This document shows positions 1 to 51,819 of a DNA stretch of 51,819 bases, piece by piece. The first letter of the stretch is position 1, and every line of letters begins with the position of its first letter. The position numbers and the translations under genes are program-made. The stretch is from a virus, in the IMG/VR virus record IMGVR_UViG_3300009285_002730, positions 1-51,819 of that record; one strand, written 5' to 3'. Under the pieces are notes generated by a model. It was given only the letters and a program-made list of their open reading frames with translations. It did no database searches and was not told where the DNA came from.

Positions 1-332
1 AACGACGACTGGTTTTTTGAGTTTATTTGCTAATATTTCTGCCGATTGCTTGGCAATTTCTTCTGGATTGTCGCTTCTTAACTCTGGATAAGAGATCTCA
101 ATATGATTAACTTTAATTTCTGGCTCTAAAATCGGCTCATCATCCCTTCTTGTTATATGAAAACCATCAATTGTCTCTGCATAACCGAAACGAGAAATTC
201 CATCATTTCCAATTGCCCGATAAATTAAAATAATTTTTTCATTTTGGATAACCGCAGCACAGTTAAAAACTGCTTTGGTTTCCCACCAATTTTTAGTTGG
301 CTCCAAAATTGGATTTTTTTTATATCTTTCAT
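1..332 (-). CDS. GH130-like (beta-mannoside phosphorylase family) N-terminal fragment, out of frame with its best start, cut by window edge
   Basis: Read leftward, the main frame gives NPILEP, then NWWETKAVFNCAAV, LIYRAIGNDGISRFGYA and DGFHITRRDDEPILEP. This is the order of the first blades of glycoside hydrolase family 130 (NPI.P, WE.KAVFN, YRA.G, SR.GYA, DGF..R). Members phosphorolyse or hydrolyse beta-mannosides. The only well-placed start, ATG at 332 four bases after GGAGG, is in another frame. It joins the GH130 frame only if an A8 run (314-321) slips by -1 or is really A9. After residue about 70 the sequence (KVNHIEISYPELRSD, then EEIAKQSAEILANKL) no longer looks like GH130, so this may be a small derived protein. 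The frame is still open at base 1. It could be a real slippage gene, a pseudogene or a base-call error. Confidence 0.55.
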
Positions 333-387
333 ATATCCTCCAATTATTAGTTTGAATCCCAACTTATGAAGGCGTCTTCGTTGGTCA

Positions 388-513
388 TCATCCCTCTATC
401 AATTTAGCTATTTTTCTAATCAAGGCTTTTCTCCACAATTCGGCGGACTTATAAGCCATTTGTTTTTCTTTCAACCACTTTTTTATTTCTGCGATAATTT
501 CTTCGTTAGTCAT
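388..513 (-). CDS. Small basic helical hypothetical protein (41 aa)
   Basis: Starts at an ATGA overlap with the stop of the gene at 510-707 and ends TGA at 388. The 41 residues (MTNEEIIAEIKKWL, later AELWRKALIRKIAKLIEG) are Lys/Glu-rich and predicted helical. No family is recognised. The translationally coupled overlap and lack of room for anything else support it as a real small gene of the early leftward operon. Confidence 0.55.
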   Translation of the reverse strand: MTNEEIIAEIKKWLKEKQMAYKSAELWRKALIRKIAKLIEG

Positions 514-707
514 AAATTCTCCAATAACTCGGCAAAATCATTGTCGGCAATTAGTCTTGATACTTCGCCTGAAGTTTTCACATAACTCCACTTCATAAGA
601 TAATCTACTATCTTATATACCTTTGCTTCAGCAGAGGGTTTGTCTTCTTCGTGCGTATGTTCTGGCTTGGCTAGACCATAGCTTGCCACTTCATCAATTT
701 TTTTCAT
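510..707 (-). CDS. Hypothetical early protein (65 aa)
   Basis: Begins MKKIDEVASYGLAKP and ends ADNDFAELLENL. It overlaps the 3' end of the recombination gene at 704-1474 by an ATGA junction, so the two are probably co-translated. It is acidic and mixed alpha-helical, with no recognised domain. Its position directly behind the annealing-like protein hints at an accessory role in recombination or replication, but that is context only. Confidence 0.65.
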   Translation of the reverse strand: MKKIDEVASYGLAKPEHTHEEDKPSAEAKVYKIVDYLMKWSYVKTSGEVSRLIADNDFAELLENL

Positions 708-1474
708 AAATCTCCTTCCATTGCTTTTTCTATTTCGGGGTCTAGTTGACCTTCTGGGTCATCATCTAAACTCTGACTCTCTGAAGAAAAATCTTCTTTT
801 TTTAAGAGGGTGTCAATTAAAGTTTTGGCTTGTTGGGAAGATTTTACTTCTTGAACTTTAATCTTGGCGGTGTTTTCTGTCAGACCTTGTTTTTTTACAA
901 AGAGGTCTTTGATAAATTTAATCTGTTTTTCAGATGGCGGAAACTCGGATTTGGAATCTGAACCAGACCCACCTTGGGAAATGTGCGACATATCTTCGAT
1001 GTCCTGGGTGAACAAGTCAGATAATCCGAAGGTGGATAGGACTGCATCTATAATGGCTGACTTTTTAGCCATTTTCATTGCTTTGTTCAAATCCCCTGCG
1101 TCTTGAGTCAAAGTCCTCGCTCCTACTCCAGAACCGATATATTCGCCATTTCTAAACAACTCCACTCTTAGTATAATCGCCCCTTTGTCCTTAACCTCTT
1201 GAGGAAGTCTTTCAAAAGTATCTTGGTCAACTTCCGGTTTTCCGATGGTGATGTTGAATAAAGAACAAAACTTCTCAGCCCCAGGCTTCCCTAGAGATTT
1301 TTTCCCCTTGATGAGATGATAGTCAGAACCCTCTTTTAATTGACCTTCAGCATATTCCAATAAAAGTTTTCTATTTGTTTTCTGAACTTCCAACATTTTT
1401 TCTAATTCTGCTGGGTTGATGCTGTTTCCAATCAAATTCTTTTGAGGTTCTATTGGGACTATTTCGTCTGACAT
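704..1474 (-). CDS. Putative phage single-strand annealing/recombination protein (Rad52/Sak-like, tentative)
   Basis: 256 aa. After a helical N-terminus (residues 20-50) comes a region with GSDYHLIKGKKSLGKPGAEK, then a Gly-rich strand (IGSGVGARTLTQD) and KMAKKSAIIDAVLSTFGLSD followed by FTQDIEDM, near residues 50-165. I associate this KMAKK.A..DAVL...G.S..FTQD.ED pattern with phage and mobile-element DNA-recombination proteins. A Ser/Asp-rich linker and a small C-terminal helical module (PPSEKQIKFIKDLF, ending QAKTLIDTLLKK) follow; that module is often appended to DNA-metabolism proteins. With gpO-like and RuvB-like genes on the same strand, a role in recombination-dependent replication is likely. 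The exact superfamily is uncertain. Confidence 0.55.
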   Translation of the reverse strand: MSDEIVPIEPQKNLIGNSINPAELEKMLEVQKTNRKLLLEYAEGQLKEGSDYHLIKGKKSLGKPGAEKFCSLFNITIGKPEVDQDTFERLPQEVKDKGAIILRVELFRNGEYIGSGVGARTLTQDAGDLNKAMKMAKKSAIIDAVLSTFGLSDLFTQDIEDMSHISQGGSGSDSKSEFPPSEKQIKFIKDLFVKKQGLTENTAKIKVQEVKSSQQAKTLIDTLLKKEDFSSESQSLDDDPEGQLDPEIEKAMEGDL

Positions 1475-1677
1475 TTCATCTCCTTATATTCTTCTTCTAA
1501 AAAAACTTTATTTTTATGGCAGGTATAAAATGTCCTATCAATATGTCTTCTTATTTGGTGTATATCCTCCGTATAATTGTTATGTGGCGTGAAACCCCAA
1601 GGATAAGGAGGATTGCCCGCAAACTCGCAACCGCAGAACCAAACCTCTTTCCCTTTAACTGTTTTCGTTAATTTCAT
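1459..1677 (-). CDS. Small Cys/His-containing hypothetical protein (72 aa)
   Basis: Start ATG at 1677 is preceded by AAAGGAG at good spacing. Residues include VWFCGCEFAGNPPYPWG, a His-rich middle (HNNYTEDIHQIRRHID) and FYTCHKNK, so a single zinc site built from Cys and His is possible. It overlaps the following recombination gene by 16 bases and the preceding gene by 23 bases, which is typical of this compact operon. No family recognised. Confidence 0.6.
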   Translation of the reverse strand: MKLTKTVKGKEVWFCGCEFAGNPPYPWGFTPHNNYTEDIHQIRRHIDRTFYTCHKNKVFLEEEYKEMKCQTK

Positions 1678-1966
1678 TCATCTCCTTTATTAGATAATTT
1701 ATTTCTTTTTTAGAAAACGAATATGTTATAACTTCAGCAATTGCTTCTAATGTTAGTTCTGGTTCTCCAAATCTCGCCCCAAAAAAATCATCAGCCAACT
1801 TTTCCATTGCCTGTCTTTTCATCGCTTCTTTCAAATTAAAGGTTGCAAAAAAATTATTTGTTCTTGCTATATCCATTTTACATTGAAAACAGTCACAGCT
1901 TTCATCTTGTTCTAAGTCAACATACTCTTTTAGTATTTCTCTTGCTTCTCTCTCTATTTTCCTCAT
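1655..1966 (-). CDS. Hypothetical helical protein with CxCxxC motif (103 aa)
   Basis: An N-terminal helix (MRKIEREAREILKEY) leads into ESCDCFQCKMD at residues 22-32, a compact Cys cluster. The rest is helical and ends KKEINYLIKEMNEINENS. The C-terminal pattern (LEAIAEVITYSFSKKEINYLIKEM) resembles the helical segment of the 150-aa protein encoded at 2193-2645 (VAEIIKEVFDEAEIEYLTKLL). The two may share a small domain, which would imply duplication within the operon. Function unknown. Confidence 0.65.
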   Translation of the reverse strand: MRKIEREAREILKEYVDLEQDESCDCFQCKMDIARTNNFFATFNLKEAMKRQAMEKLADDFFGARFGEPELTLEAIAEVITYSFSKKEINYLIKEMNEINENS

Positions 1967-1980
1967 ATTTCCTCTTTTGG

Positions 1981-2196
1981 TTAATTAAATCTGGCTTGAG
2001 TTTTTGCCATTATCTCTTGGTCTCTGTCTACACTCTTACCTTGTTCCTCCCCTAAACATCCTTCATAGGTCGTGCAATCTTCTGGTTTGATATGAGCAAA
2101 AGTTCCGCACCAAAATCTTTTTTCTCCGCAAGAACATTCAAACCAACTGCCTTGCATAAAAAGATATTCTTGTTTCCATCGGTGTTTACACTTCAT
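1981..2196 (-). CDS. Zinc-ribbon miniprotein (71 aa)
   Basis: The ATG at 2196 is preferred over an upstream in-frame start because AGGAAA lies just before it and it forms an ATGA overlap with the stop of the gene at 2193-2645. The product starts MKCKHRWKQEYLFMQGSW and continues FECSCGEKRFWCGTF, then DCTTYEGC. The C/H spacing predicts a small zinc-ribbon fold. No enzyme motif. It is one of many Cys-rich miniproteins in this operon. Confidence 0.65.
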   Translation of the reverse strand: MKCKHRWKQEYLFMQGSWFECSCGEKRFWCGTFAHIKPEDCTTYEGCLGEEQGKSVDRDQEIMAKTQARFN

Positions 2197-2645
2197 CTTA
2201 TTTCCTTTCGGGTAGCATTTATTATTTTCCCACATATTTGGCAGATAAATTCATCATGATTTACCATTGGACCATAGTGAGAGTGTGCTAAAAACGCCTC
2301 GTCATTTAATAGTTTGGTTAGATATTCTATCTCTGCTTCATCAAAAACTTCTTTTATTATTTCAGCGACTCTTGTAAGTGGAATGCCTGCATTTTGGTCT
2401 CTAGTTTCTCTTAATGACGATAAAAGATTAAATTCTGTCCAACCGATTGCCACTTCTCTATTTTCCTCGTCAATATAAGTTTTTATAAATTCTTTTATTT
2501 TTTTTTCTGGTATTCGTACCCCAGCAATATTTTTTCTACCTTGTGCCCATACACTATCTTTTATATGGTCTTTGCCATTTTCAGCCCAAATATGGAAACT
2601 GTCATCATCCTGATAGATATAAACATCGCCATGTAAATATGCCAT
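2193..2645 (-). CDS. Hypothetical protein with C-terminal zinc knuckle (150 aa)
   Basis: Residues 1-60 look like a small beta-rich domain (YLHGDVYIYQDDDSFHIWAE). Residues 60-120 are helical (VAEIIKEVFDEAEIEYLTKL). The end carries HSHYGPMVNHDEFICQICGK, a His/Cys cluster that could bind zinc. It starts with a TAATG junction to the upstream 59-aa gene, so the two are translationally coupled. No family recognised. Confidence 0.65.
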   Translation of the reverse strand: MAYLHGDVYIYQDDDSFHIWAENGKDHIKDSVWAQGRKNIAGVRIPEKKIKEFIKTYIDEENREVAIGWTEFNLLSSLRETRDQNAGIPLTRVAEIIKEVFDEAEIEYLTKLLNDEAFLAHSHYGPMVNHDEFICQICGKIINATRKEIR

Positions 2646-2824
2646 TATAATCCATCCTCATCATCAAATACGAATAATGGATAAATTTTATTATTTAGCA
2701 TATATTGCATATCTCGGTGGGCGTACATCCCACATTTTTTACACTTTGATGTTAAGGTCATGCCAGTATATTCCCATAATTCTTCATCATATTCTTCAAC
2801 TTTTTTGTGATGACATTTTTTCAT
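2645..2824 (-). CDS. Cys/His-rich miniprotein (59 aa)
   Basis: A short gene that fills the gap between its neighbours exactly. Its ATG overlaps the upstream stop (ATGA) and its TAA overlaps the downstream ATG (TAATG). The product has MKKCHHKKVEEYD at the start and SKCKKCGMYAHRD in the middle, a CHH plus CxxC-H arrangement suited to one zinc ion, and an acidic tail (VFDDEDGL). Function unknown. Confidence 0.65.
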   Translation of the reverse strand: MKKCHHKKVEEYDEELWEYTGMTLTSKCKKCGMYAHRDMQYMLNNKIYPLFVFDDEDGL

Positions 2825-3132
2825 AAACCATCCTGAAGACTACGCATTTCGCTTCTCATGTTTCTTGCAAGTTCCTGAATCCCTTGAAAACTGTTTATTA
2901 AGCCGTGATACTCTGCTCTTAAAATTCCTTCTTTTTCTCGTACCTGCACTACATCGTTATTTTTGTCTACACAAGCCTTCCGTATGTCTTGGCTTGGTGC
3001 TGATACGACTTCTATGAGAGCTTTCGCCTCAATCTTTTTCACTTCTATCTTCGCCAATTCTAATTCTCGTTCCTTAGTGGCTATCTCGCCTGGAAGGTTA
3101 ATTAGTTTAAGATTTATTTCGTGGAGTTCCAC
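2821..3132 (-). CDS. Coiled-coil hypothetical protein (103 aa)
   Basis: Starts MELHEINLKLINLPGEI and continues with a heptad-like Lys/Glu stretch (ATKERELELAKIEVKKIEAK), then a second helix ending IQELARNMRSEMRSLQDGL. This is the shape of a dimeric coiled-coil protein. Phage proteins of this length and pattern commonly sit beside annealing or SSB genes, but nothing here fixes the role. The start overlaps the upstream gene by 26 bases. Confidence 0.65.
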   Translation of the reverse strand: MELHEINLKLINLPGEIATKERELELAKIEVKKIEAKALIEVVSAPSQDIRKACVDKNNDVVQVREKEGILRAEYHGLINSFQGIQELARNMRSEMRSLQDGL

Positions 3133-3343
3133 TTTTTTCCTTTCTAAATAAAATTTTATTTATTTCCAATATTGCTTTGCTACTTAATATCCCCTTAAGT
3201 TCATATCGAAAGAATCCCACACCGTCCGTTATGTCCCGAAGAGACGGTTTCCCCTCTAAAAGAATATTTTTCTGAGTAATTTCAACTTCTTTGGCATATT
3301 TTGGATTAAGTTCCCAATTTTCTTCAATTCTTGTTGTTTTCAT
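3107..3343 (-). CDS. Hypothetical protein (78 aa)
   Basis: Reads MKTTRIEENWELNPKYAKEV, then GKPSLRDITDGVGFFRYELK, ending FRKEKSGTPRNKS. Mixed alpha/beta, soluble and basic at the end. No family recognised. The 55 bases between its start and the next gene upstream hold no clear promoter, so it is probably in the same transcript as the regulators at 3399-4229. Confidence 0.6.
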   Translation of the reverse strand: MKTTRIEENWELNPKYAKEVEITQKNILLEGKPSLRDITDGVGFFRYELKGILSSKAILEINKILFRKEKSGTPRNKS

Positions 3344-3398
3344 TTTTTTGGGCTGGAGATGAGCACGGCAGATATAAGTCCTCTCTGTCTCCAGCTTT

Positions 3399-3665
3399 TT
3401 ACAAATTAGGATTATATTTTTTTAATCTTTTCTCTACTTCAGAATGGGGAATACGCCAATTATCATTTTCGCCTGTCTTGGCTTGGTTGGAAAGAGTCCC
3501 TAGATTTATTGCTTTTAGAATAGGTGTAAATTCACCGCAAGTACAGTTTTTCCTAGATTTTTTACAAACAGTGCACATCCCTACCATAATCCAAGCAGTG
3601 TGTTTTTTTATTCCAAAAACTCTTGAGAATTCATCTAACGAATAATATTTATCTTCTATTTGCAT
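3399..3665 (-). CDS. Excisionase/MerR-type winged-helix DNA-binding protein with a zinc-knuckle insertion (88 aa)
   Basis: The two halves fit the small HTH_17/excisionase fold: KYYSLDEFSRVFGIKKHTAW at residues 6-25 is the helix-turn-helix, and ILKAINLGTL with WRIPHSEVEKRLKKY at residues 48-85 is the wing and last helix. Between them, at residues 30-43, lies MCTVCKKSRKNCTCG, a four-Cys insert that should bind zinc. In this family the recognition helix normally runs straight into the wing, so the insert is unusual. No integrase gene is visible, so a regulator is more likely than an excisionase. It overlaps the LexA-like gene by 17 bases. Confidence 0.65.
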   Translation of the reverse strand: MQIEDKYYSLDEFSRVFGIKKHTAWIMVGMCTVCKKSRKNCTCGEFTPILKAINLGTLSNQAKTGENDNWRIPHSEVEKRLKKYNPNL

Positions 3666-3903
3666 ACATCTCCTTGTTCGGTAAATAGTTTTTATCTAAA
3701 TATCCCTTTTTTTGTAATGCCTTTAAGTGGTCTAAAACTGCCTGATTGCTTTTGAACCCAAACGCTTTTTTAATCGTGGCGAAGGTTGGGGGTGCGAGTC
3801 TAACATTGGCTTGCATAAACTCCAGAATCTCCGTTTGCCTTATTGTTAATGCACAATCCAGAGAATGTGTCCAGAATATTTTTTGTCCATCACAACAATT
3901 CAT
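3649..3903 (-). CDS. LexA-type winged-helix DNA-binding protein lacking the S24 peptidase (84 aa)
   Basis: From residue 19 on it follows the LexA N-terminal domain: LTIRQTEILEFMQANV, RLAPPTFATIKKAFGFKS and NQAVLDHLKALQKKGYL. That domain is about 65 residues and is normally followed by the self-cleaving peptidase, which is absent here. The first 18 residues contain CC and H but are not part of the fold. It lies in a three-gene regulator set expressed from the promoter at 4248-4276. It may bind host SOS boxes or the phage's own operators, without RecA-triggered cleavage. Confidence 0.65.
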   Translation of the reverse strand: MNCCDGQKIFWTHSLDCALTIRQTEILEFMQANVRLAPPTFATIKKAFGFKSNQAVLDHLKALQKKGYLDKNYLPNKEMYANRR

Positions 3904-4229
3904 TATTCCCTCGGATTTATCTGTTCTACTTTTGATACTTTTTCTTCAGTCAGCCCTTCGCTTTCCTCACTTCCCCTTGATTCAAATGCATCTTTCTGGC
4001 TGGCATACCTTTCGGGGATTTTGCCGTATTCCATCAATTTCGCACACACTGGGCAACCATCCTCTGGGGTCTGTTTGCAGTCGTGGTCGCTCATAATCAA
4101 TTCTACTTGCTCATCCGATAGATTCTTCCAATCGATAGTCTCAAGCCCGTCTGCACGACTTCTAGCGGTTAATTCGCCTATCTCATCGGAATCCAGACCT
4201 TTGTCGTTGAGTTGTTCAACAGTTGGCAT
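3903..4229 (-). CDS. Acidic hypothetical protein with CxC-type cluster (108 aa)
   Basis: First gene behind the promoter at 4248-4276, with AAAGGAG ahead of its ATG. Sequence blocks are MPTVEQLNDKGLDSDEIGEL, DHDCKQTPEDGCPVCAKLME at about residues 48-67 and an acidic tail with SEESEGLTEEKVSKVEQ. The D-H-x-C...C-x-x-C block could hold one zinc. The stop overlaps the start of the LexA-like gene by one base. Function unknown; its position suggests an early regulator or anti-host protein. Confidence 0.6.
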   Translation of the reverse strand: MPTVEQLNDKGLDSDEIGELTARSRADGLETIDWKNLSDEQVELIMSDHDCKQTPEDGCPVCAKLMEYGKIPERYASQKDAFESRGSEESEGLTEEKVSKVEQINPRE

Positions 4230-4247
4230 TTCATCTCCTTTTGGATT

Positions 4248-4276
4248 AGTATAACATAATGTAATATAAATGTCAA
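4248..4276 (-). promoter_or_regulatory. Leftward sigma70-like promoter with small dyad
   Basis: On the minus strand, -35 TTGACA (4271-4276) and -10 TATACT (4248-4253) are separated by 17 bases, close to ideal. The spacer includes ACATAATGT, a 9-base dyad that could be an operator. The promoter faces the regulator genes at 3399-4229, and its -35 overlaps the stop of the gene at 4273-4704. Confidence 0.7.
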
Positions 4277-4704
4277 GTTATCCGTAAGGCGGAAATGGGG
4301 ACTATTCTTAACTTATTTCCCTCAACCCGCTTCTGGGGATAGGCGAGAACGGCGGTCTTGCTGATTTCATAAATATGGGGGAATAGGGGCATTTCGTCTT
4401 TATCCCGGTAAGTGATTCTGACTCTATTCACATCCTCCAGACGCCCCTCATCTAGTCCGACAGATTTCGTTTCCCAAATAGGTTCACGAATAACGAAATC
4501 TCCCCTTGGAGATTCTGAAAAAACTTCATCAACCATATTGTTGAAATTAAGGTTGTTTTTTTCTTCGTAAAGACGATTTAGTTCTTTGTAAGTCGCAAGA
4601 GAAATTGTCTTTTTTTTAATAAACAAATCATTTAACCACATAAAAAATTCCGATGGCTTTAGTTTGAATTTTTCTTCAAGTTTTTTGAGTGTTTCTGGTT
4701 TCAT
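4273..4704 (-). CDS. Hypothetical protein (143 aa)
   Basis: The N-terminal half is helical (MKPETLKKLEEKFKLKPSEF, ATYKELNRLYEEKNN). The C-terminal half is beta-rich with DFVIREPIWETKSVGLDEG, VNRVRITYRDKDEMPLFPHI and NKLRIVPISALRI, which looks like a small barrel. No catalytic motif recognised. Its start overlaps the end of the zinc-finger gene at 4676-4858. Confidence 0.65.
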   Translation of the reverse strand: MKPETLKKLEEKFKLKPSEFFMWLNDLFIKKKTISLATYKELNRLYEEKNNLNFNNMVDEVFSESPRGDFVIREPIWETKSVGLDEGRLEDVNRVRITYRDKDEMPLFPHIYEISKTAVLAYPQKRVEGNKLRIVPISALRIT

Positions 4705-4858
4705 TTAACATCTCCTCGAATTCTTTCACACTCATAAAATGTTCGTCTTTTATATGATCTTCACGGGATACATAATGCCCCTTACAATAAGGACATCGCC
4801 AGCAACCTGCTTTTTCTTTTGCTCTATCCCTTTTTCTGTGGATGTATTCAAAGCCCAT
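4676..4858 (-). CDS. C2H2-like zinc-finger miniprotein (60 aa)
   Basis: After a basic N-terminus (IHRKRDRAKEKAG), residues 19-40 read CWRCPYCKGHYVSREDHIKD and then EHF. The C-P-Y-C ... H-x4-H spacing is that of a single C2H2-like finger. A short acidic helix follows. Likely binds nucleic acid or a protein partner; nothing more can be said. Confidence 0.6.
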   Translation of the reverse strand: MGFEYIHRKRDRAKEKAGCWRCPYCKGHYVSREDHIKDEHFMSVKEFEEMLNETRNTQKT

Positions 4859-4882
4859 TAGTTTTTAGTCATTTTGATAAAG

Positions 4883-5101
4883 TTAAAACTGCTCCCAACA
4901 TTCTTCAATTTTTCCACAAGTTTTGCAAACCAAATAAGATAAAATCTTATCACCTTCAATTTTACTTGGTGGCCTTTCTTCAAATTCGTGTCCGCTCGTA
5001 AAAGCTCCAAAATCCATAAGCCCTCGCCAATTTTTACAAGTTGCTATGATAGTTCTAATAAAGCAGATTGTCCACCTTAGATTAAAATGTTTATCACTCA
5101 T
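4883..5101 (-). CDS. Zinc-ribbon-like miniprotein (72 aa)
   Basis: The ATG at 5101 is chosen because GAGGAG lies five bases ahead of it; two in-frame ATGs further upstream lack this. The product begins MSDKHFNLRWTICFIRTIIA and ends SYLVCKTCGKIEECWEQF, giving CxxC plus a later Cys. The N-terminal segment is hydrophobic but interrupted by Arg and Lys, so it is probably not a true membrane span. Family unknown. Confidence 0.55.
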   Translation of the reverse strand: MSDKHFNLRWTICFIRTIIATCKNWRGLMDFGAFTSGHEFEERPPSKIEGDKILSYLVCKTCGKIEECWEQF

Positions 5102-5119
5102 AATTCTCCTCATCATTTG

Positions 5120-5566
5120 CTAAAGTTGGCTAGATTCAAATTCATATCTCATCTCATCCATTTCATCTTGTTGTGCTTCTTCGTTCTTTCGTTCCCAATG
5201 TTTCTCTACTTCTTCTTTATAATTATAATTAGCCCAACTTTTTTCGGTGTTACTTTGCCTTAAAATTGCCAACATACAAAAAGGGCAATCTACCTTATCA
5301 GCCAAATCTTTTATCTTATCCTCAAATTCGGCAACAAATGTTCTAGTAATTCCACCACTATCTTTATCTTTATGTGATTGAAGAATTTTGTAATGCTTTT
5401 CGACATATTTAATTTGTTTTATATTTTCTCTCCAATCTTTACATCCACCACACTCTCTTTTAGGATTAAGCGTGCAATGTTTTTCGTGGTTCAAAATACT
5501 ACTAGCAGACAATCCGTGTTTTTTACAATAATCGCAGTAATAAACCTTTTTTACTTTAATTTTCAT
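5120..5566 (-). CDS. Multi-zinc-site hypothetical protein (148 aa)
   Basis: Three Cys clusters are visible: YYCDYCKKHGLSASSILNHE plus HC at residues 9-31 (a C2H2-type finger), ECGGCKDW at about 38-45, and DCPFCMLAIL at about 93-102. The rest is charged helix ending EEAQQDEMDEMRYEFESSQL. The arrangement suggests a nucleic-acid-binding or adaptor protein. No enzyme motif. It is the largest of the Cys-rich set. Confidence 0.65.
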   Translation of the reverse strand: MKIKVKKVYYCDYCKKHGLSASSILNHEKHCTLNPKRECGGCKDWRENIKQIKYVEKHYKILQSHKDKDSGGITRTFVAEFEDKIKDLADKVDCPFCMLAILRQSNTEKSWANYNYKEEVEKHWERKNEEAQQDEMDEMRYEFESSQL

Positions 5567-5612
5567 TCTCTTCTCCTAGTTATTTTTTATAAGCCAGATA
5601 AAATACGAAATT

Positions 5613-5867
5613 CTAACTTTTAAGATATTTTATACATTCGTCTTTATATTTTAATTCTGTAATTTCTAACATATCTAATAACTTTTGTCCTAAATCTTTG
5701 GCAAACCAACACTCCATACAAAAAGTATAACTATCACCACCCACTCCAATACTAATTCCCAAATCTTCTATAAAGAGTTTGGCACGATCATCTTCTCCAC
5801 AGATATTGCATTTCAGTATATGTGTATCAGGACCAAGACAATCATTTCCTTGATATTCTGCTTTCAT
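5613..5867 (-). CDS. Zinc-ribbon hypothetical protein (84 aa)
   Basis: The pattern is HILKCNICGEDDRAKLFIED, then YTFCMECWFAKDLGQKLLDM: two CxxC pairs about 30 residues apart, as in a rubredoxin-like zinc ribbon. Such ribbons occur in small phage proteins that bind RNA polymerase or tRNA-like partners, but no specific family is recognised. It overlaps the stop of the gpO-like gene upstream by an ATGA junction. Confidence 0.65.
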   Translation of the reverse strand: MKAEYQGNDCLGPDTHILKCNICGEDDRAKLFIEDLGISIGVGGDSYTFCMECWFAKDLGQKLLDMLEITELKYKDECIKYLKS

Positions 5868-6370
5868 TTTTCCTCCAGAGGTTTCCCTTGTTTTAATCTT
5901 TCTAAATTTTTGTAAAAAATTTCCTTTTCTTTTGTATATATTTCTTTTGTAATACTTTCTTTTGTGTGTATACCTGCTTTCACTACCTCCGTGCAGTCAA
6001 TTACACTAGCTGATACATCGTTTTGCACTAGGGCAGTTGTTTTCACTAGGGTAATACCTTTCACTAGCCACTCCTCATAATTCTTTTGGAACTTATATTT
6101 TGAAATTGGCAGTGTAGTGGATTTCCCTAGTATACCTGCTTTCACTAGGCGATTAAGGCAATTTACTACAGTCCGACGAGATAATTTACAAAATTTTTCA
6201 AATTGTGTCAACGATATTGCATCTTCTTTTTTTTGGAAGCCATAGGTTTTTCTCAAAACAAGTAAAATGATTTTATATTCTGCACCCGTAAATTGAGGTT
6301 GAATAAGTGCTTCAATAATCTCATTGGCTATGGGAGTAAAACCATTTTCCTTTTGAGGACTAGCACACAT
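5864..6370 (-). CDS. Phage replication protein O-like initiator (winged-helix N-terminal domain)
   Basis: 168 aa. Residues 9-95 match the gpO N-terminal winged helix: NGFTPIANEIIEALIQPQFT, GAEYKIILLVLRKTYGFQKK, DAISLTQFEKFCKLSRRTV and NCLNRLVKAGIL. In lambda-type phages this domain binds origin iterons and recruits the helicase loader. The region after residue 100 is short and low in recognisable structure, and there is no adjacent DnaC- or DnaB-like gene, so host helicase is probably recruited another way. The start has AGAGGGGAAA ahead of it and overlaps the upstream gene by 11 bases. Confidence 0.75.
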   Translation of the reverse strand: MCASPQKENGFTPIANEIIEALIQPQFTGAEYKIILLVLRKTYGFQKKEDAISLTQFEKFCKLSRRTVVNCLNRLVKAGILGKSTTLPISKYKFQKNYEEWLVKGITLVKTTALVQNDVSASVIDCTEVVKAGIHTKESITKEIYTKEKEIFYKNLERLKQGKPLEEK

Positions 6371-6614
6371 TTATTTCCCCTCTGAACATCTCAATAAATT
6401 CCTTTTTCTTTTTTTCAAGGTATTTTAATCGGTCTTTGTATTTTTTATTACCGTATCTGTCTAGTTTAAGTTTAGTCCAAGCCACAAGTTTTTCATAAGC
6501 AAACTCCGCAGATTTTGGTTTGTGTTCTAAAATCTGTCTTATGTGCCAATATGAAACACGGGAGACCCAAGTTTTATAACCCCTTATTTCAACCCTTTTC
6601 CAATCCTCCAACAT
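6360..6614 (-). CDS. Basic hypothetical protein upstream of the replication initiator (84 aa)
   Basis: The ATG at 6614 follows AAGGAGG by five bases; a longer TTG version would place its start inside the terminator hairpin. The sequence MLEDWKRVEIRGYKTWVSRV leads into a very basic helix (KDRLKYLEKKKKEFIEMF). Its position just ahead of, and overlapping, the gpO-like gene suggests a replication accessory role. No family recognised. Confidence 0.6.
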   Translation of the reverse strand: MLEDWKRVEIRGYKTWVSRVSYWHIRQILEHKPKSAEFAYEKLVAWTKLKLDRYGNKKYKDRLKYLEKKKKEFIEMFRGEINVC

Positions 6615-6620
6615 TTGCCT

Positions 6621-6655
6621 CCTTAAAAACAAAAACCCCCGTCATAGCGGGGGTT
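6621..6655 (-). terminator. Rho-independent terminator/attenuator just ahead of the replication genes
   Basis: On the minus strand, AACCCCCG and CGGGGGTT form a perfect 8-bp stem (6634-6641 with 6648-6655, six-base loop), followed by TTTTTGTTTTT. The ribosome site of the gene at 6360-6614 begins right after the T tract, so partial read-through could set the level of replication proteins. Confidence 0.7.
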
Positions 6656-6724
6656 AGGTTTAGAAATAGTTGCTATGACAACCGACAAACTTATTAAAAT
6701 CAACATTCTACAATCTACTCTACC

Positions 6725-6751
6725 AAAAAGGAGACTTGCTGTCAAGTCCCC
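6725..6751 (-). terminator. Rho-independent terminator
   Basis: On the minus strand, GGGGACTTG and CAAGTCTCC pair over 9 bp with one G-U (6743-6751 with 6730-6738, loop ACAG), followed by TTTTT. It ends the candidate small RNA and insulates the replication genes from upstream transcription. Confidence 0.75.
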
Positions 6752-6882
6752 AAATAAAAAACGAGCGAAGATATTCTAGTTGCCGGTCAGGGGAAACCCC
6801 AGTCGTAGTTGGCCCTTCAACGTCCTTTTTCTATATCGCTATACATTTGTGCCTCATAGGTTATATTTCGGCGAGCGATTTC
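6725..6882 (-). ncRNA. Candidate small RNA of about 158 nt with own promoter and terminator
   Basis: A leftward promoter (6889-6916) and a terminator (6725-6751) bracket a segment with no convincing gene on either strand. The minus-strand RNA can form ATCGC/GCGAT, GGGG-UUU-CCCC and GCC/GGC pairings before the terminator stem. It could be a regulatory or antisense RNA, or a leader for the replication operon. No known RNA family is recognised. Confidence 0.45.
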
Positions 6883-6888
6883 AAGGAG

Positions 6889-6916
6889 AGTATAGCAGAA
6901 CTTTCTAAAAAATCAA
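6889..6916 (-). promoter_or_regulatory. Leftward sigma70-like promoter
   Basis: On the minus strand, -35 TTGATT (6911-6916), a 16-base spacer and -10 TATACT (6889-6894). It lies just after the stop of the gene at 6942-7193 and points into the candidate RNA at 6725-6882. Confidence 0.6.
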
Positions 6917-6941
6917 GGTCTGCGGGTTAAGCAGAATTAGT

Positions 6942-7193
6942 TTATTTGTCTATGTACTCTCTTGTACCCGGATAAATTGTTCTACCTTCCCCAGCGTCTA
7001 AGTCATTCCACCACTTATACATCATATCGGCCATCACATTTTTCAAGGATTCTCTTTGAACTTTGTCCGAAGCGACTGCTTCGATCACTTCCTTGGTCTT
7101 GCCCACAAGGTGGCCGAACATTGCCCTTGTGACTATCTTCTCAACAAACAGCGGACTAACTTCTTCTTTCTCACTTGACTCTTCTTTACTCAT
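6942..7193 (-). CDS. Hypothetical acidic protein (83 aa)
   Basis: Begins MSKEESSEKEEVSPLFVEKI and continues TRAMFGHLVGKTKEVIEAV, then DMMYKWWNDLDAGEGRTIY. A disordered acidic N-terminus precedes a helical core. It has its own promoter at 7229-7259 and is followed by another promoter, so it is probably a single-gene unit. GAGGAG precedes the ATG. Function unknown. Confidence 0.65.
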   Translation of the reverse strand: MSKEESSEKEEVSPLFVEKIVTRAMFGHLVGKTKEVIEAVASDKVQRESLKNVMADMMYKWWNDLDAGEGRTIYPGTREYIDK

Positions 7194-7228
7194 CTTAACT
7201 CCTCTCGACTCGACCCGCAGACAAACAT

Positions 7229-7259
7229 ATTATAGCAACTTTTATTGCCATATTGTCAA
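7229..7259 (-). promoter_or_regulatory. Leftward promoter with extended -10
   Basis: Minus strand -35 TTGACA (7254-7259), a 19-base spacer and -10 TATAAT (7229-7234) preceded by TGC, the extended -10 signature that tolerates a long spacer. It drives the gene at 6942-7193 and overlaps the end of the 36-aa reading frame. Confidence 0.7.
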
Positions 7260-7352
7260 CCCATAGTGGTAGTACCAACCCAAACCCTGCATAATTGTGA
7301 ATAAGGCGTTGGCGAGGATTCCACCCAAAAGGTCGATATACCAGTACCTCAC
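7242..7352 (-). CDS. Possible membrane microprotein (36 aa, GTG start)
   Basis: A GTGA overlap with the stop of the gene at 7349-7612 starts VRYWYIDLLGGILANALFTI, followed by MQGLGWYYHYGLTIWQ. The product is hydrophobic and aromatic and could span the membrane once. Evidence is limited to the coupled start and composition. The last bases overlap a promoter, so this may be coincidental. Confidence 0.4.
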   Translation of the reverse strand: MRYWYIDLLGGILANALFTIMQGLGWYYHYGLTIWQ

Positions 7353-7612
7353 GATTGGAGATATTTAGTTAGTTCACATTCTGTAAAAATAGTAAGAGCT
7401 TTTTTTAATTCAGACATATTATGAACTTCGATTTCATTGAATACTCCGTGCTTATAGTTCACGCGCAGAAATCCGCTAGAACACCCTTTCTCGCTGAATG
7501 CTACTTGTGCATCACGCAACAAATGGTCTTTTACGCGTTTTGTGAGGATTTGTACCACCTTGCCGTTTTTATACAAATCTAGTCGCAGTTTTAACCTAAC
7601 TTTTAATCTCAT
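7349..7612 (-). CDS. Basic hypothetical protein (87 aa)
   Basis: Starts MRLKVRLKLRLDLYKNGKVV with alternating basic and hydrophobic residues typical of beta strands, then RVKDHLLRDAQVAFSEKG, and ends TIFTECELTKYLQS. It is controlled by its own promoter and operator at 7619-7646, which has the same design as the main leftward promoter at 14055-14082. That suggests an early regulator. No family recognised. Confidence 0.65.
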   Translation of the reverse strand: MRLKVRLKLRLDLYKNGKVVQILTKRVKDHLLRDAQVAFSEKGCSSGFLRVNYKHGVFNEIEVHNMSELKKALTIFTECELTKYLQS

Positions 7613-7618
7613 ATTTTT

Positions 7619-7646
7619 ATAGTATCACGCTATATCATACTGTCAA
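7619..7646 (-). promoter_or_regulatory. Leftward promoter sharing operator design with the 14055-14082 promoter
   Basis: Minus strand -35 TTGACA (7641-7646), 16-base spacer, -10 TACTAT (7619-7624). The spacer GTATGATATAGCGTGA resembles that of the main early promoter (GTATATCATAGTATGA), and both have CTATTGACAGTAT at the -35. A common repressor is likely. Confidence 0.65.
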
Positions 7647-7655
7647 TAGCCATTA

Positions 7656-8114
7656 CTACCTGTAAACATAACCCAGAACCCTGCTTTTCGGTATTTCTCG
7701 TTGACTTATCCAATTTTTTATAAAGTTTGATTCATTTATGATAATCGTGTCATCTTTTATTGCTACGACTACAAAAGCGTGAGGAATACCGCCCTTTTCA
7801 GCCCCTATCGCCCCAATTCGGGGTTCTGTGCCCTGTATGCCCGCCCTAGCCCCATTTCCAAGCGTTCCAGAAATTCCTGTTTGTTTCTTTGACCAAGCCA
7901 CACAATTATTTGTTGAGTCCTCGTAAAGTTTAGTCGCCTCTCCGCCCGTATAAGAACTACCTTTTTTCGTGGAGGTACGAAAAACTATTTTCTCCGCCTC
8001 CTCCCGTTCCCTCTTGGTTATCTCGGACTCCACAAAGACAAAATCCCCAATTTGATTTTGGGCTTTATAAGGTTGAACGCCGATATAACTGGCTATCAAC
8101 AATTCGGTTATCAT
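7656..8114 (-). CDS. CHAP/NlpC-P60-like cysteine amidohydrolase (152 aa)
   Basis: The fold pattern is NNCVAWSKKQTGISG (Cys71), then GIQGTEPRIGAIGAEKGG, IPHAFVVVAI (His112) and IIINESNF (Glu128/Asn130), ending with the REIP...LGYVYR strand. This is the Cys-His-Glu/Asn order of CHAP peptidoglycan hydrolases. The first 65 residues are not a clear signal peptide. It is transcribed alone from an operator-controlled promoter in the early region, away from the holin/M23 cassette. It may therefore serve host-wall remodelling, superinfection or early lysis control instead of being the main endolysin. Confidence 0.65.
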   Translation of the reverse strand: MITELLIASYIGVQPYKAQNQIGDFVFVESEITKREREEAEKIVFRTSTKKGSSYTGGEATKLYEDSTNNCVAWSKKQTGISGTLGNGARAGIQGTEPRIGAIGAEKGGIPHAFVVVAIKDDTIIINESNFIKNWISQREIPKSRVLGYVYR

Positions 8115-8175
8115 TGGCAGGGCTGTGTGCGAGTGGCAGATTTACTGTGTATCTGTAAAACCCTATATCTCCTTT

Positions 8176-8209
8176 AAAGTTAGACTAAAGGGGAAAATAG
8201 TCTAACTTT
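8176..8209 (-). promoter_or_regulatory. Perfect 12-bp hairpin in the 5' leader of the CHAP gene
   Basis: On the minus strand AAAGTTAGACTA and TAGTCTAACTTT pair perfectly (8198-8209 with 8176-8187; loop ttttcccctt), and AAAGGAG follows at once. The leader from the promoter at 8229-8257 to the ATG at 8114 is about 110 bases. No start codon sits at proper distance from that AAAGGAG, so the hairpin is probably a regulatory or stability element. Confidence 0.6.
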
Positions 8210-8228
8210 CAAAAGAAATAACGCTTTT

Positions 8229-8257
8229 ATTTTACACGAAATCGTGTAATTTGTCAA
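8229..8257 (-). promoter_or_regulatory. Leftward promoter with perfect palindromic operator in the spacer
   Basis: Minus strand -35 TTGACA (8252-8257), 17-base spacer and -10 TAAAAT (8229-8234). The spacer is occupied by the perfect dyad TTACACGAAATCGTGTAA (8232-8249), an obvious repressor site. It controls the CHAP gene at 7656-8114. The dyad differs from that at 14057-14075, so a different repressor is implied. Confidence 0.7.
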
Positions 8258-8276
8258 GACTCCACCCCAAACCAAA

Positions 8277-8300
8277 AGCCCCCGTCTTTCAACAAGGGCT
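8277..8300 (-). terminator. Possible weak terminator after the membrane-protein gene
   Basis: On the minus strand AGCCC and GGGCT pair (8296-8300 with 8277-8281) with a 14-base loop, followed by TTTGG. The stem is short and the T tract poor. Its place between the gene at 8345-8569 and the next promoter is the main support. Confidence 0.35.
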
Positions 8301-8344
8301 AATTGGCGGAGATGAAACTCAAAAAGAGTACATCTGCAAAAATC

Positions 8345-8569
8345 CTACTTCTTTCCACGAATTGAGTCAACCCTCTTAATCTGTACGGCTAACTTCTCGT
8401 CTCTCTTTGCAGTCGTATCACCCACAATCAGATAGTAAATCACCGCAAAAATGCCGAAGATAATTCCCGCAATCAAGCCGAGAGTCTTGTCTCTGCCCCG
8501 CTTCTCTGCCATATACATACAGATTAAAGCAAGGGCGACCCAAATTCCGAGAGTCGTTATAGCTTCCAT
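8345..8569 (-). CDS. Small membrane protein with two transmembrane segments (74 aa)
   Basis: Two hydrophobic spans are visible: TLGIWVALALICMYMA (residues 5-20) and TLGLIAGIIFGIFAVIYYLI (residues 29-48). They are separated by the charged turn EKRGRDK and followed by a basic cytoplasmic tail (KRVDSIRGKK). It could be a holin, antiholin or superinfection-exclusion protein. The position beside the CHAP enzyme favours an envelope role. It sits directly after the 24-aa membrane peptide gene. Confidence 0.65.
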   Translation of the reverse strand: MEAITTLGIWVALALICMYMAEKRGRDKTLGLIAGIIFGIFAVIYYLIVGDTTAKRDEKLAVQIKRVDSIRGKK

Positions 8570-8570
8570 T

Positions 8571-8645
8571 TTATCCTATCTGCGATGCTCCCCAAATCAA
8601 AAATCCGAGAAACACCGCTACTATGATTATCATTAAGATTTGCAT
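8571..8645 (-). CDS. Membrane microprotein (24 aa)
   Basis: An ATG that directly adjoins the RuvB stop gives MQILMIIIVAVFLGFLIWGA and SQIG, a single transmembrane helix with almost no soluble part. It lies one base from the next start. Position between two real genes with tight junctions supports expression, and the pairing with the two-span protein suggests a membrane module. Confidence 0.5.
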   Translation of the reverse strand: MQILMIIIVAVFLGFLIWGASQIG

Positions 8646-9530
8646 TTACACCTCCGCCAGCATACGACCACTTGCCGACCTTATTATTAAACCTAATTTC
8701 ATTAAAAACGGCTCTACCTCTTCCTCAACTGTTATTTTATCCTCATTCAAGGCACTTGCAATCGAACCCAAGCCCATTTTTTTGTATCGTTTTAACAGTT
8801 TCATATACTCCCAATCTAAACCATTTAATCCCCTATCGTCTATGCCGAGATTTTTCAAAACATTTATGACATCATCGTATAAAACCTTACCACCTTCACG
8901 AACGATCATATAATCTCTTGCCCCGATTAAAAGATTAACCGCCAAGCGTGGCGTGTTTCGGCAAGTTTGTGCAATCAGCTCGCAAGCTCTCTCATTAACT
9001 CCCAAATTAAGCCCTGTAGCGTGCAGAGAAACGATTTTCTCCATTTCCCGACCTGTGTACCATTTCAAACGATAAATACTAAAACGGCTTTTGAGGGGTT
9101 TTGATAATTTCCCATAATGTGTAGTCGCACCAATTAAAGTGAAATCGTTTATCAAAATATGCCCTTCCGATCCGTCTTCGTAAACAACATTGACTTTTTT
9201 ATCTTCCATTGCGGAATATAAAATCTCCTCTATCTTACTATCTAAACTGTGTATCTCGTCTATAAACAAAACAGAATTTTTTTGAAGTCGTTTTAAGACA
9301 TTTAGAAGTTCCTCCGGTTCTTTTATCGAACCACCGACAAACGAAACAAACGGCACTTTTAGCTCGTTGGCTACTACGAACGCAAGTGTGGTCTTACCAA
9401 GTCCCGACCCACCAAGAAAAAGCGTATGGGGTAAGGATTTGCCCCTCATCAGGGCACTCTTAATCCCCACCTCCAAACCCTTTTTGATCTGGTTCTGTCC
9501 TATGAACTCCCGAAGGTTTGTTGGTCTCAT
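8646..9530 (-). CDS. ruvB: RuvB-like Holliday-junction branch-migration helicase
   Basis: 294 aa from the ATG at 9530, chosen because it follows GGTGGAG and overlaps the upstream stop (ATGA). It has the full RuvB order: MRPTNLREFIGQNQIKKGL, Walker A GGSGLGKTT (40-48), Walker B LFIDEIH (88-94), sensor region LIGATTHYGKL and SRF, the middle domain NTPRLAVNLLIGARDYM and the C-terminal winged helix with GLDWEYMKLLKRY and PFLMKLGLI. Cellular RuvB is about 330-350 aa and needs RuvA; no RuvA or RuvC gene is seen here. It likely drives branch migration during recombination-dependent phage replication, perhaps with host RuvA. Confidence 0.9.
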   Translation of the reverse strand: MRPTNLREFIGQNQIKKGLEVGIKSALMRGKSLPHTLFLGGSGLGKTTLAFVVANELKVPFVSFVGGSIKEPEELLNVLKRLQKNSVLFIDEIHSLDSKIEEILYSAMEDKKVNVVYEDGSEGHILINDFTLIGATTHYGKLSKPLKSRFSIYRLKWYTGREMEKIVSLHATGLNLGVNERACELIAQTCRNTPRLAVNLLIGARDYMIVREGGKVLYDDVINVLKNLGIDDRGLNGLDWEYMKLLKRYKKMGLGSIASALNEDKITVEEEVEPFLMKLGLIIRSASGRMLAEV

Positions 9531-9955
9531 ACACTCCACCCAATAGGGCTATCTAGTTTAATCGCCAACTCAAGAAACTTAATCAGCAAATCACACCAAT
9601 CAAGATATTCTTTTTTACCTGCTTTCTTGTTTTTTTCATCATAGCCATAGAAGATTTTAGGTTTTGCTTCAAGTTCTATCCGAGCTTTTTTGATTTTTCG
9701 CAACAATGCTTTTTCCCCTTTCGTTGTTAGTGTCGTGCCATTTTCTTCATCTCGCACGAACCATTTATCTTTATACTTATCTGTCATTTCCCACCAGCTA
9801 AAACTCCGACCGAGATTTTTACTCAATACTGCAAACAACCCATATCCATTGTAGCAATCACGAAAATATCCACTCTCAACTGCTCTGTTTGATAATTCAA
9901 ACCCGCCTCTTCTTTCGCTCGCATCTGTTTTTAAGATTGTTAAGTCAGCACCCAT
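9527..9955 (-). CDS. Conserved-looking hypothetical phage protein (142 aa)
   Basis: Starts MGADLTILKTDASERRGGFE and contains GYFRDCYNGYGLFAVLSK, SWWEMTD and DEENGTTLTTKGEKALL, ending LLIKFLELAIKLDSPIGWSV. The MGADL opening and an FRD.YN block are familiar to me from uncharacterised phage proteins, but no function is known. Its stop overlaps the RuvB start by four bases, so the two are co-translated. Confidence 0.65.
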   Translation of the reverse strand: MGADLTILKTDASERRGGFELSNRAVESGYFRDCYNGYGLFAVLSKNLGRSFSWWEMTDKYKDKWFVRDEENGTTLTTKGEKALLRKIKKARIELEAKPKIFYGYDEKNKKAGKKEYLDWCDLLIKFLELAIKLDSPIGWSV

Positions 9956-9976
9956 AATTCACCTCCAGTTTAGTTT

Positions 9977-10153
9977 TTAATCTATCAATCCACCCTGCCA
10001 CTCTTCGTAGTGTTTATCGCACAAGTGATAATTCGATTCGTCTGTCGGATCATCTGCAATCGGCTCGTAATTTTCTTTTTCATCTATCGCATAAGTCATA
10101 ATCGTGCTTTGCACATTATAAGTCGCTGTTTTTCGACAATAATCGCATTTCAT
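9977..10153 (-). CDS. Cys/His miniprotein (58 aa)
   Basis: ATG preceded by GGGAGG. MKCDYCRKTATYNVQ at the start and NYHLCDKHYEEWQ near the end give CxxC...CxxH, a classic single-zinc miniprotein, with an acidic middle (EPIADDPTDES). It overlaps the 42-aa gene upstream by ATGA. Unknown function. Confidence 0.65.
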   Translation of the reverse strand: MKCDYCRKTATYNVQSTIMTYAIDEKENYEPIADDPTDESNYHLCDKHYEEWQGGLID

Positions 10154-10278
10154 TTGACCTCCCTACTTTCTATTTTAGTTATTTCGTCAGGCTCGTAATT
10201 CAATTCGACATATTCGACTGCTTCTTTTTTGGTTTCAAACTCCTCTGCTAATACCCAAACTTGATATACTTTTTTCAT
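10150..10278 (-). CDS. Small hypothetical protein (42 aa)
   Basis: Reads MKKVYQVWVLAEEFETKKEA then VEYVELNYEPDEITKIESRE and VK. A strand-helix-strand layout like a tiny ferredoxin-like half. Its ATG follows AAAGGAC and its stop overlaps the next start. No family recognised. Confidence 0.55.
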   Translation of the reverse strand: MKKVYQVWVLAEEFETKKEAVEYVELNYEPDEITKIESREVK

Positions 10279-10288
10279 TTTTTGTCCT

Positions 10289-10675
10289 TTATAATTCTAT
10301 ATTCATTTCAAGATATTCTTTGCCGTTCTTAAATTCCTTGAGGATATTGTGTCCCAAGTCAATTCTAGCCCCTAACTCGCACATTTTGTTCCATTTCTCG
10401 GTGTTGGTTTCTTCGTCTTTGCTCGAGGATAGATAACCCTTCGTTTCGATTTTCTTCATAAAATCTTGGAAGGTCATTTCAAACTCATTCTTAAATACTC
10501 TCTCCAGTTCTTTGATCTTTGCTCTTACTTTCGGTAATTCATTTCTCTCGATGTTTGCAACTTCGTAGCTCGGTTGGTATTGCTCTGCATAATCGCCCAC
10601 ATCGCTCGGTTGGCAACCAAACCAAAACTTATGTATTGTTTCATTTGTTTCCGTGTTCGTGATATATCTTCCCAT
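10289..10675 (-). CDS. Hypothetical phage protein (128 aa)
   Basis: Reads MGRYITNTETNETIHKFWFG, CQPSDVGDYAEQYQPSYEVA and a helical stretch with AKIKELERVFKNEFEMTFQD, ending ILKEFKNGKEYLEMNIEL. The N-terminus looks like a small beta domain, the rest a long helix pair. A strong ribosome site (AAGGAGAT) precedes the ATG. Unknown role in the early region. Confidence 0.65.
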   Translation of the reverse strand: MGRYITNTETNETIHKFWFGCQPSDVGDYAEQYQPSYEVANIERNELPKVRAKIKELERVFKNEFEMTFQDFMKKIETKGYLSSSKDEETNTEKWNKMCELGARIDLGHNILKEFKNGKEYLEMNIEL

Positions 10676-10688
10676 TTTATCTCCTTAA

Positions 10689-10874
10689 TTACGGTTTGCT
10701 TGCAAACGCCTCTCTGTCTCTCGTACCAATCCAGCTTTCGACCAACTGAATATCATCTCCACCTATTCTATCGTTGACAACACAATTTATATCGTGGCAC
10801 TTCGCCTTTCGTTTTTCCTTGACCTCTTCGATAATTCGTTTCAATGCTCCAAAAATTTCTTCGTTCATTTTCAT
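10689..10874 (-). CDS. Hypothetical protein (61 aa)
   Basis: Starts MKMNEEIFGALKRIIEEVKE with a basic continuation (KRKAKCHDINCVVNDRIGG) and ends TRDREAFASKP. Two Cys four residues apart. Good ribosome site AGGAGATG. No family recognised. Confidence 0.55.
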   Translation of the reverse strand: MKMNEEIFGALKRIIEEVKEKRKAKCHDINCVVNDRIGGDDIQLVESWIGTRDREAFASKP

Positions 10875-10882
10875 CTCCTATT

Positions 10883-11125
10883 TTACTCCCTTAATTTTCT
10901 TTTCTTGACAAAACACTCTACTAATACATTTTTTGCATAACCAAACCTCCCCTTTTTATTTCCTTGTTCTTCAATATCATAACTATAATTTTCGGTTTCA
11001 TTGATTTCCACATCTCCATTGTCTAGCATATTGCGAAACTTCTCGTCCGCCTCGTCTTTGTCTTGGGCTTCAATTTCTGTTGCTAGATAATGAGTAATTT
11101 CGCTATAACTGACTAGATATTTCAT
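10883..11125 (-). CDS. Hypothetical protein (80 aa)
   Basis: The ATG at 11125 is favoured over a TTG twelve bases earlier that overlaps the upstream coding end. MKYLVSYSEITHYLATEIEA, then DKDEADEKFRNMLDNGDVEI, gives an alternating strand-helix pattern like small ferredoxin-like phage proteins. It ends in a basic tail (VKKRKLRE). Function unknown. Confidence 0.6.
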   Translation of the reverse strand: MKYLVSYSEITHYLATEIEAQDKDEADEKFRNMLDNGDVEINETENYSYDIEEQGNKKGRFGYAKNVLVECFVKKRKLRE

Positions 11126-11126
11126 T

Positions 11127-11408
11127 TTATACCCCAAAATCTATAATTATTTTGCTGACTCTCTTGCCAGATTCCCCGCAGTCCTTAACTTCCGCATAGA
11201 CAGGATAACACCCATCGCCATAACCAGTCGAAGTCAAGACGGCTTTTTCTGCTCCGCTTCTCTTGTCTAGGATTTGTTTAGATTTATCCCAATCGGTGCA
11301 AACTTCTCTGTCATAGTCCTCGCTCGTCCAACTATCATCAGTAAAGTAGCAGGGGTCGCCTATCATCAAACAACCGCTATCCACCCCGACCATTCCTATT
11401 TTTTTCAT
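11127..11408 (-). CDS. Conserved hypothetical protein of the VGVDSG...MIGDPCY type (93 aa)
   Basis: The N-terminus IGMVGVDSGCLMIGDPCYF and the later STGYGDGCYPVYAEVKD are the two blocks of a small, widely distributed but uncharacterised family that I recognise from phages and bacteria, usually of about 90-100 residues. The fold is beta-rich and soluble. Function is unknown; the family is sometimes found near host-takeover genes. Confidence 0.65.
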   Translation of the reverse strand: MKKIGMVGVDSGCLMIGDPCYFTDDSWTSEDYDREVCTDWDKSKQILDKRSGAEKAVLTSTGYGDGCYPVYAEVKDCGESGKRVSKIIIDFGV

Positions 11409-11587
11409 TTCAGTCTCCTTTTAATATCTTGTTTTAATCTTAATGGACAACCCCAAGCGTGCAGAAACTCGCCCTCTTTGAACCCCAATCTCCATAATGT
11501 ACGACCCGAACAAAAACAAAACTTCATTAAATATCTCTGAAAGAGATTTTTTGGTAATTTACCAGTTCGTTTTTCGTTCGGTTTCAT
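11405..11587 (-). CDS. Basic hypothetical protein (60 aa)
   Basis: Reads MKPNEKRTGKLPKNLFQRYL, then MKFCFCSGRTLWRLGFKEGE, ending LRLKQDIKRRLK. Very basic with a CFC motif, suggesting nucleic-acid binding. Both ends overlap neighbouring genes by a few bases. Family unknown. Confidence 0.5.
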   Translation of the reverse strand: MKPNEKRTGKLPKNLFQRYLMKFCFCSGRTLWRLGFKEGEFLHAWGCPLRLKQDIKRRLK

Positions 11588-11744
11588 TTTTCTTTTTTAA
11601 TTGTCTTAATTCAATCCCCTGTTTCAAGACAAGATTTGATAAACACTCAATCGTTTTAAGTTGTTCGTATTGAGTTTTTTGCAACTCCTTAATTGATCTC
11701 GTGGCTGTATTCGCCCAACTTAACATTGCTTTGTCGTTGTCCAT
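11559..11744 (-). CDS. Helical/coiled-coil hypothetical protein (61 aa)
   Basis: MDNDKAMLSWANTATRSIKE, then LQKTQYEQLKTIECLSNLVL and KQGIELRQLKKKN: a continuous amphipathic helix with heptad-like Leu/Ile spacing. Starts after TAGGAGATG and one base from the upstream gene. Probably a small oligomeric protein. Confidence 0.55.
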   Translation of the reverse strand: MDNDKAMLSWANTATRSIKELQKTQYEQLKTIECLSNLVLKQGIELRQLKKKNETERKTNW

Positions 11745-11745
11745 T

Positions 11746-11910
11746 TCATCTCCTAATTTTCTTAATTTTTGGTTCGACCTTGCAGAAGATTTTTTTTATA
11801 CAACCTCTGCATAATCCAATCTTTTTATTTTCGTTTTTTATCTCGACCTCTTCAACTTGGTTGAGTATAAAAAACTCTCCGCATTTATAACATTTGTTGA
11901 CTTGTTTCAT
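11746..11910 (-). CDS. Zinc-ribbon miniprotein (54 aa)
   Basis: MKQVNKCYKCGEFFILNQVE and then GLCRGCIKKIFCKV give CxxC...CxxC, a minimal zinc ribbon with a basic end (KIKKIRR). GAGGATAA precedes the ATG. One of the recurrent miniproteins in this region. Confidence 0.6.
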   Translation of the reverse strand: MKQVNKCYKCGEFFILNQVEEVEIKNENKKIGLCRGCIKKIFCKVEPKIKKIRR

Positions 11911-12136
11911 TTATCCTCATTGTAATATGTTCTTGAACATTCTCCGGTAAGTCGAGAAAACCTATTTCTTTCCCGAGATGATTGCCTTGATAAACATCGC
12001 TAAACTGGCTGAATCCCTGCGGGCTGTCGGGGTTGCTAGACAAACCCAATGCTTGACAAGACTTGCCAAAATGCCAATCCTCTAAAATCACTGTGTATCT
12101 GTCAATGGTTTTTCCGCCATTATCGTATATTTTCAT
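11885..12136 (-). CDS. Conserved hypothetical protein of the YDNGGKTIDRYTV type (83 aa)
   Basis: The ATG at 12136 overlaps the upstream stop and gives MKIYDNGGKTIDRYTVILED. This opening, followed by LGLSSNPDSPQGFSQF and GKEIGFLDLPENVQEHI, is a pattern I recognise from uncharacterised phage proteins. Small beta-rich fold, no catalytic residues evident. Confidence 0.6.
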   Translation of the reverse strand: MKIYDNGGKTIDRYTVILEDWHFGKSCQALGLSSNPDSPQGFSQFSDVYQGNHLGKEIGFLDLPENVQEHITMRINETSQQML

Positions 12137-12369
12137 TTTATCACTCCTGTTTTCCAACCGCTAAACACATAACCACCGAGCGGACAGGTTTGATATTGCA
12201 CAAGCCCGTTTGTATTGACTATATGGGTAGCTTTGCGATTTATTGGGTCAACTAATCTTTTAGCTTCAATCAGTTTTTTAGTTTTTTCGTATGCTTGTTT
12301 GAGAGTATGGGCTTTCATCTCATCGCTTCGCCAGCTTCCCGCTAGATAAAATGTAAAAAGTCGTTTCAT
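12133..12369 (-). CDS. Hypothetical protein (78 aa)
   Basis: MKRLFTFYLAGSWRSDEMKA, then a basic helix (LKQAYEKTKKLIEAKRLVDP), ending PLGGYVFSGWKTGVIK. Starts at an ATGA overlap with the 51-aa gene upstream. No family recognised. Confidence 0.55.
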   Translation of the reverse strand: MKRLFTFYLAGSWRSDEMKAHTLKQAYEKTKKLIEAKRLVDPINRKATHIVNTNGLVQYQTCPLGGYVFSGWKTGVIK

Positions 12370-12521
12370 TCCGCCCCCCTTACCATTTTTATTATATTTT
12401 TAGCTTGTGCTTCAATAACCCCCTGCACATCTCCTCTTGGCATTATCTCGTTCAAGTTCTCGTCAACTAACTTTAAGATTATTTCTGATATTTCCATTTC
12501 AAGTTTCATTTCTTCTGTCAT
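12366..12521 (-). CDS. Small acidic helical protein (51 aa)
   Basis: MTEEMKLEMEISEIILKLVD, ENLNEIMPRGDVQGVIEAQA, KNIIKMVRGAE. Predicted all-helical. Its stop overlaps the next start and its ATG lies one base from the upstream gene. Function unknown. Confidence 0.55.
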   Translation of the reverse strand: MTEEMKLEMEISEIILKLVDENLNEIMPRGDVQGVIEAQAKNIIKMVRGAE

Positions 12522-12522
12522 T

Positions 12523-12882
12523 TTACGCCTCATATCTTTTAATTATCTCTTTTAATTCAATCTCTTTGCTTAATTCTTCGGCTCTCTCAATAATCTCATC
12601 TGCTCCTTTTTCCAACTCCTTGCGATAATCAAAATCCGATACACTCTCAAGATTTCCATACCCATTAAAACGGATATACTCATCATTCCAGCTTTTCAAA
12701 TCACCGAAAAAGGTAGCCCTTACCGCTTCAGAGGGATTGTCTGCAAAATAGTTGTTGAAAAAGTCATCATCAAACTCGTGTACTTCGTAGCTTTCCAAAC
12801 TTCCGTCTTGAGAATTGACCGAGCTTACAACTTCTCGCAAAAACTCGGTATTGTCTTTTAATTCTTCTAATTCTTTTTTCAT
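12523..12882 (-). CDS. Hypothetical phage protein (119 aa)
   Basis: Acidic: MKKELEELKDNTEFLREVVS, then YEVHEFDDDFFNNYFADNPS, FGDLKSWNDEYIRFNGYGNL and a long C-terminal helix (ADEIIERAEELSKEIELKEI). The middle (PSEAVRA, DEYIRFNGYGNLES) resembles small phage proteins of unknown function that I have seen elsewhere. It lies directly downstream of the large RNA candidate, with GGAGATG at its start. Confidence 0.6.
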   Translation of the reverse strand: MKKELEELKDNTEFLREVVSSVNSQDGSLESYEVHEFDDDFFNNYFADNPSEAVRATFFGDLKSWNDEYIRFNGYGNLESVSDFDYRKELEKGADEIIERAEELSKEIELKEIIKRYEA

Positions 12883-12904
12883 CTCTTCATCTCCATTTAT
12901 TTAA

Positions 12905-13398
12905 TTTATAAAAGGGCTTAACAAGCGAGTAAATCCCCGTAAAACTCGCCTGTTATCCTTCGTAGTATCTTGTAAAATTGCTCGCAAGAGAAATTGCGTG
13001 AGCAGACTATTCCTGCCGTGTCAAGCCCTCGGCTAGCATTTTCAGGGTTTTAACTCGATTATTCAGCAAGGGGATTTTTCATTTCTGTACAGCCGATCAT
13101 CGAGCGTATAAATTCGGTTTGTTTGCAGGTTTCCGGCGTTTTTTAATTTTTGCCTTGTTTTATCCTCAAACAAACTGATTTTTCTTTTGACTAGCGTTGC
13201 TTACTTAACAGGTGAAGTTTAAGCCAACCCGTGAATCGTTGACCGCTAGAAGTCGGGGCGTGTTTTATCGCCTACCAGTTCGCCACTTCAACCCCTTGCG
13301 AGGCGGACAGACGCTTTATATTCTGTCGTTCAAACTTTGGCTGACGGAAGACTTTAATGCGTTCCGTTTTGTGCAACCCCGATTTTTCAATGTTCTAT
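12905..13398 (-). ncRNA. Large, multi-helix structured non-coding RNA candidate (about 490 nt)
   Basis: No convincing gene lies in this stretch on either strand, yet it has its own promoter (13405-13433). Read leftward, the RNA can form ACGGAA/TTCCGT (13362-13367 with 13344-13349), CTGTC/GACAG (13323-13327 with 13306-13310), CGCCT/AGGCG (13301-13305 with 13269-13273), an 8-bp long-range pairing (13330-13337 with 13215-13222), a perfect 9-bp helix GTTTGTTTG/CAAACAAAC (13167-13175 with 13117-13125) extended by AGG/CCT and GGC/GCC, CTCGAT/ATCGAG (13099-13104 with 13054-13059), a hairpin at 12979-13004, and a 10-bp closing helix (13019-13028 with 12914-12923) followed by TTTTAT. Size and phage context recall the ornate large RNAs (ROOL, GOLLD, ARRPOF), but membership is unproven. 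Confidence 0.65.
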
Positions 13399-13404
13399 GT
13401 TCTT

Positions 13405-13433
13405 ATACTAACACAATATAATAGTTTTGTCAA
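13405..13433 (-). promoter_or_regulatory. Leftward promoter of the large RNA candidate
   Basis: Minus strand -35 TTGACA (13428-13433), 17-base spacer, -10 TAGTAT (13405-13410). It lies immediately after the stop of the gene at 13435-13692 and 520 bases from the next start codon, so its main product must be the untranslated region. Confidence 0.65.
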
Positions 13434-13434
13434 G

Positions 13435-13692
13435 CTATTTGCCAAACTCTTTCAAGCAATAATCCGATTGTATCAAAACAGCTTCATAACTGTTGCCACT
13501 TCTTACAACCTCCAAACATCGCTCAGCTTTGGCTCTCCGTGCTTTTATCGCCAACTCATCGGCTCTTTTAATGTTTACAAACCCGATGTAGCACAACAAA
13601 CCTAAAACTAAAACCATTAACCCGATCATCGCCAATCGCTCGCTAATAATGGTCGAGTGTTCCGGCTTGCAGCTTTTTTCGTAGTTTTTCAT
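13435..13692 (-). CDS. Single-pass membrane protein (85 aa)
   Basis: A basic N-terminus (KNYEKSCKPEHSTIISERLA) precedes one clear transmembrane helix, MIGLMVLVLGLLCYIGFVNI (residues 22-41). A soluble tail with KARRAKAERCLEVVRSGNSY and two further Cys follows. It is the second gene behind the main leftward promoter, so it is expressed very early and could be a superinfection-exclusion or envelope-associated protein. AAGGAG precedes the ATG. Confidence 0.65.
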   Translation of the reverse strand: MKNYEKSCKPEHSTIISERLAMIGLMVLVLGLLCYIGFVNIKRADELAIKARRAKAERCLEVVRSGNSYEAVLIQSDYCLKEFGK

Positions 13693-13769
13693 TTTTCAAC
13701 TCCTTTTTAGTTAGCTAACATCAGGGCGAGGCGATTATTTTATTCTACCGGTCAAGCCGGATTGATTAT

Positions 13770-14003
13770 CTAATTCTTTATGGAATACAGTCCGGTATTA
13801 TCTGCCAAGCATGCAAGATCAAATTTTCTTATATCAAATCTCAAATTTTCAAGTTTGAGACTGATCGAAATTTTTGTTTGAAATGCTTGGATTGCTTCGT
13901 AGCGTTGTATTTTTTCTGTGCTGTTTATATTCGTCTTTTTTAGGATTTGATTTTTTGTGTCTTTTATATCCCTTGCTATCAATACATAGTCTTTTTTAGT
14001 CAT
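13770..14003 (-). CDS. First gene of the leftward operon, hypothetical (77 aa)
   Basis: The ATG at 14003 follows AAGGA at good spacing; a TTG 33 bases earlier is the alternative. MTKKDYVLIARDIKDTKNQI is a familiar opening of short phage proteins of unknown function. The rest is helical (IQRYEAIQAFQTKISISLKL) and ends DLACLADNTGLYSIKN. It lies directly behind the operator-bearing promoter at 14055-14082. Confidence 0.65.
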   Translation of the reverse strand: MTKKDYVLIARDIKDTKNQILKKTNINSTEKIQRYEAIQAFQTKISISLKLENLRFDIRKFDLACLADNTGLYSIKN

Positions 14004-14054
14004 CTTGTGTCCTTGTTGCCTTGCCCTAATTGTCAAATAACTGATACTGCATAA

Positions 14055-14082
14055 AGTATATCATACTATGATATACTGTCAA
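14055..14082 (-). promoter_or_regulatory. Main leftward (early) promoter with 19-bp palindromic operator
   Basis: Minus strand -35 TTGACA (14077-14082), 16-base spacer, -10 TATACT (14055-14060). The perfect dyad TATATCATACTATGATATA (14057-14075) fills the spacer and touches the -10, an arrangement expected for a repressor-controlled promoter. It heads the leftward early region. Confidence 0.8.
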
Positions 14083-14099
14083 TAGGGAACATAACCCGA

Positions 14100-14397
14100 A
14101 CAGGATAGTATAACATCTAATATAACAATACTTGACCATTGAACCCTGAAATCGCCAAGAAAAAAGATTTTTATAGTTCAATATATATTATATATAGCTA
14201 GTTATAAGCTACTGTATGCTGTATGTAGTAGTATAGGGTATAGTATGGTCTTTTACAGATATCTTGAGTCTCTTATAAGGGTATTGAATAGGATATAATG
14301 AATGACGCTAAATTCACGGAGGGGGAGGGGGGAAGAAAAGTGAGGGGGGGGGTGTTCTCTCAATATGTACTATATTTCCAACTATGTAGCACATTGA
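14100..14397. other. Non-coding control region: AT-rich tract plus G-rich tract (possible replication origin)
   Basis: Between the divergent promoters, 14170-14300 is very AT-rich with repeated GTAT/TATA words. Positions 14320-14353 hold GGAGGGGGAGGGGGG and then a run of nine G, enough for a G-quadruplex on the top strand. A copy of TATGTAGCAC follows at 14383-14392. No gene is evident. An AT-rich, repeat-bearing gap between divergent operons is where a phage origin is often found, but no clear iterons could be defined. Confidence 0.4.
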
Positions 14398-14474
14398 ATT
14401 AACAGGAGAGAGATAACCGATAAAACGGGATTTTAGGGCTTGGGCTTGACATTATGTAGCACAATGGTACTAAT
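14398..14474 (+). repeat. 77-bp tandem repeat, copy 1, containing a rightward promoter
   Basis: Identical base for base to 14475-14551. Inside are -35 TTGACA (14446-14451), a 16-base spacer and -10 TACTAA (14468-14473) preceded by TGG (extended -10). The spacer carries TATGTAGCAC (14453-14462). Confidence 0.85.
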
Positions 14475-14551
14475 ATTAACAGGAGAGAGATAACCGATAA
14501 AACGGGATTTTAGGGCTTGGGCTTGACATTATGTAGCACAATGGTACTAAT
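14475..14551 (+). repeat. 77-bp tandem repeat, copy 2, containing a second rightward promoter
   Basis: Second perfect copy: -35 at 14523-14528, -10 at 14545-14550, TATGTAGCAC at 14530-14539. The duplicated promoters point at the packaging, head and tail genes, and a degenerate remnant of a third unit lies just upstream (ACTATGTAGCACATTGAATT). Confidence 0.85.
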
Positions 14552-14630
14552 AGAGTATGCAAAGATATAGCACCGATTTGGCCTTTCAGTTTATATGGTG
14601 GATTATTATCATAGCGGGGATATTAATGTT

Positions 14631-14933
14631 ATGAAGAAGATTACCGTCAGGGAATTCAGGAATCAATTCTGCAAGCTTTATAAATCAGGAGAGGCTTTTG
14701 TTATAACGAACCGTGGGAAGGTCGTGGGGACTTACAATCCTTCTGTAGAAAAACCTTTGTGTGAGAGTAAAAAGTTCTCCGGGAAGCCGTGTGTTAATTA
14801 CGCCTCCTATTTCGTTCGGGCAGTCAAGGAGGGTGCCGGAACGGAGGGGAGACTCTGTAATGACTGTTACCAGAAGATTAAGGTTCAAGAAAATAACGAT
14901 CCAGACTTGACCCTGGAAGAAAGGATGTTATGA
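14631..14933 (+). CDS. Phd/YefM-like antitoxin-fold DNA-binding protein with C-terminal zinc cluster (100 aa)
   Basis: From the ATG at 14631 the first 38 residues, MKKITVREFRNQFCKLYKSG plus EAFVITNRGKVVGTYNPS, match the Phd/YefM N-terminal DNA-binding fold (T..EFR.....L..SG...VITNRGK.V). Instead of a toxin-neutralising tail the rest has CESKKFSGKPC and RLCNDCYQKIK, a likely four-Cys zinc site. No toxin gene is adjacent. As first gene behind the duplicated late promoters it may be a repressor acting on them. An upstream ATG at 14595 is possible but has no ribosome site. Confidence 0.6.
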   Translation: MKKITVREFRNQFCKLYKSGEAFVITNRGKVVGTYNPSVEKPLCESKKFSGKPCVNYASYFVRAVKEGAGTEGRLCNDCYQKIKVQENNDPDLTLEERML

Positions 14934-15214
14934 AGATTCCCGATTTAAAAGTTTTTACTGGGACCTGTCCTGAATGCGGGAAGGTGGAGATGGGGAGAAA
15001 ATTCACCTTTTGTCCCGATTGTGGAAAACCGATTAAAGAATCTGATTGGAACTCCAAACCCATCAAGATGGCTAAAAGACCGACTGAGATTAATTCCATC
15101 CTGGAAGAGATGGGATGCACAAGCGAATCGGAGAAACAAAAAATGTTGGGTTCGATTAGATACTCTAAAGACAGGTCTAATGTCATTTCAGGCCATTATG
15201 GGGATGTGGCGTGA
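14930..15214 (+). CDS. Zinc-ribbon protein preceding the packaging genes (94 aa)
   Basis: TGTCPECGKVEMGRKFTFCP and DCGKPI form CxxC...CxxC within residues 13-33, a rubredoxin-like ribbon. The rest (RPTEINSILEEMGCTSESEK) is helical. It is linked to both neighbours by ATGA/GTGA overlaps, so it is co-translated with the Phd-like and putative small-terminase genes. Could be a packaging or transcription accessory; not assigned to a family. Confidence 0.6.
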   Translation: MKIPDLKVFTGTCPECGKVEMGRKFTFCPDCGKPIKESDWNSKPIKMAKRPTEINSILEEMGCTSESEKQKMLGSIRYSKDRSNVISGHYGDVA

Positions 15215-16263
15215 AATTGTTCTTCTCCCATCTCCAAGGAGATTCATTCGCTGTTCACTCTCAGGAAGAATACCAGAGGGCTGTTTTGTTGAATCCTAAG
15301 GCTCAGATGGTCTTTATTGACAATGACAGAGTGAAGTTCTTTAATTCGGATATGGGAGAATACGAAATCGGGGATACTTCAGGGGATGTGGTCGTTTTAG
15401 ACGCTTCGGATAAAAAGTCTCTTATAGGGTGTTATGGGAAAAAGGTCATAGGGATAAACGTCACATCTCCTCCGATACTTTCCAATTACCCTTTTTGGGG
15501 TGTTGCCGTGGAATTGAATGAGAAACTCTTCGTCACTCCGAACGGAAAGGTCTCTGAAGACAGAAGAAAAATCAAGGGTTGGAAGAAATACGGCGATACT
15601 CCGCTGGAGTTTAACAGGACTTCTTTTATGGAGGCTTCCAAATTAGCCAAGTATACTCAGAAGGGATTGATAAAGACCGTAAAAAAACCTTTAAACAAGC
15701 CAGATAATCCGTTTTTTGACCCAAAATTCGTCAAAAGTAAGGAAAATACATCCAAAAGTACCCTTGTAAAGCGTCAAAACTCGCTTTTATCCAAAAAAGA
15801 GGTCGAAGGAGGGCTTTTCTTGTGCGATAAGTGTAAATTTATGGAACATTGCCCTAAATTCCAGTCAGGGAGTGTTTGTGCTTATTCTAAGAGATTCAAA
15901 GAACTCGCACCCTTAGTGAAGACGCGAGATATTGATTTATTGGGTGAGGTTCTCCAAAAAATCATGGAAAAAGAGTCCGAGAGATACATGCGAGGGGTTA
16001 CGATGGAAGAAATGTCCGGAGATATAGACAGAGATGTGACAAATCTCGGAGAAGCCCTATTTAACAAGGTTAAAGACTTTATTTCGATAATGAAACCAGT
16101 CTTAAATCAAGCAAAAATTTACAATATCTTGAATCAACAAGTTAATATCGCCGTAGGCGTGGAGAAATTAGAAGATGCAGGACTCACCCAAGACCAACGA
16201 ACAGATATGGCGGAAGAAATTGAGGGAATCATTCAAGAACAAAAGCGAAAAACAGCTTCTTGA
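15211..16263 (+). CDS. Putative terminase small subunit or packaging-associated protein (350 aa)
   Basis: Located directly before and overlapping the large terminase, where a small subunit is expected. The N-terminal half is beta-rich (GDVVVLDASDKKSLIGCYGK, LNEKLFVTPNGKVSEDRRKI). Residues about 205-225 hold FLCDKCKFMEHCPKFQSGSV and C, a four-Cys zinc module. The C-terminal third is helical (GEVLQKIMEKESERYMRGV, EALFNKVKDFISIMKPVLNQ) as in the oligomerisation domain of small terminases. No classical helix-turn-helix was seen, and 350 aa is long for a small subunit, so the call rests on position. Confidence 0.45.
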   Translation: MKLFFSHLQGDSFAVHSQEEYQRAVLLNPKAQMVFIDNDRVKFFNSDMGEYEIGDTSGDVVVLDASDKKSLIGCYGKKVIGINVTSPPILSNYPFWGVAVELNEKLFVTPNGKVSEDRRKIKGWKKYGDTPLEFNRTSFMEASKLAKYTQKGLIKTVKKPLNKPDNPFFDPKFVKSKENTSKSTLVKRQNSLLSKKEVEGGLFLCDKCKFMEHCPKFQSGSVCAYSKRFKELAPLVKTRDIDLLGEVLQKIMEKESERYMRGVTMEEMSGDIDRDVTNLGEALFNKVKDFISIMKPVLNQAKIYNILNQQVNIAVGVEKLEDAGLTQDQRTDMAEEIEGIIQEQKRKTAS

Positions 16264-17860
16264 ACTCCAATGGCTTCTGAGAAATCCGCAATTTAAGGAA
16301 AAACCAGTTTCTATAAGAGAATTTTGCGATTCTCCCGAGTATTTGAACATTAAAGGAAAGGTCAGACCTAGGATATTAGAAATCCTCGAAGCTATCTTCC
16401 CCTACAACGAAGTCGATCCCTTACAGTTCCCCAAACAAGAAATTGTTTTCGCCGCAGGTATCGGAGTCGGAAAAAGTTTTGCGACCTCGATTTCGATGGC
16501 TTATATGGTTTATTTATTGGGATGCTTGAAGAATCCCCAAGAATACTTCTCTATGACTTCAGGAAGTGCGATTCAAGTCATGAATATGGCTACCACAGCT
16601 GACCAGGCCAGAAAAATCGTCTTTGGAGAGATAAAAGCCCGCATAGATAACTGTAAGTGGTTTTTTAACCGTTTCCCCTATCAAAAAGACGTCGCAAGCG
16701 AACTCAGGTTTCCGAATAACATCTTTATCATCCCTGGAAACTCCTCGGATACTTTTTTCGAAGGATTTAATATCTTCGGTGGGATTTTGGATGAAGCCGA
16801 CTCTCATACCAAGACTCCAGAGAAAGACTTCGCCGAGGAAGGATATAATTCGATCAAGGAGAGAATTCGTTCACGATTCGGTTTAAGAGGCATGTTGATG
16901 GTTATCGGCTCTCCTAAGACCGTAGACGGGTTCTTAATGACCCGTTACAGACAGGGACAGAAAGAAAAAGAAACAATGACCTTTTTAGTTCCTTACTGGG
17001 ATTCCCCTTCTCCGAACTGGAAATACTCGGGAAAGACATTTGAATTCAAGTACGGGAATACGGTAATCGAGGTCCCTGTGGAGCATAAGGACGAATTTGA
17101 CCGCAATCCCGAAAAAGCGATGAGAGACATCGCTGCCGTGCCTACATTCGCCGCCGCACCTTTCTTTGCCTGGCCAAATAAGGTAATGGAAAACGCCAAC
17201 AAAGAAAAATCAATAAAAACCTCTTATGACCCACCGTATTTCCCAAATTCATTCCAATGTACCGATGACTATCCTAGAGTTATCCACATAGACTTGGGGT
17301 TAAATCGAAATGGTGGAGACAAATGTGGTTTTGCGATCGGATATATAAAAAATTGGACTGAGTTTGAAGGGCAAAAACTTCCGATAATTAAAATAGATTA
17401 TATGGAATCCATCGAAGCTCCTCCGGGCGGAGAGATAGAAATTACCAACGTCAGAAGGATGATTTACGAACTGCGAGACAGAGGATTCAAAGTCAAGAAG
17501 GTAACTTTAGACGGATGGCAGAGTATTGAGACGATTCAAAATCTAAACAAAATCGGTATAGAGTCTGAAATACTCTCGATTGATAAAAATCTAGCCCCGT
17601 ACCAGGCTCTGAAAGACTGCATCTATCAAGAGAGGCTTGACTATTATCAATATGAGGTATTTATTAGAGAGTGTGTACAGTTGGAAGTTTACGGTGATAA
17701 ATTGGATCATCCGCCGAAGGGGAGTAAAGATTGTTCCGATGCTGTCGCAGGAGTGGTATTCAATCTAATTTCCGAACCTAAAAAGTTTTCAGCAAAAAAA
17801 TGGTATGAACCTGTATTCGGAGGATTAAGACTTACAAGACAAAATGATATTCTAAAATAG
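16175..17860 (+). CDS. terL: Terminase large subunit (ATPase and nuclease)
   Basis: 561 aa. Walker A is AAGIGVGKSF (about 93-102), coupling/Walker B is GGILDEADSH (202-211), and motif III-like GMLMVIGSP follows. The RNase H-like nuclease has IHIDLGLNRNGGD, KKVTLDGWQSIE and KDCSDAVAGVVF supplying the three acidic positions. The protein packages phage DNA through the portal and cuts genome units. The start overlaps the preceding gene by 89 bases; a later start would remove residues before the ATPase only. The length is typical of large terminases. Portal follows after 19 bases. Confidence 0.92.
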   Translation: MQDSPKTNEQIWRKKLRESFKNKSEKQLLELQWLLRNPQFKEKPVSIREFCDSPEYLNIKGKVRPRILEILEAIFPYNEVDPLQFPKQEIVFAAGIGVGKSFATSISMAYMVYLLGCLKNPQEYFSMTSGSAIQVMNMATTADQARKIVFGEIKARIDNCKWFFNRFPYQKDVASELRFPNNIFIIPGNSSDTFFEGFNIFGGILDEADSHTKTPEKDFAEEGYNSIKERIRSRFGLRGMLMVIGSPKTVDGFLMTRYRQGQKEKETMTFLVPYWDSPSPNWKYSGKTFEFKYGNTVIEVPVEHKDEFDRNPEKAMRDIAAVPTFAAAPFFAWPNKVMENANKEKSIKTSYDPPYFPNSFQCTDDYPRVIHIDLGLNRNGGDKCGFAIGYIKNWTEFEGQKLPIIKIDYMESIEAPPGGEIEITNVRRMIYELRDRGFKVKKVTLDGWQSIETIQNLNKIGIESEILSIDKNLAPYQALKDCIYQERLDYYQYEVFIRECVQLEVYGDKLDHPPKGSKDCSDAVAGVVFNLISEPKKFSAKKWYEPVFGGLRLTRQNDILK

Positions 17861-17879
17861 GCACTCGATAAGGAGGAAA

Positions 17880-19724
17880 ATGCCAAAAAAAGAAAAAGTT
17901 TCGGTAAATGTAGAAAAGGGTAAGGTCGGAGGTACTACTACAGTTGTCCCAAGAAATTTATTGGATGGGACTGTTTTTAGGTCTGATAAGAATAAAATCG
18001 CCACTTACAGAAAGATGAAATCTCATTATCAGCTTTCTGCATGTTTGAATGTAATAAATTTTACTTTACAAAAGATTGACTGGTATGTAGAAAAAGAAGA
18101 TTCTACCGACAAAGCCAAAGAAGTTGTAGAGAAATCTATCGAAAAAGTTTGGCATCAACTTATCCGTTCAATGTGTAAAGCACTCTGGGCTGGGTATTCT
18201 CCGATGACCAAAGTCTTTGAGATGGAGGATGGATACATTACCTTAAAGAAGATTCGTGACCTGGCTCCTGAAACATGCAGACCCAAAATAGACGATGTGG
18301 GTAACTTCGCAGGATTTTATCAAGACCAGGATTTTATTCCGACTAAGTATGCTTTCTGGTATCCCTATCAAATGGAGGATGGCGACTTGTATGGAAATCC
18401 TATGTTAAAGGGAGCGTATAATTCTTGGTATTTTAGCGAATTGACTCATTTGTTCGCTAATCGTTACTATGAAAGATTTGGCGAACCTGTGGTCAAGGGA
18501 AAAGCTCCTAACGAAACGGTAGAGGATAACACTGGAGCAAAGAAAGACGCTATCAATACCGTCCAATCTCTGGGAGAGTCTCTAAAGAGCCACTCGGTGA
18601 TAACCCTTCCCTCTGATACGGACGAAAGGGGAAATCCTCTTTATGATATTTCCTACCTAGAATCCCAGATGCGGGGTGTGGACTTTGATACCTATCTTAA
18701 AAGACTAGATACGGAAATGTCCAGAGCTGTTTTTATACCTGATTTAATCTTCGGTTCAGGAAGGACTGGTTCGTACGCTCTAGGAAAGGAACAGAGGGAT
18801 ACTCTCATTACAGGACTGATGGGGATTGTTGACGATATGTTCTCTTACATAAGAAAATATATTGTCAAACAAATAGTCGAATTGAACTTCGGAGACATTA
18901 AATCCCCGAAACTTACCTATACCCCGATTTCAAAAGTCAACGAAGACGCTTACGCCAGAATGGTTGAAATTCTCATCTCGAAGGACCGAGCCAAGCCTGA
19001 CTTAAAAATGCTATCTGAAAAAATAGGTCTTCCGATAGAAGAACTCAAGCAACAGGATATTTCAAAAGACACCGATGTAAAAAAAGATACCAAAGTAAAA
19101 GTCGTTCAACAACCACAGGTTCAACCGACTAAAATGGAACTCCCTGATGAGCCGACAGCCCAAAAACAACTCGGTAGGATAGAAAGATACCTGAAAGGCG
19201 TATTTGAAGCCAGTCAAGATGAAAAGGTAATTCTTGAAGCGATAGAGAATATGAAGATAGGCTATCCTGAGTGTATGGATAAGGTAGCTTATGTCGCCTT
19301 AGAAGAAAAGACCAAAGAGTCTGCCAAACAATTCTACCAAAACGGACTTAACCTCGAAGAAATCGTAATTGAACTCTCTAAAGTATTCGGATTGGACAAA
19401 ACCAAAGAACTTAAAGAACTATCTCAGTTGAGAGACGAGGTGTTAAAAAATCAATCAGAACAGAATAAAATTATAGTCTCTCTCCTTGAAAAAATAGAGA
19501 AGAAAGACAATACTGTCCATTTGGATAAAGAAATTCCTTCCAAGATAACCGCAGAAGTTCCACCAATAATTATTAAAGATAAAAAAGAAACTCCGTTCAA
19601 AACCGAGGTTATTGAATCAGGTGGTAAAACCATAGGATATTCTTATCACTTCAAGGACAGGGTAGAAACATACAAGAAGAAAAAACAAGGTAATAAGACT
19701 ATCTGGGAAAAAGATGATTCATGA
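17880..19724 (+). CDS. Portal protein (DUF935/Mu gp29-like)
   Basis: 614 aa. The core matches DUF935-type portals: YRKMKSHYQLSACLNVINFT, WHQLIRSMCKALWAGYSPMT, KIRDLAPETCRP, NRYYERFGEPVVKGKAP and then LITGLMGIVDDMFSYIRKYI with VKQIVELNFGD. After residue 400 there is a Lys/Glu-rich coiled-coil extension (TKELKELSQLRDEVLKN) that is not part of the usual core. Forms the dodecameric DNA channel. AAGGAGG precedes the ATG. The stop overlaps the following fibre gene. Confidence 0.85.
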   Translation: MPKKEKVSVNVEKGKVGGTTTVVPRNLLDGTVFRSDKNKIATYRKMKSHYQLSACLNVINFTLQKIDWYVEKEDSTDKAKEVVEKSIEKVWHQLIRSMCKALWAGYSPMTKVFEMEDGYITLKKIRDLAPETCRPKIDDVGNFAGFYQDQDFIPTKYAFWYPYQMEDGDLYGNPMLKGAYNSWYFSELTHLFANRYYERFGEPVVKGKAPNETVEDNTGAKKDAINTVQSLGESLKSHSVITLPSDTDERGNPLYDISYLESQMRGVDFDTYLKRLDTEMSRAVFIPDLIFGSGRTGSYALGKEQRDTLITGLMGIVDDMFSYIRKYIVKQIVELNFGDIKSPKLTYTPISKVNEDAYARMVEILISKDRAKPDLKMLSEKIGLPIEELKQQDISKDTDVKKDTKVKVVQQPQVQPTKMELPDEPTAQKQLGRIERYLKGVFEASQDEKVILEAIENMKIGYPECMDKVAYVALEEKTKESAKQFYQNGLNLEEIVIELSKVFGLDKTKELKELSQLRDEVLKNQSEQNKIIVSLLEKIEKKDNTVHLDKEIPSKITAEVPPIIIKDKKETPFKTEVIESGGKTIGYSYHFKDRVETYKKKKQGNKTIWEKDDS

Positions 19725-21138
19725 ACACGAAGTAGAACACGAACAACTGGAACTCGATGAGCACATCGAAGGAATATGTTCCGATTTATTAAAGAAACAA
19801 TTTGAACAGTTCAAAGTCACTATCTACCAAAAGGGCGGGGGTTCTGGCGGAATAACTGAAGAGACCGATCCCGTGTGGACTGCTGACGAAGCATCTTATT
19901 CTACAAAAGCGGTGGCAGATACGCTTTACTTAGGCATTGGAGCGAAAGCCGCTGACTCTGACCTTTTAGACGGACACGACACCGCATACTTTCAAGTGGC
20001 AGGTTCTTATCAAGCCGATAACGCAGTTCTAACCGAACTCACCGCCTTAACCGACCCTGCCGCAGATAGGGTGGTGATTTGGAACGACACAACTAATAAC
20101 TTTGAATTTTTATCTTATGCTAACTGGGACACGGCTTATGGTTGGGGTAATCACGCTTCGGCTGGGTATTTGACCTCTGTGACAGCTCACAACCTCCTCT
20201 CTGCGACTCACGGAGATACCACTGCCTCTGCGGTAGCAAGAGGTGATTTAATCGTTGGCACTGGTGCGACCCCTAAATGGGATAATCTAGCAATCGGGAC
20301 TGCTGGGAAGGTTTTGTATAGTAATGGTACTGATGCCTTGTGGTCTGACACGCCGACACTAACATCTTTGACTATCGGAGCCAATACTTTAGATACTAAC
20401 GAATGGGCTTTTTTGGATGGGCAAGATCAAGCGGTAAAGACGACATCAGGCGTGACTTTCGAGAACATTCTAATTACCAAAATGGCCCAAGCATCAGTCG
20501 CTGAACAATTATTTGTATTTACAATTTCAGATGATGCGGTGGGAAAATTTAGTTTTAGGAATGCCTCTGCGACTGATGGGGTATTTCTGCCGTGGCTTGA
20601 AGGAATATCTGGTGGGACGGCAATTCCTTTTTACTTTACAGGCAGAGCAACTACTGATACTGGGTCTAACCCGTGTATTGTATTTGATGGTAGAGTAGGC
20701 GAATCCACCCCAGTTGCCACTAGACCGTTGGTATCGTTTAGAAATCTTAATGTTGAACAACTAAGATTCGGCAACAATGGGGATATTGATTTAGGAATTT
20801 TGGCTAAAATAGTTTGGGGAACTGATTTTGGAACAAATGATACAAATCTTTACAGGGATGCGGCCGATATTTTAAAGACAGATGATACTTTTGACTATGG
20901 AGCAGGAATAAAATGCCGAGGGACTACGGCCGCAGGCAGGGCAACTTTGACCGCTTCTTCTTCCTCAATCGCGGTTTCTTTTGATGCCGCCCAACCAGAT
21001 ACTAATTATTCAATTTCAATTTGCCCACCCTATCAAACTTCATTTTGGTACACATCAAAAACAGTTAATGGTTTCACTATAAATGTCGGCACAACAAACG
21101 CTTATGCCCAAACTATTGATTGGAGCATAACAGCGTGA
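19714..21138 (+). CDS. Tail-fibre/appendage-like structural protein
   Basis: 474 aa. A short charged N-terminus (EHEVEHEQLELDEHIEGIC) leads to a Gly/Ser/Thr-rich region. This contains LLDGHDTAYFQVAGSY, WDTAYGWGNHASAGYLTSVT and LTSLTIGANTLDTNEWAFLD, which are phrases common in phage fibre and capsid-appendage proteins. Two later segments (FTISDDAVGKFSFRNASATD; ITASSSSIAVSFDAAQPDTN) look like beta-rich tips with the ASSSSIAVSFDAAQPDTNYS ending seen in phage fibre C-termini. Position between portal and capsid protease is odd for a tail fibre; a head fibre is possible. Confidence 0.65.
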   Translation: MIHEHEVEHEQLELDEHIEGICSDLLKKQFEQFKVTIYQKGGGSGGITEETDPVWTADEASYSTKAVADTLYLGIGAKAADSDLLDGHDTAYFQVAGSYQADNAVLTELTALTDPAADRVVIWNDTTNNFEFLSYANWDTAYGWGNHASAGYLTSVTAHNLLSATHGDTTASAVARGDLIVGTGATPKWDNLAIGTAGKVLYSNGTDALWSDTPTLTSLTIGANTLDTNEWAFLDGQDQAVKTTSGVTFENILITKMAQASVAEQLFVFTISDDAVGKFSFRNASATDGVFLPWLEGISGGTAIPFYFTGRATTDTGSNPCIVFDGRVGESTPVATRPLVSFRNLNVEQLRFGNNGDIDLGILAKIVWGTDFGTNDTNLYRDAADILKTDDTFDYGAGIKCRGTTAAGRATLTASSSSIAVSFDAAQPDTNYSISICPPYQTSFWYTSKTVNGFTINVGTTNAYAQTIDWSITA

Positions 21139-21923
21139 TTACTTTAATTACCGCTTTGGCTAATAGGTCATATTGTCTGAACGATTACTTAGAGGGATTG
21201 AAGAACCTCGATTTTGACAAAAAACAAATTGATTTGGTTTGGCACGATGGCAGCTGTGATAAAAATTTCAAGGAAGTTATGGACGAATGGCTGAAGGAGA
21301 ACGGTAACCAGTATAACTCGATCAAGTATATGATTGACAAACGTGAACCGATGCACGATATCACCGCAGGCAACCCTATTAAATCAGCCCGAATCGCCTC
21401 GGTTTATAATCGCATAAGAGATGGAATTAAGGAGTACAAAAATAAATATGTTTTTTCACTGGAAGATGATATTGTCGCCCCGCCTGATACCTTAAAGAAA
21501 TTGTTCAAAATAATGAATGATAAAAAAGTGGGAGTGGCAGTTGGCAGGCAAATATGCAGATGGTCAGCATCGGGTGGTAAAAAATATCCGTTGGCTTGGA
21601 AATTTAAGATTAAAAAGGTATTTGGTGATAAAGATTCTTGCTCTGAATATACGATTGATGTCAAAGCGAAGAAAATGAGAAGCGAAGGAGTCGAAGAGAT
21701 AGATGGAATACCAATGGGTTGTAATTTAATCAGAAGCGAACTGTACCAAAAGGAAAATTTTAGAGCCACTGATAATGGATTGATAGGATTCGATCTAATT
21801 TTCGGCAAAGATATAAAGGACTGGGGATTTAATAATATGATTGACTGGTCAATCCACTGCAAACACTATCACTTTATTTCCGAAGGTAACATAGGCAAAA
21901 ATCAAGTAATTATCTACCAATGA
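21135..21923 (+). CDS. Glycosyltransferase (GT-A-like)
   Basis: 262 aa from the GTG at 21135, which forms a GTGA overlap with the fibre stop. The opening VITLITALANRSYCLNDYLE, the acceptor-like VWHDGSCDKNFKEV and the acidic metal-binding block YVFSLEDDIVAPPDTLKKLF (DxD-type) fit a nucleotide-sugar-binding GT-A fold. GIPMGCNLIRSELYQ and IDWSIHCKHYHFISEG resemble the acceptor half of family 2 enzymes. Sitting right behind the fibre gene, it may glycosylate the fibre or virion. It is separate from the large sugar cluster at 37006-49157. Confidence 0.7.
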   Translation: MITLITALANRSYCLNDYLEGLKNLDFDKKQIDLVWHDGSCDKNFKEVMDEWLKENGNQYNSIKYMIDKREPMHDITAGNPIKSARIASVYNRIRDGIKEYKNKYVFSLEDDIVAPPDTLKKLFKIMNDKKVGVAVGRQICRWSASGGKKYPLAWKFKIKKVFGDKDSCSEYTIDVKAKKMRSEGVEEIDGIPMGCNLIRSELYQKENFRATDNGLIGFDLIFGKDIKDWGFNNMIDWSIHCKHYHFISEGNIGKNQVIIYQ

Positions 21924-22423
21924 GATGGGATAATATTCAAAAAATATACGGTTGGCTGACTAAAAAAGAGGCAGAGCTTCTGTATGAAACTGCCTGCGAT
22001 TGCCAAGGCAATATACTGGAAATCGGCTCTTTTGTTGGCAGAGCAACGGCGGTATTGGCTGAATCTGGCAATCCAGTTATCACAACCGATATGTTTCCAA
22101 ACAACCAACTGACTGATTTTTGGAAGAATATAGATTCGCTAAAACTTACAAATATCACCACCATAAAATGTGACCATCACTACTTGCCAGATTTTTTAAC
22201 AGGCAGATTCAAAATGGTTTATGTGGATGGCAATCATATAGCTTCAAGGATTATTCCTGATTTAAATTTTGCTTATTACTTGATAGACAAAGGATATATC
22301 GCTATTCACGACTATAACAACAAAGGTTGGCCTGATGTTAAAATATGCGTAGATGTGCTTTTGCAACAATGGGGATTAAAAATACACAAGCAAGCAGGGA
22401 CATTGATTATATTAAGAAAATAA
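21920..22423 (+). CDS. Class I SAM-dependent methyltransferase (Methyltransf_24-like)
   Basis: 167 aa. Motif I is GNILEIGSFVGRATAVLA (about 31-48), followed by PVITTDMFPN, the FKMVYVDGNHIASRIIPDLN acidic strand and GYIAIHDYNNKGWPDVKICV. The VDGNH plus IHDYN pair is typical of the family acting on sugars or small O-linked substrates. The ATGA overlap with the glycosyltransferase suggests that the two act on the same glycan. Confidence 0.75.
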   Translation: MRWDNIQKIYGWLTKKEAELLYETACDCQGNILEIGSFVGRATAVLAESGNPVITTDMFPNNQLTDFWKNIDSLKLTNITTIKCDHHYLPDFLTGRFKMVYVDGNHIASRIIPDLNFAYYLIDKGYIAIHDYNNKGWPDVKICVDVLLQQWGLKIHKQAGTLIILRK

Positions 22424-22463
22424 TTACTGTATTGTAAGGATTGTCATATAACGAAAGGATATT

Positions 22464-22694
22464 ATGATTTATAGCGATAAAATACAAATAGCTGTTATAA
22501 AGGAGCAAATGACACAAAACACCAAAGAGCATACCGAAATTAGGCAATGTATCTCTGGGCTAGAGGACAAAATGGACGAGTTTATCAAAGGAGCGGACAA
22601 TCGTTTTGCCTCGAAGAGAACAGAACAGTTATTTTATACTGTTTTAGGGGGGGGTATAATTTATATTCTCTATAAAATAATTGATTTGATATGA
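22464..22694 (+). CDS. Small membrane protein, XhlA/holin-accessory-like (76 aa)
   Basis: A soluble helical N-terminus (QMTQNTKEHTEIRQCISGLE, DKMDEFIKGADNRFASK) is followed by one transmembrane helix near the end (LFYTVLGGGIIYILYKII). This is the layout of XhlA-type lysis proteins, which sit beside holin and endolysin genes as here. AAGGAT precedes the ATG. Confidence 0.55.
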   Translation: MIYSDKIQIAVIKEQMTQNTKEHTEIRQCISGLEDKMDEFIKGADNRFASKRTEQLFYTVLGGGIIYILYKIIDLI

Positions 22695-22727
22695 ATTTAG
22701 ATAAATTTAATGTCAATAGGGGGTTTT

Positions 22728-23534
22728 ATGTTTCCATTGCGTAATCGTACTTTAATTCGTGGTGCGAAGGAGCATATTGCCGCTGGATTAGGAATAGGTG
22801 CCGATTATCGGGCTAATTACATCGAACTTTATGCTCCTTTTGATGGAGAGGGTAAGTGGGTCTGGGGTTCACAGGGGGGGAATTGGTACAAACTTTATCG
22901 GGATAATGGCGATGTGATTGAAATGGCTCACAATTCGGAAGTTTATAAGACGGGACGGGTCGAGACGGGGGATTTAGTCGCCACAACCGGAAATACAGGA
23001 TCGATTACTACCGGTTCGCACTTGCACATACAAATTATAAGAAATAATAAAAGATTAGACCCTGAAAGCTACGACTGGGGTCAGGAGGATAATATGGGAT
23101 TTACCGATGACGAAGTTAGAGGAGGTTTTGATGCTTTAATCCACGACTTTTTAGGGTATCAGGCGACCAAGGAGCAACTGGACGGCCATATGAACGCAGC
23201 GAAGGACAGACAAGCGCACGGGGGTTATCCCATAAGCGATTTTGTCCACGACCGGTTCAAGGAACTTCCGCCTAAAGATTGCACAAAAGAGGTCGCCAAC
23301 GCAGTCAAGGGATTGATTAACCCCGAAGAGTGTCCCAAACCTCCAGTCAAAGACTGTTCCACGGAAATCGCTCAAGCCGTAGAGTCTAACTGTATGATTT
23401 TAAGAAAGAACCTTGAAGAAATCGAAGGTTTGTACGGAACTTGCCAGACAGACTTGGAAACGGAAAAAGCCAAAAAAACAATTTGTTATAAGTTAGACTT
23501 TTGGGATTTTATAAAGTCAATCTTCAAAAGATGA
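22728..23534 (+). CDS. M23/LytM-like peptidase domain protein (endolysin), first zinc ligand apparently replaced
   Basis: 269 aa from the ATG at 22728, which has AGGGGG in front. GIGADYRANYIELYAPFDGE (23-42), VIEMAHNSEVYKTGRVETGD, VATTGNTGS and TGSHLHIQII (95-104) follow the LytM order, with HxH (98, 100) and the upstream Asp26 retained. The usual HxxxD first histidine is not seen: the aligned position is Gly22. C-terminal residues after 115 are helical with paired Cys (PPKDCTKEVANAV; VKDCSTEIAQAVES) and may bind cell wall. Located between XhlA-like and holin-like genes. Confidence 0.7.
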   Translation: MFPLRNRTLIRGAKEHIAAGLGIGADYRANYIELYAPFDGEGKWVWGSQGGNWYKLYRDNGDVIEMAHNSEVYKTGRVETGDLVATTGNTGSITTGSHLHIQIIRNNKRLDPESYDWGQEDNMGFTDDEVRGGFDALIHDFLGYQATKEQLDGHMNAAKDRQAHGGYPISDFVHDRFKELPPKDCTKEVANAVKGLINPEECPKPPVKDCSTEIAQAVESNCMILRKNLEEIEGLYGTCQTDLETEKAKKTICYKLDFWDFIKSIFKR

Positions 23535-23734
23535 CACTAATGACGGCCGGTACTGGAGAAAAACCAGATTGGCTAAAGCAAATCGAGAAAGTGCCAATTT
23601 GCCAGACTTGCCACAAACCGATGAAACAAATGACCAACAGAGGTATTGATTATATGTGGTATTGCTCTAGTTGTGCAATTTATATCGTTTATAAACCTAA
23701 GTTAACTATTGTTAACCCAAAAGAAGAAGGTTAA
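23531..23734 (+). CDS. Zinc-ribbon protein in the lysis cassette (67 aa)
   Basis: Starts at an ATGA overlap with the endolysin stop. VPICQTCHKPMKQMTNRGID and MWYCSSCAIYIVYKPKL give CxxC...CxxC with an aromatic strand, a compact zinc ribbon. The association with lysis genes may be positional only. Confidence 0.65.
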   Translation: MTLMTAGTGEKPDWLKQIEKVPICQTCHKPMKQMTNRGIDYMWYCSSCAIYIVYKPKLTIVNPKEEG

Positions 23735-23751
23735 CAAAGAAAGGAATAGAT

Positions 23752-23970
23752 ATGCCACAGGGATTATTGGTATTGGCAATTATCGGAGCGGTCACGACTT
23801 TGAAATTGTCGGACAAAGTAAGCGGTTGGATAACCGTAGCGATTGCAATAGTGCTAGGTATATTGGCTGGAGTAGCGAAGTTGGAGGGTCTGAATATCAT
23901 TACAGGAATCCTCACTGGATTGGCTGCGTTGGGTACAGCGACTGTTGCTGACAGAATCGCTAAAAAATAG
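23752..23970 (+). CDS. Holin-like membrane protein (72 aa)
   Basis: Two hydrophobic helices, LLVLAIIGAVTTLKL (5-19) and WITVAIAIVLGILAGVA (26-42), are followed by a further hydrophobic stretch, IITGILTGLAALGTATVA (49-66), and a basic end (DRIAKK). Size, spans and position next to the peptidase support a class I/II holin that releases the endolysin. AAAGGAAT precedes the ATG. Confidence 0.65.
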   Translation: MPQGLLVLAIIGAVTTLKLSDKVSGWITVAIAIVLGILAGVAKLEGLNIITGILTGLAALGTATVADRIAKK

Positions 23971-24003
23971 TTTTAAGGTTTAGAGGTTTGACAAACTTCT
24001 ATA
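23970..24003 (+). repeat. Intergenic conserved element, copy 1
   Basis: Right after the holin stop, TTTTAAGGTTTAGAGGTTTG runs into ACAAA. Nearly the same string occurs after the stop at 28338 (see copy 2). It contains TTGACA, so it could be a promoter -35, though no convincing -10 follows. Confidence 0.5.
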
Positions 24004-24033
24004 AAAGGTTTTTTTGTAAGGTAAGGAGTATTT

Positions 24034-25491
24034 ATGCCATATGGCGGCTCAACAAAAAAACAAGATTCAAAAATAGAAGATTGTGTTAAGAGTGTAATGA
24101 AAAGCGGAAAATCTAAAGTTTCCGCCATCAAGATTTGTAAATCATCAATTATGGGAGAAAAAATGGAAAAAGAAACATTTACATATATTCCGAGTAATGA
24201 AATGGAATTCGAGGGTACACGAATAAATAATGTCCACATTTTCAAGCCAGGCGAATACAGAGGTAAGAAGTGGACTAAAAAAATAGTCGATAAAATTGTA
24301 GAAAACTTCAAAGTTCTCAAAGAAAAAGCTGGTTTTGAGCCCCCTGTAAGGTTAGGACATAGGGGCGATAACTCGGTAGAAAATGCCAAATCAGTTTTCG
24401 GATATATCGAAAACACCTATTCCGACGAAGAAGGTAATCTGTTCGCTGATGTCGAGGTTTATGAAGATAAAGATATAGATATTTTCAAGAAACTTAAAAG
24501 GTCTATAGAGTTTGGACCTTATGATACAAATGAAGGTGAAGAATTTGATACCGCTCTTTTGGGTCTTGGTCTAGTAGATATTCCCCAGGTTGAAAGACTA
24601 GCCGAGGTCAATGTTTATTCTAAACCATTGATAGAAGAGATGGATAAGGAATTCTACGATAAAACCGTCTTAGAAGCAGAAGAGTTGATGGCTGGTAAAG
24701 GGTCTAAAGAAATTGTTAAAGAGTGTATAGGTTCACTTAAAAAATTACTTAATAGCAAAATAAAAGATGAGAAATTCTTTGAAGTATCAAGGATTTCCGA
24801 TTTTATCAGCGGTTTGAAAACAGAATATGAAATCGCTGAAGAAAGGGTAAGTATGGCTAAGGAAGGTGATTCTTGCAAGATGCCAGATGGTACAGACGGC
24901 AAGATGAAAATGAAAGATGGCAAGATGGCTTGCATGGCAGATAGCAAGATGGATAAAGAAGAGGAATCAAAAGATAAAAAAGATTCGGCTGAAGAGAAAG
25001 ACGCTAAGGTCAATCTCGATAAAGAAGAGGCCGATGAAAAAACCAAGGAATCCGAAGAGGAAACTGAGGATATGGACAAGGAAATGGTTTCAATGTCCAA
25101 AGATGAAGTCGCTGAATTGAAAGCGGCAAAAGAAGAGTTGGAAAAGGTCAAAGCTCAAGACGCAGAGACCATGATGGATAAGAGAATGGAGAAAGTTGAT
25201 TCTCTTGCAAAAGAGGTTAAAATTCTCCCAGCTATGGTCGAGAAAGAGAAAGAGTTTGTCGAAGCTCTGACTCAAGACCAGTTCGATAAATATATCGAAT
25301 TAAAAAATGATATGCCTTCTTTGGTTGAACTTGATAAGGAACACGGCAAGCAAAAGTCTGAAATAGACAAAGTTGAGGCTGAAAAGAAAGCCGAAGAGCT
25401 AGAGAAAAAAACCGATGAGATGGTTATTTCTACTCTGATGAGCAAGGGTATGACCAGAGAAGAAGCAGTCACGCAGTTAAAGAAGGAGTAA
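24034..25491 (+). CDS. Capsid maturation protease fused to scaffold (Mu gpI-like)
   Basis: 485 aa. Residues 1-40 form a small Cys-containing module (KIEDCVKSVMKSGKSKVSAI). Residues 45-200 follow the phage I protease pattern: VHIFKPGEYRGKKWTKKIVD, PPVRLGHRGDN, SVFGYIENTYSDEEGNLFAD, RSIEFGPYD and LLGLGLVDIPQVERL. The rest is a highly charged, mostly helical scaffold with SKDEVAELKAAKEELEKVK and an acidic repeat-like tract (EEADEKTKESEEETEDMD), ending MTREEAVTQLKKE. It would shape the procapsid and then degrade the scaffold. AAGGAG precedes the ATG. Confidence 0.75.
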   Translation: MPYGGSTKKQDSKIEDCVKSVMKSGKSKVSAIKICKSSIMGEKMEKETFTYIPSNEMEFEGTRINNVHIFKPGEYRGKKWTKKIVDKIVENFKVLKEKAGFEPPVRLGHRGDNSVENAKSVFGYIENTYSDEEGNLFADVEVYEDKDIDIFKKLKRSIEFGPYDTNEGEEFDTALLGLGLVDIPQVERLAEVNVYSKPLIEEMDKEFYDKTVLEAEELMAGKGSKEIVKECIGSLKKLLNSKIKDEKFFEVSRISDFISGLKTEYEIAEERVSMAKEGDSCKMPDGTDGKMKMKDGKMACMADSKMDKEEESKDKKDSAEEKDAKVNLDKEEADEKTKESEEETEDMDKEMVSMSKDEVAELKAAKEELEKVKAQDAETMMDKRMEKVDSLAKEVKILPAMVEKEKEFVEALTQDQFDKYIELKNDMPSLVELDKEHGKQKSEIDKVEAEKKAEELEKKTDEMVISTLMSKGMTREEAVTQLKKE

Positions 25492-25493
25492 TA

Positions 25494-25856
25494 ATGGGAT
25501 TTGATTTAACTCCCGATACCAGAACACCAGACAGCATTCTCGTTGCCGAACACGGAACTGAGATGAAACAAACTGTCACAGTCGCTTCAGGTATTGGGGT
25601 TCTTGCGTTGGGAACTGTTGTTGGACAGTACAGCTCAGGTGCCGCTTCAGGTACTTTCGCTGCATACTCAAACACGGGTTCCACGGGACTTGATACCGCC
25701 AAAGGTATCCTGGCAGATAGGGTCGATGCTACCGCCAGCGGTGTAAACTCCTATGTTTACACACACGGAAAATTCTATAGAGAAAAAATCATTGGACTTG
25801 ACAGCAATGCCGAAACCGACTTGACGGGCTGTATGTTCGTTGATTGGAACGTATAA
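25494..25856 (+). CDS. Head decoration protein (lambda gpD-like)
   Basis: 120 aa. TPDSILVAEHGTEMKQTVTV, ASGIGVLALGTVVGQ and AKGILADRVDATASGVNSYV, with a final beta segment (HGKFYREKIIGL), match the D-type decoration family in length and order (leading TE/HG..K..VTV..G..L..GTV). It stabilises the capsid surface. It lies directly between the scaffold and the major capsid gene, as usual. Confidence 0.8.
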   Translation: MGFDLTPDTRTPDSILVAEHGTEMKQTVTVASGIGVLALGTVVGQYSSGAASGTFAAYSNTGSTGLDTAKGILADRVDATASGVNSYVYTHGKFYREKIIGLDSNAETDLTGCMFVDWNV

Positions 25857-25865
25857 GGAGGAAAC

Positions 25866-26861
25866 ATGCCAGCAGGTGAATTCTACGGATTGGAAACTGA
25901 GGTAATGACAGGCGTGGTCAAAAAGTTTCCTCGTCCAGATTATATCGGTGCTACTCTCTTCCCCAAATCGCCCTCATCTTCAAAAAGTGTCTCTTGGGAC
26001 ATTTTGGAGGGTGCGAGAGAGTTAGCTCGATACAGCACGCCAGGTGCGGAAGCACACATCAGAAAATTAACACCGAGAAGCCGTGTCTCGACTGAGATTA
26101 TGTATCTCAGAGAGAAAAAGACAATCGATGAGAATACCAAGAACTTCATCGAGAAAGCGGGAACTTTCAATGTTCCCTACGGCGACCAGTTGATTGCTGA
26201 TGAGCTTGACGCACTAGACAGGGTTGTTGAAAATACGAAGGAAAAAGGCCGATGGGATGCGGTCTGCAATGGTCAAATTGATGTTCAGCAAGTTGACCCG
26301 CCATTGAAATTCAAGGTCAACTATGCTTTCGATTCCGACCATCAGGTGACCCGAACAAGCACAGACGCTTGGTCAGATACAACCAATTCTAATCCGATGT
26401 CGGATATTATGGATTGGAAGATTCTGATTGCTAAAGATTCAGGCGTTGTCCCAACTAAAGGTTTCTGCACTTCGTATGTAATGCAGTATCTAGTTGAAAA
26501 TACAAAACTCCAGACTCTTCTTCAGTACACAGTTGGAGACCAGTTGGTGAAGAATGGAACTATCTCTTCTATTGCAGGAATTGACATCACCGTTTACGAT
26601 GTCACCTACAAAGATGACTCAGGGACAGTTCAATTCTACATACCGACGAACAAATTTATCACAGTTGCTCCACAGGGACTGGGTAAAGAGTTCTATGGTC
26701 CGATTGACGTACCGGACGGAGATGGTGTTAGGACTGAAATGGGTAAAGTATCTTATTCATGGGCGACCAAAGACCCTGTGGATACTTGGATACTCGTTGG
26801 CGATTCATACATGCCAGCAATCCAGCTTCCAGACCAAATCATCTCTGCGGCTATTGCCTAA
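25866..26861 (+). CDS. Major capsid protein (HK97 fold, lambda gpE-like)
   Basis: 331 aa. FPRPDYIGATLFPKSPSSSK, ILEGARELARYSTPGAEAHI, RSRVSTEIMYLREKKTIDE, then DELDALDRVVENTKEKGRWD and the C-terminal LVGDSYMPAIQLPDQIISAA follow the E-type capsid family. AAGGAGG precedes the ATG, and a very stable hairpin lies at the stop codon (26862-26892). Expected to be the most abundant virion protein. Confidence 0.85.
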   Translation: MPAGEFYGLETEVMTGVVKKFPRPDYIGATLFPKSPSSSKSVSWDILEGARELARYSTPGAEAHIRKLTPRSRVSTEIMYLREKKTIDENTKNFIEKAGTFNVPYGDQLIADELDALDRVVENTKEKGRWDAVCNGQIDVQQVDPPLKFKVNYAFDSDHQVTRTSTDAWSDTTNSNPMSDIMDWKILIAKDSGVVPTKGFCTSYVMQYLVENTKLQTLLQYTVGDQLVKNGTISSIAGIDITVYDVTYKDDSGTVQFYIPTNKFITVAPQGLGKEFYGPIDVPDGDGVRTEMGKVSYSWATKDPVDTWILVGDSYMPAIQLPDQIISAAIA

Positions 26862-26892
26862 AGTCCTTCTCCTCCTTCGGGGGGAGAGGACT
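26862..26892 (+). promoter_or_regulatory. Stable C(UUCG)G hairpin immediately after the major capsid gene
   Basis: AGTCC-T-TCTCCTCC, loop TTCG, GGGGGAGA-GGACT: 13 pairs (one G-U, one bulged T) capped by a cUUCGg tetraloop. There is no T tract, so termination is unlikely. It probably protects the 3' end of capsid mRNA or marks a processing site. Confidence 0.75.
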
Positions 26893-26903
26893 GGAGGCAA
26901 TAT

Positions 26904-27419
26904 ATGTATGCGGATGCGAGTGATGTAGACCAAATATTAAGTCAACTGCCTGTCGCTTCTGGTGTTTCACGACAGGCGTTTTTGGATTCAGCCGAAGCGG
27001 AGATACATGCTAATTTGATTGGTATTTATAAAGTTCCCGTCGAGGTTCTATCGACAGTCGCTACGACAGTTTCTGGAGTGACGCATAATATACTCCAAAG
27101 CATACAACAGGACTTAGCGGCTGGAAGACTTTTACTTTCACTGGCGACAGCAAACGAAAACGAACAGATTCACGATTATGGAAAGTATCTAGTTGATACT
27201 GCTACCAATAAACTCAAAGACATCAAAACTAAAGTCATTGTCCTTCCAGGAGCGACGGTTGATACGGATAGAACAGACGACAATCCCAGACCGAGTAAAG
27301 TCTTATACTCTGGACCAGATGGTACCGAAACAGCCAAAGACGAAGGTTCGTTTTTTAATCGCCCCTACGAGCAAGTAGCCAATCCGTCAAACGAAGTCAC
27401 AGGCGGGATAGATTTATGA
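26904..27419 (+). CDS. Head-tail connector (DUF1320/Mu gp36-like)
   Basis: 171 aa. YADASDVDQILSQLPVASGV, AFLDSAEAEIHANLIGIYKV, a Leu-rich helix (QSIQQDLAAGRLLLSLATAN) and a long Pro/Asp-rich C-terminus (RTDDNPRPSKVLYSGPDGTE) fit the adaptor proteins that follow the major capsid gene in Mu-like head modules. These bind the portal at the neck. Overlaps the next gene by ATGA. Confidence 0.6.
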   Translation: MYADASDVDQILSQLPVASGVSRQAFLDSAEAEIHANLIGIYKVPVEVLSTVATTVSGVTHNILQSIQQDLAAGRLLLSLATANENEQIHDYGKYLVDTATNKLKDIKTKVIVLPGATVDTDRTDDNPRPSKVLYSGPDGTETAKDEGSFFNRPYEQVANPSNEVTGGIDL

Positions 27420-27883
27420 TTTCAGTAACTGTAGATACACGAGATGTCGACAATATGCTGGTGAAGTTGACAGAAAAAATATCCTTGAGTGGTTTTAGAA
27501 GATGGATTAGAAACGATGTAGATAAAATAGTCAACGAAAACACCACGGAAAATTTTGAATCAGAGGGCGGAAGAGTGGGAAGATGGCCAGGTATATCTTT
27601 TGATACATTTGACAGAAGAAAGAATCCTACTAATCCTGTTCTACAAGATACTGGCAAACTTAGAAAAGCGACCACAGGCATTAAAGCAGATGTAAAAGGT
27701 TATGAGGCTTCTTGGGGACCATATAACATTAAAGGACAAAATACTAGAAAATCCAACGCTAAAGTGTATGAATATCACCAGACTGGGACTTCAAGAATGC
27801 CACAAAGAAAAATCCTTGCTTGGGCAACTGGTGATGAAACAAAATTAAAAGATAGTTTAGAAACTCATATTATGAAAATATGA
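27416..27883 (+). CDS. Virion morphogenesis/tail completion protein (Mu gpG-like)
   Basis: 155 aa. NTTENFESEGGRVGRWPGIS, LQDTGKLRKATTGI and VYEYHQTGTSRMPQRKILAW are the signature blocks of the phage virion morphogenesis family (F..E..P.G..W....D.....L..TG.L......; A.....G.....P.R...). It helps join head and tail. ATGA overlaps on both sides show tight coupling. Confidence 0.75.
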   Translation: MISVTVDTRDVDNMLVKLTEKISLSGFRRWIRNDVDKIVNENTTENFESEGGRVGRWPGISFDTFDRRKNPTNPVLQDTGKLRKATTGIKADVKGYEASWGPYNIKGQNTRKSNAKVYEYHQTGTSRMPQRKILAWATGDETKLKDSLETHIMKI

Positions 27884-28338
27884 TATTCAAACTTATTCAC
27901 CAAGTTCAAGACGACCTTATCTCGGCAGTAGGACCGAATTCTTCCTACGATGATAAGGTTGAAAATGTCTATCTGAACGCCCCTGACACGCCGTCAGATA
28001 ACAGATGGATAGGGATTTTCGGTTCAAGCAAGGTAGGTTCTGAAAGAGAGATAGGGAAAAATATTGCGACTGTGTTTACTTATTCGATAAATCTGGTCAT
28101 AGCTGTGAATCATTCTGAAGAATTTGCTGGACAAGAGCTTTTGGAAAAAATAGAAAAAAGAGTTCTCAAGAGCTTCAATACCTCTAACCTGACGACAGTT
28201 TCAGAAACGCTGGATTCAATGACAGAGAGAGTTTTAGACTTCGATATTGAAAATGTCAATTACCAACCTAATCTTTATAAGGACATGGTAAGACATTTAA
28301 CAATGACTCTTTCCGTAAGGACACAATTAGAGTTTTAA
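27880..28338 (+). CDS. Probable tail terminator/neck protein (152 aa)
   Basis: No strong motif, but position directly before the tail tube gene and size (about 150 aa) match tail terminators. The order is IHQVQDDLISAVG, NRWIGIFGSSKVGSEREIGK, ATVFTYSINLVIAVNHSEEF and a final strand MVRHLTMTLSVRTQLEF, giving the alpha/beta pattern of that group. Assignment rests mainly on context. Confidence 0.5.
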   Translation: MIFKLIHQVQDDLISAVGPNSSYDDKVENVYLNAPDTPSDNRWIGIFGSSKVGSEREIGKNIATVFTYSINLVIAVNHSEEFAGQELLEKIEKRVLKSFNTSNLTTVSETLDSMTERVLDFDIENVNYQPNLYKDMVRHLTMTLSVRTQLEF

Positions 28339-28369
28339 GGTTTGGATGTTTGACAAATCATAAAAAAAG
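28336..28369 (+). repeat. Intergenic conserved element, copy 2
   Basis: TTTTAAGGTTTGGATGTTTG continuing ACAAA overlaps the stop of the gene at 27880-28338. It differs from copy 1 (23970-24003) at two positions only over about 25 bases. Both copies precede a strongly expressed module (protease/capsid; tail tube). Confidence 0.5.
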
Positions 28370-28393
28370 ATAATTATTGACCTAGGAGGTATG

Positions 28394-29410
28394 ATGGCAA
28401 AACCGTATATGGCACAATCAGGTTATGTAGGAACAGCGAGGCAGACAGCTTCAGGTACTTATGTTACCCCGACAAAGTATCACTATGTAACCGAGGCTTC
28501 AATCGAAGCTAACACAGACCTTATTATTCCAGACCCCGAAATAGGGACTGGGAGAGATATAGTGGATGGTTCGGTTCACGCTGGAACAGTAAATTGGGGT
28601 GGGACGCTAGGATTCTATATCAGACCTGAATCTATCGGGCACATTCTTTTAGGAGCGATTGGAGCGGTAACTTCCTCGGGACTAGCTGGAATCTCTGGGG
28701 GTTATGGACATACATTTACTTTTGAGAACGATTTGATTCCTTTCTCTCTCGAACAGGCAGTTGGAGATACTGGACTTGAAACAATCGGATACAACGATGT
28801 CAAATTCCAAAACTTCCACATCGAAGCAGCGGCTGGAGAACTAGTGACAGGTTCGGCTGAAATACTGGCTACTCAGGCAACCGCAGGAAAGACACGCCAG
28901 ACTCCATCCTATGAGACTTCGCCGATTATGACATTCGCTGGAGGTTCAATAGTCGTAGATAGCGGAGCGATGTCGGTAAAGAGTGTTTCTATGGATATAG
29001 CGAATAACATCGCTGACGACGACTTCAGAATCGGTTCAAGAACAATGAGTTCGATGGTTGAAAAGAGAAGGGAAATTTCCGCTTCGCTTGAGATAGTCCC
29101 GACCGATAACTCGGTCTTCAGACAGGCAATCTTCGGTTCAAGTTCAGCGACCACAGTTTCAGGATTACAGACGACCTTCGGAGGGGCTTTATTTCTGAGG
29201 TTTGAAACAGCCGCTAAAATTCCGGGTTCTGCGACAGTCGGGTATCAACTCGACTTCACTTTCTCGAAGGCGATGTTCAGACCATCAAGTTTCTCTGGAG
29301 CAAACGATGATATGATTACCCAGACACTCGAGATGATAGTCGTAGACACTTCTTCAGCTACAGTTGGAACGGTGGTACTGAGGAATACATCTGCGAATTA
29401 CGCTACTTAA
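28394..29410 (+). CDS. Major tail tube protein
   Basis: 338 aa from the second of two adjacent ATGs, chosen for spacing to GGAGG. AKPYMAQSGYVGTARQTASG, the long beta-rich body (GTVNWGGTLGFYIRPESIGH, AAAGELVTGSAEILATQATA) and the strand-rich end fit the large tail tube family of long-tailed phages. It stands between the terminator-like gene and the chaperone pair, as in lambda-type tail operons. Confidence 0.75.
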   Translation: MAKPYMAQSGYVGTARQTASGTYVTPTKYHYVTEASIEANTDLIIPDPEIGTGRDIVDGSVHAGTVNWGGTLGFYIRPESIGHILLGAIGAVTSSGLAGISGGYGHTFTFENDLIPFSLEQAVGDTGLETIGYNDVKFQNFHIEAAAGELVTGSAEILATQATAGKTRQTPSYETSPIMTFAGGSIVVDSGAMSVKSVSMDIANNIADDDFRIGSRTMSSMVEKRREISASLEIVPTDNSVFRQAIFGSSSATTVSGLQTTFGGALFLRFETAAKIPGSATVGYQLDFTFSKAMFRPSSFSGANDDMITQTLEMIVVDTSSATVGTVVLRNTSANYAT

Positions 29411-29472
29411 AAATAAAATAAGCCCAAGACGGGCAATCGCTCCCAACGGGGGCTCATATCCAAGGAGGATAT

Positions 29473-29877
29473 ATGAAAGTGTACTTTGGTACGGATGACA
29501 GAGTAAAGGTCTTTTTGCCTGAAACGAAAGACCAGTATTTTGAGATTCAGAAAATGACCGAGGGGAAGAGAAGGAAGTATGAGGAACAGACCGATGCTCC
29601 GATTACGATGAATCAACAGACGCAGGATATGACGATGCAAATTAGTCTCGGTAAGCAGAGAGCAGCCCTCATAGATACTTCTGTAGTCGCCTACGAACTG
29701 TTCTGGGGTGCAGAAGGAGTCAAGATGTCCAATAAGAAAGAAAACGATACCTGGGTCGATTCTGCTGGCTGGGACAAGGTGCGTGACGGTATGCCATCGG
29801 ATATTGCCGAATTGATTGTTGAAAAGATACGAGAATTAAATCCTTGGCTGAATCCGACACAAGAAAAAAAAACTTAA
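29473..29877 (+). CDS. Tail assembly chaperone, upstream frame (gpG-like)
   Basis: 134 aa. Located between tail tube and tape measure, where the gpG chaperone is found. MKVYFGTDDRVKVFLPETKD, FEIQKMTEGKRRKYEEQTDA and IAELIVEKIRELNPWLNP are typical of small acidic chaperone domains. The frame ends GAA AAA AAA ACT TAA, with a slippery heptamer directly before the stop. AAGGAGGAT precedes the ATG. Coats the tape measure before tube assembly. Confidence 0.75.
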   Translation: MKVYFGTDDRVKVFLPETKDQYFEIQKMTEGKRRKYEEQTDAPITMNQQTQDMTMQISLGKQRAALIDTSVVAYELFWGAEGVKMSNKKENDTWVDSAGWDKVRDGMPSDIAELIVEKIRELNPWLNPTQEKKT

Positions 29878-30095
29878 GATTCCAAGCGAGGTTATATGCT
29901 AAAGGACAATCAATCCAATCCCCCGAACCAGAATTGGCTCTCTTCGTTGATTGCAAGAATTGGGGAACGCTCCCACAAAAAGGTGGAATCTATGACCAAA
30001 ACCCTGAAATCATTGAAAGTTTCAGAGTCATTCAAACCGAAATCAACAAAGTTGAAAAAGAAGAGACGAAAAAAGCGAAAAGTAAAATAAAATGA
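29473..30095 (+). CDS. Tail assembly chaperone fusion made by -1 frameshift (gpGT-like)
   Basis: A -1 slip on A-AAA-AAA (29865-29871) replaces ACT TAA with AAC TTA AGA and continues for 74 more residues (NLRFQARLYAKGQSIQSPEP, LALFVDCKNWGTL, GGIYDQNPEIIESFRVIQTE), ending in a Lys-rich tail. This is the classic G/GT arrangement of long-tailed phages; the T part would bind the tape-measure protein. A TTG start at 29844 in the second frame exists but has no ribosome site, which favours the frameshift. Confidence 0.75.
29865..29871 (+). promoter_or_regulatory. -1 ribosomal frameshift site A AAA AAA
   Basis: Within a run of nine A (29864-29872), read GAA AAA AAA ACT TAA in frame zero. The heptamer A AAA AAA four bases ahead of the stop is an efficient bacterial slippery sequence. 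Confidence 0.7.
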
Positions 30096-32485
30096 CATCC
30101 TCTGAAGCAGTAATTACAGCTAGATTAGACGATAAAGCTACTCCTGGACTTAAACAGATACATAATCAGTTCACTCAATTTTCTGATAAAATCAATTCAC
30201 TTACTAAAACATCGTCTGTTACATTCGGGAATATAGATAAACACATCTCTCAGTTTGGTCGTAATCTCCAGTGGGCTGGACAGCGACTTACTTTTGCATT
30301 AACTTTGCCTATGGTTCTATTCGGTAAACAAGCGATAGACATTGCTCTTAGTGTGAATAAGGCATTTACTAATCTAACTAGAGTCTGGATTGGCAATAAA
30401 GACGATTTGGATTTATTAGCTCAATCTGCGGTCAGTCTATCTAACAAATTTGCAATTACGCAAGAAGAAATATTGGGATTATTTACTGAACTTTCTAAGG
30501 CTGGGTTGGCTCAGACTGCTAAAGAAATGGATAGGTTGGGAGAACTGGCATTGCAAACAGCCTCAATATTCGATATTGACTTAGCAACCGCTACTAATCA
30601 AATCAAGTCTTTGATGCTAACTTTTGGATATTCTGTCGAAGATACTTCAAAAGCCATTGATGCAATGAATGTTATCGCAGACAGAACGGCGGCCACGGAA
30701 GAAGGGCTTATTCAGGTTTTACAGAGGGCTGGGTTTGTGGCGAAACCACTTAATTTTAATATCAGGGAACTATCAGCTACAATGGCAATTTTAGAGGCAG
30801 CTAATGTTGGAGTAGAACGAGGAGCTACAGCAGTGAGAACTATTTTACAAAGACTCACAGTTACTTCAGATAAAGCTAAGGATATGATGAAAGCGTTTGG
30901 GGTAGATATGTATGATGCTGGTTGGAAAAGTTTGACTGGTAGTGAAAGATTAACTATATTAGCGAGGAAATTTAAAGAATTAGAACAGAGTGGAGACAAA
31001 GTTCAGTTTGAAAACTTTAGGGCAGCTCTTACTACGCTAGTAGGGGGTGGTGGTCGTGCTGGATATGCAAATGAGTTCTATAGAGTGTTAGATGATATAG
31101 GCAACTCATTAAGTGATAATACAAAAGAACAAAGTATCTGGGCACAAGCATTGGAAGCATCATCAGACGAGATGAAAAATGCACAAGTCACAGCAATGCA
31201 GCTAGGTGTCAGGTTCGATTCTCAAGAATTTCAAGTTAGACAACTTGAACAAAAGTATCGCAATATCCAGGCGGTTATAGGCAACCAGTTGATTCCAGTG
31301 AAGGTAAAATTACTAGAAGTGGCAAGTAAATTAATTGATAAATTTAATTCTTTATCTCCGAGTACACAGGATAATATAATAAAATTTGGTGTTCTACTCG
31401 CCGTCATCGGTCCAGTCATTACTGTTATGGGCGCGTTGGCTCAAACTATCGGTGGGACTATCACAGTAATTAAGGGACTAAGCGGTGCTCTAATGGCTAT
31501 CTCTGGTAGTCTAAAAACAGCTTCTACATTACTTGGTGTGATGTCCTTGGAGGCAACTGGTCTGAAGGCTTCTGTGTTAGGGGCAAGTAGTTCATTGGCT
31601 GGTTTAGCTGGATTTCTATTAAATCCTTGGGTATTAGCGATTGCGGCAGCAGTAACTGCGATAGGATTGGCAATTTGGTGGTTTACAAAAAAGAAAAATA
31701 CTGTTGACCTAAATAAAATTGCCCTTGAAAATCTACAAAAGACTGAAGAAAATTATAAAAATTTTCAGGGTCAAGTGATTCAGGCAGAAGCTCAGGTAGT
31801 CAGACAAAAAGAATCATTGAAATTTGCCCAAGACCAGTTTAATGAAGCTGTAAAGAAATTCGGTCCTAATTCCGAAGAAGCAAAAAATAAAGCTATTCTT
31901 TTGAAAGAAGAAGAATGGAGATTAGAAGAGGCTACCCGCAAGGCGAAAGAAGCACAAGAAGGACAAAACGACGCAGTAAGAAAATTTGAAGATGCTAAAA
32001 GACAGTCTGCTGACCCAATTAAATGGTGGGTAGATAAAGTAGATGAACTAGCAAATAAAGGTAATGCTGCTGGACAAGCGTTGAGAAGCATCAATAGTGC
32101 TATCACAAATGCCCCAAAAACTTATGGACCACAGTTATCTGGTTCATTGTTCAAACATGGAGGTGGATTGCTTCACGCCCAGACAGGCATGATAATTCCA
32201 GGTTCTTCACCCCTAAGAGATAGAGTACCTGTCATGGCTGAACAGGGTGAAGGGATAATGTCTAAGAAAGCTATCGAAAATCTCCTTAAAAATGGCGTTA
32301 TGGGCGGGGGTCAGGGACCAACCTATAATATCAACTTCAACCCAGGAGTGATGATAGCGAGTCCTGGAGAACAAAGAGAATTTGCTCGTAAGATAAAAAA
32401 ACTTTTAGCTGAAGATAACAAAAGATACGCTCAACCCGGAGCAATATGGACAGGTATGACAACCGCTAACACAGGAGGTATGTAA
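30092..32485 (+). CDS. Tape measure protein (TP901-type)
   Basis: 797 aa. The N-terminal TP901 domain is seen in SQFGRNLQWAGQRLTFALTL, VNKAFTNLTRVWIGNKDDLD, FAITQEEILGLFTELSKAGL and ATAVRTILQRLTV. Hydrophobic segments IKFGVLLAVIGPVITVMGAL (about 430) and WVLAIAAAVTAIGLAIWWFT (about 515) could insert in the host membrane during DNA entry. A coiled-coil region (LLKEEEWRLEEATRKAKEAQ) follows. Length sets tail length; from the usual rule of about 0.15 nm per residue it would be near 120 nm. ATGA overlap with the chaperone. Confidence 0.88.
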   Translation: MTSSEAVITARLDDKATPGLKQIHNQFTQFSDKINSLTKTSSVTFGNIDKHISQFGRNLQWAGQRLTFALTLPMVLFGKQAIDIALSVNKAFTNLTRVWIGNKDDLDLLAQSAVSLSNKFAITQEEILGLFTELSKAGLAQTAKEMDRLGELALQTASIFDIDLATATNQIKSLMLTFGYSVEDTSKAIDAMNVIADRTAATEEGLIQVLQRAGFVAKPLNFNIRELSATMAILEAANVGVERGATAVRTILQRLTVTSDKAKDMMKAFGVDMYDAGWKSLTGSERLTILARKFKELEQSGDKVQFENFRAALTTLVGGGGRAGYANEFYRVLDDIGNSLSDNTKEQSIWAQALEASSDEMKNAQVTAMQLGVRFDSQEFQVRQLEQKYRNIQAVIGNQLIPVKVKLLEVASKLIDKFNSLSPSTQDNIIKFGVLLAVIGPVITVMGALAQTIGGTITVIKGLSGALMAISGSLKTASTLLGVMSLEATGLKASVLGASSSLAGLAGFLLNPWVLAIAAAVTAIGLAIWWFTKKKNTVDLNKIALENLQKTEENYKNFQGQVIQAEAQVVRQKESLKFAQDQFNEAVKKFGPNSEEAKNKAILLKEEEWRLEEATRKAKEAQEGQNDAVRKFEDAKRQSADPIKWWVDKVDELANKGNAAGQALRSINSAITNAPKTYGPQLSGSLFKHGGGLLHAQTGMIIPGSSPLRDRVPVMAEQGEGIMSKKAIENLLKNGVMGGGQGPTYNINFNPGVMIASPGEQREFARKIKKLLAEDNKRYAQPGAIWTGMTTANTGGM

Positions 32486-32820
32486 TGGCTAATCCTGTAC
32501 TCGGCGATGTGACATTACCAGTACCTAACGGTTTTACCGATACCAACGAACCCAAAGGAGTCATAACTCAAACTTTAGATGGAACTAAAAGAAGGAATAT
32601 TCATGCTATAAAGCATATCTATACTTTAAATTTTACCAATTTATCGGCAAGTGATTATTCTAATATCCTCGGTGAGTATAATTTAGAAACAGAAAGAATT
32701 TTTATTTGGAGTGATTTTTCTATCTCAACGACTGTTTTAATAGATATTTCCCAAAGAGATGTTATGCCAGGGAGAAGTGATTTCTATTCTAATTTAGTTT
32801 TGACCTTACAGGAGGTTTGA
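32485..32820 (+). CDS. Distal/minor tail protein (111 aa)
   Basis: A TAATG junction joins it to the tape measure stop. VLGDVTLPVPNGFTDTNEPK, HAIKHIYTLNFTNLSASDYS, a middle strand with ERIFIWSDFSISTTVLIDIS and a terminal strand (FYSNLVLTLQEV) give an all-beta fold as in small minor tail proteins downstream of the tape measure. Exact counterpart unknown. Confidence 0.6.
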   Translation: MANPVLGDVTLPVPNGFTDTNEPKGVITQTLDGTKRRNIHAIKHIYTLNFTNLSASDYSNILGEYNLETERIFIWSDFSISTTVLIDISQRDVMPGRSDFYSNLVLTLQEV

Positions 32821-35800
32821 TGATACCTGTAAGTCAGGAATATAAAGATGCCGTCAATGCAACTTCACGAAATGTAAAAGCTCTTTTAAGAGTATGTTGG
32901 GATAAACAAGAAGCTCTGACGGCTAAATGGTTCAGGCTAGACGAGACCAAGCTAGATGACGGCGGACTTTTGACCTATGAGGGGTATTCTCAGAGCGAAA
33001 ACATCGCTGAGATTGTAGGCAACTGGGATAAGTTTGTTTATAAGAATGAAGATACTTATGTCATCTCGGCTGAAGGATACGAAGAATATTCTGGAGATAG
33101 GAATCAGTCTGTCTCTGCTGACGCAGATGTTGTTATCACGAACTCGACAGACAGATTCACTCCCAGAATAGATAGAAACTTACTTGTTAATCCTGGATTT
33201 GACCATTTAGATTTAGATGGCTGGACTATAGGGTCTGGAGTATCTAATTACACGCTAACTAACGATGTCAGTTCTGGGACTGCGGCACTGTATATCTCAA
33301 AAGAAATTTTAAGCGGGGTTTCAGTAAGCTCAGACCCAGTAACCGTGGATGCGAATACTGGTTATACAGGGTCTATTTTTGCTAAAGGAACTGGGAGTAT
33401 GAATCTGGCCATAGTCGCTTCTGGACTTCAAGGCGATATTGCTTCTGGACTTGTTGCGGGACAACCCCTGACCTCTAGTTATCAAAGATTTGAAGTCGGA
33501 TATATTACTCCTTCTCAAATTTCTGGTACTCAGACTGGTTATTTACGGGCAGATTTAACTGGTTCTGCCCAAGGAGCACTTTCAGATTCACAGTTCGTAG
33601 AGAACTTCACTAATACTACTTATGAAGATACGGCTAATACCTCGGCTGACTGGGTAACAACAAGTAAAAAAGTTATTTTACCACGCACGACTTCAGGCGG
33701 ATCAACTGATTATGGTACTAGAAATTCTGGATATTCATTGGGAAATTTAGTTGTGCAAATGCTAGGGAATAATACGACTAACACATGGAAAATGTATTTT
33801 ATAGCTCAAGCTAATAAAACCATTAGCAAATTGCATATATTTTGTTATGGCAAGCGTCCTTCCACACCCATATTCAATATAGGAATCCAATTTGATAATG
33901 GCAACAATGCCCCAGATGGAGTGTGGCAGAGTGTTACTCAGGGTTCATTTAACACTGCTTGGAATGAATTTAACATACCAGATTTTGTCATAACTCAAGA
34001 CAGCAAATATTGGATAGTTATTTCGTATTATTCAGGAACTTACGGCGGAGACAATTATTTATACCTTGAATCGTTATATTGTCAAGCCAATTATAAAAGT
34101 TCCCAATATGCACTCTATCTCAATCCTAGTCACAAGCCATGTTTTATGTTGGAATATTCCGATGCAACAACTTGGGGTCAACCTTATGCTGGTTATACAG
34201 TATATGGCATATCGGGTACATCGTATTATTATAATGGACAATCGTTTACTCCGACAGAAGCCAAACAACTAACCAATATTAAGTTTTTGCTAAAGAGACA
34301 AAATGTACCGTCGGGTTGTCCTTATGGCGATATATTTGTAAAGATAGTAAATCATGCTACTAGCGAAGTCGTATATGATGAAGAGTTTGCCCATTTATCC
34401 AACTTTCCATCAGTAGCTTTTTGGTATGAAGTATCGCATAACTTATCGCTTGATTTAACCGCTGGGACTCGTTACGATATTCTCCTCTATGACGATACTG
34501 ATTATTTATCTTATGGTACTAATTATGCTTATGAATTTTTGCGACCAACCGCCAAGACAGGCGAGAGTTATGGCGGAGGTGATACTTTTACTGTTTATGG
34601 AAATACTCTGCCAGTTAGCGATTTAGCAGATACCGATTGTGCTTTTCAACTTACCTATAGTTCTACCGCTGAACAGTATTCTACTTCAGCTTCAGTGCAG
34701 TCATTAACAACAGACACGAGTTCAGACCCGATTCATCGAGCAACTCTGATTCCAGCCGAAACCGCATCGGGAAATGCAATAGTCAATTACTTCCTATCTA
34801 ATGATGGTGGGTCTAATTGGCTTCCAGCGGGTTCTGGAGTGGAAGTTACATTCAATCAATTAAACTCTGACCTGCGGTGGAAGGCTAACCTGAACACAGA
34901 TGACCAAACGATAACTCCAGAAATCAAAACAGTAGTTATAAACTACACGCACGGTTCATCAGGAGCGGAGATGACGATAGACAATGCCTGTCTTTCCCAA
35001 GGGGAAACGGCTGATTTCGACCAGAATTTTGTAGGAGATAAAATCCTCCCTAAAAGACCTACCAAAATAATTATTGATGTCGGCGGGAAGACGATACAGA
35101 AATTTACTGGAGTCACGGAAACGATAGAACCTGATATCGGAAACGATACTGTCTCAATGCACTTTTACGATTTTTCTAAAGAACTAGAACAGCAACAAGT
35201 CACGACTGCGATGTATAGAGACCTCAATACAGCCTCTGGGATTATGATTCTAGCGGGAGAAGCGGGGATTTCTTCAGGTACTTGGGTCATAGAACCTGGA
35301 AGGCATACTATCCCTTTCCTGTGGTTCCAGGAAGGTTCTATCTGGTACTATATGCAACAGCTTGCCGAAGCCGAAGGCGGGAGAGTGTTCTTTGATGAAG
35401 ACGGAGTGCTGAATTTCTGGAATCGAGACCATTACCTAGGAAGCGGAACATCCTCGGAATCTTTTGATTTTTCAGAGATGACTGATTTAAGGTGGAGGAT
35501 AGACAAAGATGAGATTAAGAATCATATCATCGTAAAAGCAAGTCCTAGAACAGTTCAAACTAGACAGTTGGTCTATACGCATGGAACTTATGAAGAAATA
35601 AAATCAGGCGAGACAAAAGAAGTATGGGTAAGATTTGAAGATGTGGACAGAAATAATGAAGGATTACCATGTATGGGGGTAGAGCTTCCACCTGTAAATG
35701 GTTCTGCAACTACTTCTTCATATAAGGCGTATACTAATTCTGATGGTACGGGAAGTGATGTGACGAGTTCGGTAATAGTAAGTTCTTATTATGGTTTCGC

Positions 35801-36278
35801 TGAATCAGCCAGAATTAACTTTAGAAATAATTCTGGGGCAACTGCCTATATCACCACACTTACTATTTGGGCTGCACCCGCTACAGCTGTTGATATTTTT
35901 GAAGAAGCTGAAGATAGTGATTCAATTACAATCTATGGAGACCAAGTTTTACAAATTGAAAATAATCTCATTAACTCCAGAAATATTGCTAAATCTCTTG
36001 CGTATCAAAGGTTGGAAGAATTAAAAAATCCTCGGACTCATCTTCATTCGAGTATGATAGGCAAACCATACTTGCAAGTTGGTGATATAATACAAGTGCA
36101 AGATTCATATTTAGATTCTCTAGGGAGCGGAACTTATCAAAATCTTATTATTAAGAATAACCGTTGGCAGGTAACTGATGAGTTTACTCAGACGATAGAA
36201 TTTGAAAAACGGGAGGTAGCACCATGGTTTATCTTGGATAATTCGACTTTAGATAGTTCATATCAATTATTTGTATAA
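32820..36278 (+). CDS. Large tail-tip/baseplate hub protein with carbohydrate-binding-like insertions
   Basis: 1152 aa from the ATG at 32820, four bases after AGGAGG. The first 110 residues (VSQEYKDAVNATSRNVKALL) resemble the start of tail-tip proteins. Residues about 122-260 (NLLVNPGFDHLDLDGWTIGS, VDANTGYTGSIFAKG) are a jelly-roll carbohydrate-binding-module type. Two later beta domains (TNTWKMYFIAQANKTISKL; SFTPTEAKQLTNIKFLLKRQ) look like repeats of one fold. From residue about 720, DKILPKRPTKIIIDVGG, FYDFSKELEQQQVTTAM and WYYMQQLAEAEGGRVFFDED match hub (gp27/Tal) proteins. It likely recognises host surface glycan and opens the tail. Confidence 0.75.
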   Translation: MIPVSQEYKDAVNATSRNVKALLRVCWDKQEALTAKWFRLDETKLDDGGLLTYEGYSQSENIAEIVGNWDKFVYKNEDTYVISAEGYEEYSGDRNQSVSADADVVITNSTDRFTPRIDRNLLVNPGFDHLDLDGWTIGSGVSNYTLTNDVSSGTAALYISKEILSGVSVSSDPVTVDANTGYTGSIFAKGTGSMNLAIVASGLQGDIASGLVAGQPLTSSYQRFEVGYITPSQISGTQTGYLRADLTGSAQGALSDSQFVENFTNTTYEDTANTSADWVTTSKKVILPRTTSGGSTDYGTRNSGYSLGNLVVQMLGNNTTNTWKMYFIAQANKTISKLHIFCYGKRPSTPIFNIGIQFDNGNNAPDGVWQSVTQGSFNTAWNEFNIPDFVITQDSKYWIVISYYSGTYGGDNYLYLESLYCQANYKSSQYALYLNPSHKPCFMLEYSDATTWGQPYAGYTVYGISGTSYYYNGQSFTPTEAKQLTNIKFLLKRQNVPSGCPYGDIFVKIVNHATSEVVYDEEFAHLSNFPSVAFWYEVSHNLSLDLTAGTRYDILLYDDTDYLSYGTNYAYEFLRPTAKTGESYGGGDTFTVYGNTLPVSDLADTDCAFQLTYSSTAEQYSTSASVQSLTTDTSSDPIHRATLIPAETASGNAIVNYFLSNDGGSNWLPAGSGVEVTFNQLNSDLRWKANLNTDDQTITPEIKTVVINYTHGSSGAEMTIDNACLSQGETADFDQNFVGDKILPKRPTKIIIDVGGKTIQKFTGVTETIEPDIGNDTVSMHFYDFSKELEQQQVTTAMYRDLNTASGIMILAGEAGISSGTWVIEPGRHTIPFLWFQEGSIWYYMQQLAEAEGGRVFFDEDGVLNFWNRDHYLGSGTSSESFDFSEMTDLRWRIDKDEIKNHIIVKASPRTVQTRQLVYTHGTYEEIKSGETKEVWVRFEDVDRNNEGLPCMGVELPPVNGSATTSSYKAYTNSDGTGSDVTSSVIVSSYYGFAESARINFRNNSGATAYITTLTIWAAPATAVDIFEEAEDSDSITIYGDQVLQIENNLINSRNIAKSLAYQRLEELKNPRTHLHSSMIGKPYLQVGDIIQVQDSYLDSLGSGTYQNLIIKNNRWQVTDEFTQTIEFEKREVAPWFILDNSTLDSSYQLFV

Positions 36279-36287
36279 AGGAGGAAC

Positions 36288-36509
36288 ATGTCTCAGAAAA
36301 TTGTATTGACTTGCGACATCTGTGGCAAGACCGTAGAACAGAGAAGAAAGACCAGTTTAGTAACTAACGACCCAAATGGCGACCCAGCCGTCATCGGAGG
36401 ATTAAAGGGATTGGCAGTAGAAAATAATAAATATAAGGTATTGGACCTTGACTTTTGTGAAGAACGCTGGGATAAAATAACTGAGTTTGTAAAGACTCTG
36501 AAAGGATAA
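36288..36509 (+). CDS. Zinc-ribbon-like small protein in the tail operon (73 aa)
   Basis: VLTCDICGKTVEQRRKTSLV at the start and DLDFCEERWDKITEFVKTL at the end, with AAGGAGG before the ATG. One CxxC pair plus a later Cys could hold zinc. A role in tail-tip assembly is possible but unproven. Confidence 0.6.
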   Translation: MSQKIVLTCDICGKTVEQRRKTSLVTNDPNGDPAVIGGLKGLAVENNKYKVLDLDFCEERWDKITEFVKTLKG

Positions 36510-36511
36510 TC

Positions 36512-37009
36512 ATGTCTTGGACTATACCAAAAACTTGGGCTTATAAAGAAATTCTATCTTCGGCGGATATGAATACTTATGTCACCGATAACTTAGTTGC
36601 TTTAAACGCTGGAACTAATACTGGCACAGCATGGTCAGACTTTACTCCTGCTATAGCTGTATCTGGAGGCACTCCACCAACGTACACACTTGCATTCACT
36701 TCTCGGTATAAACAAGTCGGAAAAACTGTATATGTCAATATAGACTGGAGAAATACCTCTGGTGGGACTCCTGGTGCTGGTGCTAACCAAATAACGTTTT
36801 CTGCTCCAGTAGCTGCTGCTAATGTAGGAACTCAAATACTAGCTGGTGTTTCTATTAATGCTGTCACTACAGAAAAAAGGCTCAACGTGGCAATTAATTC
36901 ATCTATTGTATTCGGACTATATGAGGTAGTCTTAAATGCCTTCATTGGAGATGAGCAGAATAATGCTGTTAGGTCAGTACAATTAAATTTCAGTTACGAA
37001 GCAGCTTAA
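36512..37009 (+). CDS. Tail fibre/tip accessory protein (165 aa)
   Basis: MSWTIPKTWAYKEILSSADM plus NTYVTDNLVALNA is the start of a family I recognise as short phage tail/fibre components. The following beta-rich part (AFTSRYKQVGKTVYVNIDWR, VRSVQLNFSYEAA) is a typical receptor-facing jelly-roll. It is the last rightward gene; its stop overlaps the stop of the convergent sugar cluster within a shared TTAA. Confidence 0.65.
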   Translation: MSWTIPKTWAYKEILSSADMNTYVTDNLVALNAGTNTGTAWSDFTPAIAVSGGTPPTYTLAFTSRYKQVGKTVYVNIDWRNTSGGTPGAGANQITFSAPVAAANVGTQILAGVSINAVTTEKRLNVAINSSIVFGLYEVVLNAFIGDEQNNAVRSVQLNFSYEAA

Positions 37010-37701
37010 TCTTTAAATATCAGTGGTAACTCATAAGTCTTAGTAGCAACTGGCTCTCCCTTTTCGTTTACTGTAACGTAAATACTCTTGCCTATCCCGA
37101 ATCCGAAGTTAGAAACTTTATCTTCTTTGGTAATAGCTAAATCGTATCCCTGACCCTTGATGTATTGATGCCAACCATCGGTATCTAATTTGTCTTTGTA
37201 TTGTTCATAAACTTCTCGTCTAACACCGTAAATGCTGGATACAAAATCAGAGACAATAAAACAATTTTCTTTTTCTTGTTCTATTTTGAATCTTGCATCG
37301 CTAGGGTCATAGTGATTATAATTAAACAGAGATACCGAGCCCACTCCATCGTCTAGGATTCTGACCGCTTCTTTAAGCCAACCATCCTTAAATTCTAGGT
37401 CGGTATCTACTTTGAATAAGTAATCTCCAGAGGCTACTTTAAAGCAATTTCTGACCGCTTCTCCGATTCCACGGTTTTTACCGCAGTTCTGTATGAGATA
37501 AGAAATCTTTTTTTCCTTTACTAACTGATGCAGATATTCCTGTATTTCGTCATCAGAGCCATCGTCGTGCACGCAAATTTCCATTTGATACCCCGAGTCC
37601 ACTGTAAGCAAAGAATTCATCATTTTTTTAAGGAAATCTAACCTTTGGTAGCTTAAAACGCAAATCGAACAGTATTTTTTCATTTTTTTTCTATCTTTCA
37701 T
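37006..37701 (-). CDS. Glycosyltransferase, family 2-like
   Basis: 231 aa. CSICVLSYQRLDFLKKMMNS, MEICVHDDGSDDEIQEYLHQ, NCGKNRGIGEAVRNC, then DYLFKVDTDLEFKDGWLKEA (DxD at the metal site) are the GT-A nucleotide-sugar motifs. The acceptor half has IVSDFVSSIYGVRREVYEQY and GYDLAITKEDKVSNFG. Last gene of the leftward cluster; ATGA overlap with the dehydrogenase gene. Confidence 0.82.
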   Translation of the reverse strand: MKDRKKMKKYCSICVLSYQRLDFLKKMMNSLLTVDSGYQMEICVHDDGSDDEIQEYLHQLVKEKKISYLIQNCGKNRGIGEAVRNCFKVASGDYLFKVDTDLEFKDGWLKEAVRILDDGVGSVSLFNYNHYDPSDARFKIEQEKENCFIVSDFVSSIYGVRREVYEQYKDKLDTDGWHQYIKGQGYDLAITKEDKVSNFGFGIGKSIYVTVNEKGEPVATKTYELPLIFKD

Positions 37702-38516
37702 GACACTGCACTTTCTAGTTTTTCCCAGTCTCTATTCTTGCGATATTTGAGATTGAGTTTCCAGACAATTTCAAATAATTCAGCTTCGTCTTCCATATCT
37801 ATACTCTTTAACCAATGGATAAAGGCATTAATGTCTTTTGGGAAACAAAAAGAGCCGAATCCAAAGTCACCATCGTGTCCAGGAACTTGATAATGAGAAT
37901 TCCCAATTCGATAATCTGTAAGAAATCCTTTTAAGGCAAGGTCATAATCTATCTTGAACTTTTTTGCGGCGTGGTAGACGATGTTCATATAGATTATCTT
38001 TGTGCAGAAAAAGATATTGCACATATATTTAATGAATTCTGCCGTTCGCCAATTAGTTTTGAAAATAGGTGTGGCAACAAACCTGGTGCGTAGCAATTTT
38101 TCCACCTTGCTAACATCTTTCTTTTTTCCTCCCAAGATATGTCTTGAAGAATTGATGAAATCAAGTTTAGCGGAACGGGCAGTTAAAAATTCTGGCGAAA
38201 AAACGATATTTAATTTGAATTTTTTAACCCATTTCTCACAATTCCCAGGTGGAACGGTGGATTTAATTATCACTACTCCTTTGAATTTTCTTTTAGTGAG
38301 TTCTCCCAAACAACTTTCGATAATAGATAAGTCACAACTCCCATCTTTTAATCTCATCGGGGTTGGTAGAGCCATAAAGATAAATTCTGATTTTACCAAT
38401 TCGTCTAATTCACAGTTCTTCTCATCTAAAGAATAATAGAGAATTATGTTATCATTGCCGAAAGCGTGGGCGATTGACCGAGAAATAAATCCGAAACCGA
38501 ATAATCCTATTTTCAT
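37698..38516 (-). CDS. UDP-glucose/GDP-mannose dehydrogenase family, lacking the C-terminal domain
   Basis: 272 aa against 390-450 for the family. The N-terminal Rossmann domain has GLFGFGFISRS (5-14), FMALPTP, IIKSTVPPGN (84-92) and FSPEFLTAR (106-114). The central domain has TAEFIKYMCNIFFCTKIIYM and the catalytic-Cys loop VPGHDGDFGFGSFCFPKDIN (Cys224). The C-terminal nucleotide-sugar-binding Rossmann domain is missing and the GxGxxG loop reads GFGFIS. Next to a UDP-xylose-synthase-like gene, the predicted step is UDP-glucose to UDP-glucuronate, if the short form is active. Confidence 0.78.
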   Translation of the reverse strand: MKIGLFGFGFISRSIAHAFGNDNIILYYSLDEKNCELDELVKSEFIFMALPTPMRLKDGSCDLSIIESCLGELTKRKFKGVVIIKSTVPPGNCEKWVKKFKLNIVFSPEFLTARSAKLDFINSSRHILGGKKKDVSKVEKLLRTRFVATPIFKTNWRTAEFIKYMCNIFFCTKIIYMNIVYHAAKKFKIDYDLALKGFLTDYRIGNSHYQVPGHDGDFGFGSFCFPKDINAFIHWLKSIDMEDEAELFEIVWKLNLKYRKNRDWEKLESAVS

Positions 38517-39427
38517 TTTTTCTCCTTTAATCTTTGTTTAACTTCTTGTACCATAGACCTTATACCCATCCATAATGAAAAATTTGGTTTCCATCCGAGA
38601 GCCTTTAATTTGGTACTGTCCGGACATCTCCTGGTCGGGTCGTGTTTAGGAAGAGGCTCGAATGTGATTCTGGATTTTGATTTTGTGATTTCTTTGATTA
38701 CATCCGCCAGACCCCTGATGGTGATTTCATGATAATCTCCCACATTATACACTTCCCTCAAAGGTGCTTTTTCCATCACAATCATTATCCCCTCAATCGC
38801 ATCACTAACGAATGAAAAGCTACGGGTTTGTGTGCCATCGCCATAAATAGTCAAAGGTTCTCTTGAAAGAGCTTGCTTGATGAAGTTTATCATCACCCTC
38901 CCATCATCAAAATTCATACCCCCGCCATAGACATTGAACAAACGGATAACAACAGCATTCCCATAAACATAACAAAGTGTTTCTCCCAGACGCTTGGAAT
39001 TGTCATAGACCGACCTCATACAAAAACTCTCGACATTGCCACGGTATAGTTCTCTCTGTGGATGTTCGAGTGGTTCTCCATATACCTCCGAGGTTGAAAA
39101 GAACATAACTCTGTCGCCATGTTGAAGACAATGTTCCAGGTCGGTTGTATTGGCGTGGACAGTCGTTAGAGGATGCTGGAGATACCACTTCGGCGAAGCG
39201 GGTGAACCGAGATGAAAAATCCAATCAAATCTTATTTGAGGATTATTTTTGAAGAACATTTCCGTTGTCTGGTGGAAGAATTTTATTCCTTCAGGCGGAG
39301 TGTAATCTTGAGTAAATAAAAGACAATCCAAAGCCCATACTTCGTGACCATCCTTGATGAGTCTATCTACTAAATGTCTGCCTAAAAAACCCGCACAGCC
39401 AGTCACGCAGGTTATTTTTCTTTTCAT
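38513..39427 (-). CDS. NAD-dependent sugar-nucleotide epimerase/dehydratase, UDP-glucuronate decarboxylase (UDP-xylose synthase)-like
   Basis: 304 aa. TGCAGFLGRHLVDRL (9-23) binds NAD; HLGSPASPKWYLQHP (72-86) and STSEVYGEPLEHPQ (111-124) are the substrate loops specific to the UXS branch (HLA.PASP..Y; STSEVYGDP..HPQ). Catalytic YDNSK is 141-145. GDGTQTRSFSFVSDAIEGI and DPTRRCPDSTKLKALGWKP complete the pattern. It would decarboxylate UDP-glucuronate to UDP-xylose, the product step after the adjacent dehydrogenase. Confidence 0.82.
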   Translation of the reverse strand: MKRKITCVTGCAGFLGRHLVDRLIKDGHEVWALDCLLFTQDYTPPEGIKFFHQTTEMFFKNNPQIRFDWIFHLGSPASPKWYLQHPLTTVHANTTDLEHCLQHGDRVMFFSTSEVYGEPLEHPQRELYRGNVESFCMRSVYDNSKRLGETLCYVYGNAVVIRLFNVYGGGMNFDDGRVMINFIKQALSREPLTIYGDGTQTRSFSFVSDAIEGIMIVMEKAPLREVYNVGDYHEITIRGLADVIKEITKSKSRITFEPLPKHDPTRRCPDSTKLKALGWKPNFSLWMGIRSMVQEVKQRLKEKK

Positions 39428-39800
39428 TTTTGTGCCCCTGAATTTTAAGTAAATTATTCTTTAATAAATTCGCTTCCTGTTCATTTGCTCCTAGATAATG
39501 AATCAATTCGTGAGCTAGAATATGAGATAAGTGAATAATTATTTGTTTGTCCGAACACTGCCTATTCACAAATTCAATATCTTCCTGATAGATTTTTATT
39601 ACTGGCGGATATAATCCCGATGTACCCATCATTGAACCAGAGAATTGAGCGAGAATACCCCACGAAGCCACCCCAACCTGCAATTCTGGTCTTTTTTCTA
39701 AAACTATTGGCACTTCATCAAGTAATTTTTGTGCTTTTGGTGATAGCAACTGGATTGCATCGTTTACCATTTTATCAAATTGTTTTTGCGTGTATCTCAT
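39363..39800 (-). CDS. Zincin-type metallopeptidase-like protein (145 aa)
   Basis: The segment IIIHLSHILAHELIHYLGAN with EQEAN carries HELIH (97-101) and Glu107, the HExxH...E zinc site of small bacterial metallopeptidases. Around it PPVIKIYQEDIEFVNRQCSD gives the edge strand. The C-terminus (NNLRDWLCGFFRQTF) overlaps the next gene by 65 bases. Why a peptidase sits within sugar genes is unclear; processing of a surface protein is one idea. Confidence 0.65.
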   Translation of the reverse strand: MRYTQKQFDKMVNDAIQLLSPKAQKLLDEVPIVLEKRPELQVGVASWGILAQFSGSMMGTSGLYPPVIKIYQEDIEFVNRQCSDKQIIIHLSHILAHELIHYLGANEQEANLLKNNLLKIQGHKNEKKNNLRDWLCGFFRQTFSR

Positions 39801-40188
39801 TTCTCTTTCTTAAATTAGTTGATGACTGATTATGGAATCTATCTAAATAAATAATCGGAATATCTAATTTTTCATACCAGTGATTCTTTCCTATCCAGTC
39901 AGAACCCATAAACAATAAATCAAGTCCATCAGTCTGCAACATTAAAATTAACTCTTTCAGTTCAGACTCGGTTTCGTAAGGAATAATATCATCTACATAC
40001 TTTATCCCTCTGAGTTTAATCATTCTTTCTGAAACAGTCTCAACAGGTTTATTTTTATCATCTCGTTCAATATGGGGATTAACATGCAAACCAATAGTCA
40101 AATGACTACAATGTTTTTTTGCTTTTTTGAATGCTATGAGGTGTCCAGCGTGGCATCCATCAAATGCTCCAGCGATAAATCCTTTCAT
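39775..40188 (-). CDS. Cytidylyltransferase-like nucleotidyltransferase (TagD/HxGH family)
   Basis: 137 aa. IAGAFDGCHAGHLIAFKKAK holds the HxGH motif (13-16), followed by ERMIKLRGIKYVDDIIPYET (the R.E.v....vD.v family block), LLFMGSDWIGK and SSTNLRKRN near the end, where ISTT.IK is usual. Enzymes of this type join CTP to glycerol-3-phosphate, ribitol-5-phosphate or similar alcohol phosphates. It could make a CDP-activated unit for a phosphodiester-linked glycan. Confidence 0.78.
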   Translation of the reverse strand: MKGFIAGAFDGCHAGHLIAFKKAKKHCSHLTIGLHVNPHIERDDKNKPVETVSERMIKLRGIKYVDDIIPYETESELKELILMLQTDGLDLLFMGSDWIGKNHWYEKLDIPIIYLDRFHNQSSTNLRKRNEIHAKTI

Positions 40189-40361
40189 TCGACCCTCCTG
40201 ACATCTCTCTTGGTTAATTTATCTATGAGAGCAAATAAACTTTCTTTTATTTGCTCGTCTTGTAAATTATAACGACTCCTGAATACAAATTTACTTTCGT
40301 ACTGATAGATAGTTTCTCCTGTCTGTGGGTCTACGTCTATAGATTCAATTATTTTTTTCAT
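40185..40361 (-). CDS. Small hypothetical protein (58 aa)
   Basis: An ATGA overlap on both ends fits this 58-aa gene exactly between the methyltransferase and the cytidylyltransferase. MKKIIESIDVDPQTGETIYQ, then YESKFVFRSRYNLQDEQIKE and a basic end (DKLTKRDVRRVE). No family recognised. Confidence 0.65.
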   Translation of the reverse strand: MKKIIESIDVDPQTGETIYQYESKFVFRSRYNLQDEQIKESLFALIDKLTKRDVRRVE

Positions 40362-40981
40362 ATCTTAGTAGTGAGGCGATATAACCCATATAGACAAGGT
40401 TGACCAACCCGATTATTTTGTTTTACCCATCCATATTTTCCTATTGTTTCAAAAATAGTTTCATAATCTGAATCAATAATCTTGTGTAGCCATTCGGAAT
40501 CTAAATTATGAGGATGGGCTTTGTGGGGGTGGGTTTTGGCTAAATTGATACAGAAAGATAATGAAAGGTATCCAGAAGGTCCCAGAACCCTCGTACATTC
40601 GTTTATTACTTGTGCTGGACTCTCGCTATGGTCTAAGGCATTAACGCACGTTACAAGCGATATAGAGTCATTTTCTAATGGTATCTTCTCGCCCTCTGCT
40701 ACAAAGTATTCAATGTTTGGATTGTAAAATTCCGGGAAATTTTCTACATATTCTTTATTTAAAGGGTCGATGGAGATTTTCCTCTTGCAAGGCAAATGTT
40801 GGAGTATCCCTCCCATCGGTCCTGAACCGATATCTAAAACAGATTTATCTTCTAAGTAAAGTATGTTATCTAAACCGAGTTTTTCTATCATATACGGATA
40901 ACGTACCCACTCTCTTTCGAGTTTTATTTTTCTCATTTTTATGTCTTTAAGATTCCAAGAATCTAATTCTGCTTTTAACAT
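40358..40981 (-). CDS. Class I SAM-dependent methyltransferase
   Basis: 207 aa. Motif I is KSVLDIGSGPMGGILQHLPC (45-64), then KISIDPLNKEY, GEKIPLENDSISLVTCVNAL (motif IV region) and DHSESPAQVINECTRVLGPS followed by GYLSLSF. This is a Methyltransf_11 pattern, likely acting on a sugar or lipid-linked glycan. Overlaps the NodB-methyltransferase gene start by a few bases. Confidence 0.8.
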   Translation of the reverse strand: MLKAELDSWNLKDIKMRKIKLEREWVRYPYMIEKLGLDNILYLEDKSVLDIGSGPMGGILQHLPCKRKISIDPLNKEYVENFPEFYNPNIEYFVAEGEKIPLENDSISLVTCVNALDHSESPAQVINECTRVLGPSGYLSLSFCINLAKTHPHKAHPHNLDSEWLHKIIDSDYETIFETIGKYGWVKQNNRVGQPCLYGLYRLTTKI

Positions 40982-41916
40982 TTTTGCACCAAAAAATGAT
41001 GGTAAAATTCACTATTATTTTTGAAAGTGTCCATATCTTCCTCCTCGGTAAGATGATACTCCAAAACCTTAAACTTCTTTTTTATCTCCTGGATAGCATC
41101 GTGTGGTTCAATATTCGCTGGGATACCTATTAAGGCATATCCGCCCTTTTCGAGTAATCTATAAATTTCTCTTACTGCCTCAACTCTATCATTAAGATAT
41201 TCGAAAACTCCGAAACATATTATCCCATCGAATTTTTTACTAACTGGTATTCGTTCTACAGAACCTACAATATCTGGATTAAGATTCGGGTCGTTATCTA
41301 GCTCTATAAACTCAGCCCAGGGGAAGTAGGCCCTATAATCATAAACATGAGTCTTTCCGATATGTAAAATTCTTCCATCTTTTTTAACCAACTGACCAAA
41401 TTGCATTAGAAGATTATTGAATGTCTGCCTGGCGATGGATTTTTGTTCTTTGGATAAAACTGCGTCTATAATATCCTGGTCCTGCCAATAGTGTAAATTG
41501 ACTCTTGCTCCAGTCTTGCCATCAAGGTAATCTCTAGCTTCTACCCTAGAATTATCATATTCCAGTCCGATTTCTTTGCAGACTTCACGAACCATAGAAT
41601 CATCAATATTCCAAGGCGGATAAAAAACTCTTATTGGGCGATGAAGTTTGTTTTCAAGATATTCTACGCCATCGAGTAGGTCTTCTCTGCATTGGTTTAT
41701 GCTAACCTTGGAATAATCAACATGGTCTAAGCCATGGAATTGAATATCTAGGAGAGGTTCGGTTTCCAAATACCAAGTCAATTCACGATTCTTCCATAAG
41801 TCTCTAGCAATGATAGCAACTGTATGTATCTCATTGTGTTTTTTATAAACCTCATGAAAGGATTTGAATAAAGTCAGGTCTGTATCTCTGGAAATGTCGT
41901 CATCACGAAATCGCAT
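40975..41916 (-). CDS. NodB-like polysaccharide deacetylase domain fused to a SAM methyltransferase domain
   Basis: 313 aa. Residues 1-150 follow the NodB order: MRFRDDDIS (catalytic/metal Asp), DIQFHGLDHVDYSKVS (H61-x3-H65) and IRVFYPPWNIDDSMVREVC (RxFxPP motif). Residues about 175-313 form a methyltransferase: KDGRILHIGKTHVYDYRAYF, AEFIELDNDPNLNPDIVGSV, FDGIICFGVFEYLNDRVEAV and REIYRLLEKGGYALIGIPAN. One protein that both deacetylates and methylates would couple two glycan modifications. The order deacetylase then methyltransferase is not one I know as a standard architecture. Confidence 0.75.
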   Translation of the reverse strand: MRFRDDDISRDTDLTLFKSFHEVYKKHNEIHTVAIIARDLWKNRELTWYLETEPLLDIQFHGLDHVDYSKVSINQCREDLLDGVEYLENKLHRPIRVFYPPWNIDDSMVREVCKEIGLEYDNSRVEARDYLDGKTGARVNLHYWQDQDIIDAVLSKEQKSIARQTFNNLLMQFGQLVKKDGRILHIGKTHVYDYRAYFPWAEFIELDNDPNLNPDIVGSVERIPVSKKFDGIICFGVFEYLNDRVEAVREIYRLLEKGGYALIGIPANIEPHDAIQEIKKKFKVLEYHLTEEEDMDTFKNNSEFYHHFLVQKC

Positions 41917-41918
41917 AT

Positions 41919-43004
41919 CTATCTCTTCTTTCTTTTTAATATACCGATACCGTTAGAAGTATCGTTATTCTCAAATTTATATTTATCTTTCTTAAATTCT
42001 TTTATGGCATCCATTACTTCATTGTTGTTTGTATCGTGTAGCATTATTACACCACACGGTTTAACAAATTTGCTCCATTGATTTAGCTCGTCTAAAGTAT
42101 GTTTATATTGATGTGATGTATCTATGAACAGACAATCTATTGGAATATTCCAATCCTTAACAATCTCCATATCGTCACCAATGATAAACTTTATATTTGG
42201 CTCATGAATCCAATGACTATCAATCTCTTTATTATCTATTGTATATACTATTCCACCAGAGTCATTTACTGCTGCTAAGAAAGCTGTCAACGATTTACTG
42301 GCACCAGTACCAAGTTCTACTATAACTTTGTTTTGTGAATGGATTTTCAAAATCATATTGTAAAGGAAGACGAGGCAATATTGCATGTCCGACCATTCTT
42401 TATCTAACTTTTCGACATCACTTAAACCAATATTTTTGTGCTTTTTATGTAATACTGCAATAATATTTGTAGCAAAATAATCAAATTCTACCTCGCCATA
42501 ATTCTGTAACATATCTAAAAATCTTTTTTTATCAAAACTCTGGACATGCTCTTTTGGGGTTGTGCTACTAAAGTCTATTTTCTCGGCTAGTGGTGTTGTT
42601 ATAATGACAGTGCCATCGTCTTTTGTTACTCGCAGTAATTCTTGGAATCCATCTTCCGGAATATCCAAATGTTCTATAACTTCAGAAGCAATTACGGTGT
42701 CAAAAGTTTTGTTAGAATTTTTTATATCTCTAATGTCTGATATAAAATAATGCTCTTTATCTGATAGATTTTTACAGATTTTAATAGTTGTTTTTGACCA
42801 ATCAAAACCATATATGTTTGACTCTGGGAATCTTTTTTTAAGCCACCTTGTCAGCGGACCATGACCACATCCCGCATCGAGAATTTTTCCCTGTTTGACA
42901 AATTTTGATATTTTTTCAAATTTATCTTCAAATTCCCTATATTGTTTTAATTCCCGTTCTAATTTATTCTGTCTATCCCAAAATTCCGGTGTGTTAATAT
43001 TCAT
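41919..43004 (-). CDS. Tandem SAM methyltransferase (two different methyltransferase domains in one chain)
   Basis: 361 aa. Domain 1 (about 1-185): ILDAGCGHGPLTRWLKKRFP, FDTVIASEVIEHLDIPEDGF and LLRVTKDDGTVIITTP, a Methyltransf_11/23 type. Domain 2 (about 195-361): KVIVELGTGASKSLTAFLAA, GGIVYTIDNKEID, CLFIDTSHQYKHTLDELNQW and KPCGVIMLHDTN, a Methyltransf_24 type with the IDTSH...HDTN pair. The second domain is of the same kind as the separate gene at 21920-22423. Two methylations of one glycan, or one active and one binding domain, are possible. Confidence 0.78.
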   Translation of the reverse strand: MNINTPEFWDRQNKLERELKQYREFEDKFEKISKFVKQGKILDAGCGHGPLTRWLKKRFPESNIYGFDWSKTTIKICKNLSDKEHYFISDIRDIKNSNKTFDTVIASEVIEHLDIPEDGFQELLRVTKDDGTVIITTPLAEKIDFSSTTPKEHVQSFDKKRFLDMLQNYGEVEFDYFATNIIAVLHKKHKNIGLSDVEKLDKEWSDMQYCLVFLYNMILKIHSQNKVIVELGTGASKSLTAFLAAVNDSGGIVYTIDNKEIDSHWIHEPNIKFIIGDDMEIVKDWNIPIDCLFIDTSHQYKHTLDELNQWSKFVKPCGVIMLHDTNNNEVMDAIKEFKKDKYKFENNDTSNGIGILKRKKR

Positions 43005-43746
43005 CTACAATTCCTTTCTTGCATCTCAATCCTTCTCTGGCTTCCGCCCTCAATCTATGCTCGGTGGCATGCTGAACATTGGATTGCGGTGGTCTATCGT
43101 GATATTGATGAATAGAAAAAATATCGTTTGATTTGACCGTATAAAGTCCGAGCATACCAAGTCGTCGTTTCATGTCGGCATCGTTGTGTCCCCACGAAGT
43201 AAGTTCTTCGTCGTAACCATTAACAGCTAAAAGATTTTTTTTAGAAACAACATGTATCCCTGATTTTATATCTGTGCATCTAACTACGAAATTATCAGGG
43301 TCGCCCTCTTTATCAAATTGTAGGATATTATCCTGGGACTCTATTTCTTCTGGCTTGTCTATAGAATTTTGCGATAACTCGGCTAATCTGCCCTGAAAAT
43401 ACACTTTTGAACCGATTAAGAGCATCTTGTCATTGATAATATCTTTGATTATTTCAAAGTTTCTCGGCCCGTGAATCAATTCAGCCGAACACAAAACACA
43501 CGCTTCCATAGTAGAAGCTCTAATACCTGCGTTATATCCGACAGAAGAATTGTTATATTCTTTTTTAGGTGGGAGTTTGATGTACCTATATCCGAACCCA
43601 GTGGAGAGTTCTTCACACCCAGTTTTTGAGCCGTCATCAACTATGATTACTTCGTCTGGCTGAACAGTATTTCTTTTAATCGAACGAAAAACAGCTGGCA
43701 TTAAATTCGCTCGTTCAAAATATGGAAGAATCAAACTTATAGTCAT
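42994..43746 (-). CDS. Glycosyltransferase, family 2
   Basis: 250 aa. ISLILPYFERANLMPAVFRS, TVQPDEVIIVDDGSKTGCEE (DDGS), NNSSVGYNAGIRASTMEACV, then GIHVVSKKNLLAVNGYDEEL and SWGHNDADMKRRLGMLGLYT (ED-equivalent block) with HQYHDRPPQ. The family 2 order is complete. Overlaps the downstream methyltransferase gene by 11 bases. Confidence 0.85.
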   Translation of the reverse strand: MTISLILPYFERANLMPAVFRSIKRNTVQPDEVIIVDDGSKTGCEELSTGFGYRYIKLPPKKEYNNSSVGYNAGIRASTMEACVLCSAELIHGPRNFEIIKDIINDKMLLIGSKVYFQGRLAELSQNSIDKPEEIESQDNILQFDKEGDPDNFVVRCTDIKSGIHVVSKKNLLAVNGYDEELTSWGHNDADMKRRLGMLGLYTVKSNDIFSIHQYHDRPPQSNVQHATEHRLRAEAREGLRCKKGIVDEY

Positions 43747-44261
43747 ACCATATCCTTGTCTGCTCTGACTACTTTTTTATACGGGTACAGACCACGAGGC
43801 TTGTTGGGGGTCATTTCACAGGTGATATTTTCTTTAGTATGTGCAATTTGCTTGATATGCCAAAATCCTTTCAGATAACCGTGTAAATCTATTCCATTGG
43901 AGGGAACGTGGAAAAATCCGAAGGTATCAGGAACAAAGAATCTTTTGTGGTCAGGGTGGATAAGAGACGCTTTGCCTGGAAAATTAGGGACATCTATCCG
44001 TAAAATGCCTTTGGGTTTGAGGACTCTGAAACATTCATCTACGCAGAATAAAAATCCATCTCCTAAATGTTCAAAAATATGGCTAGCGTCTATCCTGTCG
44101 ATTGAATCGTTTTCAAATGGTAAATGGTCTTTTTCAATATCCAAGACATAATCGACACACTTGAAAGGTCTTATATCAATTCCTATTGCGTTTTTCTGTT
44201 TGTGAAAAGCACAACCGAGAACAACTACTTTCTTTTTATTTGTTAATATAGTCGTTTTCAT
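43743..44261 (-). CDS. Class I SAM-dependent methyltransferase
   Basis: 172 aa from the ATG at 44261, which follows GAGGAAAT and overlaps the upstream stop (ATGA). KKKVVVLGCAFHKQKNAIGI, DYVLDIEKDHLPFENDSIDR, IDASHIFEHLGDGFLFCVDE and RVLKPKGILRIDVPNFPG are the Methyltransf_11 motifs, with a shortened motif I. It belongs to the sugar cluster by overlap on both sides. Confidence 0.75.
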   Translation of the reverse strand: MKTTILTNKKKVVVLGCAFHKQKNAIGIDIRPFKCVDYVLDIEKDHLPFENDSIDRIDASHIFEHLGDGFLFCVDECFRVLKPKGILRIDVPNFPGKASLIHPDHKRFFVPDTFGFFHVPSNGIDLHGYLKGFWHIKQIAHTKENITCEMTPNKPRGLYPYKKVVRADKDMV

Positions 44262-45103
44262 ATTTCCTCTATAAAACCATCGTATTGTCCCCAATCCCTT
44301 CCCTTATTGGCGACAATAAATTCTTTTTTATATGAACCTTCATCACCTTTTTTAGCATTCATTAAATCTTCGTTTGGTTTCCACGAGTCCTGTATCCATT
44401 GAGGCGGTCTATCATGCCACTGATGAATAACTGAGAAGGGTGCTTGGATAGCATTGACTCCGCTCTCTCTCAATCGTGTTATCAGGTCAACGTCATCGAA
44501 TCCCCACCTACCATTACCGTTCTTACCAGACATCATCTCATCCCAGCCCCCAATAGCTAGGAGGTCTGCCCTCCGCACTATTAGGGACCAGGGTGAAACC
44601 ATGTTCGCTTTCGTGTAAGTCGGTTCTCCGCCATGAACATCAACCGTTCCAGATTCCCAAACATTAACTCCGTATTCTCTGATGTATTCCAATGGGTCTT
44701 TTATTCTTTCCTCTGGAAAAGGAGACGATCCTTGTTTGCCGAAATAAACCCACTCTTGATAACCATAATGTTTTTCAGGTAAAGTTTTGGCAATTTCGAT
44801 TATGTCTTCAATAAAAATATTCTCTGGCTCTGTGTAAATTAAAATATCTCCACGAGAGTTTTTAAGACCTATGTTTTTGGGGATTGAGCAAGAATCCCAG
44901 TCTGGATTGTTGTGTCTGATGTATTGGATTTTGCCTTTTAAAAAATCTAGGCTTTTCAGCATATCGGGGACTTCGTGTTGGTTGTGAGTCCCATCATCAA
45001 CTATGGTAATAAAGTCTGGTTGAGTAATATACTGAAATCTTAAAAGATTTTTTCTTAGAAGTTCTGTTCTATTGAATACGCTAATTATTAATTCCGTGGT
45101 CAT
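44258..45103 (-). CDS. Glycosyltransferase, family 2
   Basis: 281 aa. ELIISVFNRTELLRKNLLRF, DFITIVDDGTHNQHEVPDML, then ILIYTEPENIFIEDIIEIAK in place of DxD, and SLIVRRADLLAIGGWDEMMS with RWGFDDVDLITRLRESGVNA and HQWHDRPPQW. The HQ.HDRPPQ block is shared with the gene at 42994-43746, so the two are probably paralogues acting on related acceptors. Confidence 0.83.
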   Translation of the reverse strand: MTTELIISVFNRTELLRKNLLRFQYITQPDFITIVDDGTHNQHEVPDMLKSLDFLKGKIQYIRHNNPDWDSCSIPKNIGLKNSRGDILIYTEPENIFIEDIIEIAKTLPEKHYGYQEWVYFGKQGSSPFPEERIKDPLEYIREYGVNVWESGTVDVHGGEPTYTKANMVSPWSLIVRRADLLAIGGWDEMMSGKNGNGRWGFDDVDLITRLRESGVNAIQAPFSVIHQWHDRPPQWIQDSWKPNEDLMNAKKGDEGSYKKEFIVANKGRDWGQYDGFIEEI

Positions 45104-45183
45104 GTCAGTAAATTTATTAATGATACTGCTATTAAAGTGACCGATACGATGAACAAAGCTATAATAGTGCCTTCATCATTCAT
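45100..45183 (-). CDS. Single-span membrane microprotein inside the sugar cluster (27 aa)
   Basis: The ATG overlaps the stop of the epimerase gene and the TGA overlaps the ATG of the next glycosyltransferase, so this reading frame exactly bridges the junction. The product MNDEGTIIALFIVSVTLIAV plus SLINLLT is one transmembrane helix with an acidic N-terminus. It may anchor or guide a glycosyltransferase at the membrane. Confidence 0.6.
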   Translation of the reverse strand: MNDEGTIIALFIVSVTLIAVSLINLLT

Positions 45184-46234
45184 AGAATTTTCTTAACTCA
45201 TCTTTATTTTTATTTAACCATTCATAAGTCTTTGAGAAGGATGCTAGAATGCCATTTCTAGGCTTCCAGAGCTTCTCTAAGGGGCGTATGTCCGAATAAT
45301 AGACTCTATGGTCGGCTATCCTCCAATCAGCAAATGAGAACTGTAGAGGCTTGTTATTGAAACCGAATTCACGATCAATCTTATCTATGAGTTCGATCGC
45401 TTCTAAAAGAGAAACTGTGTTTTCTGGACCACCACCGACATTAAAGACTTTTCCAGCAAAATTCTCTGGCTGAGTGACGGCTAGATAATAGAGTTCGGCT
45501 ATATCATCTCCATAGAGAACGTCTCTGACCTGTTTGCCGTTTCCGAAGATAGTTAAGGGCTTTCCTAGAAGTTTGGCAATCATAAACCAACTGAACCAGC
45601 CCTGCTCATCTGCACCTAATTGATATTTCCCTCCCAAACACGACATGCGAAAAACGGTTGTTGGGACTCCGTAGGTATGAAAGTATTCCTGACAATATAA
45701 ATCAGCCGAGGCTTTGCTACAGCCATAGGGGCTGTGGCTGCGTTCGCCCTTACCATCCATAGGAAAATCAGTCGTAATACCTTTTTTATATTCTGGGTCT
45801 TTGAAATCATAACGAAAATCTTTTTCTTCTAAAGGTAAATCACAGATAGCATCAGAATAGACCTTGTTGGTCGAACACTGAATGACTGGAATTGGATGAC
45901 CGCCAGCTTTTCTTATTCGTGCGTATTCTAGGATGTTCATCATTCCATCCATATTAACTTCAAAATCATAACGAGGATTCTTAATACTCCAAGGTATGCC
46001 AGCGTTGGCGGCACAATTTATTATTGCGTCAACCCTATCTATCTCTTTTAAGTCAGAATAATTCCTGACATCACCGTGAACGAAAGTATAGTCAGGATGA
46101 TTGAGAATATTGGTATAGACTCCTCTTCTATGGAGGTTATCAAAAGCGATGACTTTCCAGCCATTAGCGAGAAATTTAAGTGCTATATTCGTACCAAGAA
46201 ATCCTGTCCCGCCAGTACAGAGTAAAGTCTTCAT
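45176..46234 (-). CDS. NAD-dependent epimerase, CDP-paratose/tyvelose 2-epimerase-like
   Basis: 352 aa. TGGTGFLGTNIALKFLANG (7-25) binds NAD; INCAANAGIPWSI, QCSTNKVYSDAICDLPLEEK, SPYGCSKASADLYCQEYF (Y170, K174), FRMSCLGGKYQLGADEQGWF and GKQVRDVLYGDDIAELYYLA match the tyvelose-epimerase branch, which carries the .Q.G..DQGW.. loop. No genes for the earlier CDP-3,6-dideoxyhexose steps are present, so the phage would use a host sugar or the true substrate differs. Confidence 0.75.
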   Translation of the reverse strand: MKTLLCTGGTGFLGTNIALKFLANGWKVIAFDNLHRRGVYTNILNHPDYTFVHGDVRNYSDLKEIDRVDAIINCAANAGIPWSIKNPRYDFEVNMDGMMNILEYARIRKAGGHPIPVIQCSTNKVYSDAICDLPLEEKDFRYDFKDPEYKKGITTDFPMDGKGERSHSPYGCSKASADLYCQEYFHTYGVPTTVFRMSCLGGKYQLGADEQGWFSWFMIAKLLGKPLTIFGNGKQVRDVLYGDDIAELYYLAVTQPENFAGKVFNVGGGPENTVSLLEAIELIDKIDREFGFNNKPLQFSFADWRIADHRVYYSDIRPLEKLWKPRNGILASFSKTYEWLNKNKDELRKFYE

Positions 46235-47130
46235 ATTTTGTATTCCTGTCGCTGAATTGTTTCTGTTTCAGCATAAACATCTAGTCTGTGTTTTCTATTG
46301 AGATAATCCACGTTGGGGATGTTTTTATCTTGGATTTCTTTGATATTTCTAGGATGCCACATGTGATAACCTCGGATTTCTTTGTTTAGACTTACGGGCC
46401 ATTCGCATTGTTTAATTAAAGTAATCCCGAAATCTCCATCCTCTGTCGGGGCGGTGTACCATTCGTCGTATCCGCAGAAGTCGTCTTTGTTCGCATCGGG
46501 GTTAAACTTTTTCTGAAACTTAGCTACATCCAAGAAGATATGTTTTGGGACGAAAAGATTTCCTCCCCAACAACTTAACATTGCAGATTCCCAGTGAAGT
46601 TCATCGGGTGTGGTTTTCATAAACTGTTCATTCCTAGGGTCTTGACCTAACATTCCGTGCGGAGAAGCGTTCGGAATCGGAGGGAGTTTCTCGTCAAAAA
46701 TATCCTGATAGCGGTTTAAAATATCGTCTTCGGTAATCTCCATCGGCACGCCCCAGTCGTACATCCCCACGACGACACGATTGGGATTTTTCTGATAGCA
46801 TTCGGCATACTTGGCGAGAGCATCTTCGGGAAGGAGGACATCTGAATCAAGAAAAAGATAAGCGAGGGAGTGTTCTGATGCGTTTCTGACTCCGTTATTA
46901 CGAGCTTTGCATTGTTTGTAGGTTTCGGTATGCTCGCCATTCCAGATATATTTAACTTCAAATTTATAGAGCTGATTTTTCTTTTCAAAGAATTCCTTTG
47001 TTCCATCGGTGGAGCCATCGTCGGAGATGACGACTTCAAAGTTTGAATCTGTCTGTTTCTCTAATGCCCGAAGAACCAACTTCAAATGTCCCAAACGATT
47101 ATAAGTCGGAATTACTATAGATAAAAACAT
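46231..47130 (-). CDS. Glycosyltransferase, family 2
   Basis: 299 aa. LSIVIPTYNRLGHLKLVLRA, FEVVISDDGSTDGTKEFFEK (DDGS), CKARNNGVRNASEHSLAYLF followed by LDSDVLLPEDALAKY (DSD). The acceptor half has MLSCWGGNLFVPKHIFLDVA and CGYDEWYTAPTEDGDFGITL (ED). A complete family 2 pattern with ATGA overlap to the epimerase gene. Confidence 0.88.
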   Translation of the reverse strand: MFLSIVIPTYNRLGHLKLVLRALEKQTDSNFEVVISDDGSTDGTKEFFEKKNQLYKFEVKYIWNGEHTETYKQCKARNNGVRNASEHSLAYLFLDSDVLLPEDALAKYAECYQKNPNRVVVGMYDWGVPMEITEDDILNRYQDIFDEKLPPIPNASPHGMLGQDPRNEQFMKTTPDELHWESAMLSCWGGNLFVPKHIFLDVAKFQKKFNPDANKDDFCGYDEWYTAPTEDGDFGITLIKQCEWPVSLNKEIRGYHMWHPRNIKEIQDKNIPNVDYLNRKHRLDVYAETETIQRQEYKI

Positions 47131-47973
47131 TTAAACCTCCACCTTATGTTGTTTAATTTCTAATTTTGGACTTCTAGTTTGGAGTTGAAGTTCCTTCTGA
47201 TAATCTGCGTAATCTTTGTTTCCCCAAAGAGCAATTTTCTCGCCCCACTCACTAAAAAATAAAGTTCTATTAGCGTCTTCTTTGGAGTATCTACCAACAC
47301 TTTCTCCTTCATAGTGATACAACTGCGAGCGTGGTTCATAAAACACTCGGTATCCCTTTTCCCTGGCTGCCAAACAAAAGGCTATATCTTCCCATCCGCA
47401 GAAATATCTTGTATCGAATCCTCCAAGCATATCCCAGAGTGTTTTTTTGACAGCGAAGACTGCTCCAGTGACCGCAGGGACATAAGCAGGTATATTCACC
47501 TCTGGAATGTCTGACGGGTAGCCAAAATAACGATGATATGGAGTGCCATTTTCTAAAAAAATCACAGCCGCATGCTGAATACCCATAGATTTAGGAGAAA
47601 TTAATTTGCTCCCGACAATTCCTACTTCCGGTCTTGCTAGAGCATCTAATATCGGTTCTAGCCAACCCTTACAGGGGATTATATCGTTGTTAAACGGCAG
47701 GAAACAGTCAGTCTGGCAATCTTTGCCAGCTTGGTTGTGAGCATACGCAAACCCACCATTTTTATCATTAAAATAAATAGTTGTTTTTACGCTACGGTAT
47801 TCTTTAGAGTCAACAAATTCTTTTTGTATCCATTCGGCAGTACCATCGGTGGAAGCATTATCTATAATAGCCAACTCAAACAATTTAGGGTCGGTGTTTT
47901 TGAATAGATATTTAATACACTGCTTTGAGAATGGCAGGGAGTTATATAGGACAATGCTGATAGTGGCTTTCAT
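47131..47973 (-). CDS. Glycosyltransferase, family 2 (rhamnosyltransferase-like)
   Basis: 280 aa. ISIVLYNSLPFSKQCIKYLF, LAIIDNASTDGTAEWIQKEF, NGGFAYAHNQAGKDCQTDCF then LPFNNDIIPCKGWLEPILDA, GIVGSKLISPKSMGIQHAAV, FAVKKTLWDMLGGFDTRYF and CGWEDIAFCLAAREKGYRVF with HYEGES. The NGGFA..NQ and D..LC.RA..GY patterns resemble WbbL-type rhamnosyltransferases, but the donor sugar cannot be fixed. Confidence 0.88.
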   Translation of the reverse strand: MKATISIVLYNSLPFSKQCIKYLFKNTDPKLFELAIIDNASTDGTAEWIQKEFVDSKEYRSVKTTIYFNDKNGGFAYAHNQAGKDCQTDCFLPFNNDIIPCKGWLEPILDALARPEVGIVGSKLISPKSMGIQHAAVIFLENGTPYHRYFGYPSDIPEVNIPAYVPAVTGAVFAVKKTLWDMLGGFDTRYFCGWEDIAFCLAAREKGYRVFYEPRSQLYHYEGESVGRYSKEDANRTLFFSEWGEKIALWGNKDYADYQKELQLQTRSPKLEIKQHKVEV

Positions 47974-49157
47974 TTTTGTTTCGCTAGGGGTTCTAAGTCT
48001 TTGTCTAAAACTTCCTTACACAACTCCAGGAATTGTTTGGTGATTTTACTCGCTTCGAGCTTCTTCACCCATTTGAGACCATTGCGTTTGAACTTATCCC
48101 TCAATAGGGGATTTTCCCACACTTTGATTATCCCATTAGCCAGGTCATCGGAGTTTAAAATAGCGTGTTTTGTGATTCCTCCAGCATAAATCCAGGCGGA
48201 TGGAGCAACCAGATACCCTCTCTCTTCTGAGAGAATTTCAGTAACTGCGGAACACTTCGTTCCTATGGACGGAACCCCAGCTGCCATCCCTTCAGCCAGG
48301 GGAAGCCCGAACCCCTCACCCATCGTCGGAAGACATAAACAATCAACTGAGTTATAAATTTCATTCATTATTTCGTCAGTGACTGGACCAGAAGTCCTCA
48401 AAGCTGAAATATATTCAATCATATCAAGGTTCTTAATAATGCCACTATAGTCGAAAGTTTCTTCTGAACCATCGGGTCGTTTCGTCGGTAGGGAGTGGAG
48501 AAGAAGTTGGATATTGGTAATACGCTTGGAGGCTTTTTTGACCGCTTCCATCAGAACTGGAGTATTTTTCCTGAATTGATTTCTCCCGACCATTAAGACG
48601 ACAAAACGCTCTTCAGTACGGTACTTCTTGCGTAGGTTCTCAACTTGCAATGGTTTGTAGATTTCCAAATCTATCGGTGGATAGAGAACACGCACATCGC
48701 CCTTACTTTTATAGGCTTTTTCAAATTCATCTTCTAGTGTATATTTACCGAATTTTGAATGGACCAGATTCAAGTGTGCCCAGGAAGCACACATAGCGTG
48801 ATGATGATTTAGGGGTGCACCATCAATGACTCCCCACATAATATATTTCATTTTCCATTTGCGAGGCTTGGAGAGAACTGGCTGAATAGCAGGTAAAACA
48901 AAATAGTCCTGTAAAACTAGGACTATATCAGGTTTGAAATCTTCAATGGCATATTCCAAAATCTCGGCTGACCAATAATCTCTGGTTCCCTTAATAGCAG
49001 TCGGGTAAACAAATATTTCCGTCTTTTGGAGTCCGTTGTAATCTAGGGCTACCTGTCTGACTTCTACATCTTTGGGTAGATATTTAATTAAAGTCCTTAT
49101 CTCTTTTGCGAATCCACTTGCCTGTTTGAAAAAGTCCCCATAAATTAAGACCTTCAT
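47970..49157 (-). CDS. Glycosyltransferase, family 4 (GT-B fold)
   Basis: 395 aa. KVLIYGDFFKQASGFAKEIR is the Gly-rich acceptor loop; RVLYPPIDLEIYKPL, FVVLMVGRNQFRKNTPVLME, VDCLCLPTMGEGFGLPLAEG with MAAGVPSIGTKCSAVTEI (the E-x7-E nucleotide-sugar site) and GYLVAP are GT4 motifs. First gene of the leftward sugar cluster, behind the promoter at 49183-49211, with AAGGAGG before the ATG. Donor and acceptor unknown. Confidence 0.88.
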   Translation of the reverse strand: MKVLIYGDFFKQASGFAKEIRTLIKYLPKDVEVRQVALDYNGLQKTEIFVYPTAIKGTRDYWSAEILEYAIEDFKPDIVLVLQDYFVLPAIQPVLSKPRKWKMKYIMWGVIDGAPLNHHHAMCASWAHLNLVHSKFGKYTLEDEFEKAYKSKGDVRVLYPPIDLEIYKPLQVENLRKKYRTEERFVVLMVGRNQFRKNTPVLMEAVKKASKRITNIQLLLHSLPTKRPDGSEETFDYSGIIKNLDMIEYISALRTSGPVTDEIMNEIYNSVDCLCLPTMGEGFGLPLAEGMAAGVPSIGTKCSAVTEILSEERGYLVAPSAWIYAGGITKHAILNSDDLANGIIKVWENPLLRDKFKRNGLKWVKKLEASKITKQFLELCKEVLDKDLEPLAKQK

Positions 49158-49182
49158 TTCACCTCCTTGATATATTACTTTA

Positions 49183-49211
49183 TATGTAGCACTTCATTTT
49201 TTGTTTGTCAA
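49183..49211 (-). promoter_or_regulatory. Promoter of the sugar-modification cluster, with TATGTAGCAC motif
   Basis: Minus strand -35 TTGACA (49206-49211), 17-base spacer, -10 TACATA (49183-49188) preceded by TGC (extended -10). The -10 lies inside the ten-mer TATGTAGCAC (49183-49192, top strand), which is otherwise found only in and beside the tandem late promoters at 14383-14539. Confidence 0.7.
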
Positions 49212-49215
49212 ATCC

Positions 49216-49566
49216 TCAAGTTATAGTTTCTAAAAGAGCTTTAACGACAATCAAATCCATCACATCGTCTCGTTTTTTTCTTTGATTTGAGTCAAACTCA
49301 AGCAAATCAAATTCCTTTTGCCCTAATTTATCAATCAACCAATCTCTATAATATGATTTGTCTTCGTGGCTTCGTTTATGGCAATTCCAACAAAGACAAT
49401 GAGTATTCCGTTCATCGAAGCGTGTATTTTCTTTCCCCCTACCAAAGTAATGCGCCGCTTCTAGTTTTATATCTGCGCGACCGCATATTTCACACTTCCC
49501 CCCACGGCGGATATACTTCGAGAATAAAGTATCAGTTTTTCTTAACCTTATCGGGTAATACCCCAT
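49216..49566 (-). CDS. HNH/NinG-like endonuclease (116 aa)
   Basis: GKCEICGRADIKLEAAHYFG, RGKENTRFDERNTHCLCWNC and HKRSHE carry Cys25/Cys28, the AAHYFGRG block, Asn54 and CWNCH: the lambda NinG/Rap pattern, whose members cut recombination intermediates. With RuvB and an annealing-like protein in this phage, processing of branched DNA is likely. The C-terminus is helical (FDLLEFDSNQRKKRDDVMDL). Confidence 0.75.
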   Translation of the reverse strand: MGYYPIRLRKTDTLFSKYIRRGGKCEICGRADIKLEAAHYFGRGKENTRFDERNTHCLCWNCHKRSHEDKSYYRDWLIDKLGQKEFDLLEFDSNQRKKRDDVMDLIVVKALLETIT

Positions 49567-49762
49567 CTTCCTCCTTCGGCTCTTTTGGTTTCTCTACCTT
49601 CACAAACTTTGTTAAATCAGGTGTTATCTGCCAATTCTGGTCAACTTCGTGTTCCTTTGAAAGATAAGCGACAAACTCGTCAACGGCTTGCTTGGCTCCG
49701 TTGAATCTAGCTACTTTGTTTTTAAGTTCTTCAATCTGGGCTTTTGATAATTGCTTCTCCAT
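49532..49762 (-). CDS. Hypothetical protein (76 aa)
   Basis: MEKQLSKAQIEELKNKVARF, then GAKQAVDEFVAYLSKEHEVD and a Pro/Lys/Glu-rich tail (VEKPKEPKEEDGVLPDK). The fold looks like a helical hairpin with a disordered end. Overlaps the HNH gene by 35 bases. GGAGGAATAATG gives a good start. Confidence 0.6.
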   Translation of the reverse strand: MEKQLSKAQIEELKNKVARFNGAKQAVDEFVAYLSKEHEVDQNWQITPDLTKFVKVEKPKEPKEEDGVLPDKVKKN

Positions 49763-49771
49763 TATTCCTCC

Positions 49772-49963
49772 TTATTTAAATATCTTTTTAAACAACGCGC
49801 GAATTTTCATCATCAGTCCCAAATAACCGCTAAGGGCAAGTTGGTTAAGTTGCCGATATGGAATAACAATATTATAGAGTCCGTGTGTTGCAGAAAATTT
49901 ATTTTTCCTAAAATCAGAGTGTATGTCTTCTCTATCTAGCGAAACTTTCGTGTATTTACTCAT
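49772..49963 (-). CDS. Basic hypothetical protein (63 aa)
   Basis: MSKYTKVSLDREDIHSDFRK, then NKFSATHGLYNIVIPYRQLN, ending MMKIRALFKKIFK, an amphipathic basic helix that may touch membrane or nucleic acid. AAGGAGGAATAA precedes the ATG. Unknown function. Confidence 0.55.
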   Translation of the reverse strand: MSKYTKVSLDREDIHSDFRKNKFSATHGLYNIVIPYRQLNQLALSGYLGLMMKIRALFKKIFK

Positions 49964-50149
49964 TTATTCCTCCTTTTTATCTCTTTCATCTAGTTTTTTT
50001 CCGCAATATTGGCAATATTTTTTTTGGCACTCGCAAGGAAGATTTAAAGTAGTGGTAGGACTCTGACAGTAATGAAAAAACCCATAAGGTGTCCATTGTC
50101 CGCACTTATAGCATTGCCACGCTGTACCCATTGTAAAATTATTTTCCAC
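49964..50149 (-). CDS. Cys-rich zinc-binding miniprotein (61 aa)
   Basis: WQCYKCGQWTPYGFFHYCQS and LPCECQKKYCQYCGKKLDER give three CxxC-like pairs plus His, enough for two zinc sites. It resembles the zinc miniproteins of the left region. It sits directly against the next gene and has AGGAGGAATAGTG upstream. Confidence 0.6.
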   Translation of the reverse strand: MENNFTMGTAWQCYKCGQWTPYGFFHYCQSPTTTLNLPCECQKKYCQYCGKKLDERDKKEE

Positions 50150-50336
50150 TATTCCTCCTAAATTTTTTATCTCTCCTAATCCGTCTAGTCATACCTCTAG
50201 GGGTTCTGTTAGGATTCAACCATTTTTCTTTGCACCACACCCAAAATCTCTGAAGTTTGCTCGCCTTCTTCAGGCGGTTCTTTGTCCGGCGGTCTTCCGC
50301 CCAGTATCTCTTAACTGACTCTGCTTGATGTGCCAT
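50139..50336 (-). CDS. Very basic small protein (65 aa)
   Basis: MAHQAESVKRYWAEDRRTKN, RLKKASKLQRFWVWCKEKWL, NPNRTPRGMTRRIRRDKKFR. Strongly Arg/Lys-rich and Trp-containing, so nucleic-acid binding is likely. Its start lies 25 bases downstream of the end of the RNA candidate at 50361-50571, which invites the idea of an RNA-protein partner. Confidence 0.6.
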   Translation of the reverse strand: MAHQAESVKRYWAEDRRTKNRLKKASKLQRFWVWCKEKWLNPNRTPRGMTRRIRRDKKFRRNSGK

Positions 50337-50360
50337 TTAACTCCTTTATTTTAACATCTT

Positions 50361-50571
50361 ATTCCAACAATCCGTTTTATATCCTCTGATAGCTGGCGAG
50401 GCGTAGGATAAAGGGCATTCAACCTGTGAATTATCTGTCGGGTCTCTATTTTCAAGCAGTTTAGCCGAACAAGGGCTGGATAGCCCACTCTTTCGAGGTG
50501 TCAGCTTGCCACTCCGTAGTCATCGTAAGACCCCAAGCATACTCTCGTACTTGCCACGGGATTGTTGGAAT
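50361..50571 (-). ncRNA. Structured RNA candidate closed by a 15-bp stem (211 nt)
   Basis: Read leftward, the ends ATTCCAACAATCC-C-GT and ACGGATTGTTGGAAT pair over 15 bp with one bulged C. Inside are a hairpin CAAGTAC-GAGA-GTA-TG-CTTG (50534-50553), a closing helix GGGTCT/AGACCC (50528-50533 with 50440-50445) that encloses CTC-GAAA-GAG (50488-50497) and GGGCT/AGCCC (50473-50486), then ATTCA/TGAAT (50417-50431) and ATCCT/AGGAT (50381-50409). The GAGA and GAAA loops are GNRA tetraloops only on the minus strand, which fixes the strand. No gene occupies it and no known RNA family is recognised. Confidence 0.65.
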
Positions 50572-50577
50572 AAAATG

Positions 50578-50817
50578 TCAAATTAACATCGCACAATCTA
50601 AATAAAAATCATCACTGTGAACAAACTTCTGACAATCCATACATATTCTCACGATATTTTCCTTTTCCTCCCCGCCCCCTCTACTTTTAGGGATTTTATG
50701 ATGTTTTGTTAATTTCTTGGATTCACTACACACTGGACATACCCCGTCTGGTTTCACGAGCTTTAATCTCTTTTTACTGGGATGATATGGATTAAATTGG
50801 TTAAATGGATCATTCAT
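50578..50817 (-). CDS. HNH endonuclease-like protein (79 aa)
   Basis: The ATG at 50817 is used because the gene upstream ends at 50855; longer forms would run into it. GVCPVCSESKKLTKHHKIPK (Cys27, Cys30, His39/His40), SRGGGEEKENIVRICMDCQK (Asn54, Cys59, Cys62) and HSDD are the HNH pattern. It is unusually small, so a nickase or DNA-binding role is possible. Its stop adjoins the RNA candidate. Confidence 0.7.
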   Translation of the reverse strand: MNDPFNQFNPYHPSKKRLKLVKPDGVCPVCSESKKLTKHHKIPKSRGGGEEKENIVRICMDCQKFVHSDDFYLDCAMLI

Positions 50818-50854
50818 TTGTGTACTAATGTATACTTTACCCAAAAATGTATAC

Positions 50855-51046
50855 TTATTTCTCAAGGTTCTTACTATCAATACATATCTCCGCAAATTCT
50901 CGCAAACTCGGGTCAACGGTTCTCAAAAGCTCTCGGTCATTATCATCTCCGTTATAACACCTCGCACATTCACCAAATCTATCAATAAATTTCTGTTCAA
51001 GAAATCCTTTCTTGACACTAATTCCACAGTTTTTACATTTTTTCAT
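50855..51046 (-). CDS. Zinc-ribbon miniprotein (63 aa)
   Basis: MKKCKNCGISVKKGFLEQKF and FGECARCYNGDDNDRELLRT form CxxC...CxxC. The C-terminal half is an acidic helix (LREFAEICIDSKNLEK). Starts directly after the upstream stop. Function unknown. Confidence 0.6.
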   Translation of the reverse strand: MKKCKNCGISVKKGFLEQKFIDRFGECARCYNGDDNDRELLRTVDPSLREFAEICIDSKNLEK

Positions 51047-51214
51047 TTATTTCACTTTTTTAAGATTCTTGGCCCACTTAATCAATCTTTCAATGAAACT
51101 TGGTTTACCCATAAAAATTGTTTTGCCACAATGAGGACAATCTACCCAATATAAAGGGTCTTTTGTCGCTGTCCATAATGCTGTTTTATATTTCATTTGC
51201 TTTTTATTGTGCAT
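51047..51214 (-). CDS. Small zinc-knuckle protein (55 aa; start uncertain)
   Basis: MHNKKQMKYKTALWTATKDP, then YWVDCPHCGKTIFMGKPSFI and a basic helix (ERLIKWAKNLKKVK). One CxxC pair plus nearby residues. A TTG at 51247 would add 11 residues with Cys and His, and ATG at 51196 would remove six; none has a strong ribosome site. Confidence 0.5.
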   Translation of the reverse strand: MHNKKQMKYKTALWTATKDPLYWVDCPHCGKTIFMGKPSFIERLIKWAKNLKKVK

Positions 51215-51313
51215 ATAAAGATGTTTACAGATTTGTTTATTTATCAATGGCTGGAAAAAGAAGTTAAATTGATGTCAAATGTATGTTAACCCTTTACATA
51301 TCATCAGGTTGGA

Positions 51314-51423
51314 GGGGGAGCAAGCCCTCCGCCTTTGGATTATTCCTCAGGCACGGCTTCAACTCCCCCAGAAGGGCTATCGTAGGCGTTTGCTGTGGGT
51401 ATAATACCCCGCCCATTAGCCCT
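51314..51423 (-). ncRNA. GC-rich paired RNA element downstream of the 65-aa gene
   Basis: Two compact helices are visible on the minus strand: AGGGCTA/TAGCCCT (51417-51423 with 51373-51379), enclosing GGGTA/TACCC and GGCG/CGCC; and GGGGGAG/CTCCCCC (51363-51369 with 51314-51320), enclosing AAGCC/GGCTT and GCCT/AGGC. The first helix overlaps the stop of the 65-aa gene. It could be a transcript-end structure or a small RNA. The strand is uncertain. Confidence 0.4.
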
Positions 51424-51613
51424 GTGCGTCCAGAGCGTCGTCCATCCGTAGCTTGCGAAGCGCTGAAACGATGATGCGTTCCGCCTCGCCCCAAGTCGGG
51501 ACATGGGTCTGTCCCTTCTTAGAGCCTGCCTTGACAGCGACCTTGAGCCGTCCAGCGTCTGCCGTAACGTCCACCTGAACCTGACGATGACAGGACTCAA
51601 TTCGGACTCTCAT
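51416..51613 (-). CDS. GC-rich hypothetical protein (65 aa)
   Basis: AAGGAGGG lies seven bases ahead of the ATG at 51613. MRVRIESCHRQVQVDVTADA, GRLKVAVKAGSKKGQTHVPT, WGEAERIIVSALRKLRMDDA. Base and codon use are much richer in G and C than in any neighbour, suggesting recent arrival. The start of a beta-strand pair plus helix suggests a small folded protein, but the family is unknown. Confidence 0.55.
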   Translation of the reverse strand: MRVRIESCHRQVQVDVTADAGRLKVAVKAGSKKGQTHVPTWGEAERIIVSALRKLRMDDALDAQG

Positions 51614-51716
51614 GGCCGCCCTCCTTTTTTGAAGCCCTAGGTAAACAACCCCCGCATTTAGAGCCGAGATTGCTTATCTAGAGCTCCAACTTGCAATGTA
51701 CTATTTTATTCTACTC

Positions 51717-51819
51717 TTATTTGTCAATAGCTTCTAGCTTACTTAGTTTATCTAATTGCTCCCCTTCTTTGTAATCTTCATCTCTGTATTGCATTAAAAC
51801 CTTCTTTGCTAAAGACAAA
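51717..51819 (-). CDS. Short or partial reading frame at the right edge
   Basis: The frame ending TAA at 51717 codes ...AKKVLMQYRDEDYKEGEQLD then KLSKLEAIDK. It may be the end of a gene cut by the window, or a 25-aa gene starting at ATG 51794 behind AAGAAGG. The stop overlaps a TTGACA box that may serve the 65-aa gene. Confidence 0.4.
   Translation of the reverse strand, partial: LSLAKKVLMQYRDEDYKEGEQLDKLSKLEAIDK

Follow-up and report, generated by a model that had tools for sequence, protein, structure and literature searches.

What is encoded by the 552 nt between positions 12883 and 13434 of an uncultured tailed-phage contig, the longest gap between its leftward early genes (next internal gap: 333)? 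The contig is IMG/VR record IMGVR_UViG_3300009285_002730, and all of its 51,819 bases form the window analyzed here. Rightward from 15.2 kb lie the genes for the terminase subunits, the portal, the protease, and the major head, tail and tape-measure proteins. A clamp loader and a replication-protein-O homologue are among the products of the leftward genes, which extend from 14.0 kb down to ~0.5 kb, and this block looks like the early region. The gap and its two neighbors are arranged as follows.

13435–13692, minus strand: upstream early gene, 85 aa by translation, no family match
12911–13398, minus strand: predicted untranslated transcript or leader of ~490 nt, without coding signal
12523–12882, minus strand: downstream early gene of the phrog_4534 family (function unknown), the first gene of a 4.5-kb operon

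The 85-aa protein has a hydrophobic stretch resembling a membrane segment, and the operon headed by the phrog_4534 gene lacks a strong promoter of its own. Relatives of phrog_4534 occur in SPO1-like Bacillus phages, in some of them within the terminal repeats, and in Staphylococcus phages, which may be taken as a hint of a Gram-positive host.

By ORF, codon-usage and PHROG tests, the gap is non-coding. Its longest ORFs measure 28–36 codons on the minus strand and 69–82 on the plus strand. Scored with the phage's own codon usage, the gap ORFs reached −0.19 to −0.01 per codon vs +0.01 to +0.28 for true coding sequences, and a PHROG search with them gave no convincing match. With negative scores in all frames, the claim of the initial annotation that neither strand holds a convincing gene was borne out. 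A pseudogene was rejected as well, as a coding remnant was absent in every frame by codon usage and PHROG search. The G+C content of 12911–13398 is 43%, compared with an early-window mean of 37% (top 3.5%) and with 36% in the other long intergenic region (14040–14590).

Upstream of the non-coding stretch, two sequence elements were predicted.

13405–13433, minus strand: early sigma-70-type promoter, TTGACA-17-TAGTAT with a TG extension
13431–13448, minus strand: putative upstream element of the promoter, AGTTTGGCAAATAGCTTG, which overlaps the −35 and is common to two promoters of phage Alsa_1

The case for a strong leftward early promoter at 13433–13405 is convincing at the level of sequence. 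The −35 (TTGACA, 13433–13428), which abuts the stop codon of the 85-aa gene, and the −10 (TAGTAT, 13410–13405, with TG before it) are separated by a 17-nt spacer, and transcription is predicted to start near 13398. Only 0.35% of 2000 dinucleotide shuffles of the region equalled or beat its score, in agreement with the good promoter noted initially. It is one of the six best sites in the whole window (4276, 14082, 6745, 8257, 13433 and 7646), all of which lie on the minus strand in the early region, spanning 4.2–14.1 kb; no plus-strand site equals them in this ranking over the window. The leaders downstream of the other five are ~0–108 nt long vs ~516 nt for the promoter at 13433. From ~12.9 to 8.3 kb, the minus strand contains no promoter scoring at least 10, and the next strong one is that at 8257. 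Allowing one or two changes, the element AGTTTGGCAAATAGCTTG is also present at two promoters in the Twort-like phage Alsa_1 (BLAST E ~0.01), one of which precedes a region holding only tiny annotated ORFs; this likeness is suggestive only.

An own promoter, the absence of ORFs, the raised G+C and a terminator-like end (see below), together with the recurrence of AGTTTGGCAAATAGCTTG beside a non-coding region of Alsa_1, would fit a large structured RNA that stands alone and acts in trans, either an ornate-like particle or an abundant early lncRNA such as those of phage K; the 3′ domain would then be its terminator. There is a precedent in the Staphylococcus phage K, which produces a pair of long non-coding RNAs; the one of higher abundance is made from its own early promoter (PMC9241854). 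However, outside the 3′ domain both the helix count and the folding energy of the stretch are near chance. The z-scores of the whole RNA were −1.66, −1.84 and −1.96 in three runs against shuffles, and about −1.5 to −1.8 once the 3′ hairpin was left out. Controls treated by the same method gave −2.7 for E. coli rnpB, −1.5 for ssrA (tmRNA), −5.1 and −1.9 for the phage K lncRNAs, and −4.6 to +0.4 for coding segments of the contig's own phage. Because the tmRNA scores alike and coding segments reach −4.6, folding energy is indecisive for or against a structured RNA. Perfect stems of at least 7 bp numbered 7, compared with 6.8 ± 3.1 in shuffles, and A-enrichment at unpaired positions and ensemble entropy, tested as signs of structure, were the same as in shuffles. 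The helices found by eye outside the 3′ domain are no more than expected by chance. The initial annotation had listed at least eight mutually compatible helices, yet such a set exists in almost any sequence of this length; the perfect 9-bp helix it had singled out is equally unremarkable, as 36% of shuffles contain a stem of at least 9 bp. What the case mainly shows is that counting helices by eye in 500 nt yields no evidence for an ornate RNA.

The 3′ end of the predicted transcript behaves differently from this background.

12912–13030, minus strand: predicted 3′-terminal RNA domain (MFE −37.2; z −3.2, with 0/300 shuffles as stable, both computed on the 128-nt segment 12905–13032)
12913–12961, minus strand: predicted terminator-like hairpin, an alternative longer form whose UGUU competes with the closing helix

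According to the folding models, the domain 12912–13030 is structured beyond chance. It would be closed by a 12-bp helix pairing 13030–13019 with 12923–12912, followed by UUUUAU, and would enclose hairpins at 13017–13001, 12998–12983 and 12950–12924. This helix most likely corresponds to the 10-bp closing helix followed by T residues of the initial annotation, which we consider real: the best upstream partner of the downstream arm beats 99.7% of shuffles (p = 0.003). In the full-length fold, the closing helix has a probability of 3% and other pairings are preferred. Folding of 12905–12965 gave z −4.2 (1/300 shuffles) and, in a second run, z −4.5 (0/200). Two inverted repeats compete with the arms of the hairpin, 12913–12932/13010–13029 (p = 0.003) and 12940–12955/13206–13221 (upstream pairing of the other arm, p = 0.5). 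The U-run after the closing helix is short, and a standard terminator scan made no call at the 3′ domain.

A non-coding stretch with several long inverted repeats might instead be an element of the DNA, such as a replication origin or a packaging site. We regard this as highly improbable, since iterons and a direct-repeat array are absent, the replication-protein-O-like gene is 7 kb distant, and the 77-bp tandem repeats beside the terminase genes at 14.4–14.55 kb are the better packaging candidate.

Searches against known RNA families bear again on an RNA acting in trans. With cmscan, none of 4227 Rfam families matched at gathering thresholds and nothing relevant over the region appeared up to E = 10; the same program detected tRNAs and the Pistol ribozyme in fetched loci. 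The contig did not match the ROOL model (RF03087), in a run without positive control in which no genome matched, nor the GOLLD model (RF02032) up to E = 10. The Rfam check proposed at the outset was thus run for ROOL and GOLLD and across the 4227 families, and gave nothing relevant up to E = 10. ARAGORN at default settings found no tRNA in the 51.8-kb window. A short segment, GAAGTGGCGAACTGGTAGGCG (13289–13269, minus strand), presumably resembles the 5′ part of bacterial tRNA-Leu. As a tRNA it was rejected: the Rfam tRNA model was silent, default ARAGORN reported nothing and relaxed ARAGORN only weak unrelated folds. Matches of 16-mers in viral contigs looked unrelated, the one that was checked (L049) falling inside a gene, and a tmRNA call at relaxed cut-off was spurious.

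The stretch shares the size class (model of 574 positions), phage location and absence of ORFs with ROOL, which often lies near a tRNA island (PMC12286853), but differs in lacking a covariance-model match and any tRNA in the window. The likeness to GOLLD is that of a large phage RNA; here, too, model match and nearby tRNA are missing, and the stretch is much shorter than many GOLLD RNAs, which exceed 800 nt (PMC12286853). Like the phage K lncRNAs it would be a long non-coding, intergenic transcript, with an early promoter of its own as for one of those two. Nevertheless, it has no sequence similarity to them, the phage K RNAs adjoin tRNA genes, and the more stable of them (z −5.1) folds far beyond chance, unlike the whole RNA considered here. 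An ornate RNA of the ROOL, GOLLD or ARRPOF kind is accordingly unsupported, with no match among the 4227 Rfam families, helix number and energy near chance, and none of the tRNA neighbors usual for ROOL and GOLLD. From the initial picture of a large non-coding RNA with its own promoter, the non-coding character, the leftward promoter and one 3′ domain are retained and the large multi-helix structure is not.

Homologues of the RNA were not found in any of the collections searched. BLASTN (word 11) against 50,697 phages recovered only the promoter region (E ~0.01), plasmid records gave chance matches only, and eight viral-contig scans yielded no homologue. Searching 29 related records directly returned nothing beyond the copy in the window and words at chance level, and a single-sequence covariance model of the 3′ domain, run over 738 kb of fetched loci, detected only its source. 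Relatives were also sought with the downstream gene, the terminase and the portal as queries, with a terminase profile of four members, and with DNA words 16 and 21 bases long; none of the phages that turned up carries the RNA. The nearest of them have terminases 54–61% identical (L002, L003, L004, L011 and L012). L011 (59%), the nearest collinear relative, has densely packed genes at the expected place of the RNA, and in L002 the first 1.5 kb contain genes and no comparable gap.

Given that Rfam family, homologue and nearby tRNAs were all absent in the searches made, we consider a free-standing RNA acting in trans unlikely. More specifically, a lineage-restricted new class of ~490-nt structured early phage RNA with a branched 3′ domain, possibly abundant and trans-acting or multimeric, appears doubtful. 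The closely packed early region of L011 without an equivalent stretch, the near-chance structure and the lack of homologues would be consistent with a decayed or foreign insert, in which the operon promoter is followed by ~400 nt of former gene or spacer and the structure is not under selection. Against such an insert stand the absence of a coding remnant in any frame, a G+C above that of both early coding DNA and 14040–14590, and a 3′ domain beyond chance, and we judge it unlikely.

The reading we prefer, at about an even chance, is that of a ~490-nt untranslated leader or non-coding transcript, made from the early promoter and ending in a 3′ domain that serves as terminator or attenuator before the operon. 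Host RNA polymerase would initiate at ~13398 and proceed leftward, and the first ~490 nt of the early leftward transcription unit would stay untranslated. The RNA would close in a compact branched domain, with the 12-bp helix and U residues lying ~15 nt ahead of the phrog_4534 ribosome-binding site. If the domain acts as a partial terminator, most transcripts may end at this point, building up a ~485-nt non-coding RNA, and read-through would supply, by regulation in cis, an operon of roughly 14 genes from 12882 to ~8345. Some 14 downstream genes would depend on this read-through because no strong minus-strand promoter follows until 8257. In favor of the leader, we counted a promoter of the same kind as five others, the longest leader among them, the lack of coding signal and a U-tailed 3′ domain (z −3.2); the model also accounts for the raised G+C. 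Counted against it were the short U-run, the missing standard terminator call and the 3% probability of the closing helix in the full-length fold, as well as L011: since it has no such leader, the leader appears dispensable in that lineage. Attenuators and terminator-bearing leaders of early operons would be alike in promoter, long untranslated leader and a predicted stem domain with a short U-tail before the first gene. They differ in that Rfam recognized no ligand-binding or peptide-coding element in the stretch, and the antiterminator consists here of candidate pairings only. If transcribed and stable, the RNA would join those of phage K as an early phage lncRNA without relatives, and could be used to test whether phages meter early operons by long untranslated leaders.

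Additionally, several other repeats and folded sites were observed. In Alsa_1 (Staphylococcus phage, L047), the segment 2560–2900 lies downstream of a DUF2828/DUF7788 (von Willebrand-type) protein that carries an RNA-binding annotation. It holds a promoter and, after it, three imperfect repeats of a unit resembling a hairpin (GACCCATACAGC...ATAGGGGTC); they could represent a repeated non-coding RNA, for which Rfam gave no match. At 14399–14555 of the contig itself, inspection by eye showed a ~77-nt unit (AGTACCATTGTGCTACATAATGTCAAGCCC...) twice in tandem, plus a partial third copy; the site is intergenic, between the leftward and rightward gene blocks close to the terminase genes, and is a candidate packaging site or regulatory region. 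A 120-nt folding scan covering most of the window gave its strongest single minus-strand signal at 44221–44640 (z −6.7 at 44521 and −5.6 at 44221), inside a glycosyltransferase/methyltransferase cluster. Very strong folding (z −6.8) was also found on the minus strand of the intergenic region 8115–8345, which consists, in this order, of a terminator-like hairpin, the promoter TTGACA-17-TAAAAT at 8257 and a hairpin GTTAGACTA...TAGTCTAAC. In the spacer of this promoter, TTACACGA-TT-TCGTGTAA forms a perfect inverted repeat that might be the operator of a repressor.
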